Shown in pieces: positions 1-29,452 of a stretch of DNA of 29,452 nucleotides. The notes beneath the pieces were generated by a model. It was given only the letters and a program-made list of their open reading frames with translations, did no database searches and was not told where the DNA came from. Each line of letters starts with the position of its first letter. Position 1 is the stretch's first letter. The position numbers and the translations under genes are program-made. Source of the stretch: a virus. Location: IMG/VR virus record IMGVR_UViG_3300044640_000551, positions 1 through 29,452 of that record; one strand, given 5' to 3'.

Positions 1-1
1 A

Positions 2-145
2 TGGTTTGAAAGTCAAGAATTGAAAACTGGAAATACTTTTTTAAGTGATGCCAATATGTCAAGTATTTTAAAATTTAACTTACAAGGAAATTTATTTGAT
101 GACAATGATTTTTCAAGTTGTGATAGCGGATATTGTGGAATTTAA
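2..145 (+). CDS. C-terminal end of an unknown phage gene (partial)
   Basis: An open frame runs in from the left edge and stops at TAA 143-145, giving about 47 residues that end in an acidic, Cys-containing tail (SSCDSGYCGI). The start lies outside the window. It sits 11 bases before a NinG gene in the same direction, so it probably belongs to the same DNA-metabolism operon. No family is recognisable from this fragment. The frame and stop are seen directly; the operon assignment is inference. Confidence 0.6.
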   Translation, partial: WFESQELKTGNTFLSDANMSSILKFNLQGNLFDDNDFSSCDSGYCGI

Positions 146-156
146 AAAAATAAACT

Positions 157-666
157 ATGAAGTGCAAGAACTGTAAAGACCAATTTACTCCAAAAACCTT
201 TCTGCAAAAATTTTGCATGGAAAAACCTGAGTGCGTTGAAATATTTGTAAGCGAAGTAAAGGCTAAGCAATGGAAGAAAAAGAAGGCTGAAATGAAAAAG
301 GAGCTAATGACATTGAGCGACTATCAAAACGCCTTGCAAGTTGTTTTTAACAAATGGATTCGTAAACGTGACGAGGGATTACTTTGTATTTCATGCGGAA
401 ACATGACTGCAAAGCGTGACGCGGGACATTTATACTCAGTAGGCAACTATCCAAGCGTTAGATTTGATGAGGACAACGTACACAGCCAGTGCGTACATTG
501 TAACCAATTTCGAGGTGGCAACATCCACGAATACAAAAGATGGTTAACGCTTCGCATAGGACAAGAAAGAATTGATGCCTTAGAGAAACGAGCGCACGAA
601 AGCCGTAAATACTCTATTCCCGAAATTAAAGAAATGATTGAAAAATATAAAAACTTATTGAAATGA
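157..666 (+). CDS. ninG: NinG/Rap-like recombination nuclease
   Basis: The 169-residue protein looks like lambda NinG (Rap), a structure-specific nuclease that acts on recombination intermediates such as D-loops and Holliday junctions. The N-terminus has a zinc-finger-like set of cysteines (C3, C6, C20, C26). The middle is Lys-rich and helical. The C-terminal half carries the family core: CISC at 77-80, DAGH at 88-91, and CVHCN at 112-116, a treble-clef or HNH-like metal site. Length is a little below lambda NinG (about 200). It overlaps the next gene by ATGA, so the two are translationally coupled. Family assignment is by motif reading and is fairly secure; the in vivo role is from the lambda family. 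Confidence 0.85.
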   Translation: MKCKNCKDQFTPKTFLQKFCMEKPECVEIFVSEVKAKQWKKKKAEMKKELMTLSDYQNALQVVFNKWIRKRDEGLLCISCGNMTAKRDAGHLYSVGNYPSVRFDEDNVHSQCVHCNQFRGGNIHEYKRWLTLRIGQERIDALEKRAHESRKYSIPEIKEMIEKYKNLLK

Positions 667-1076
667 TTTACGACACATCAAAGGAATTAGAAGTAAATAA
701 GCTTTTAAGCCGTTTAGACGCATTATTGAGTAAGAAGTGCGTAATTGAGTTAAAGGAAAAGAAAAAGACTCGTACACTATCGCAAAACGCATATTTGCAC
801 GTTTGCATAACTTTATTCGCAATAGAAAGCGGAAACCATTTAGATGACGCTAAGCAACTTTTGAAACGATCATGTCACTTTATGCACACATTTGACGGGG
901 AAAACACCAAAACTAAACGCACAAGGGATTTAGACACTAAACAGATGACTGAATTTATTGAGTGGATTAGAACGTTTGCAAGTATGCAAGGTTGCTACAT
1001 ACCAACGCCTGATGAATACATACAGAATAAGTTTGCAATTGATAGCGAGATAGAGAAATTTAAAGAATATTTATAA
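663..1076 (+). CDS. ninB: NinB/Orf-like recombination mediator
   Basis: The 137-residue protein matches the pattern of lambda NinB (Orf), which binds single-stranded DNA and helps load the annealing protein. Visible family marks are the basic stretch followed by TLSQNAYLHV near residues 38-47 (lambda has SLDQNRKLW) and the segment around residues 93-115, where a helix ending in FIEWIRTFASMQG corresponds to lambda's ELIQAFGTERG. It starts inside the NinG stop (ATGA overlap). Together with ERF at 25434 it would form a lambda-type recombination set. Assignment is by remembered family pattern; alternative is a distant NinB-like protein of unknown role. Confidence 0.7.
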   Translation: MIYDTSKELEVNKLLSRLDALLSKKCVIELKEKKKTRTLSQNAYLHVCITLFAIESGNHLDDAKQLLKRSCHFMHTFDGENTKTKRTRDLDTKQMTEFIEWIRTFASMQGCYIPTPDEYIQNKFAIDSEIEKFKEYL

Positions 1077-1084
1077 AATATTAG

Positions 1085-1111
1085 TTTATTAAAATAATAG
1101 TATTATATTTG
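1085..1111 (+). promoter_or_regulatory. Bacteroidetes-type promoter
   Basis: TATATTTG at 1104-1111 matches the Bacteroidetes -7 element TAnnTTTG. An upstream block TTTATTAAAA at 1085-1094 lies exactly 9 bases before it, the same layout as at 25385-25411 and, with a two-base variant, at 26815-26841. The predicted start site is near 1115, about 26 bases before the ATG at 1141. The sequence just downstream (GCTGAAA, then AAACGAAAA) also recurs at the other early promoters. Confidence 0.75.
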
Positions 1112-1140
1112 CTGAAATATTTAAACGAAAAATAAAAATT

Positions 1141-1338
1141 ATGTTAAGTAAATCAATTGAAGAAAGAGCAATAAAATTAATTCAAAACGGAGTTGAAGTT
1201 ATTGAGGCTGTAAAACAAGCAATCCAAGAAGAAAATAAATTAATTGCTGAAATGTTAGAGCAAAGAACTGAAAGAAGTGTAAAAGCTAAAAAACAAATTT
1301 GTAAAAACGTTTACGGACTTATTCATTTAGTTGGGTAG
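1141..1338 (+). CDS. Small helical protein of unknown function
   Basis: A 65-residue, charged, mostly helical protein, first gene behind the promoter at 1085-1111. It resembles short proteins that often open early operons in Bacteroidetes phages (pattern: EERA..LI.NGV...AVK.AI.EE..LIAEMLE), but I know no function for them. The ATG at 1141 sits at the usual distance from the promoter. The gene's stop codon lies inside the 3' arm of a terminator hairpin, so the last codons also form the terminator stem. Coding status is likely; function unknown. Confidence 0.65.
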   Translation: MLSKSIEERAIKLIQNGVEVIEAVKQAIQEENKLIAEMLEQRTERSVKAKKQICKNVYGLIHLVG

Positions 1339-1347
1339 TCCGTTTTT
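1313..1347 (+). terminator. Rho-independent terminator overlapping the stop codon of the preceding gene
   Basis: ACGGACT (1313-1319) pairs with AGTCCGT (1337-1343) across a 17-base loop and is followed by TTTT (five Ts counting the last stem base). The stop codon TAG is at 1336-1338, within the stem, so a terminating ribosome would cover the hairpin. Stem is 7 bp; the loop is long, so it may terminate only partly, letting some transcript reach the small genes downstream. Confidence 0.55.
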
Positions 1348-1359
1348 AAATTAATAATT

Positions 1360-1521
1360 ATGAGAAAAAAATATTCATTAAAAGAAATTTCAGATTTGTC
1401 TAGAGAAATAGCAAAAGATTTACCAGATTATTTGGATGATATTTATTCAAGTGAAAAAGAACAATTTAAAATAGCTATTGAAATATTAATACAAACATTA
1501 ATTGATATAGAAAACACTTAA
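1360..1521 (+). CDS. Small hypothetical protein (53 aa)
   Basis: An ATG at 1360 opens 53 codons to TAA 1519-1521, read by hand. The product starts MRKKYSLKEISDLSREIAKD and is acidic and helical. It lies 17 bases after the terminator stem and 7 bases before the next gene, filling an otherwise empty gap in the same direction, which supports it being a real gene. No family recognised. Third-position bias to A/T resembles its neighbours at 1141 and 1529. Confidence 0.5.
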   Translation: MRKKYSLKEISDLSREIAKDLPDYLDDIYSSEKEQFKIAIEILIQTLIDIENT

Positions 1522-1528
1522 TAAAATT

Positions 1529-1750
1529 ATGAAAGCAATAGATTATTTATTTAAAAAATTATGTAGTGAAAAGTTATCTTGGACAAAGGATTCACACGGA
1601 AAATTATTTATTGATTTAACTACAAGTGATTTTTTACAGAAAGCTAAAGAAATGGAAAAAGAACAAATTTTTAATGCTAGAAAAGATGTAATTAAATCAA
1701 TTAATAAAGGAGAGGTTATAAATCATTTAGAATATTATAATAAAATTTAA
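1529..1750 (+). CDS. Small phage protein, paralogue of the gene at 25163
   Basis: A 73-residue protein with the layout A-x3-LF-x2-L, a Trp near residue 18, then a helix with AKEMEKEQI followed by A. The protein at 25163-25381 has the same layout (AVEWLFEQL, Trp, LLEQAKELEKQQI, DA). This is a small family that I recognise as common in Bacteroidetes phages, with no known role. Two copies in one phage suggests duplication or separate acquisition. The C-terminal 20 residues do not match between copies. Confidence 0.65.
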   Translation: MKAIDYLFKKLCSEKLSWTKDSHGKLFIDLTTSDFLQKAKEMEKEQIFNARKDVIKSINKGEVINHLEYYNKI

Positions 1751-1755
1751 ACGAA

Positions 1756-1896
1756 ATGAAGAACGACAGAAACGCTGGAAGAAAGAAAGTAAAAGATGCG
1801 GTTATGGTGCAAGCCAAAGTAACTGCCAAATACGCTGACGAATACAAAAAGTTAGCGGAGAATTATCGAGAGTACGAAACTAAAAAATCAAAGTGA
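1756..1896 (+). CDS. Small basic hypothetical protein (46 aa)
   Basis: ATG at 1756 opens 46 codons to TGA 1894-1896. The product is Lys/Arg-rich at the N-terminus (MKNDRNAGRKKVKDAV) and helical, ending KKSK. The following gene's ATG uses the last base of this stop (1896), and the previous gene ends 6 bases upstream, so spacing supports translation in series. Codon use is richer in GCG/ACG than the gene before it. No family recognised; a small nucleic-acid-binding protein is possible from charge alone. Confidence 0.5.
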   Translation: MKNDRNAGRKKVKDAVMVQAKVTAKYADEYKKLAENYREYETKKSK

Positions 1897-2105
1897 TGCA
1901 AAATGAATTATTAATAGCAACGGTAGTGGTAATGTTAACGATATTATTTGGTTCGATTATCATATCCGAAAACATTAGACCAAAGTACGAAATTAAATAT
2001 TTACGTGGTTGGTGGGTAATTAGAGATGTAAAGACTAAAACGCATTTAAGACGTTTTAGTACAAATGAAGAGGCGATAGAGTGGTATAACGAAAATTGTA
2101 TTTGA
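1896..2105 (+). CDS. Single-pass membrane protein of unknown function
   Basis: A 69-residue protein with one clear N-terminal membrane segment (LLIATVVVMLTILFGSIII, about residues 5-23) and a soluble basic C-terminal part with GWWVIRD and ending in NEEAIEWYNENCI. I chose ATG 1896, which overlaps the TGA of the preceding gene; a GTG at 1893 is possible but less likely. The topology could place the C-terminal domain in the cytoplasm or periplasm. Function is unknown; it lies among other small membrane genes in this early cluster. Confidence 0.6.
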   Translation: MQNELLIATVVVMLTILFGSIIISENIRPKYEIKYLRGWWVIRDVKTKTHLRRFSTNEEAIEWYNENCI

Positions 2106-2106
2106 G

Positions 2107-2319
2107 ATGAAAAAAGGTAGTTACTGGTTCAGCTTCTTAAGCGAAAAAGAACAAAAGGAATTTAGGGAAAATGTGAAAAATCAGGGAGTTGATTTCTCAG
2201 AGTTAATGAATGACGAATATAGATTGTTTGAGTATTTTATTACACTTGCATTTTGGCACGATGAAACACCGCAAGGACATGACTATTGGATGGAAATTTG
2301 TAAACGTGATGTACAATGA
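2107..2319 (+). CDS. Small hypothetical protein (70 aa)
   Basis: A 70-residue soluble protein, rich in aromatic and acidic residues (SYWFSFLSEKEQKEF, then a C-terminal EICKRD). It begins one base after the preceding stop and overlaps the next gene by ATGA, so it is part of the same translationally coupled string. The frame is uninterrupted and codon use is ordinary for the region. I recognise no domain. Coding status is well supported by context; function unknown. Confidence 0.6.
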   Translation: MKKGSYWFSFLSEKEQKEFRENVKNQGVDFSELMNDEYRLFEYFITLAFWHDETPQGHDYWMEICKRDVQ

Positions 2320-2507
2320 TTAGCATAGCACAATTACAGTCTTTGGAGTTTGAATATGAAGAAATGTTAGATACATGGTTCTTTAAAGATATTTTAATAT
2401 ATTTTGTTGACGGTGAAATGGTAGTTGATTTAAACACTTTCCAATTGTACGGAATAAGAGATGTAAGAGATTTACGCAAATTAATTGAGTTAGTTTATGG
2501 AAGCTGA
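2316..2507 (+). CDS. Small hypothetical protein (63 aa)
   Basis: A 63-residue protein with alternating acidic and hydrophobic residues and a predicted alpha/beta character (ILIYFVDGEMVVDLNTF in the middle, then RDVRDLRKLIELV helix). Starts in the ATGA overlap with the previous stop and overlaps the following gene by 11 bases. The pattern of a short beta hairpin followed by a terminal helix is seen in many phage accessory proteins but gives no function. Confidence 0.55.
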   Translation: MISIAQLQSLEFEYEEMLDTWFFKDILIYFVDGEMVVDLNTFQLYGIRDVRDLRKLIELVYGS

Positions 2508-2700
2508 AAAAAAAGCGAGGGAGTTAGTAGATAAAATGTTAGCTGTTTATGATATTGATAATATAGCGATTGACTGTGCTATAATTGCAGTTGATGAATT
2601 AATATCTCACTCAAGAATTACAGCAATGATTTTTGACTTATCTTTTGATGAATCAACATGCTATTGGAATAAAGTTAAAAAAGAAATCGAAAAGTTATGA
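2497..2700 (+). CDS. Small Bacteroidetes phage family protein
   Basis: A 67-residue protein with the layout AKKARELVDKM, then CAIIAVDELI in the middle, then YW-x2-VKKEIEKL at the C-terminus. I recognise this layout (ARELV, a Cys followed by A-x-IAVDE, and a final VK-EIE-L helix) as a common short family in Bacteroidetes phages; its function is not known to me. It overlaps the genes on both sides (11 bases upstream, ATGA downstream). Family recognition is from memory and moderate. Confidence 0.6.
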   Translation: MEAEKKARELVDKMLAVYDIDNIAIDCAIIAVDELISHSRITAMIFDLSFDESTCYWNKVKKEIEKL

Positions 2701-2867
2701 GATACGTTGCATTAGTTATTTTGATGATATTTATAACTTCATTAGTTATGAGAAAAGCAAACAAAAGAGAGCGTGATTTTATAGAATACCTATTTTTTTC
2801 TTTTAGTCTTTATTTTGCAGTTTCTATTTTAATTATAATTATTTGTCTTTTTATAAAATATTGGTAA
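2697..2867 (+). CDS. Small two-segment membrane protein (56 aa)
   Basis: ATG at 2697 (inside the previous TGA) opens 56 codons to TAA 2865-2867. The product has two hydrophobic stretches, VALVILMIFITSLVM at residues 4-18 and a long one from about residue 33 to 53, separated by a charged linker (RKANKRERDF). A small hairpin-type inner-membrane protein is likely. It could act in superinfection exclusion or membrane remodelling, but nothing in the sequence decides this. Confidence 0.55.
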   Translation: MRYVALVILMIFITSLVMRKANKRERDFIEYLFFSFSLYFAVSILIIIICLFIKYW

Positions 2868-2986
2868 TGAGAAAATTTAACAGAAACGAACCGCTTGGTA
2901 AAAACTTTGAGCGTGTTATCTTTGGAGTTGCAATAGTGGTTATTATTGCGATAGTTGCTAAATGTAGTGGCGTGATGCCTGATTAG
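2867..2986 (+). CDS. Tiny membrane protein (39 aa)
   Basis: ATG 2867 shares a base with the preceding TAA and opens 39 codons to TAG 2984-2986. The product has a basic N-terminus (MRKFNRNEPLGKNFER) and one membrane segment at about residues 17-32 (VIFGVAIVVIIAIVA), then CSGVMPD. The stop-start overlap and the positive-inside N-terminus support a real single-pass protein. Function unknown. It is the third membrane gene in a row here. Confidence 0.5.
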   Translation: MRKFNRNEPLGKNFERVIFGVAIVVIIAIVAKCSGVMPD

Positions 2987-3008
2987 AAAATAAATTGTAA
3001 ATTTGAAT

Positions 3009-3245
3009 ATGATTTTATCTATAAAAGTATTCTTAATAGCGTGGTTTATTACGCATTTTGAACCAATCCGTGACAGATTGGAACGCTTATACTTAATCAA
3101 GCGACTAGAGAAAGTAATCGACATTGTGACGTGTTTTAAATGCTTATCATTTTGGAGTGTTTTAATTGTTACGTGGAATGTTTATTATGCTATCTTTGCA
3201 TCGTTAATAGCTTATTTATATGATTCTATCACAGAGCGAGATTGA
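3009..3245 (+). CDS. Membrane protein with CxxC-LSFW motif (DUF1360-like)
   Basis: A 78-residue protein with an N-terminal hydrophobic segment (about residues 1-17), a basic linker (RDRLERLYLIKRLEK), then TCFKCLSFW at about residues 41-49 followed by a second membrane segment. The C-x2-C-L-x-FW pattern next to a membrane helix is like that of DUF1360 proteins, which are also small membrane proteins of unknown role. I chose ATG 3009; a TTG at 3003 is possible. It overlaps the next gene by 26 bases. Family likeness is tentative. Confidence 0.55.
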   Translation: MILSIKVFLIAWFITHFEPIRDRLERLYLIKRLEKVIDIVTCFKCLSFWSVLIVTWNVYYAIFASLIAYLYDSITERD

Positions 3246-3411
3246 TACTTGGCAGACGCACCCAAGTGATTCAAAAAAGGATATGTTGACTTGTCAGCGT
3301 ATCTTTTTGGCGTATAATAGCGACGCTGAATATTACTGTATGTGTAGTAAGACAAAGCGAAAAATTAAGCGTGTTCAGTTCAATGAATGGTATGCAAAAG
3401 TCACAAATTGA
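3220..3411 (+). CDS. Small hypothetical protein (63 aa)
   Basis: A 63-residue protein with several cysteines (CQRIF, YYCMCSKTKRKIKR) and a Trp near each end. It overlaps the gene before it by 26 bases and the sigma-like gene after it by about 20-29 bases, both unusually long overlaps for this window. It is the only frame that covers 3246-3382, so a gene here is likely, though the true start could be further in. The CxC followed by a basic stretch might bind metal or nucleic acid; this is inference only. Confidence 0.5.
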   Translation: MILSQSEIDTWQTHPSDSKKDMLTCQRIFLAYNSDAEYYCMCSKTKRKIKRVQFNEWYAKVTN

Positions 3412-3916
3412 TAACTACGTAAATGAAAATTATCAGTTACTTTTAAAAGTTTCTAGCGACTTTGTGCGACGAAAAAAAAGAAATTTTGATCCTGAGATTG
3501 TAATATCAGAAGCGTATATCCACGTTCTAAAATGCAAAGATAAAATTGAAACAGTCGGACAACTGCAATCGTATTTTTTCAGCAAGATAAACTTAGAAAT
3601 TAGCAAGCAAAACAGCGTAACGAATTACCAGTTTAAAGAAAGACATTCGGAGTTGATAGGTATCGAAAGACAAGAAGAAAACAATATCCTATTAGAGATA
3701 GAGCACGACATCAAACGAAACAGTCAAAAAGCACAAATCGAAGCGTATAGGTTAAATTTGAAATGTAGTATAAAAAAGATTATCTTTGAAGCGTATTTTG
3801 AAAAGAGATACAGAACAGTAAGGGATTTCGCTAAATACTTCAATCTAAGCAAGCAAACAGCGAATGATTTAATAAATGAAATGAAACAAGAAATCAGAAA
3901 TTATGGCAAAATTTAA
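3383..3916 (+). CDS. Sigma-70-like or HTH transcription regulator
   Basis: About 177 residues. The middle part (DPEIVISEAYIHVLKC, then a segment ending in YFFSKINLEISKQN) resembles sigma-70 region 2 of the ECF type, where a D-(L/I)V-E-x-(F/Y) helix is followed by a hydrophobic helix. The C-terminal part (RTVRDFAKYFNLSKQTANDL) is a helix-turn-helix like region 4 with a recognition helix. Start is ATG 3383 or 3392; a GTG at 3371 is also in frame. It lies just before the ParB, Mom and terminase genes and so may direct late transcription. Sequence likeness is by eye; a phage HTH protein without sigma function is the main alternative. Confidence 0.55.
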   Translation: MNGMQKSQIDNYVNENYQLLLKVSSDFVRRKKRNFDPEIVISEAYIHVLKCKDKIETVGQLQSYFFSKINLEISKQNSVTNYQFKERHSELIGIERQEENNILLEIEHDIKRNSQKAQIEAYRLNLKCSIKKIIFEAYFEKRYRTVRDFAKYFNLSKQTANDLINEMKQEIRNYGKI

Positions 3917-4211
3917 AGAAGAATTTGAGAATTGTATAGTTACAGTAAATTCAAGAGCGATTGGAAAAATCCAAATTAACACTGCAGAAGTTAATCCTAA
4001 TCATTGGGCAAACATCAAAGAATTTGCATTTATGTTTGAGGAGGAAAAAGATGTTTTCATTGAAGAGGAAATAGAACCAGCACCAATTGAAAATAACAAC
4101 GGTTTAATTGCTGACAGTTATTCAGATTTCACATTGAACGAATTAAGAGAACGTTTCCCAAATATCAAAGCGACAAGTAAGAAATCGTTTATTGAACAAA
4201 TACCAGCGTAA
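3903..4211 (+). CDS. Small acidic protein with HeH/SAP-like C-terminus
   Basis: A 102-residue protein. The N-terminal half is a possible small beta domain (CIVTVNSRAIGKIQIN), the middle is a run of acidic residues (EEEKDVFIEEEIEP), and the C-terminus (FTLNELRERFPNIKATSKKS) resembles a HeH/LEM or SAP helix-extended-helix fold, where LxxLRxxFP-x-I-x-A-x2-K is typical. It overlaps the gene before it by 14 bases and the ParB-like gene by TAATG. Such ends can bind DNA. The fold call is tentative and the role unknown. Confidence 0.5.
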   Translation: MAKFKEEFENCIVTVNSRAIGKIQINTAEVNPNHWANIKEFAFMFEEEKDVFIEEEIEPAPIENNNGLIADSYSDFTLNELRERFPNIKATSKKSFIEQIPA

Positions 4212-4810
4212 TGGAAATTCAAAAGGCTAAGATTTCAGAAATTAACCTGAATCCAAACAACCCACGTTTGATTAAAGATGATAAGTTTACTAAATTAGTA
4301 CAGTCAATCAAAGACTTTCCTGAAATGTTAGACATTCGACCTATTGTGGTTAATTCTGACATGGTTATATTGGGCGGTAACATGCGATTTAAAGCGTGCA
4401 AAGAAGCTGGATTAAAAGAAGTACCGATTATTGTTGCTGATAACCTTACAGAAGAACAACAAAGGGAATTTTTGATAAAAGATAATACTAGCGGTGGCGA
4501 GTGGGATTTTGAAATGTTAGCGAATGAATGGGATATTGAACAGTTAGATGCTTGGGGTTTGGATGTAGGTGGATTTGATTTAGATAGCGATGAATTAGGT
4601 ACGGATTTTAGTTTGCCAGACGGAGATAAAGCACCTTTTCAGCAAATGACTTTTACTTTAGCAGATGAACAAGCGGAGCAAATAAAAAACGCAATAGCAG
4701 ATATTAAAGAAACAGATGAGTATAAGTATGCCGAAACAATGGGCAATGAAAACTCAAATGGCAACGCACTTTATTTAATTATAATGCAATGGGCAGAGCA
4801 AAGGAAATAA
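4211..4810 (+). CDS. ParB/Srx-fold protein (ParB-like nuclease domain)
   Basis: A 199-residue protein with an N-terminal ParB/Srx-like domain: LNPNNPRLI near residue 12, a helix (FTKLVQSIKDFPE), then RPIVVNSDMVILGGNMRFKA at about residues 43-62, where the family usually has (GG)-x-R or G-x-RR, and VPIIV at about 71-75. The rest, DNTSGGEWDFEMLANEW, resembles the end of phage ParB proteins that precede DNA methylases. In phages such proteins often stand beside DNA-modifying genes, and here a Mom-like gene follows, overlapping by 22 bases. The C-terminal 80 residues are acidic with no known domain. ParB fold is well supported; the activity (CTPase, nuclease or DNA binding) is not. Confidence 0.8.
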   Translation: MEIQKAKISEINLNPNNPRLIKDDKFTKLVQSIKDFPEMLDIRPIVVNSDMVILGGNMRFKACKEAGLKEVPIIVADNLTEEQQREFLIKDNTSGGEWDFEMLANEWDIEQLDAWGLDVGGFDLDSDELGTDFSLPDGDKAPFQQMTFTLADEQAEQIKNAIADIKETDEYKYAETMGNENSNGNALYLIIMQWAEQRK

Positions 4811-5460
4811 TCGTTAAAGTAATACCAAGTAAAATTGCAAATGAGTTTGTAAAGAAACACCATTATAGTGGTAAGGTAGTACCAAATAGTGCTTTGCATT
4901 TTGGTTGTTTTTTAGATGATAAATTACATGGTGTGATGAGTTACGGAAGTCCAACAAGTAAAGAAAGAGTTATTGGTCTTGTGCAGCCCTGCAAATGGAA
5001 TGAAATGTTAGAACTTAACAGAATGGCTTTTGATGATTATTTACCTAAGTATTCAGAAAGTAGATGTATTGCAATTAGTATTAAGTTGATTAAAAAAAAC
5101 GCATCACATATAAAATGGATATTAAGTTTTAGTGATGGTACACAATGCGGTGATGGTACAATTTACAGAGCAAGTGGTTTTGTATTAACCGCAATAAAGG
5201 ATAATAAAGGTATTGTTAAAGATTTAAAAACAGGCGAGTGTTTTCATAAAGGTTTAAGCATAGCACACAATCCAAATAAAAAGGAATATTTTAAAAGTTT
5301 AGAAACTTTAGTAGGCAACCAATTAAGATACATTTACCTAATCGACAAAACTTGCAAAATAACCGTTCCAATTTTACCATTTAGCAAAATAGATGAATTA
5401 GGAGCTGGAATGTATAAAGGAGAAAAAATAACAATAGCAGAACGAAAAGAAAATAATTAG
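4789..5460 (+). CDS. Mu Mom-like DNA modification acyltransferase
   Basis: A 223-residue protein of the Mom family. Mu Mom is a GNAT-fold enzyme that adds an acetamido-type group to adenine in the phage DNA, protecting it from restriction. Visible marks: KHHYSG at 23-28, a beta segment with LHFGCFLDDKLHGVMSYG at 36-53, LNRMAFDD at 76-83, SESR at 89-92, and SFSDGTQCGDGTIYRASGF at 113-131, which corresponds to Mom's GTIYxATGF region. The C-terminus has LPFSKIDELGAGMYKG. It overlaps the ParB-like gene by 22 bases. Its bases look more AT-rich than the head and tail genes, suggesting separate acquisition. Family is well supported; the chemical product here is inferred. Confidence 0.8.
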   Translation: MGRAKEIIVKVIPSKIANEFVKKHHYSGKVVPNSALHFGCFLDDKLHGVMSYGSPTSKERVIGLVQPCKWNEMLELNRMAFDDYLPKYSESRCIAISIKLIKKNASHIKWILSFSDGTQCGDGTIYRASGFVLTAIKDNKGIVKDLKTGECFHKGLSIAHNPNKKEYFKSLETLVGNQLRYIYLIDKTCKITVPILPFSKIDELGAGMYKGEKITIAERKENN

Positions 5461-5481
5461 TATATTTACAAATCAATATAT

Positions 5482-5552
5482 GCGTGGTTAGCTTAAATAA
5501 AAAGCGTTAAGCATTCCAGTTTAAAGATGGGGTTTACAACCACCACCACGCT
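5482..5552 (+). tRNA. Degenerate tRNA-Gly(UCC)-like cloverleaf
   Basis: In the 107-base gap before the small terminase gene, GCGTGGT (5482-5488) pairs fully with ACCACGC (5545-5551), followed by T 5552 as discriminator. A 4-bp D-stem (5491-5494 with 5502-5505) and an anticodon stem (5507-5511 with 5520-5524, optional extra C-G pair 5512/5519) are present. The loop holds T then TCC, giving anticodon UCC. G1-C72, C2-G71, U73 and C35 C36 agree with bacterial tRNA-Gly identity. Odd points: loop of 8 (or 6) instead of 7, no GG in the D-loop, T-stem with only 3 of 5 pairs and no TTC, and no encoded CCA. It may be decayed, non-canonical or a tRNA mimic. Confidence 0.45.
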
Positions 5553-5567
5553 CAAAGCCTAAAAATT

Positions 5568-5921
5568 ATGGCATACGATAAAAAAAAGATATTCGACCAA
5601 GCAAAGGAAATGATAGTTAAACACAAACTATTTTTCATTGAGGATATTGTGGCTTTTATTCCAATTTCAAAGCCTACATTTTACGAATACTTTCCAATAG
5701 AATCTAACGAAGTTAACGAGCTAAAAGAATTGTTACATTTAAACCGTACTGAACTAAAAGTATCAATGCGTTCTAAATGGTATAAGTCAAACGCTCCAGC
5801 ACTTCAAATGGCTTTGATGAAATTGATAGCAAATGAAGATGAATTAAGAAAATTATCTATAAGTTACATTGATAGCGAAGTAAACGATAAACGAGAACCT
5901 AGAGTCTTTAAAATCGATTAG
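5568..5921 (+). CDS. terS: Terminase small subunit
   Basis: A 117-residue protein whose start lies just before the large terminase gene, the usual place for TerS. Residues 1-45 contain a helix-turn-helix pattern (IEDIVAFIPISKPTFYEYFP), in which SKPTFYEYF resembles the recognition helix of DNA-binding terminase small subunits in Bacteroidetes phages. The rest is helical, ending in a basic tail. It would recognise the packaging site and assemble as a ring on the phage DNA. The call rests on position and HTH; identity to a characterised TerS cannot be seen by eye. Confidence 0.75.
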   Translation: MAYDKKKIFDQAKEMIVKHKLFFIEDIVAFIPISKPTFYEYFPIESNEVNELKELLHLNRTELKVSMRSKWYKSNAPALQMALMKLIANEDELRKLSISYIDSEVNDKREPRVFKID

Positions 5922-5922
5922 T

Positions 5923-7113
5923 ATGGCTTTTGAGGTTACCACAGCACTTAGGAAAATGTTAGCCTTAAAACAGCCTATTAAGATTATTCAAGGCTCTACG
6001 AGTAGCGGTAAGACTTTTGGTATAGTTCCAATACTTTACGACAAAGCGCTAGAAACACCACGAATAAGAATCACAATAGTAGCCGAAACTTTAACCGCAG
6101 TTAAAGAGGGTGCGCTGGATATTTTTATTAATTTCCTAATTGACGAGGGGCGATGGAATGACACAAGTTGGAACGCGTCAAGTTTAATCTACACGCTAAG
6201 CAACGGTTCTAAAATACAATTCAAATCATTCGATACAGTCGGAAAAGCTAAAGCAAGTGGTAAGCGCCAAATATTATTTTTAAATGAAGCGAATCATATT
6301 AACTATGAAATAGCGGACGCCTTAATGATTAGGAGCGAAGAGGTTTGGATGGACTTCAACGCTGACATGGAATTTTGGGCGCACACCGAAATATTGCCAC
6401 AGAAAGAAGTTGACTTCATAAAACTTACCTACCTAGATAACGAGGCGATACCGCAAAGGATATTTAAAGATTTAATGCTGCGTAAAGCCAAAGCGGAGAA
6501 AGAAGAGAAAAGCGGAAACAAGGGTTATTGGTGGAACTGGTGGCAAGTGTACGGCTTAGGGGAAATCGGACAACTGCAAGAATCTATCTTTGAGGTTTGG
6601 GAACAAGTGGATAAAAAGCCTGAGCGCTTTCAACAATATTGCTATGGATTGGATTTTGGTTTTGTACACCCTACGGCACTATGCCGTGTTTGGTATTTTG
6701 AAGATGAAATATTTGTTGAAGAGATTATTTACCGTGAGGGGTTAACAAGTGGGCAACTCGTTAGCTTAATGCAGTCCAAAGGCATTGAGAATAGCATTGA
6801 GATAATTGCAGACTACGCCAGGCCTGAAATGATACAAGACATACGCAACGCTGGTTACTATGTTTTGAACGCCAACAAGAACGTTAAAAGCGGACTCGAT
6901 AAACTTAAGCAAAAGAAAGTATTTGTACATTCTGATAGTTCAAACATCATTCGAGAGAATAAGAAATACAGATACAGAAAAATTAACGGGGTGCAAACAG
7001 AAGAACCGCTCAAACTGTTTGACGATGCGATGGATGCGATTAGATACGCTAATTTGTGGGTGGATAGTTATTCAAGTACCGATATTGGCGAATCATTCTC
7101 AATGGACATGTAA
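5923..7113 (+). CDS. terL: Terminase large subunit
   Basis: A 396-residue protein with both TerL domains. The ATPase has the Walker A motif GSTSSGKT at 24-31 and the Walker B ILFLNE at 117-122 with catalytic E122. The RNase H-like nuclease has YGLDFG (D244), IIADYA (D297) and FDDAMDAIRYA (D367/D368/D371), giving a plausible metal-binding acidic set. Length is near the usual 400-450. It powers DNA packaging into the prohead and cuts the concatemer, acting with TerS (1 base upstream) and the portal at 18365. The portal is far downstream, unlike most phages. Confident assignment. Confidence 0.95.
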   Translation: MAFEVTTALRKMLALKQPIKIIQGSTSSGKTFGIVPILYDKALETPRIRITIVAETLTAVKEGALDIFINFLIDEGRWNDTSWNASSLIYTLSNGSKIQFKSFDTVGKAKASGKRQILFLNEANHINYEIADALMIRSEEVWMDFNADMEFWAHTEILPQKEVDFIKLTYLDNEAIPQRIFKDLMLRKAKAEKEEKSGNKGYWWNWWQVYGLGEIGQLQESIFEVWEQVDKKPERFQQYCYGLDFGFVHPTALCRVWYFEDEIFVEEIIYREGLTSGQLVSLMQSKGIENSIEIIADYARPEMIQDIRNAGYYVLNANKNVKSGLDKLKQKKVFVHSDSSNIIRENKKYRYRKINGVQTEEPLKLFDDAMDAIRYANLWVDSYSSTDIGESFSMDM

Positions 7114-7134
7114 GAATAAAATCCTATTTTAAGT

Positions 7135-8577
7135 ATGGCAATAACGATTGAAAGTACAAATCAAAGCACACTAAGCGCAGGCTACAATCCTTTGCGTTGG
7201 TATTTGAGTAGTACAAACGTAAACGAGAAAGCATTTAGATACATTGTCGAAGTGTACAACGCTGACGGATCAGGAGATAAACTATTTGAAAAGAAATACG
7301 CACCTAGACCAGTTGACGGGTGGGCAGAAGTAGATATTTCTAGAGATGTACAAAATTTCCTTAGCGCTCATAATCCTTTTCAAAACTCCGATGCTCAAAA
7401 TGCTTTGGAACATTATTTGAAGTTTGACATTCGCTTCGGAGAGGAGTACATTGTAGCGTGGGATTTTGACGACTATATTTTTGATAGCGGATTGACTGGT
7501 TTCAATCAAACGCCAAACGTAACGCCTCACCCGTTTATCGTTGGTGACCAAGTAAGAGTAGAACTTAATACTACTTACAATGATTTTAGGGATGCTTTAA
7601 ACGGTTTGTTTACGGTTACAATAGAGCCTGACAATTATACGGTGGTAACTCAATTGCCGTGGATTGGTTCGGGCGGTGCAACACCGGGGAAAATGTACTA
7701 CGCTGATAATCGTAAATCTCGTTTCCTAAATCTTACACGACAAACGAAATTATCTACTGCAAATATTGCTATACCACTAAAAGATATGAATTCTTTCACT
7801 GGTGCGCAATTTGTTTTAGGTACTCCAGTTGTTGGAGAGTTTTTAACCAATATGCCACGAATCGTTAAACAAAACCCAAATCAAGATAATTGGCTTGCGT
7901 TTTTCAATAACTACATTTCAAGAACTTTACGTATCACTTTTGAGAATGACTTAGGAGATATTGCATACCGTTCAATAACTGCAACAACAGCGCAAGGGAT
8001 TATTCAAGTCGCTAGCGGTTTAGGTAATCAAGGAACTTTGACAATCGATTCAGGGACTTTGCCAATCGTAAAAGACAATGCTAAAATCGTAAACGTTTAT
8101 TTGACTAATACAAGTGGAACACCGTTAAGCGAAGTTATCACATACCAAATTGATAGACGTTGCAATATTGAGGACTACGAAATAGTTTTCATGGATAGAC
8201 TAGGAACGTTCGCCAACTTCGCTATGCAATTACGTGCGTATGAAAAAGGTCAAGTAAACCGATTGACTTACAATAAACAATTTGGAAACGTTTACGCTGG
8301 ACTTGTGACGTTCAACACTTGGGAAAGTGGCACGACTACTTACCACGTTGATAACACCAAAGAATTAACTTTAAACACAAATTATTTAACCGATGCTGAA
8401 AGCGTTTACTTTGAGCAATTAATGACAAGTGGGTATGTGTTTTTAAAAGTTGGTAACGATTATTTCGCGTGTCAAGTGACTGAAAGCGGTTACGATGTTG
8501 AACGATCTAAAAACGGGAACTTAATCCGTAAAACTATTAACGTACGTTACGCTGTACAAAATCCGATTAACGCATGA
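7135..8577 (+). CDS. Putative tail structural protein
   Basis: A 480-residue protein with no signal peptide and a mostly beta character. It begins with a region (about residues 15-60) resembling beta-rich tail domains (AFRYIVEVYNADG) and has a C-terminal region with RLGTFANFAMQL and a closing IRKTINVRYAV. It lies between the large terminase and a large hub-like protein, and overlaps the latter by ATGA, so it most likely belongs to the distal tail or baseplate. I recognise it as a type seen upstream of tape-measure-like genes in Bacteroidetes phages, but no defining motif is visible. Precise role is unknown. Confidence 0.6.
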   Translation: MAITIESTNQSTLSAGYNPLRWYLSSTNVNEKAFRYIVEVYNADGSGDKLFEKKYAPRPVDGWAEVDISRDVQNFLSAHNPFQNSDAQNALEHYLKFDIRFGEEYIVAWDFDDYIFDSGLTGFNQTPNVTPHPFIVGDQVRVELNTTYNDFRDALNGLFTVTIEPDNYTVVTQLPWIGSGGATPGKMYYADNRKSRFLNLTRQTKLSTANIAIPLKDMNSFTGAQFVLGTPVVGEFLTNMPRIVKQNPNQDNWLAFFNNYISRTLRITFENDLGDIAYRSITATTAQGIIQVASGLGNQGTLTIDSGTLPIVKDNAKIVNVYLTNTSGTPLSEVITYQIDRRCNIEDYEIVFMDRLGTFANFAMQLRAYEKGQVNRLTYNKQFGNVYAGLVTFNTWESGTTTYHVDNTKELTLNTNYLTDAESVYFEQLMTSGYVFLKVGNDYFACQVTESGYDVERSKNGNLIRKTINVRYAVQNPINA

Positions 8578-11357
8578 CGGTAACTAGAATCAGATTAATA
8601 GGCGATTACTTTAATGTAGGTATAAACGATTATTTAGAGGTTGCAGAAAACGTTGTAGTGCCTTTGAATTTTGGAGTGTCAGACGTTAGGGACTTGACAA
8701 GTAAAACGGGTTCTTTCAGTAAGTCGATTAAAATTGTAGGAACGAAACATAACAACCTTGTCTTTGATAATATCTTTGATGTAAACGCTGTAACCTTAGA
8801 ATTTAATATCAACACCAAACAAGCGTGTTTAATTGAGCAAGACGGTGAGATAGTATTGGACAATGCAATTATTCAGCTTATCGACGTAGAAAAGATTTCG
8901 ACTGGCATGGGTAACGATGAGCAGATAATGTACACAGTCACGGTTAAAGATACCGTTTCAGAGTTGTTTACCGACATAGGTAGTAAGCTATTAACCGATT
9001 TAGATTTTAGCGACTTAAATCACACATATCAAGCGAGTGACGTAATTGCAAGTTTTGACCATGTTAAAGAAGACGGTTATAAATATGTTTTGCCGATTAC
9101 TGACGATGCGCAGTACAACCTTACGGAAATGAAACCCGCAGTTTATGTTTGGCAGTACTTAAACCGTATCTTTTCAAACGCTGGTTATTCGTATCAGTTA
9201 GACGAAATGGTTAGTATTGGCATTGATAAAATGTTAATTCCTTACAACGGCGGTAAATCAAAAATTAGTACAACTGTTCAAGATGAATCACAGGTAATAG
9301 CTGAGGACAATTCAGAGCAATATTTGACGTATAATAACCAACCAACGTTTTGGAAAAAAATAGATGTTAATACAGAAATTTCAGACCCAAATGGATATTA
9401 TAATCCAACGCTTTCACAATATACAAGTGCGTTTTTTATTAGTCCACCTAATAATTTAGAATATCAAATTGAGGTTAATCATAGTTTATTTGTTGAAAAT
9501 TTAGAAAGTGTAAACATAAGAGTAGAGGCACCATCACAGCAATTAACAACGCGCCCTTTATTTAGAGTTTTAAACCAAGCAAACGTTAATACGGGTGATG
9601 CATTTGGATTTTATAATAATGTTTCAAGTGGCTTTACTGTAAACTCAGACGGCGCATCTGTTATTCCAGATACTTATGTTTTTAGCCCTGGAGAAACTTT
9701 GATTTCAAGTGGTACAAATATTATAAATGTTTCAACTTCAAATATTAATTTTAATGATGTTTTAAGATTAGGTGCTTTACCACAAACAAATACAATACCG
9801 TCTTTTGTTATTATCGGAGGCGGCGGTGGTAGTGCAAACACTAATTTTTCAATGGTAATAAATTACATTAAAATTAGAATTGTACCAAGTGGCGAAAGTT
9901 TATCGTTTGGGCTTCCCGTAGTAATGAATGATTTTATTCCCGCTAACATTAAACAAAGCGACTTTCTAAAATCTATTTTCACGTTGTTCAATCTGTTTGT
10001 AATTCCTAATATCGACAACCCAAAAGATATTATCTTAATGACTAGGGATAAGTATTACGATAGCGGAAACGTAAAGGATTTCACAAACAAACTTTGTAAG
10101 GAGTTACCGCATACTTTGACATTCTTACCCGAATTAACTGCGAAGAAATTAACACTAACCTATGCAACCGACACCGATGCGTTAAATGTTGGTTATCTTA
10201 AAAACGTGAACGAGGTTTATGGTCAGGTTCAATACACATTCGACAACGAGTATATCAAAAACGAGGTAAAGAAAGATGTTATTTTTGGCGCTTCTCCTTT
10301 CTTATCTACTCCGTTCGGTGCAACTGTATTCGGAGTGAATGGTAGCGAGCCTAAAACACTACCAAGAATAGTTTTCGATGGTGGCAAATATCCATGCGGT
10401 TACTATCAAATCAATGATACACCAACGCAATGGATAAGCGTAAATGAATATCCGTTTGTTGGTCACTTCGATGCACCGGTAAACGCAAACAAAGATTTAA
10501 ACTTTGGTACGTGTGATTACTACTTTGACAATAACTACGGGGTTATTCCTTACAATAACTTAGGGAATACTTATTGGAGGCGAACGGTTGCCCAAATCAA
10601 TAGCGGTAAACTTTACACCGTTATGTTGAACGTTAATTCATTCGACATAGCAAACCTAAGGTTAAACGATAAAATATATTTAGATCGTTCCTATTGGGTA
10701 ATAAACAAAGTTATTGACTACGATGCAAACAGCAACGCCCCGACAAAGTTCGAGTTGCTTAGTGTTGACCAAGAAGTAACACTACCAAAGTTTAGAATAC
10801 CTAAACCAACTAAACCTAGCAAAAATGATGCTGGCATTAAAGTTCCAATAAAGGATATTATTAAAAAACGTTACGATTCTTTGACTAGCGATAGTTCAAG
10901 CGGTGACGTTATTGTATTAGGAAAAGGAAACCAAATACTAGGAACGGTTAAAAATGCAATTATAATCGGAGATAATAAGGTAGTTCAAAAAGACGGTCTT
11001 TATACCGATAATCTTTTTGTAGGAAACAAAGAAATACTTTCCCCTAAATTTCTATTCAAGGCGTTAGTTACTCAAATAGGTACTGCAAACCCTACAATGA
11101 ATATTGCAGTTGACCAATTTGGTTTAACAATTGCAAGAACAGGAATAGGCACGTATCAACTTACTTCGCCAAACGCTGTATTTTTAGGTCAAGTCATTTG
11201 CCTTGCTCAATACTCAAAATTAACATTAGGTTTGATTTCGATAGGTAGAATAGATAACTTTACCGTAGAAATAAAAACAATAAACGCATTAGGGGCGGTA
11301 ACAGATGCGCTACTAGATAACACTACTATAATAATCGAATCATGGCAGACAAAGTAA
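8574..11357 (+). CDS. Large tail hub or baseplate protein with fibre-like C-terminus
   Basis: A 927-residue protein. The N-terminus (DLTSKTGSFSKSIKIVGTKH at residues 41-60) has the SKTGSFSKSI-x-(I/L)-x-GT pattern that I associate with Bacteroidetes phage tail-hub proteins. The middle is beta-rich; an AT-rich, less familiar stretch lies at about residues 235-445 (including a GGGGGS). The C-terminal 180 residues look like a receptor-binding or fibre end, with ARTGIGTYQLTS near residue 850. It would sit at the tail tip and contact the host. It overlaps the tape measure gene by 16 bases. Hub identity is inference from pattern and location; Dit-plus-Tal-type is the main alternative. Confidence 0.55.
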   Translation: MTVTRIRLIGDYFNVGINDYLEVAENVVVPLNFGVSDVRDLTSKTGSFSKSIKIVGTKHNNLVFDNIFDVNAVTLEFNINTKQACLIEQDGEIVLDNAIIQLIDVEKISTGMGNDEQIMYTVTVKDTVSELFTDIGSKLLTDLDFSDLNHTYQASDVIASFDHVKEDGYKYVLPITDDAQYNLTEMKPAVYVWQYLNRIFSNAGYSYQLDEMVSIGIDKMLIPYNGGKSKISTTVQDESQVIAEDNSEQYLTYNNQPTFWKKIDVNTEISDPNGYYNPTLSQYTSAFFISPPNNLEYQIEVNHSLFVENLESVNIRVEAPSQQLTTRPLFRVLNQANVNTGDAFGFYNNVSSGFTVNSDGASVIPDTYVFSPGETLISSGTNIINVSTSNINFNDVLRLGALPQTNTIPSFVIIGGGGGSANTNFSMVINYIKIRIVPSGESLSFGLPVVMNDFIPANIKQSDFLKSIFTLFNLFVIPNIDNPKDIILMTRDKYYDSGNVKDFTNKLCKELPHTLTFLPELTAKKLTLTYATDTDALNVGYLKNVNEVYGQVQYTFDNEYIKNEVKKDVIFGASPFLSTPFGATVFGVNGSEPKTLPRIVFDGGKYPCGYYQINDTPTQWISVNEYPFVGHFDAPVNANKDLNFGTCDYYFDNNYGVIPYNNLGNTYWRRTVAQINSGKLYTVMLNVNSFDIANLRLNDKIYLDRSYWVINKVIDYDANSNAPTKFELLSVDQEVTLPKFRIPKPTKPSKNDAGIKVPIKDIIKKRYDSLTSDSSSGDVIVLGKGNQILGTVKNAIIIGDNKVVQKDGLYTDNLFVGNKEILSPKFLFKALVTQIGTANPTMNIAVDQFGLTIARTGIGTYQLTSPNAVFLGQVICLAQYSKLTLGLISIGRIDNFTVEIKTINALGAVTDALLDNTTIIIESWQTK

Positions 11358-13447
11358 TAGACGTTGAAATAAGAACAAACACCACGGGGATTAAATCGCT
11401 TCGTCAGGAATTACGTGAAACAACTATTGCTTTACAACAAGCAACAGACCCAGCATTGATTGAACGCTTACAACAAAAAGCGGGTGAGTTAAAAGACACA
11501 ATGCAAGATGTTAACGCAACTATTGAAGCGACTGCGGGTAGTGCAACTGAAAACCTAGCCAAAGGATTAGGAAAAGCGACAAGCGTAGGAATAGCGGGTT
11601 TTCAAGGTTTGATTTCTGCGCAAGCTTTATTTGGTGACGAATCAAAAGCGGTTACAGAAACGTTGGTAAAACTCCAAGCGTTGGCGGGTTTAAGTGATGC
11701 GTTAAATTCGTTGGGTGCGTTAGGTGATACAATGACCGAAATAAAAGCTTCATTTATTGCAGCCGCTTCAAAGTTGGGATTACTTACCACAGCCAAAGAG
11801 GTTGACATCGTAGTTACCGAGGGGCAAATTGTAGCTACCGAGGGCGCAACAGTTGCCACGAATGTATTAGGTAAGACAATGAACGCTTTGCCTATTATCG
11901 CTATTATTGCGGGGCTTACTGCGGTGGTGGGTGCTATTGCTTATTTCGCTAGCCAAACAGAAGAAGCAACGATAACACAAGAAGATTTAAACGAAACAAC
12001 CAAAGCAACGGCAGACGCATTTTCCAAAGCAAAGCAAAATGTTGATGAAGTTGGATTGGCATTTGAAAACGCAAGCAAAGGAGTAGGAAGTAAAAAGAAA
12101 GCGTTAGAATTATACAACCAAAAATTTGGGGACACGTTAGGAATAGCGAAAGACTACAATCAAGCGGAAGCGATATTCACAAAGAACGCGGACACTTACA
12201 TTAAGGTTTCAGCATTAAGAGCGAAAGCAGATGCGTTTAGAGCATTGTCAGCGAAAGCCAGTGCAGATGCTTTTGTAGCAAGTCAGGAGGTAGAACTTGA
12301 AGCGTTACAAGTTGCGGAGTTTGCTAAAACAGCAATTTTAAAAGGCGAAAAAACAGCCGTTGCAGAATTACGTGCGCAAATGATAATGAATCGTAAGGAA
12401 GCGCAACAAGAAGCCGACAAAAGAATACAAGCCTTAGATGAAGAAGCGAATAAATTTGCAACCCAAGCGACAAAATTAGAGGGTACACTTGTAACTATTA
12501 AACAAGAATCGGAGGTTAAGAAAAAAGAGATTGATAAAATTTCTGAAAGCGAAAAGAAAAAGAACTTAGAGGATTTTTATAATTCTTTGGTAAACATCAA
12601 TGCAAAAGAAGTTAAACTTTATGAGGCGAAAATTGCAGAAATAAAAAGAATCGATGCAAATAAACTAGCAAGTGATATTGACGAAGCTGAAAAAGCATTA
12701 ATCAATAGAACCCAAGTTTTAGATCGTATCAGTATTTTACAAGCTGAATTTGATGCTAACGAAAAAGCAATAGCAGACGCACGTATTCAACAAATAAAAG
12801 ATAATCTAGCAATTGAATTAGATGCAATTGGAGCAAACGAAAACGCAAAGGTAGAAGCGAAATTAAAAGCGGATATTGAGATAGCCAAAATTCAAGAAGC
12901 GGAAGCGACAAGGGAACGAGAACTACAGAATACCAAACTACAAATGGCTAGTGATGCGATAGGTGCTTTAGCTAGTCTTATCGATGCGACAAGTAAGAAA
13001 GATGAAAAGAGCCAAAAGAAAGCGTTTCAAATAAATAAAACCGCTTCAATTGGTCAAGCGTTAATATCAACTTATTTAGCCGTCAACTCCGCTTTAGCTT
13101 CACCGGCAAACAACTTGTTTCCGGGACAAGCACAAATATCAGCGGGTATTGCATTGGCGGGCGGTTTGGCAAACGTGGCGAAAATTTCACGTACTCAATT
13201 TGGTAGCACGGGCGGTGGCGGTGGTAACGCACCTAGCGCACCAACCCCGAATTCAAGTCAACAACAACCTAGCGCAACACCATCGTTTAATTTATACGGT
13301 AGTGGTGGCACAGCAAACAATCAAAATGCTAGCGGGGCAAATGGTGGGAACGGTCAAAACATTACGGTTACTGCAGTTGTAAGTGAAACGGATATGACAA
13401 ATACACAAAACCGTGTTAACTCTATGAAATCAAGCGCATCACTATGA
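11342..13447 (+). CDS. Tail tape measure protein
   Basis: A 701-residue protein dominated by Ala-, Lys- and Glu-rich coiled coil (residues 15-75, 205-560), with one hydrophobic segment at about 182-203 (PIIAIIAGLTAVVGAIAYFA) and another near 590-615, ending in a Gly/Ser/Asn-rich low-complexity tail (STGGGGGNAP onwards). This composition is typical of tape measure proteins, which set tail length and help eject the DNA through the host membrane. If a siphophage, 701 residues would imply a fairly short tail (tens of nanometres up to about 100). It overlaps the genes on either side. The call is secure for type; length inference is approximate. Confidence 0.85.
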   Translation: MADKVIDVEIRTNTTGIKSLRQELRETTIALQQATDPALIERLQQKAGELKDTMQDVNATIEATAGSATENLAKGLGKATSVGIAGFQGLISAQALFGDESKAVTETLVKLQALAGLSDALNSLGALGDTMTEIKASFIAAASKLGLLTTAKEVDIVVTEGQIVATEGATVATNVLGKTMNALPIIAIIAGLTAVVGAIAYFASQTEEATITQEDLNETTKATADAFSKAKQNVDEVGLAFENASKGVGSKKKALELYNQKFGDTLGIAKDYNQAEAIFTKNADTYIKVSALRAKADAFRALSAKASADAFVASQEVELEALQVAEFAKTAILKGEKTAVAELRAQMIMNRKEAQQEADKRIQALDEEANKFATQATKLEGTLVTIKQESEVKKKEIDKISESEKKKNLEDFYNSLVNINAKEVKLYEAKIAEIKRIDANKLASDIDEAEKALINRTQVLDRISILQAEFDANEKAIADARIQQIKDNLAIELDAIGANENAKVEAKLKADIEIAKIQEAEATRERELQNTKLQMASDAIGALASLIDATSKKDEKSQKKAFQINKTASIGQALISTYLAVNSALASPANNLFPGQAQISAGIALAGGLANVAKISRTQFGSTGGGGGNAPSAPTPNSSQQQPSATPSFNLYGSGGTANNQNASGANGGNGQNITVTAVVSETDMTNTQNRVNSMKSSASL

Positions 13448-13803
13448 CAAGCAAGGCAAAGTTTAATAGCCAATTGGGGGCGTGTACGCGTACTGTAAAT
13501 GCTGAAATCAAAAAGACAATTGTTCAGGTTAAAGCGGTGCGTACTGGTCGAATGAAAAACACCACTAAGGTAAAGATTGACTTTGATTTTAATACTGAGG
13601 TTTTCACAATTAAAGGCTTAAAGACAACTTTTTATTTTAAATTTGTGGACTTGGGAACGATTTATATCAAGCCTAGAAACATTACGCAAAAGACATTAGC
13701 AAAAGACAACGTTCAAAAAGCGTTTAATAAACTTTACGATGTGTGGATAGACTACCAAATAGATAGAGAGTTTGAAGTAATAAAACCGAAGTATGGCATT
13801 TAG
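13444..13803 (+). CDS. Putative HK97-gp10-like tail completion or neck protein
   Basis: A 119-residue basic protein. It has VRTGRMKNTTKVKID at about residues 33-47 and YFKFVDLGTIYIKPRNITQK at about 61-80, recalling gp10-like neck proteins, in which a (D)TGRLRNS motif is followed by a segment with Y-x-x-(Y/F)VE-x-GT and a Pro/Arg-rich helix start. Starts in the ATGA overlap with the tape measure gene and overlaps the next gene by 11 bases. It would sit at the head-tail joint. The likeness is weak-to-moderate; another small tail protein is possible. Confidence 0.45.
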   Translation: MTSKAKFNSQLGACTRTVNAEIKKTIVQVKAVRTGRMKNTTKVKIDFDFNTEVFTIKGLKTTFYFKFVDLGTIYIKPRNITQKTLAKDNVQKAFNKLYDVWIDYQIDREFEVIKPKYGI

Positions 13804-14206
13804 AACACCCCGAGATATTGACCGTAGATACACACGTAAATTCAAAGAGATAATCTTAAATGCCCCTTTGATTGATACTCGTGCACTTTACAAATCCATT
13901 GATGTAACCGCTGAAATAGATTACAACTTTGGAACGTTTATGTCAAGCGATTACACATTCACTGTTAAGATTTACGCAGAGCCGTATTTATGCTATCATA
14001 TTATCCCTATGCAATTATTATCATGGTTCAAGAACTCACGGTCATTTGATAATACAACGCAACGTTATAGGCAGTATTTCAGAGCCTACCTACAAAATGA
14101 ATATCCGTTATTAAGGTTTGACAATGTTACTTTGGAACTAGCGAATATTATAATCGTTAACCAACCCGAGGGTGGCGGTAACTACAATTTCTTTTTAGAG
14201 GGCTGA
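13793..14206 (+). CDS. Small phage structural or neck-type protein
   Basis: A 137-residue protein. LIDTRALYKSIDVTAEID at about residues 24-41 followed by beta segments and YAEPYLCYHI resembles the DTG-x-L-x-x-S pattern and layout of the preceding gene, so the two may be related gp10-like proteins or a tandem duplication. The C-terminus (NQPEGGGNYNFFLEG) is Gly/Asn-rich. It is the last plus-strand gene of this module; its last 25 bases overlap the 3' end of the minus-strand gene 14182-14826. No visible terminator separates the converging genes. Role is inferred from location. Confidence 0.45.
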   Translation: MAFRTPRDIDRRYTRKFKEIILNAPLIDTRALYKSIDVTAEIDYNFGTFMSSDYTFTVKIYAEPYLCYHIIPMQLLSWFKNSRSFDNTTQRYRQYFRAYLQNEYPLLRFDNVTLELANIIIVNQPEGGGNYNFFLEG

Positions 14207-14826
14207 TTCTTTGTTTCAAGTGAAAGCCAATTGAGTACCATAATGTGAGGTAAGTTTGTAACTTCATTTGCTTTTGTTATGTCGCCTTTTGATAATTGAT
14301 AGATAATGTTTAGCCAATTTTCAGTAGTGCTTTTTTTCTCTTTGACTTCCTTTTCTTCGTCGTCTTCGTCTTCTTCGTTATCCTCAAATAATCCTTTGTA
14401 GGTATCTAGAATCTGTAAGCGATATTTGATGTAATTCTCTAGCGTGGCGTAATGGTTAGTTATAGGTTCACTTAATATCTTTTCACATTCAAAGGTTAGT
14501 ATTTCGTAACCTTTAATCGTTGCGCAAATCTTATCGATATTCTCAATAGGTGGCTTTTCAGTGCAGTAATTTTCTAAGTCAATGAAATTACCAAAGGTTA
14601 AATTTTTAAAGTTTGATTTTGTGTTGACGGGTGGCAAGGTATTAATCCAATCGTATTCAGTCAGGATATCATTCAATTCATCTTCATACGAATCAAAATA
14701 ATCATTGTCAGTAATAATGGAAATCTTTTCCAAAAACAATTCCAAAGGAGTTAAATCTTGTGAATCTAACTCCTTTATTTCAATGTATTGCGCAACTGTT
14801 ACGTTATCCCAATTAGACAAGGTCAA
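14182..14826 (-). CDS. Putative tail assembly chaperone, second (T-like) gene
   Basis: A 214-residue protein with a highly acidic stretch (NEEDEDDEEKEVKE) and a C-terminus (ENWLNIIYQLSKGDITKANE, then a VLNWL helix) resembling the end of lambda GT/T-type tail chaperones, where W-x-x-IY-x-LA-x-GD is typical. There is no ATG near the beginning; the frame opens after TAA at 14844-14842 and the earliest plausible start is TTG at 14826-14824. It overlaps the upstream gene by 14 bases in a +1 (equivalently -2) frame. Either TTG starts it or it is made as a frameshift fusion with the gene at 14813-15367. It lies inverted in the head-tail gene set. Chaperone identity is inference. Confidence 0.55.
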   Translation of the reverse strand: MTLSNWDNVTVAQYIEIKELDSQDLTPLELFLEKISIITDNDYFDSYEDELNDILTEYDWINTLPPVNTKSNFKNLTFGNFIDLENYCTEKPPIENIDKICATIKGYEILTFECEKILSEPITNHYATLENYIKYRLQILDTYKGLFEDNEEDEDDEEKEVKEKKSTTENWLNIIYQLSKGDITKANEVTNLPHIMVLNWLSLETKNQPSKKKL

Positions 14827-15367
14827 AGATATTTTTTGAAATTAAATTTATGTAAGGAATAGCGAAGTCAGCTTTGACATGATCCTCAAACAATTTTGCT
14901 TTGAGTTCCAAATGTAAGTTTTCGTAATGCTCGTTATTGGTCAAGTCCTCACGTTTGAAAATCAATGCTAGAATGTAGCTTACTAAGTTGCCTGTTTCTT
15001 TGCCTTGCGCTATTTTGATTCTATTCTTTTGAATTTCCTTTTCCAAACAAATCAATTCCTTTGCTTTAAACTTAAATTCTTTTCCCTCAAAAGCTACATA
15101 TTTATACCCTTTCATTTCAATCTCGCTTTGAAGCTGGATATTTTTAGCTTTAAACACATTGAAGTTTTTGATTAAATCAACCATTGCGTTAGCATCCATA
15201 TCATTGTCAGGTAAACCGAGCACCTTAAAAATAGCTTCAAACTTTTCAGTGAGTACCAAGTCGGGGAACGACATGATATTTACAATTTTATTTAATTCGT
15301 GTAAGTCAATTTCGCTCGCTTCGTTGCGAAGTTCAAACGTTTCGTTGTCTAATTTCAGATTAATCAT
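14813..15367 (-). CDS. Putative tail assembly chaperone, first (G-like) gene
   Basis: A 184-residue, soluble, helical, acidic-to-neutral protein. N-terminal segment INLKLDNETFELRNEASEID and a central region ending in KVLGLPDND resemble the pattern of small tail assembly chaperones found before tape measure genes in Bacteroidetes phages. Start ATG is at 15367-15365; a TATCTTTG promoter element (15391-15384) lies just before it. A run of six A (14837-14832, minus strand) near the stop could be a slip site into the next gene's frame. Role as a chaperone for tape measure assembly is inferred from the overlapping two-gene layout and position. Confidence 0.55.
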   Translation of the reverse strand: MINLKLDNETFELRNEASEIDLHELNKIVNIMSFPDLVLTEKFEAIFKVLGLPDNDMDANAMVDLIKNFNVFKAKNIQLQSEIEMKGYKYVAFEGKEFKFKAKELICLEKEIQKNRIKIAQGKETGNLVSYILALIFKREDLTNNEHYENLHLELKAKLFEDHVKADFAIPYINLISKNIFDLV

Positions 15368-15383
15368 AATTTACATTTTAGGA

Positions 15384-15391
15384 CAAAGATA
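15384..15391 (-). promoter_or_regulatory. Promoter -7 element for the minus-strand pair
   Basis: On the minus strand TATCTTTG (15391-15384) matches TAnnTTTG, with a predicted start near 15380 and the ATG at 15367, about 13 bases later. The sequence lies in the 44-base gap between the divergent genes, the only upstream region available to the pair. No clear -33 block is visible. No matching element was seen for the plus-strand gene at 15412; the nearest is TACATTTT at 15372-15379, which lacks the G. Confidence 0.55.
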
Positions 15392-15411
15392 AGAAATTAC
15401 CTATTATCGAC

Positions 15412-16470
15412 ATGTTACCAGTCTATAATCTTTCAATTGATGAATGTGACGCTGAAAATGGCGAGTATTTAGGCGTGCTAGAAATTGCCAATACTGCAAA
15501 TCCTGCGATAATGATTAAGGGTATAGCATTGAGCGACATCAAGCAGATGATTTTCAAAGACGACTTGAAATATAGGATAGCAAGTCCCGTACTTATTCCC
15601 TCAAAGATTTATAGACGTGATGAAACAACAGGAGAAGAATACTATGTTAACGTAACTCCTGAAATCGTTGAACAAATGTTTGTTAAATTCCAAAAGGATA
15701 GAAGCGGTAAAGACGTTTTTAACGATGAACACGACGAAGCAAAAAGAGTGCCTAGCTATATTTTAGAAACATGGTTAGTTGAAACGCCAAAGACTGATAA
15801 ATCATTAATCACTTACGGTATTGAATGCCCTGAAAAGACATGGTTTGCAGTTCAACAGTTCACAGACAAACAAGCATACTTTGATTGTGTGGATAGTGGT
15901 AAGATTGGATTTTCTATTCACGGTGAAAGTGCATTGAAGTTCACAAAACAAGAAATTATTAAACCAATAAATATGAGCAAAAAGAGAAAGTTTGTCGCTC
16001 AATTCACGGAAGCAGTCGGAACGGATAGTGGTGAAGTAATCGTTACAGCAGATGCACTTGAAGTAGGTGCAGAGGTTTCTGTATTAGATGCTGAATTTAC
16101 TCCAATCGAGAACTTTAGTGGAGATGTGACAATCGACGACGCTCCTGTAGTTATTACCGATAATGTTATTACGTCAATGGGTGCTGAAGAAATGGAAATG
16201 GCAACCGAAGAAGTGGCAATAGAAGAAGTAGAAATGGCAGTTGAAGAAGTTGTCGAAGAAGTTGAAATGGCAGAAGAAACGCCAGCAGTCGAAACCTACA
16301 CTAAGGCAGAAGTCGATGCAAAATTTGATGAGATTTATTCAATGATTGCAGAGCTAAAAGTCGCAGACGTGGCAACAGTCGAAGAAGTAGAAATGAAACA
16401 AGAGAAAACGCCAGAACAATTGAGAATGGCAAAAATAGAACAATTATCAAAATTTTTAAACAAAAAATAA
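15412..16470 (+). CDS. XkdF-like capsid maturation protease fused to scaffold
   Basis: A 352-residue protein. Residues 30-175 have the pattern of XkdF-like (Peptidase_S78_2) phage proteases: PAIMIKGIAL at 31-40, EEYYVNVTPEIV at 75-86, FNDEHD at 103-108 with catalytic-type His107, and SGKIGFSIHG at 162-171 with Ser168 as the likely nucleophile. The C-terminal half is acidic, with E-rich imperfect repeats (EEVEMAVEEVVEEVEMAEE), a short coiled coil and a basic C-terminus (QLSKFLNKK), typical of scaffold. An in-frame ATG at 15973 begins MSKKRKF and could make scaffold alone. It precedes the capsid gene by one base. Protease type is well supported; nested start is inference. Confidence 0.8.
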   Translation: MLPVYNLSIDECDAENGEYLGVLEIANTANPAIMIKGIALSDIKQMIFKDDLKYRIASPVLIPSKIYRRDETTGEEYYVNVTPEIVEQMFVKFQKDRSGKDVFNDEHDEAKRVPSYILETWLVETPKTDKSLITYGIECPEKTWFAVQQFTDKQAYFDCVDSGKIGFSIHGESALKFTKQEIIKPINMSKKRKFVAQFTEAVGTDSGEVIVTADALEVGAEVSVLDAEFTPIENFSGDVTIDDAPVVITDNVITSMGAEEMEMATEEVAIEEVEMAVEEVVEEVEMAEETPAVETYTKAEVDAKFDEIYSMIAELKVADVATVEEVEMKQEKTPEQLRMAKIEQLSKFLNKK

Positions 16471-16471
16471 C

Positions 16472-17404
16472 ATGAGCAGAAAAGTACATTTTGCAATGGA
16501 CGTAACAAACAACGCGTTATTGCAAGTTAACCCAAAAGAATTTTACACGAAAGCGTTATTGTCTAACCGTTCAAGCGCACAATTTCGTCAATTACTTGGA
16601 ATCAAAGAATCAACTAAAATCGCTTCTTTAGATTTCGGTACACTATTAACCGAGGCTGATTGTGATTTCGTTGCGAACGATTCTACATTGTCAGCAAAAA
16701 CAATGGACGTTTGTAAAATCGCTTTGAATACGGAAGTTTGTCAATTCGAAATTGAGCAATCATTCTTAGCTGATTGGATGAACAAAGGTTCAAACGGTGA
16801 TTTTATGCCAGCTGATTTCGCTACGCATTTCTACGATCAATTAGGCAGAACAGTTGCAGACCAATTGGAATACCTTACATGGCAAGGTGACACAGAGGGA
16901 GAAACTGACACTTACTTAGACCTTTGTGATGGTTTGGAAAAACAATTGTCAGGTGCTACAATTCCAACAGCTCAAAAAATCGCTGGTACGAATATCACGT
17001 CTACAAACGTAATTGCTCAAATGACTTTGGTTTACAATCAAATTCCAAAAGCATTGAGAAACCGTAAATCAGAAGTTAAATGGTTTATCGCTTCTAACGT
17101 TGCTGATGCTTACCGTTTGGCAGTTGCTACACAGTCAGCTGAAGCATACACTACTAAAGATGCTCCATTAACTTTCTTGGGTTATGAGTTGACAATTGGA
17201 GAGGGAATGACTGATTCAACAATGACTTTGTCTTTACAGTCTAACTACATTTTCTTAGCGGATTTGGTTTCAGACCCAAGCGACATTACTACAATCAACA
17301 TGAAAGAAACAACTGGAGATAGAAAAATCCGTGTTATTTCTGACTTCAAGGTAGGTTTCAACTACTTGAACGATGCTGAATGGGTAACTTACAAAATCGC
17401 CTAA
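16472..17404 (+). CDS. Major capsid protein
   Basis: A 310-residue protein directly after the protease-scaffold gene and before a strong terminator, as expected for the major capsid protein. It has the look of an HK97-fold subunit of the Bacteroidetes phage type: an N-terminal helical arm (VTNNALLQVNPKEFYTKALL), a beta-rich middle with QFEIEQSFLADWM near residue 92, and a P/A-domain pattern with KWFIASNVADAYRLA near 205-219, then a C-terminal strand (DRKIRVISDFKVGFNYLN). The start ATG at 16472 gives MSRKVHF. No clear pro-peptide cut site can be fixed by eye. Call relies on length, context and pattern; confidence high for role. Confidence 0.82.
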   Translation: MSRKVHFAMDVTNNALLQVNPKEFYTKALLSNRSSAQFRQLLGIKESTKIASLDFGTLLTEADCDFVANDSTLSAKTMDVCKIALNTEVCQFEIEQSFLADWMNKGSNGDFMPADFATHFYDQLGRTVADQLEYLTWQGDTEGETDTYLDLCDGLEKQLSGATIPTAQKIAGTNITSTNVIAQMTLVYNQIPKALRNRKSEVKWFIASNVADAYRLAVATQSAEAYTTKDAPLTFLGYELTIGEGMTDSTMTLSLQSNYIFLADLVSDPSDITTINMKETTGDRKIRVISDFKVGFNYLNDAEWVTYKIA

Positions 17405-17413
17405 CATTAACGA

Positions 17414-17436
17414 GGGGGTTTAATTACCCCCTTTTT
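17414..17436 (+). terminator. Rho-independent terminator after the major capsid gene
   Basis: GGGGGT (17414-17419) pairs with ACCCCC (17426-17431) around TTAATT, followed by TTTTT (17432-17436). With the T/A closing pair counted as loop, the 8-base loop TTTAATTA is the same as that at 27274-27281. This is a strong GC stem and a clear U-run. Confidence 0.85.
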
Positions 17437-17459
17437 ATTCACATTTAAAAATACATACT

Positions 17460-17966
17460 ATGGCTTGCGAAGCATTAGAGGGAATTGAATTAGGTTGTGA
17501 AAGAAATAGCGGTGGACTTCATCAAATTTTGGTGGGTGACATGGCAGACATTTCTGCGCAAACCGTTTCACTTCCTACATGGAAAATCACAGCGATGACA
17601 GTAGACAACGAGCCTATTGAAATTGCCGTAAAAAGAAAAACATCAAACTATGTAGAGGACGAACAAAACGATTTCGTAAACGGGTCGGTTGTTGTTACCG
17701 CTACAATCACAGCAATGTTGCACAGACGTGATGCTGATAAATCTCGCAAATTGAATATTTTAGGAGCGGGTCAAAGATACCTTTATTCAATCTGTAAAGA
17801 TGCGAACGGGTTATATTGGTTCTTCCCAAATGTACAACTTCAATCAGTTGGTGAGGGGTCAGGTCAAGAGCGTGCAGACGGTTCAAAATATTCCGTTGTA
17901 TTGGTTGGAGAGAATGACCAACTTGCATACGAAATTGAGAGCGCAGTTGTTGCTGGATTATTCTAA
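17460..17966 (+). CDS. Probable major tail (tube) protein
   Basis: A 168-residue, beta-rich, Gly-containing protein. The flow HQILVGDMADISAQTVSLPT, then a long strand region ending in DGSKYSVVLVGENDQLAYEI, fits tail tube or small capsid-type virion proteins of Bacteroidetes phages. It has its own terminators upstream (17414-17436) and downstream (17991-18019), so a monocistronic, strongly expressed message is likely, consistent with a major virion component. No defining motif is visible. A head decoration protein is the alternative. Confidence 0.6.
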   Translation: MACEALEGIELGCERNSGGLHQILVGDMADISAQTVSLPTWKITAMTVDNEPIEIAVKRKTSNYVEDEQNDFVNGSVVVTATITAMLHRRDADKSRKLNILGAGQRYLYSICKDANGLYWFFPNVQLQSVGEGSGQERADGSKYSVVLVGENDQLAYEIESAVVAGLF

Positions 17967-17990
17967 AAATTAACTACTACTAATAAATTA

Positions 17991-18019
17991 AGGTTGTTCA
18001 ATTTGGACAGCCTTTTTTT
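17991..18019 (+). terminator. Rho-independent terminator after the probable tail tube gene
   Basis: AGGTTGT (17991-17997) pairs with ACAGCCT (18007-18013, one G-T pair) across a 9-base loop, followed by a run of seven Ts (18013-18019). The TTG at 17994 that could extend the next gene lies inside this stem, which argues against that start. Confidence 0.8.
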
Positions 18020-18035
18020 GTGTCCTATTATTTAC

Positions 18036-18368
18036 ATGATTTATTTAGAAAAGAATATTTCCACAAACATAGCATTGACTTTAAAAGAAAGTTCTTTGTT
18101 ATCCGTGCCTTATTACTTATTCCATTTTGTTAACGAGATAAACAAAAGCGAAACGTTTGTAAACTTTGAGGACATAAGCGGTTACCCGGAACGATACAAT
18201 TTATTTACAATGCAATTAGATTACGTTAAAGGGCAATATACCTACACAGTCTATGAAAGTATATTACCAGACCCTGAAACAATAGCAGAAACAACGGGTC
18301 ACATTGTTGAAACGGGTATCATGATAATTCACTCCGATGAGGATGCAAACACAAATATTTATTTATGA
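18036..18368 (+). CDS. Small virion-region protein (110 aa)
   Basis: A 110-residue protein starting MIYLEKNISTNIALTLKESS, a pattern I recognise from a short family found near portal or head genes in Bacteroidetes phages (LTL-x-E then YYLFHFVNE). I chose ATG 18036, because an upstream TTG at 17994 falls within the terminator. It is mostly beta. The stop overlaps the portal gene by ATGA. Likely a structural or assembly protein; the exact role is not known. Confidence 0.6.
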   Translation: MIYLEKNISTNIALTLKESSLLSVPYYLFHFVNEINKSETFVNFEDISGYPERYNLFTMQLDYVKGQYTYTVYESILPDPETIAETTGHIVETGIMIIHSDEDANTNIYL

Positions 18369-19525
18369 AAATACTAGGCATAAATTTTAGCAGAAATTCA
18401 GTCGTAAGGACGGAGCAACAAGCATACAGTACACCGTTTGGGCAAATTGGCGACGGTAACTTATCGTTACCTTTTATTCAATCTCAGGTCCACAAAGCGG
18501 GCGTTATTTACTTTGGTCAAGATAACTTATTCCCAAGTGTGCTAGATCAAATGTATTATACTTCGCCTATTCACGGGGCGGTTATCGATTTCACAGTAAT
18601 GGCGGTTATCGGTGGTGGTTTTACAGTTGATGGATTGAGCGACGGAAAAGACAAGGTAGCGTTTGGCGTTTGGTCACGAATGAATAAAGTCGATAGAAAT
18701 CTAGAAACAGTCGCACGAGATTATAAGATGCACGCACGTGTACATTTTCTTTTGAAGTATTCAGATAGCGGAAAGTTCCTTTGTATGGAAAGATTACAAC
18801 CCGCTTCTATTCGTTATCGCTTTGACGGCAACTATGAATTTTCTAGTGATTGGTCAACTGGTAAAGAGCGCAGATTTTTAGAAGCATACCACCCCGCTAA
18901 GGTTGGAAAGTATAAAGAAATGCTTTACACATTTGGCGAAGTTGGCGCGGGACAAGACATCTATCCAATACCTACTTATTCAAGTGCTTTGAATTGGTGT
19001 TATTTGGATGGCGAACAAAGTTACTTTCACAAATCAAACCTACAAAACTCTATTTTTCCTAGCCTTATTATTAGACGCCCTAAGCGATTCGGTTCTAAGA
19101 AAGAGGTCGAAGATTTCAAAGATGGTTTGATGAATAACAAAGGCGCAAAAAACGCTGGTAAAGTATTCGTTTTAACTGGTGACGGAATGGAAAATACTCC
19201 TGAAGTAGTTACACCAAGCGCACAAAACAATGATAAGTTATTTGAGGGTACAAGTAAAGAGTTGAAAGATAATATTTGCTTTGCTCACAAAATTAATCCG
19301 TCCATTATGGGCGTGAAAGTTGCGGGTTCTTTGGGTAATGCTCAAGAGCTTGAAATGAGTTACGCTATTTTTGAGAAAAACGTAGTATTTCCTATGCGTA
19401 GACAGTTGACTTTTATGTACAACGAATTGATGCAAATTGCAAACATTGACGGCACATTTACAATTCAAGACTTTAAAATAATTGAGGGTCAAGTTATCGA
19501 TACTCCAAACACTCCGACAATATGA
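18365..19525 (+). CDS. Portal protein
   Basis: A 386-residue protein with the features of an HK97-type portal: an N-terminal arm, a helical clip/wing region with IHGAVIDFTVMAVIGGGFTV at about residues 59-78 followed by the stem region, and a C-terminal stretch with FAHKINPSIMGV near 307-318, the Bacteroidetes phage equivalent of the I/F-x-x-A-(F/H)-x-(V/I)-(P/N) portal motif, and AQELEMSY after it. It forms the ring at the capsid vertex through which DNA is packed by the terminase at 5568-7113. Location downstream of the capsid gene is unusual. Overlaps the genes before and after by 4 bases. Confidence 0.85.
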   Translation: MKILGINFSRNSVVRTEQQAYSTPFGQIGDGNLSLPFIQSQVHKAGVIYFGQDNLFPSVLDQMYYTSPIHGAVIDFTVMAVIGGGFTVDGLSDGKDKVAFGVWSRMNKVDRNLETVARDYKMHARVHFLLKYSDSGKFLCMERLQPASIRYRFDGNYEFSSDWSTGKERRFLEAYHPAKVGKYKEMLYTFGEVGAGQDIYPIPTYSSALNWCYLDGEQSYFHKSNLQNSIFPSLIIRRPKRFGSKKEVEDFKDGLMNNKGAKNAGKVFVLTGDGMENTPEVVTPSAQNNDKLFEGTSKELKDNICFAHKINPSIMGVKVAGSLGNAQELEMSYAIFEKNVVFPMRRQLTFMYNELMQIANIDGTFTIQDFKIIEGQVIDTPNTPTI

Positions 19526-20025
19526 TTTACTTTGTAACAGAAAATTACCTAAAACAAAAGACACCGATAACACAAAATGTTAGTGCCACCGATGTGATGC
19601 CGTTTATCGAGCCGTCCGCAAGCGGTTGGATGCAGTCGATACTAGGTACTTACTTTTTCAATCATTTATTGACGGCTTATAACGCACAAACATTAACGAG
19701 TGACGAAGAAATATTAGTCGGTAAAATACAGCCCGCAATAGCGTGGCGTGCAACAGTTGACTGTGTGTTAGGTTTGACATACCAACTAAAAAACAAAGGA
19801 CTGCAAAAACAAAACGGTGATAACTCCGAAAGTGTAGAACAATCGGAAACTACTTTTGTGATGCGACACTACGAGCAAAAAGCGGAGTTCTTTGAAATGT
19901 TTGTAAGAAAATATTTGAAATCAAATAGAGATTTGTTTCCTGAATTTACAAGCCAACTAAATAGAGATTCAGAATTAGCGCCACAGAACGATGATAATTT
20001 TAACACTGATACAATGTTTATATGA
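19522..20025 (+). CDS. Head-tail connector (DUF6712-like) protein
   Basis: A 167-residue, mostly helical protein that follows the portal in an ATGA overlap. The pattern (FVTENYLKQKTPITQNV near the start, DVMPFIEPSASGWMQSILG at about 25-43, then KIQPAIAWRATVD) resembles the connector or adaptor family seen after portals in Bacteroidetes phages, which I recall as DUF6712. Such helical proteins form a ring under the portal. It overlaps the following fusion gene by 4 bases. Function follows from position and helical make-up and is moderate. Confidence 0.6.
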   Translation: MIYFVTENYLKQKTPITQNVSATDVMPFIEPSASGWMQSILGTYFFNHLLTAYNAQTLTSDEEILVGKIQPAIAWRATVDCVLGLTYQLKNKGLQKQNGDNSESVEQSETTFVMRHYEQKAEFFEMFVRKYLKSNRDLFPEFTSQLNRDSELAPQNDDNFNTDTMFI

Positions 20026-22205
20026 TTAGTTATTTACAAGCAGTCAACGTTATAAAGTCATTTGCGGACGATCATTTGCAAATTAATAGATTTGATTTTG
20101 AGTTTAAAGAGCAAATGCAAAATTTAGCTACCTTAAACGAAGCGTATCCGTTTTTGTATGTAGTTCCTTTAGCAAGCGATACAATCACAAACGTGAACGA
20201 ATTTGAAGTTGAAATTTACTGCGTGGATAGGTTGCAAAAAGACCGTACAAATGTCAACTATGTAGTGTCAGACACTAACCAAATATTAAACGATTTGGTA
20301 CTATGGTTAGAAGAGGGACAAGATGACATTGAGATAGTAGGAACGGCAACGCAAACACCTATAAACAACGATTTATTAGACTATGTAGGTGGTTGGGTTT
20401 TACGTGTGCGTTTACAAGTTGAAAAAATTGGACTTTGTGAAATTCCATTAGGGGGTGAAATGCCACCACCACCAACTTGCGAAAATGCTACTTTCCAAAA
20501 TTCAGACGAATCATTTGTAACTACAATTGCAAGCGGTGATACCTATACAAGTGAAGATGTAAATATTCGTGTTTTTGACCAAAACGGAAACAATCTATCT
20601 GAAGATAAATATCCTAGTAATATTCCAGTAGATATTACAGTTGAAGTAACAAACGAAGTATACGCAGAAGCGATAAACTCACTTAATGAAGTTGTAACAA
20701 CTGCAGTATTAACACCAACGAATAACCAAATCTTAGCACCCGATGCACATTTAAGAATTAAAAAGTCAGGCGGTACTGATATTGTAGAAATCGATTTGCC
20801 TTCAGGAAGTGATGAAGTACAAATTATTTCAGATAGCGTAATTACTTTAAAAGATAGTGCAAGCACAACGATAAGCACTACAAATGTACAAGCAACTGAA
20901 ACGGCAAACATAACCGCCCCCGACGGATTAATTAATATTAACGGTTCAAGTGTTGGTAATGTAAAGTCAAACGGTACTCGAAACTTATTTGTAAAATTAA
21001 ACGGTACAAATTCGGGAACTTACGATGGAGTGGATACTATTAATGTAACTTCAACAGATGCTTGGACACGAAATCCTGATTGGCTTCCATTAGATACAGT
21101 TGGAAATGGTACACAAAATTTTAGCGGTTTATTTGCAGTTTACGAAACACAGAAAAATGTTTGTACCATCCAAATCACCACAGGAACACGCATAATTAAT
21201 TGGGGTGATGGAACTACACAAAGCGCATTAAGCAATACACTTTACACAAAAGTTTATGATTACGCCACAATTTCAAGTCCTATTTTGACAGATGATTTTG
21301 GATTCAATTACAAGATGGTTGTTGTAAATATTCCGATGACAAGCGCAACAATTTTCTATTTAGATAGAAATACAACGGCAACATTAATAAATAATGCAAG
21401 GTCGTTAAATTGGTTGGATATGGCTTTAGATTGCTCAACATTGACAGCCTTAGTGATGAGCGAACAAGCTATTCATAATAAATTACAAAGGTTATTAGTT
21501 TACAATGTCGGAACAACATTAAGTGGTGCAGCTTATTTTCAACAGTTAACAAGGCTTCGTGTCCTAAAATTTCCATTTGAAAAGTTGCAAAATACTATCC
21601 AAACTTTTACTAATTTTCTTGGTGATGTAAGGGATGAATCAAATAATCCTATAAATATTACATTGTCTGCAAATACAATAGGTTTAAATAGTATGTTTGG
21701 AAATGCTTTAGTAACTAAATTAGGTAATATTTCAGCTCCTACAAGCACAAATGCTATATCAATGTTTAGTAGTAATTCATTATTGAGACAAATAGGCAAT
21801 ATAAGCCTACCATTATCAACATCATTAGATAGTATGTTTTTTAATTGTTTTAATTTAGAATCGGTTGTAAATCTAACAATCTCATCAAGTTGTACAAATA
21901 TATCTGCAATAGGTGCAAACTCTAGAAAGTGTAAAGGTTTCATCATTTCTAATTGTTCAGGAATCAATAATACAAATAATGCATTCCTTGGAATGGAATC
22001 AATGGAAACTTTGATATTAACGGGTTTAAGAAGAGGTTTTACGATTGATGACTGTAATATGTCAGCAACGGCAATCGATGCTTTATTCACTTCATTGGGT
22101 AATGCCGTAGGTTCTCAAACGATAAACGTCCGTAGAAATCCTGGTTCTGCAACTTGTACAACGTCAATTGCAACATCAAAAGGTTTCACAGTGGTAATCG
22201 CTTAA
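20022..22205 (+). CDS. Tail-terminator-like domain fused to repeat-rich adhesin
   Basis: A 727-residue protein. Residues 1-142 resemble a tail terminator or completion protein (helix, then strands FEVEIYCVDRLQ and WVLRVRLQVEK). A Pro linker (GGEMPPPP, about 144-151) then leads into a long beta domain. NPDWLPLDTV near 353 with INWGDGTT at about 392-399 matches a module I know from marine phage tail fibres. From about 540 to 680 comes a leucine-rich, BspA-like repeat pattern with MF and L-x-x-IGNIS units (for example GLNSMFGNALVTKLGNIS), suited to binding a surface receptor. A 52-residue gene follows. The fusion is seen in the frame; the host-binding role is inference. Confidence 0.65.
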   Translation: MISYLQAVNVIKSFADDHLQINRFDFEFKEQMQNLATLNEAYPFLYVVPLASDTITNVNEFEVEIYCVDRLQKDRTNVNYVVSDTNQILNDLVLWLEEGQDDIEIVGTATQTPINNDLLDYVGGWVLRVRLQVEKIGLCEIPLGGEMPPPPTCENATFQNSDESFVTTIASGDTYTSEDVNIRVFDQNGNNLSEDKYPSNIPVDITVEVTNEVYAEAINSLNEVVTTAVLTPTNNQILAPDAHLRIKKSGGTDIVEIDLPSGSDEVQIISDSVITLKDSASTTISTTNVQATETANITAPDGLININGSSVGNVKSNGTRNLFVKLNGTNSGTYDGVDTINVTSTDAWTRNPDWLPLDTVGNGTQNFSGLFAVYETQKNVCTIQITTGTRIINWGDGTTQSALSNTLYTKVYDYATISSPILTDDFGFNYKMVVVNIPMTSATIFYLDRNTTATLINNARSLNWLDMALDCSTLTALVMSEQAIHNKLQRLLVYNVGTTLSGAAYFQQLTRLRVLKFPFEKLQNTIQTFTNFLGDVRDESNNPINITLSANTIGLNSMFGNALVTKLGNISAPTSTNAISMFSSNSLLRQIGNISLPLSTSLDSMFFNCFNLESVVNLTISSSCTNISAIGANSRKCKGFIISNCSGINNTNNAFLGMESMETLILTGLRRGFTIDDCNMSATAIDALFTSLGNAVGSQTINVRRNPGSATCTTSIATSKGFTVVIA

Positions 22206-22215
22206 TTTTAGAAAT

Positions 22216-22374
22216 ATGTTTTACAAATTTGAGAATAACAAGTGGGAATATGGCTATACAGTTTGCCTACCTAGTGGCGAAATTTTAACCGAAGAAAATA
22301 AGGTTAATTCTGACGGTTGGGAGTGGCACGATGAACAACCTATTGATTTTAATGTAACTAATGTTACAGAATAA
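22216..22374 (+). CDS. Small hypothetical protein (52 aa)
   Basis: ATG at 22216 opens 52 codons to TAA 22372-22374. The product is acidic and rich in Trp and aromatic residues (FYKFENNKWEYGYTV, GWEWHDEQ). It follows the adhesin gene by 10 bases in the same direction. Short Trp-rich proteins are often found after tail-fibre genes and may be fibre-associated or chaperone-like, but nothing here decides this. No family recognised. Confidence 0.5.
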   Translation: MFYKFENNKWEYGYTVCLPSGEILTEENKVNSDGWEWHDEQPIDFNVTNVTE

Positions 22375-22385
22375 AAATAAATAGT

Positions 22386-22393
22386 TACATTTG
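22386..22393 (+). promoter_or_regulatory. Possible promoter element before the lysis genes
   Basis: TACATTTG at 22386-22393 matches the -7 consensus and lies in the short gap before the first holin-like gene. The ATG is only 5 bases downstream (22399), so the message would be almost leaderless. No upstream block of the early-promoter kind is visible. The match may be chance, as TAnnTTTG occurs inside several genes. Confidence 0.3.
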
Positions 22394-22398
22394 ATGCG

Positions 22399-22647
22399 AT
22401 GATGGAAGCGGTTAAAATATTTAAAACATACGGAGGGCTGGGAGTGGTTTCCGTTTGGTTATTCATGACGAATAGTAGAGTAGATAAATTGGAACTAGAA
22501 TTGCAAGCGTGCAACGATTCTAAAATAGATATTTACAGAGAGTTAACCAAGCCGATAACAAGCAAGCACAACGAAAATAAACCGCCATTAATCGCAATAT
22601 TAACGCAACCAGTAACCATAAAAAACGTAGAACATGAAGAATGTTGA
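22399..22647 (+). CDS. Small membrane protein, holin-like
   Basis: An 82-residue protein with one N-terminal membrane segment (about residues 11-23, GGLGVVSVWLFMT) and a charged, coiled-coil-like segment (SRVDKLELELQACND), then a Pro-containing C-terminus. A single-pass membrane anchor with a coiled coil is typical of XhlA-like holins or spanin-type lysis proteins. It overlaps the next, also membrane, gene by 14 bases, and an endolysin is four genes on. Start ATG 22399 or 22402 (tandem). Function is inference from location and topology. Confidence 0.5.
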   Translation: MMEAVKIFKTYGGLGVVSVWLFMTNSRVDKLELELQACNDSKIDIYRELTKPITSKHNENKPPLIAILTQPVTIKNVEHEEC

Positions 22648-22855
22648 AAAAATGGATTTGTTGGACCGCTTAGAAGCACCTACACCAAAAAAGAACAAAA
22701 GAATAGGTCGTATTTTTACGGCTATCGGAGTAATCGCTGGAACTATTTTAAGCGCTGGAGTTATAACAGCACCTTTTGGAGTTACAATTTTAACAGTTGT
22801 TACAGCCGTGAGCGGTGGTATTGCAGTTTTCAATGGTCAGAAAGTCGCTGAATAA
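22634..22855 (+). CDS. Small hydrophobic membrane protein, holin-like
   Basis: A 73-residue protein with a charged N-terminus (MKNVEKMDLLDRLEAPTPKK) and two membrane segments (residues about 24-43 and 45-64; GVIAGTILSAGVI and ILTVVTAVSGGIAV), a topology common in class II holins. It overlaps the preceding gene by 14 bases and ends one base into the metallophosphoesterase gene (TAATG). Together the two small membrane genes may form a holin or holin-antiholin pair. No defining motif. Confidence 0.5.
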   Translation: MKNVEKMDLLDRLEAPTPKKNKRIGRIFTAIGVIAGTILSAGVITAPFGVTILTVVTAVSGGIAVFNGQKVAE

Positions 22856-23715
22856 TGGTAGAGAAAATTAGCAAGAATGTTCACAAGATTAGTTTATCGG
22901 GTGAATACAACGAGGTTGCTTTACTTTCCGATTTACATTGGGACAATCCGAAATGCGATAGAGTGCTATTGAAAAAGCATTTGGATTACTGCCTAAAAAA
23001 TGAGATTCCCGTTGTTATTACTGGGGATCTTTTTTGTTTGATGCAAGGACGTGGTGATAAACGTTCCAATAAATCTGACATATTACCTGAACACAATAAT
23101 TTCAAGTATTTAGATTCAATCATTGAAACGGCTGTTGAATGGTTTACGCCTTATGTAAGCGTGTTAACTGTTATAAGTTATGGTAATCATGAAACGAGTA
23201 TTATTAAGTGGCAAGAAACGGATATTTTGCAAAGGTTTGTAGATTTACTAAATATGACTACGGGCGGAAATGTGCAAGTAGGTGGTTATGGTGGTTGGAT
23301 AATTTACGAGATTAAACAGCGAACAAATGTTAAAGCAAGTTTTAAGCATAAATATTTTCACGGTTCTGGCGGTGGTGGTATCGTTACCAAAGGCGCAATT
23401 AATCTAACTAGAGCGTTGGAAACTTACGAGGGGTTTGATTTGTTTAGTATGGGGCATATCCACGAAAACAGTTGCCGTAATGATTCAAGAGAAATACTTT
23501 ACACTAACGCTGGTATTACAGAAATTAGACTTAAACAAATACACCATTGCATTACAGGAACGTACAAAGAAGAATATGGAGACGGTTCTAAAGGTTGGCA
23601 CATTGAACGAGGCGCACCCCCAAAACCATTAGGTGGTCGTATTTTAATGCTTAGCGTAAAGCGTGAAAATGAAAAGTTAATAAAGTGTTTAGATAGTAAA
23701 GGATTTCCAATTTAA
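22855..23715 (+). CDS. Calcineurin-like metallophosphoesterase
   Basis: A 286-residue protein with the full metal-site set of calcineurin-like phosphoesterases: LSDLH (D26, H28), GDLF (D58), YGNHE (N111, H112), YFHGSGGGG (H169), and GHIH (H201, H203). These residues bind two metal ions and cut phosphodiester or phosphomonoester bonds. The substrate is not visible. Relatives include DNA and RNA end-processing enzymes and cyclic nucleotide phosphodiesterases, so a role in counter-defence or DNA ends is possible but unproven. Its place between holin-like and endolysin genes is unusual. It starts in a TAATG overlap. Confidence 0.85.
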   Translation: MVEKISKNVHKISLSGEYNEVALLSDLHWDNPKCDRVLLKKHLDYCLKNEIPVVITGDLFCLMQGRGDKRSNKSDILPEHNNFKYLDSIIETAVEWFTPYVSVLTVISYGNHETSIIKWQETDILQRFVDLLNMTTGGNVQVGGYGGWIIYEIKQRTNVKASFKHKYFHGSGGGGIVTKGAINLTRALETYEGFDLFSMGHIHENSCRNDSREILYTNAGITEIRLKQIHHCITGTYKEEYGDGSKGWHIERGAPPKPLGGRILMLSVKRENEKLIKCLDSKGFPI

Positions 23716-23720
23716 TAATC

Positions 23721-23960
23721 ATGGGAAAAGTAATTTTAGAATTTGATAGCGTTGAAGAACAAGACGAAGTAAAGACGGCACTTGACGGCTATAAATGGAA
23801 AATAGCATTTTGGGACTTAGACCAAAAGTTACGAAGCATAACGAAGTACGGCGAAAGTTTAATTCAAGACGAAGCAAGCGAAATAGAGGTTGATATTGCA
23901 ATAGCTATGCGTGAGGAACTAAGAAACGTTTTAAGTAGTTACAATTTAAATTTAGATTAA
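23721..23960 (+). CDS. Small conserved phage protein (79 aa)
   Basis: A 79-residue protein, charged and helical. The pattern ILEFDSVEEQDE, WKIAFWDLDQKLRSITKYG, then MREELRNVL matches a short family that I know from many aquatic phages (a variant of F(D)-x-x-EE, then W-x-LDQ-x-LRS-x-KYG). Its role is unknown. It lies directly before the endolysin gene, with no gap between the stop and that gene's ATG. Family likeness is moderate to strong; function unassigned. Confidence 0.65.
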   Translation: MGKVILEFDSVEEQDEVKTALDGYKWKIAFWDLDQKLRSITKYGESLIQDEASEIEVDIAIAMREELRNVLSSYNLNLD

Positions 23961-24443
23961 ATGACAAACGTAAAACAAGTAGCTGAAAGTTACATAGGAC
24001 AAAAAGAAATATCAGGAAATCAAGGATTCATTGATAAGGATTTTGAAAAGAAAATGCGAGCGTGTGGATTTTATACGGGTGCACCTTGGTGTGCATTTTT
24101 CGCAAAGCTAGTTTGGAAAGAATCAGGAACGGAAAGGTTTAAATTAATCGCTGGTTCTGCACTTCAAACGATGCGTAATTTTGTTAAAGCTGAAAAGTTA
24201 GAGTTAACCGCAAAACCTAATATTGGGGCAATTGCTATTTATCGCACAATGAAAAATGGAAAAGCACAAACAACGGGACACGTGGCGGTTGTTGTTGGAT
24301 TTAATGACTTAGGATTTACAACTGTTGAGGGAAATACAAATGCAAGCGGAGGACGTGAGGGTATTGAAGTAGCGTTAAAGAAACGTTCATATAAATTTTA
24401 CGAGCCGAACGGTTTACAATTAATGGGATTTATTAACTATTAA
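23961..24443 (+). CDS. CHAP-domain endolysin
   Basis: A 160-residue protein with the CHAP (NlpC/P60-like) catalytic set: Cys44 in APWCAFFAKLVW, His107 in TTGHVAVVVG and Asn/Glu near 123-127 (VEGNTN). The domain cuts peptide cross-links in peptidoglycan to release progeny. It fills the whole protein, with no separate cell-wall binding domain and no signal peptide or N-terminal anchor, so export would rely on the holin-like genes at 22399 and 22634. It is the last gene before a terminator at 24499. Confident call. Confidence 0.88.
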   Translation: MTNVKQVAESYIGQKEISGNQGFIDKDFEKKMRACGFYTGAPWCAFFAKLVWKESGTERFKLIAGSALQTMRNFVKAEKLELTAKPNIGAIAIYRTMKNGKAQTTGHVAVVVGFNDLGFTTVEGNTNASGGREGIEVALKKRSYKFYEPNGLQLMGFINY

Positions 24444-24447
24444 TTAC

Positions 24448-24455
24448 TATCTTTG
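24448..24455 (+). promoter_or_regulatory. Promoter -7 element just after the endolysin gene
   Basis: TATCTTTG at 24448-24455 matches TAnnTTTG and is followed by GCTAAG. The predicted start is near 24460, so with the terminator ending at 24525 it could give a transcript of about 65 bases with no ORF. No clear upstream block is seen. Confidence 0.4.
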
Positions 24456-24459
24456 CTAA

Positions 24460-24525
24460 GATTTTTTTTTCATAAATTAGTTTTCGTTTAGGTAAATTAA
24501 AGCACTTCGAGAGGGGTGCTTTTTT
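24460..24525 (+). ncRNA. Possible short RNA between promoter and terminator
   Basis: The stretch from the predicted start near 24460 to the terminator's U-run holds no ORF. It has a run of nine Ts at 24462-24470 and then AT-rich sequence before a 9-bp terminator hairpin. It could be a small RNA or just the tail of the endolysin message. No further structure is evident. Confidence 0.25.
24499..24525 (+). terminator. Strong terminator with GNRA-type loop
   Basis: AAGCACTTC (24500-24508) pairs with GGGGTGCTT (24513-24521, two G-T pairs) around a GAGA tetraloop (24509-24512), with an A-T pair outside and a U-run to 24525. It closes the lysis region and separates it from the early genes. Confidence 0.85.
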
Positions 24526-24527
24526 CG

Positions 24528-24567
24528 TTTACCGTTTATCATTGATATTTACCGTTCATCACAATAG
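24528..24567 (+). repeat. Two tandem 20-base repeats, operator-like
   Basis: Two copies start TTTACCGTT, then T or C, then ATCA, at 24528 and 24548. Thirteen of the first 14 bases agree; the last six differ. They lie just upstream of the promoter at 24593, between the terminator and the early genes, so they could bind a regulator. No inverted symmetry is evident within each copy. Function is inference. Confidence 0.45.
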
Positions 24568-24592
24568 CTAGTTTTATTCGATTCGTTGTGTT

Positions 24593-24600
24593 TATCTTTG
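24593..24600 (+). promoter_or_regulatory. Promoter for the early genes at 24624
   Basis: TATCTTTG at 24593-24600 matches the -7 element and is followed by GCTGAAAC, shared with other early promoters. TTTATT at 24573-24578 lies about where the upstream block starts elsewhere. The ATG at 24624 is 24 bases after the element. Confidence 0.65.
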
Positions 24601-24623
24601 CTGAAACTTAAAAAATATAATTT

Positions 24624-24830
24624 ATGGAAAACGGAAAACAAAGTGCATTTCCTTTAGACGGGAATCATACAGGACACCCTGATACTATTGGTCTAACAAA
24701 GCGTGAGTATTTCGCTGGTTTGGCAATGCAAGGGTTATTAGCTTGCTCAAAAATAGAATGTCTAAGTGATGATATATGTGAATCAGCAGTTGGATTAGCA
24801 GACGAACTTTTAAAACAACTAGAATTATGA
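24624..24830 (+). CDS. Small early protein of a common Bacteroidetes phage family
   Basis: A 68-residue protein starting MENGKQSAFPLDGNHTGHPD and containing GLTKREYFAGLAMQGL, then SAVGLADELLKQLE. I recognise this pattern (TKREYFA-x-x-AMQGL and ADELLKQL) as a short family frequent in Bacteroidetes phages and prophages, with no known role. It is the first gene behind the promoter at 24593. The stop overlaps the next tiny gene by ATGA. Family match is from memory and fairly strong. Confidence 0.7.
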   Translation: MENGKQSAFPLDGNHTGHPDTIGLTKREYFAGLAMQGLLACSKIECLSDDICESAVGLADELLKQLEL

Positions 24831-24901
24831 ACGAAAGAAAATGCGCGTTAATTATGTTCGGAGCTTATTGCTTAGTATTAATCATTTTATTTATTGTGTA
24901 A
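24827..24901 (+). CDS. Micro-protein with one membrane segment (24 aa)
   Basis: ATG 24827 (ATGA overlap with the preceding stop) opens 24 codons to TAA 24899-24901, which shares a base with the next ATG. The product is a short basic start (MNERK) followed by a hydrophobic stretch (LIMFGAYCLVLIILFIV) ending at the stop, fitting a single-pass membrane micro-protein. Coupling on both sides and hydrophobic coding supports translation, but such a short frame could be chance. Confidence 0.45.
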   Translation: MNERKCALIMFGAYCLVLIILFIV

Positions 24902-25161
24902 TGGAAAACGGAAAGGAAACAATAAAAAGCCTAGAAGCTAAAATAAAGCCATTTGAGGAACGAATTGCTATTTTGAATGATAGGATAGCAGAACTTCAAA
25001 AAAGACTTGCTAGCGATGTTATTGTAGATATGCGATTTCAAAACGAAATTCAAGACGATAAAATCGAAATCGTAACTCACAAAAAAGAAATTCAGGAAAT
25101 GGAAAGGGAAATAAAGCGTTGGAAAAGGTCTATCGCTATTTTGGAATCAAATAAATATTAA
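24901..25161 (+). CDS. Coiled-coil protein of unknown function
   Basis: An 86-residue protein, almost all charged heptad-like helix (IAILNDRIAELQKRLAS, then a long E/K/R segment), suggesting a coiled-coil oligomer. I chose ATG 24901, which begins MENGKET; upstream in-frame extension to 24841 would overlap the micro-gene and adds a hydrophobic, unrelated stretch. The first residues MENGK repeat the start of the gene at 24624, with a 14-base DNA match (ATGGAAAACGGAAA). Function unknown. Confidence 0.6.
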   Translation: MENGKETIKSLEAKIKPFEERIAILNDRIAELQKRLASDVIVDMRFQNEIQDDKIEIVTHKKEIQEMEREIKRWKRSIAILESNKY

Positions 25162-25162
25162 G

Positions 25163-25381
25163 ATGAAACAAACAGCAGTAGAGTGGTTATTTGAACAACT
25201 ATGGAATAGTGATAAAGATAAGTTTGTTTGGCATTCTTTATTAGAACAAGCCAAAGAATTAGAAAAGCAACAGATAATTGATGCACACGGAAACAAAAAA
25301 AAGTCTTCAAACACAACAGGTAATTATGAATATACCTATACTGGAGAAATGTATTTTAATGATAATTATTTTAAAAAATAG
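25163..25381 (+). CDS. Small phage protein, paralogue of the gene at 1529
   Basis: A 72-residue protein with AVEWLFEQL near the start, a Trp near residue 23, LLEQAKELEKQQIIDAHG in the middle and a Tyr-rich C-terminus. The same layout (LF-x2-L, Trp, AKE-x-EK-x-QI) occurs in the protein at 1529-1750. This family is frequent in Bacteroidetes phages with unknown role. It closes the small gene group before the promoter at 25385. Confidence 0.65.
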   Translation: MKQTAVEWLFEQLWNSDKDKFVWHSLLEQAKELEKQQIIDAHGNKKKSSNTTGNYEYTYTGEMYFNDNYFKK

Positions 25382-25384
25382 TAT

Positions 25385-25411
25385 TTTATTAAAACTAAAT
25401 AACTATATTTG
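25385..25411 (+). promoter_or_regulatory. Promoter for the ERF recombination operon
   Basis: TTTATTAAAA (25385-25394), 9 bases, then TATATTTG (25404-25411), the same block and spacing as at 1085-1111. AAACGAAAA follows as at the other promoters. The start ATG of ERF is at 25434, 23 bases after the element. Confidence 0.75.
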
Positions 25412-25433
25412 CACAAACGAAAATTAATTAATT

Positions 25434-25913
25434 ATGAAAAATTTGTATTTGAAGCTTGCCGAAGTTAAACGCGAAGTAGGTAAAGTTTCCAAGAATTCCA
25501 AGAATCCACATTTTAAAAACACGTATGCGGATTTAAACGCTTTAATCGATGCCGTTGAACCGATACTACTCGAGAAAGGTTTATTGATGTTACAACCTAT
25601 CCAAAATGGAAACGTAAGTACAATTATAATCGACTGCGAAAGTTCAGAAACTATTGAAAGTTCAATCGCTTTGCCAGTGTTGCAAGATCCACAAAAATTA
25701 GGCAGTGCTATAACTTATTTTAGACGTTACACATTGCAAAGTTTATTGAGTTTGCAAGCTGAAGACGACGACGCAAACAAAGCAAGCAGAAAAGATACGC
25801 TTTCAGACGAAAGATTTACCAACGCATTACAAGCTATTGCAGACGGTAAAGCAACAAAAGAAAGTTTAATTAACAATTTCACATTAACCGCTAATCAATT
25901 AGCACAATTATAA
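25434..25913 (+). CDS. erf: ERF-family single-strand annealing protein
   Basis: A 159-residue protein of the ERF (essential recombination function) family. The N-terminus has KNLYLKLAEVKREVGKVSKN, then NPHFKNTYADLNALIDAVEP at about 24-43, and the core ends with LGSAITYFRRYTLQSLLSL at about 84-102 followed by acidic EDDDANKA. These are the classic ERF motifs. It anneals complementary single strands in phage recombination and genome circularisation, with the SSB-like and NinB genes as likely partners. It leads an operon behind the promoter at 25385. Confident call. Confidence 0.9.
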   Translation: MKNLYLKLAEVKREVGKVSKNSKNPHFKNTYADLNALIDAVEPILLEKGLLMLQPIQNGNVSTIIIDCESSETIESSIALPVLQDPQKLGSAITYFRRYTLQSLLSLQAEDDDANKASRKDTLSDERFTNALQAIADGKATKESLINNFTLTANQLAQL

Positions 25914-25918
25914 TAATC

Positions 25919-26428
25919 ATGCAAGAGAATCACATTTACGACATCGATAGAGATGCAGAGGCACACGGTTGGGCAAACGCCCAGCCAAACGCTAACTTTG
26001 ATTTAGTAGTAGCAAAGGAAAGTTTAGTTCCCACTGTAGAGGGATTTATCAAAACACTTAACGAGGGCGTGGATAATGGAGAATTGAAAGCCTTAGAAGT
26101 TTTCGCAGTTTACAAGAAGTTGGAAAAGATATTCGACGAAGCAAAACGCAAAGTAGAAGAAACCGCAATGGACGAAGCTAGAAGCTACGATAAAACTTTT
26201 ACAATCGCTGGAGTTGAATTCACATCAAAAGAGGGTAGTAAGTTGTTAAACTATTCGGAGGATTTCCTTATTAAAGATTTGAACGAAAAACTTAAACAAC
26301 GTCAAGACTTAATTAAGGTCGCTACGGCATCAAAAGAAGCGATTTACGACGCTGACGGTATAGAAGTAACTAAAGTATCTTTAAAGCCAACAAAAAGCAG
26401 TTTAAGTGTAAAATTTAAAAACAAGTAA
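25919..26428 (+). CDS. Recombination-associated helical protein of unknown function
   Basis: A 169-residue, charged, helical protein. It has a segment (EVFAVYKKLEKIFDEAKRKV, about residues 60-79) and a C-terminal pattern (LKPTKSSLSVKFKNK) of a kind seen in proteins placed between ERF or RecT genes and SSB in phages. It lies between ERF and the SSB-like gene with gaps of only 5 and 1 bases, so it is likely part of the recombination set. The middle contains FTIAGVEFTSKEGSKLL, a possible small beta unit. Biochemical role is not visible. Confidence 0.6.
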   Translation: MQENHIYDIDRDAEAHGWANAQPNANFDLVVAKESLVPTVEGFIKTLNEGVDNGELKALEVFAVYKKLEKIFDEAKRKVEETAMDEARSYDKTFTIAGVEFTSKEGSKLLNYSEDFLIKDLNEKLKQRQDLIKVATASKEAIYDADGIEVTKVSLKPTKSSLSVKFKNK

Positions 26429-26429
26429 T

Positions 26430-26726
26430 ATGAGTGCAATTATCCAAATGTCAATTGACGTAACAAAGATTGACAAATCAAAACTTAAAGACGGAAAATA
26501 TTTGAATGTAAGTATTTCTGTAAATGACGAAACAAAGTACGATAACAACGTTTCAATGTGCTACAATCAAAGTAAGGAAGAACGCGAAGCTGGCGCCAAG
26601 AAAACCTACTTCGCTAACGGTAGGGTAATTTGGACTGACGGAAGCATTAAAGTAGCTGAAAAGTCTATTCAAAATGATATTCCAGCGGGTAACGTTTCGC
26701 AAGAAAAAGATCCATTACCGTTTTAA
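26430..26726 (+). CDS. Putative single-stranded DNA-binding protein with SSB-type tail
   Basis: A 98-residue protein. Beta-rich patterns (YLNVSISVNDE, TYFANGRVIW) fit an OB-fold, and the protein ends EKDPLPF, the acidic D-x-(L/I)-PF tip that bacterial SSBs use to recruit partner proteins. It is shorter than usual SSBs (about 110-180), so the tail sits close to the fold. It directly follows ERF and its associated gene, where phage SSBs are commonly found, and is closed by the terminator at 26750. The tail motif is strong; the OB-fold is inferred. Confidence 0.6.
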   Translation: MSAIIQMSIDVTKIDKSKLKDGKYLNVSISVNDETKYDNNVSMCYNQSKEEREAGAKKTYFANGRVIWTDGSIKVAEKSIQNDIPAGNVSQEKDPLPF

Positions 26727-26749
26727 TCTAAATTAATTTTATTTTTAAG

Positions 26750-26780
26750 TCCGCTATTCCACGAGTTTAGCGGATTTTTT
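26750..26780 (+). terminator. Rho-independent terminator after the SSB-like gene
   Basis: TCCGCTA (26750-26756) pairs with TAGCGGA (26768-26774) across an 11-base loop and is followed by TTTTTT (26775-26780). It closes the ERF operon; the rest of the 137-base gap is AT-rich and holds the next promoter. Confidence 0.85.
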
Positions 26781-26811
26781 ATTTTATTTTCAATTATTAT
26801 TTAAAAAAGTA

Positions 26812-26841
26812 TTGTTTAATTAAAAAGTTTTAGTACATTTG
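26812..26841 (+). promoter_or_regulatory. Bacteroidetes-type promoter with TTG and TAnnTTTG
   Basis: TTG at 26812-26814, 19 bases, then TACATTTG at 26834-26841 fits the Bacteroidetes consensus including the -33 element. The TTTAATTAAA block (26815-26824) is 9 bases from the -7 element as in the other early promoters, and GCTGAAACGAAAACGAAAA follows. ATG at 26864. Confidence 0.8.
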
Positions 26842-26863
26842 CTGAAACGAAAACGAAAAAGTT

Positions 26864-27061
26864 ATGAGAACAAAAGCAGACATTACAAGCAAATCAAAAG
26901 CGAATAGACTTCGCAGAGTTGAAAAGTACCAGTATTCTAAAACCAAAACGGCTTATCACTGGAGTGTGTATTTTGATAGAATGTGTATAGGCAACTATTA
27001 CATGGATTCTAACTACAAAATGCAACACAAAATAACTTACGATTACATTTTAAACGATTAA
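26864..27061 (+). CDS. Small basic hypothetical protein (65 aa)
   Basis: A 65-residue, Lys/Arg- and Tyr-rich protein (KANRLRRVEKYQYSKTKTAY, then HWSVYFDRMC). It is the first gene behind the promoter at 26812. Its basic character suggests nucleic acid contact but no motif is visible. The next gene starts 3 bases after the stop. Family unknown. Confidence 0.6.
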   Translation: MRTKADITSKSKANRLRRVEKYQYSKTKTAYHWSVYFDRMCIGNYYMDSNYKMQHKITYDYILND

Positions 27062-27064
27062 GTT

Positions 27065-27262
27065 ATGGCTTTCAACAATTTTAACTACGATCATGAGGGA
27101 ATTACTTTTGAAGTATTCTATAAAAAAAACCGTGAAGATGAACCAGTAATCGAGCGAATCATGTTAGGCAAACACGATGTAACCGACGAGATTCAGGAAA
27201 CAGACGTTTTTAGCTTCATTGACGATACGTTAACCGAGAAATGGCAAAACAACGATTTATAA
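27065..27262 (+). CDS. Small acidic hypothetical protein (65 aa)
   Basis: A 65-residue acidic protein with likely beta strands at the start (EGITFEVFYKKN, then VIERIMLGKHDVT) and a short terminal helix. It follows the basic protein by 3 bases and is followed by a weak terminator (27268-27290). The opposite charges of the two neighbours hint that they may form a pair, which is inference only. I do not recognise the family. Confidence 0.6.
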   Translation: MAFNNFNYDHEGITFEVFYKKNREDEPVIERIMLGKHDVTDEIQETDVFSFIDDTLTEKWQNNDL

Positions 27263-27267
27263 ATATG

Positions 27268-27290
27268 GGGCGGTTTAATTACTGCCCTTT
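27268..27290 (+). terminator. Weak terminator-like hairpin
   Basis: GGGCGG (27268-27273) pairs with CTGCCC (27282-27287, one G-T pair) around TTTAATTA, the same loop as at 17419-17426, followed by only three Ts. It may attenuate rather than stop transcription to the gene at 27305. Confidence 0.5.
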
Positions 27291-27304
27291 AAAAAAGAAG
27301 TAAG

Positions 27305-27796
27305 ATGAAAAAAGAAGAAATTTACGTTGTAATTGACAGCGAAGAAAAGAGATTAAGAGCGATTCAGATTTTGAGTGATGCAAAAGAGAATATTTCAACA
27401 TTTGATTTATCATTTGAGTTTTCAGAAAAGCATAAGTACTTAAGACTTGATAGTAATAATCAATGGTTTATTTTTAGCTACATGTTTAGTACAGATACGG
27501 AAATAAATTTGGACCAACTAGAGCAAATATTAAACCCTATAAAAGAAGTTGGAATGTCTTTAGATGCACTTAAATTAATAGCTGAAAGTTGGGGTTTTGA
27601 GTTAGTTGAAAAGGAACGAGAAATTAAAGTAGGGGATTTCGGGAAGTTTTGGGATAATGATTGGAATGAAGTGTATGTTTATAGATTCTTTGAAAAAAAA
27701 GAAGGGAATAAATATATCGATAATTGTAGTACTCATTGGTTAAACTTCTCCCACCTAACAGACGAAGAAAAAGCAAACATTCAACAAAATTGGTAA
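27305..27796 (+). CDS. Hypothetical early protein (163 aa)
   Basis: A 163-residue protein. It begins MKKEEIYVVIDSEEKRLRAI, a pattern (KEEIYV-x-(V/I)DS) that I associate with a Bacteroidetes phage family of unknown function, and has a C-terminal Trp/Tyr-rich half (FGKFWDNDWNEVYVYRFFEK) with alpha/beta character. Base use is more AT-rich than in the structural genes. It starts 15 bases after the weak hairpin at 27268, so it might be expressed from it by read-through. Function unknown. Confidence 0.55.
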   Translation: MKKEEIYVVIDSEEKRLRAIQILSDAKENISTFDLSFEFSEKHKYLRLDSNNQWFIFSYMFSTDTEINLDQLEQILNPIKEVGMSLDALKLIAESWGFELVEKEREIKVGDFGKFWDNDWNEVYVYRFFEKKEGNKYIDNCSTHWLNFSHLTDEEKANIQQNW

Positions 27797-27797
27797 G

Positions 27798-28025
27798 ATG
27801 AAACTAACAATTGAAATAAATTATACCAATTCAGTTGAGCGTGTAAGACATCGACAAAAAGCGGAAGAACTTATACGGTCAGGACTTGAAAGTTATTCGT
27901 GCAAAGACTTTTCATTCGCGATTAACAAAGAAGTAAAGCAAGAATTTCCCAGTATTAAATTGGTTAGATTTGAGCAAATAAACGGGGAAAAATGTATGAT
28001 AATCCCTAGTAAAATGAATTTTTAA
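27798..28025 (+). CDS. Hypothetical early protein (75 aa)
   Basis: A 75-residue protein, alpha/beta in character: LTIEINYTNS strand, basic helix (HRQKAEELIRSGL), then strands (SIKLVRFEQINGEKCMII). It begins one base after the preceding stop. Composition is balanced and the frame is uninterrupted. No family recognised. The simple beta-alpha-beta look would fit a small domain, perhaps a ferredoxin-like fold, but this is speculative. Confidence 0.55.
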   Translation: MKLTIEINYTNSVERVRHRQKAEELIRSGLESYSCKDFSFAINKEVKQEFPSIKLVRFEQINGEKCMIIPSKMNF

Positions 28026-28036
28026 AAATAATAATT

Positions 28037-28234
28037 ATGATAATAGAAGAAGTAAAAGTAGGTCAAAAATGGAGTAACGTAACAAGACCGCAGATAGTAG
28101 AAGTAATATTTACAAACGTGAATAAGTACGGAGTTAAATTAGTAACGTACAATGTTATTAAACCAACATCTTACAATCCATTAACAGAGTTTACAGTTCC
28201 AGAATATAGATTTCTAAATATTTATGAAAAATAA
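28037..28234 (+). CDS. Hypothetical early protein (65 aa)
   Basis: A 65-residue, mostly beta protein (VKVGQKWSNVTRPQIVEVIF, then KYGVKLVTYNVI). The VGQKW-x-x-x-x-R-x-V-x-V-x pattern, with strand pairs, resembles small beta-barrel domains of the DUF1653 or Tudor/SH3-like sort seen in phages. It overlaps the next gene by 11 bases. Function unknown; fold suggestion is tentative. Confidence 0.5.
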   Translation: MIIEEVKVGQKWSNVTRPQIVEVIFTNVNKYGVKLVTYNVIKPTSYNPLTEFTVPEYRFLNIYEK

Positions 28235-28571
28235 AGAGCCACTAGATAAATACATTGAGTATTTTGATCCACGACACCACGAACAATACCGTTTCAGTTA
28301 TCTGGTAACAATGAAGAAGCTAGTATTTGTTCACTTGAGAAAGCAAGGTTATTCAAAACGAGATTTGTTAAAGGTTTTCCGGTGCAATATTTCAAGCATT
28401 CGACATTTGGAAAACACCGCAAACGATTTTAAAGATAATAACGATTATTTTAAGGATAATTGGATGTGGATAATTTGCTCAAAAATAAAACCCGTTCAAG
28501 TGATGAATAATTGGAGCGAACACGGCAATCAAAAAGTAGGTTTTAAAATGGTTTTAATAAAAGATTTATGA
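28224..28571 (+). CDS. Putative HTH DNA-binding protein
   Basis: A 115-residue protein. The region LVFVHLRKQGYSKRDLLKVF, then RCNISSIRHLENTA (residues about 32-65), has helix-turn-helix character with a basic recognition helix and resembles a DnaA- or Trp-repressor-type HTH pattern. The rest is charged with a Trp-rich stretch (NWMWIIC). It overlaps the genes on both sides. A phage regulator of early genes is a possible role; no repressor is otherwise visible in the window. Moderate confidence in HTH, low for role. Confidence 0.5.
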   Translation: MKNKEPLDKYIEYFDPRHHEQYRFSYLVTMKKLVFVHLRKQGYSKRDLLKVFRCNISSIRHLENTANDFKDNNDYFKDNWMWIICSKIKPVQVMNNWSEHGNQKVGFKMVLIKDL

Positions 28572-28774
28572 AAGATATTGCAGAAAGAATACACTACAAT
28601 GCAATAAAACACGCTTTAGATTCAGTTAATAAATTTGGATTTTATAAATGCTACAAAACAGAAGAAATAGCCAAAGACATCAAAGAATTATTTGGAGTTA
28701 ATGTAAAGGTAGGAAGTGGCGTATTATTGCAAATAAAAACATTAGATAACGAAAAACAATTAACACTTTTTTAA
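28568..28774 (+). CDS. Small protein ending in a sliding-clamp-binding-like motif
   Basis: A 68-residue protein. It is helical at the start (RIHYNAIKHALDSVNKF), with a possible HTH-like middle (YKTEEIAKDIKELFG), and the last five residues are QLTLF, which fits the beta-clamp-binding consensus QL(S/D)LF. Position at the extreme C-terminus is typical of such motifs. Hence it could dock to the host replication clamp. It overlaps the previous gene by ATGA. Motif is seen directly; binding is inference. Confidence 0.55.
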   Translation: MKDIAERIHYNAIKHALDSVNKFGFYKCYKTEEIAKDIKELFGVNVKVGSGVLLQIKTLDNEKQLTLF

Positions 28775-28775
28775 A

Positions 28776-29063
28776 ATGACAATACAACAAAAAGACGACT
28801 TAGCGCACATAGTAATGGCAACCATGCAACTGCAAAGCGCAATTCATACCCTAGACAAAGTAACTGGAGAGGGGAACAAGTTTAAGCAACTTAAAAAGAA
28901 AGAGTGGAATCAGTTTATCCACTACGTTCAAAAGTTCACGGCAAAGCATGAAATCGAACTTTACGATTTAACCGCCAAGTTGCCAGAGCAAAGTCAAAAC
29001 TACATTGACTGCGTAAACGAGTTTGATAAAGTAGCGGAAGAAATGAAAGTAATTATACCGTGA
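28776..29063 (+). CDS. Hypothetical helical protein (95 aa)
   Basis: A 95-residue helical protein (MTIQQKDDLAHIVMATMQLQ, then a KKKEWNQFIHYVQKFTAKH segment). It begins one base after the preceding stop and is the last gene before the promoter at 29079. No domain recognised. The repeated long helices suggest a small helical bundle. Coding status supported by context; function unknown. Confidence 0.55.
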   Translation: MTIQQKDDLAHIVMATMQLQSAIHTLDKVTGEGNKFKQLKKKEWNQFIHYVQKFTAKHEIELYDLTAKLPEQSQNYIDCVNEFDKVAEEMKVIIP

Positions 29064-29078
29064 TTAGAAAATAATTTG

Positions 29079-29086
29079 TATATTTG
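29079..29086 (+). promoter_or_regulatory. Promoter for the kissing-loop RNA
   Basis: TATATTTG at 29079-29086 matches TAnnTTTG. The predicted start, about 4-7 bases later, falls on or close to the first paired base of hairpin 1 (29090). No clear -33 TTG or TTTATTAAAA block is seen upstream, so strength is uncertain. Confidence 0.55.
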
Positions 29087-29089
29087 TAT

Positions 29090-29174
29090 CGTTGAGTAGA
29101 CGCAACGTGTAAGGTATTTTATTTGAAAGCCCTGTAATGCGAGGATCGTCTACCCTCAATTTACGGGGCTTTTA
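29090..29174 (+). ncRNA. Two-hairpin structured RNA with complementary loops
   Basis: Hairpin 1 is CGTTG (29090-29094) with CAACG (29103-29107), loop AGTAGACG. Hairpin 2 is AGCCCTGTAA (29128-29137) with TTACGGGGCT (29161-29170, one G-T pair), an internal loop (TGC against AAT), then GAGG (29141-29144) with CCTC (29154-29157) and loop ATCGTCTAC. Loop 1 GTAGACG (29096-29102) is perfectly complementary to loop 2 CGTCTAC (29147-29153): a 7-bp kissing interaction. TTTT at 29170-29173 may end the transcript, making hairpin 2 a terminator. No ORF fits. It may be a stand-alone RNA or a leader controlling the nuclease-like gene at 29200. Confidence 0.6.
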
Positions 29175-29199
29175 TGTTTAACTTAAATAACGGAATGTT

Positions 29200-29452
29200 A
29201 TGGAATTTTTAGAGAAAGATTTGGAAGAAATTATTTACTTATCAGATAGGGATAAGTTAGAAGAAAGAGGCCTTAGCCTAAATGGTAAGCTTAAGAGACA
29301 ATTAAGAATTGGAAATTATGGAGTTGCTGATTTAGTTGAATTTACTAGACCAATATACATAAATGATAATGTTCAATTTAAAGGGGTTATTAATATTTTA
29401 GAGCTAAAAAAAGATAAGATAGGAGTAAGTACATTTTTTCAAGCTTTAAACT
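29200..29452 (+). CDS. PD-(D/E)XK nuclease-like protein (partial, cut by window end)
   Basis: The gene opens at ATG 29200 and runs off the right edge with about 84 codons seen. The product has a helical N-terminus (MEFLEKDLEEIIYLSDR), then GNYGVADLVEF at about 38-48 and INILELKKDKIGVSTFFQAL at about 64-83. The G-x-ADLV aspartate followed by an ELKK strand fits the D-x(n)-(D/E)-x-K metal site of PD-(D/E)XK nucleases, such as NucS- or recombinase-associated nucleases. It may degrade or trim DNA in recombination or defence. It lies 25 bases past the structured RNA. Nuclease fold is moderately supported; role unknown. Confidence 0.6.
   Translation, partial: MEFLEKDLEEIIYLSDRDKLEERGLSLNGKLKRQLRIGNYGVADLVEFTRPIYINDNVQFKGVINILELKKDKIGVSTFFQALN

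Follow-up and report, generated by a model that had tools for sequence, protein, structure and literature searches.

In satellite phage P4, an untranslated leader ahead of the replication genes contains complementary segments and is involved in premature termination (PMC4825925). The CI RNA is processed from the transcript, pairs with the separate segments seqA and seqC, and holds the lysogenic state. The pT181 attenuator acts by transcription attenuation, and its specificity lies in the loop and upper-stem sequence (PMC3753616). In pT181, as in the RNAI/RNAII pair of ColE1, a sense RNA pairs with an antisense RNA of the opposite strand by loop-loop kissing of 6–8 bp, which can extend to longer duplexes. 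The put RNA of phage HK022 is described as forming two hairpins close to the start of an early phage transcript and as influencing termination (PMC9378689), and GOLLD and ROOL are phage-encoded RNAs with covarying loop-loop contacts (PMC12286853).

Here, we describe an RNA family that is absent from Rfam 15, one copy of which lies in the window, i.e., the whole stretch of DNA analysed, a linear virus record of 29,452 bases. To our knowledge, few cis-regulatory RNAs have been described for Bacteroidetes phages, and the control of replication genes in these phages is little known. Judged from its layout and genomic place, the element probably helps to decide whether the replication genes are transcribed.

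The element in the window and its relatives

The genes of the window phage include NinG, NinB, the large terminase and an Erf-like annealing protein. The element and its neighbors are arranged as follows.

28776–29063, + strand: gene of a 95-aa protein upstream of the element, used to find relatives
29079–29086, + strand: predicted promoter −7 box TATATTTG of the Bacteroidetes type, read from the sequence
29090–29107, + strand: hairpin 1, stem CGTTG (29090–29094)/CAACG (29103–29107) and loop AGTAGACG, from the fold and from compensatory stem changes among relatives
29096–29102, + strand: kissing segment 1, GTAGACG, exact complement of 29147–29153, with covariation in relatives
29108–29125, + strand: A/U-rich linker of 18 nt between the hairpins, read from the sequence
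29126–29172, + strand: hairpin 2, terminator-like, from the fold, its base stem covarying in relatives
29126–29137 and 29161–29172, + strand: base stem of hairpin 2, 12 pairs, AAAGCCCTGTAA/TTACGGGGCTTT
29141–29144 and 29154–29157, + strand: apical stem of hairpin 2, 4 pairs, GAGG/CCTC, next to the internal loop TGC/AAT
29147–29153, + strand: kissing segment 2, CGTCTAC, within the apical loop of hairpin 2, complement of segment 1, with covariation
29170–29173, + strand: U-run TTTT at the 3′ base of hairpin 2, partly paired, shorter than in most relatives
29187–29201, + strand: small hairpin AATAACGGAATGTTAT overlapping the start codon, assigned to the nuclease gene and not to the element
29200–29452, + strand: PD-(D/E)XK-like nuclease (family alignment A1), encoded by the first gene after the element and truncated where the contig ends

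The box, the two hairpins and the 7-bp complement between their loops lie where the original prediction had placed them, and no ORF of at least 60 aa overlaps the element, which had been described as free of ORFs. Both hairpins are present in the minimum-energy fold (−29.9 kcal/mol), whose z-score of −2.3 against shuffles gives only moderate support if taken alone. The a priori chance of a 7-nt match between the two loops is about 4e-4, which makes a single copy only suggestive, and it is the relatives that settle the kissing loops. A U-run had been predicted after hairpin 2 and does exist there, in a weak form in this copy and in a longer form in most relatives. Hairpin 2 and the U-run together look like an intrinsic terminator; a simple terminator scan of the window did not list this hairpin because the stem-loop exceeds the length permitted by the scan.

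Nothing in the window scored above the curated thresholds of Rfam 15, as expected from the earlier suggestion that the RNA is probably new, and the element itself reached only chance-level scores (F6, 16.6 bits against a cut-off of 46). A description of the element was not found in the literature covered; an unnamed earlier listing may exist in supplementary tables of candidate RNAs (PMC8040213).

Relatives were reached in IMG/VR through the proteins flanking the window element. In all, about 114 element loci were found, nearly all of them on IMG/VR phage contigs. The same layout with a different sequence is found directly 5′ of most relatives of the nuclease and 3′ of several relatives of the 95-aa protein. 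Strong copies occur once per phage, in the window and in ten contigs of 30–35 kb, and the cultured Cellulophaga phage Nekkels_1 (MT732443) has a divergent copy immediately 5′ of position 48589. When the element DNA was compared with named phages, only short matches were obtained, mostly around the promoter box. A search of IMG/VR with the exact hairpin-1 pattern returned mostly chance matches in coding DNA, together with four true copies (L022, L055, L071, and L076).

Two types of the element, P and Q, were distinguished and aligned separately, because a single MAFFT alignment of all types was poor. An early table of pairwise scaffold identity, which ignored gaps and overstated identity, was discarded. 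The 55 curated elements contain 41 distinct loop sequences with perfect complementarity over 6–10 nt, and their kissing segments are 52.3 ± 3.4 nt apart; since these elements were chosen partly for complementarity, they are not proof of it alone. In seven distant relatives 5′ of the nuclease gene (L128, L164, L176, L180, L135, L139, and L187), hairpin 1 is weaker or absent, and a 5′ segment of about 7–13 nt is complementary to the terminator loop. This form is perhaps an older or looser version of the element.

Covariation and divergence of the loops

The pairing between the loops was examined with a pattern, GTTCNNNCTNACANTATAGAAC, which fixes the stem of hairpin 1 and some of the loop positions and leaves hairpin 2 unconstrained. 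This pattern occurs at 64 distinct places in IMG/VR, and at 60 of them the exact 8-nt complement of the loop lies 51–58 nt downstream, while the other four look like chance matches. As a control, loops borrowed from other elements matched in 0 of 2724 trials. The 39 non-redundant elements among these 60 (alignment A5, Q type) have all kiss cells paired (312/312), with 37 two-sided changes and not a single one-sided change; three of the four positions left open by the pattern vary, by 9, 19 and 9 two-sided changes. Among 13 P-type sequences (A3), 93% of the kiss cells are paired and six of the seven pairs have a two-sided change; the score drops sharply when the structure is slid or shuffled. 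The corresponding Q-type alignment (A4, 13 sequences) has 92–100% paired kiss cells and two-sided change in 6/8 pairs. In both alignments, the hairpin-1 stem and the base stem of hairpin 2 covary as well. Furthermore, model R2, which was built without the kiss, found one copy across 249 Flavobacteriaceae genomes, on a 3.5-kb contig, and this copy has a previously unseen loop pair of 10 bp, AGCCTTCGAC/GTCGAAGGCT.

These four unbiased tests (the GTTCNNNCTNACANTATAGAAC pattern, A5, A3/A4 and R2) agree, and support for the kiss is thus at the limit of what sequence comparison can provide. The covariation check that had been proposed along with the prediction thus turned up compensatory changes in the stems and in both loops, and the view that the loop match is no accident holds, since the relatives keep both hairpins while their loops change together. 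On this comparative evidence, the kissing-loop element is real and not a product of chance. A pattern for the P type was also tried as an unbiased test and given up, as chance matches were too common (9/110 had a loop match among the matches listed). In L131 and L133, both 5′ of the nuclease gene, the loops are exchanged, with CTTCTCAC in hairpin 1 of the former and in hairpin 2 of the latter.

The loops can change within a short time. In L181 and L182, with nuclease DNA that is 98.9% identical, 2 of the 7 kiss pairs are replaced on both sides. The P-type elements differ from each other by 0.54 per site in the kiss, 0.44 in the unpaired linker and 0.19 in the hairpin-1 stem; in the Q type, the kiss varies about as much as the hairpin-2 stem and no more. 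The fast change of the loops could reflect selection for new loop codes, but we read the loop variation as mostly drift under the constraint of pairing.

Such fast divergence would also suit a kiss that is mainly intermolecular, formed by one short RNA with another or with a nascent leader, which would yield dimers or rings, or a self-specific control in trans like plasmid copy control or exclusion between phages with the same loop. The loop complementarity expected of a homo-oligomeric phage RNA (pRNA, GOLLD, and ROOL) is present in the element and would fit a contact in cis as well as one in trans, and a GOLLD contact known from covariation did prove to be intermolecular (PMC12286853). We nevertheless regard this reading as unlikely for the present element, as the spacing is constant near 52 nt, the Q-type kiss does not exceed the hairpin-2 stems in variability, and the pairing between the segments of the curated elements is confined to the loops and does not extend into the stems, unlike that of true antisense pairs. 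Avoidance of shared loops was not seen among phages of one sample either (4/8 pairs share them against 15% overall, the pairs being few), and carriers without a tyrosine integrase would have no lysogen to protect. A little less probable again is a variant in which the loops are a phage-specific code, by which leader RNAs would kiss the same leader of sister genomes and switch the replication operon. If true, this code would give lytic phages an RNA-based self-limitation and an exclusion of relatives with the same code, which would select new codes.

Genomic place and possible roles

A TAnn(T)TTG box (consensus TATATTTGT) lies upstream of 50/55 curated elements, against 19% of shuffled 45-nt stretches, and of 48/60 pattern-found elements. 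A run of at least four T follows hairpin 2 in 59 of the 60 pattern-found elements, and this hairpin is stabler on the + strand in 49/55 curated and 56/60 pattern-found elements. The box and the strand asymmetry of hairpin 2 support an RNA that is read in the direction of the operon. The same observations bear on the idea that the structure acts as DNA, as a replication origin or as a recombination site at a module boundary, with which its location would agree, since the replication module lies there and genes are exchanged at this point. The box and the U-run are kept, hairpin 2 is stabler as + strand RNA, and the wobble pairs of Q-type stems fit the + strand (16 G-U vs. 6 A-C), although those of P-type stems are even (12 vs. 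11), so that a role as DNA is very improbable.

A replication or nin gene lies downstream on the same strand in 82/91 loci, the count being limited to those of the 114 loci with at least 2.5 kb downstream. The first downstream gene is exchangeable and may encode the nuclease, an HNH/NUMOD4 protein, a VapE/BT4734-type or DUF3987 primase, or a DUF6291 protein, besides some 20 further clusters of mostly small proteins. Since this first gene varies, the target would be the operon and not a single gene. The order in Nekkels_1 is the divergent element, nuclease, hypothetical protein and primase/helicase. A link with packaging genes was not found, a terminase being near the element in only 3 loci (median 8.9 kb). 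On gene order, the leader 3′ of the 95-aa gene is a point of module exchange. Six copies of the 95-aa protein (L087, L088, L090, L091, L092, and L094) are 72–98% identical, yet their leaders and first genes differ.

The window contig opens with the NinG gene (1–666), which relatives have about 2.6 kb downstream of the element, from which it follows that the contig has probably been cut within the replication operon of a phage of about 30–35 kb. The element-bearing virus records that were checked contain no tyrosine integrase; among 30 records, tyrosine integrases occurred only in a Maribacter genome bin and in the virus record L178, where no element was seen. The nuclease family had one match in 84,980 host species genomes. 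Based on the missing tyrosine integrase and this single host match, the carriers are most likely lytic.

The nuclease family has an invariant D, E-x-K and Q in alignment A1. The predicted model of a relative, L096 (pLDDT 91), has EndoMS/NucS as its best fold match, with a probability of 0.98 but an E value of 0.008, and a comparison of the sequence with solved structures gave nothing significant. The inverted repeat at the start codon is kept in 22/58 distinct nuclease starts vs. 2/60 Q-type elements and may be a site at which the nuclease regulates its own gene. In the window and in L129, L132, L151, L190 and others, the repeats AATAACGGAATGTTATG, AATACGGAACGTATG and AATACGGAAAGTATG have covarying arms and a constant CGGA.

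In our reading, to which we give a probability of about 0.58, the element is a 5′ leader and transcription attenuator of the replication operon of probably strictly lytic Flavobacteriia phages, in which the kiss tunes termination. As read from the sequence, a predicted promoter, a leader RNA and a predicted terminator hairpin with a U-run come immediately before the operon. The predicted terminator ends 3–5 nt 5′ of the start codon in about 15 nuclease-linked relatives, and in the rest mostly within 26 nt, which leaves no space for a further promoter. The promoter could reach the operon only via hairpin 2, which makes an attenuating leader the best reading of the element. The RNA polymerase would initiate just 5′ of hairpin 1 and produce either a discrete RNA of about 85–95 nt ending at hairpin 2 or a read-through replication mRNA, and the kiss would set the split between the two.

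Transcription passes loop 2 ahead of the 3′ arm of hairpin 2, so that the kiss could form first in cis. The terminator stem would then need to wind within an RNA ring that is already closed, at a time when the polymerase still holds the 3′ strand of this stem; we therefore lean, tentatively and at well below even odds, to a kiss that slows the closing of the terminator and favors read-through. It is somewhat less probable that the kiss stabilizes the terminator instead, and the remaining probability falls to roles outside the operon. A rough estimate of reach on full minimum-energy stems suggests that full hairpins and a cis kiss cannot coexist in many copies; by a crude estimate, the core stems of the window copy with the 18-nt linker could accommodate the kiss. 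A conserved alternative (antiterminator) fold was not found. A conserved leader peptide was considered and rejected: an ATG lies near the hairpin-2 arm in 28/39 Q elements, but its frame and stop are not kept.

The Q type has conserved unpaired sequence in A5, namely ANTATAG in loop 1, of which TATAG in the loop tail was fixed by the pattern search itself, and UUAUU in the linker. Its hairpin 2 has a conserved purine-rich internal loop, with UGAA on the 5′ side and GGA on the 3′ side. The internal loop and ANTATAG could be a site for a protein or a tertiary contact. These sequences, including UUAUU, would also fit a free small RNA that has a promoter and a terminator of its own and exerts its effect outside the operon, e.g., by binding the RNA polymerase or another protein; the kiss would then merely compact the fold, and the place before the replication genes would be a matter of genome packing. 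The discrete promoter-hairpin-terminator unit and the free change of the first gene agree with such an RNA. In many copies, however, the start codon directly follows the terminator, so that the operon needs read-through, and the link to the replication operon is strict. In line with the leader reading, the 7–8-mers of the loops had no extra partners clearly beyond chance in 11 phage genomes. A free RNA has a minor share of our confidence, clearly above that of an intermolecular kiss.

Several functions had been offered with the original prediction. Of these, the leader fits best, but the specific tie to the nuclease gene does not stand; the free regulatory RNA remains a candidate that fits less well, and an RNA antitoxin is unsupported, there being neither repeats nor a constant partner gene.

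The family is compact, easily tested and widespread in IMG/VR, and covariation gives it strong support. Its dozens of loop pairs of 6–10 bp on similar scaffolds are a natural series for studying how a loop contact acts on an intrinsic terminator and might also yield orthogonal RNA parts. Furthermore, the element indicates where the replication operon starts and where exchangeable first genes are inserted, which aids annotation.

Comparison with known systems

The phi29 pRNA is another phage-encoded RNA with covarying loop-loop contacts. It has another shape and a role in packaging, whereas replication and nin genes accompany the element, and GOLLD and ROOL are several times larger than the element. 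We know of no case in which GOLLD, ROOL or pRNA is the terminator leader of a replication operon. The put RNA of HK022 suppresses pausing and termination through the polymerase and has neither a kiss nor a terminator of its own, in contrast to the element, which has a kiss and ends in a terminator-like hairpin.

With pT181 and ColE1, the element shares loop-loop kissing of similar length, and with pT181 also the proposed transcription attenuation. It differs from them in that a single short RNA carries the two loops, on one strand, and the match is restricted to the loops. Like the P4 leader with its CI RNA, it stands as a leader before phage replication genes and has complementary segments, and its proposed output is likewise premature termination. 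A second target site of the P4 type was not found in 11 phage genomes; the element has one pair only, which is a kiss between hairpin loops, the terminator hairpin itself carries one of these loops, and the carriers checked are without a tyrosine integrase. The closest working relatives are the P4 replication leader with its CI RNA and the pT181 attenuator, although defining features of both (a second target and an antisense strand, respectively) are missing here, and the element is best described as a new RNA family, present in more than 100 phage contigs, that belongs to a known kind of device.
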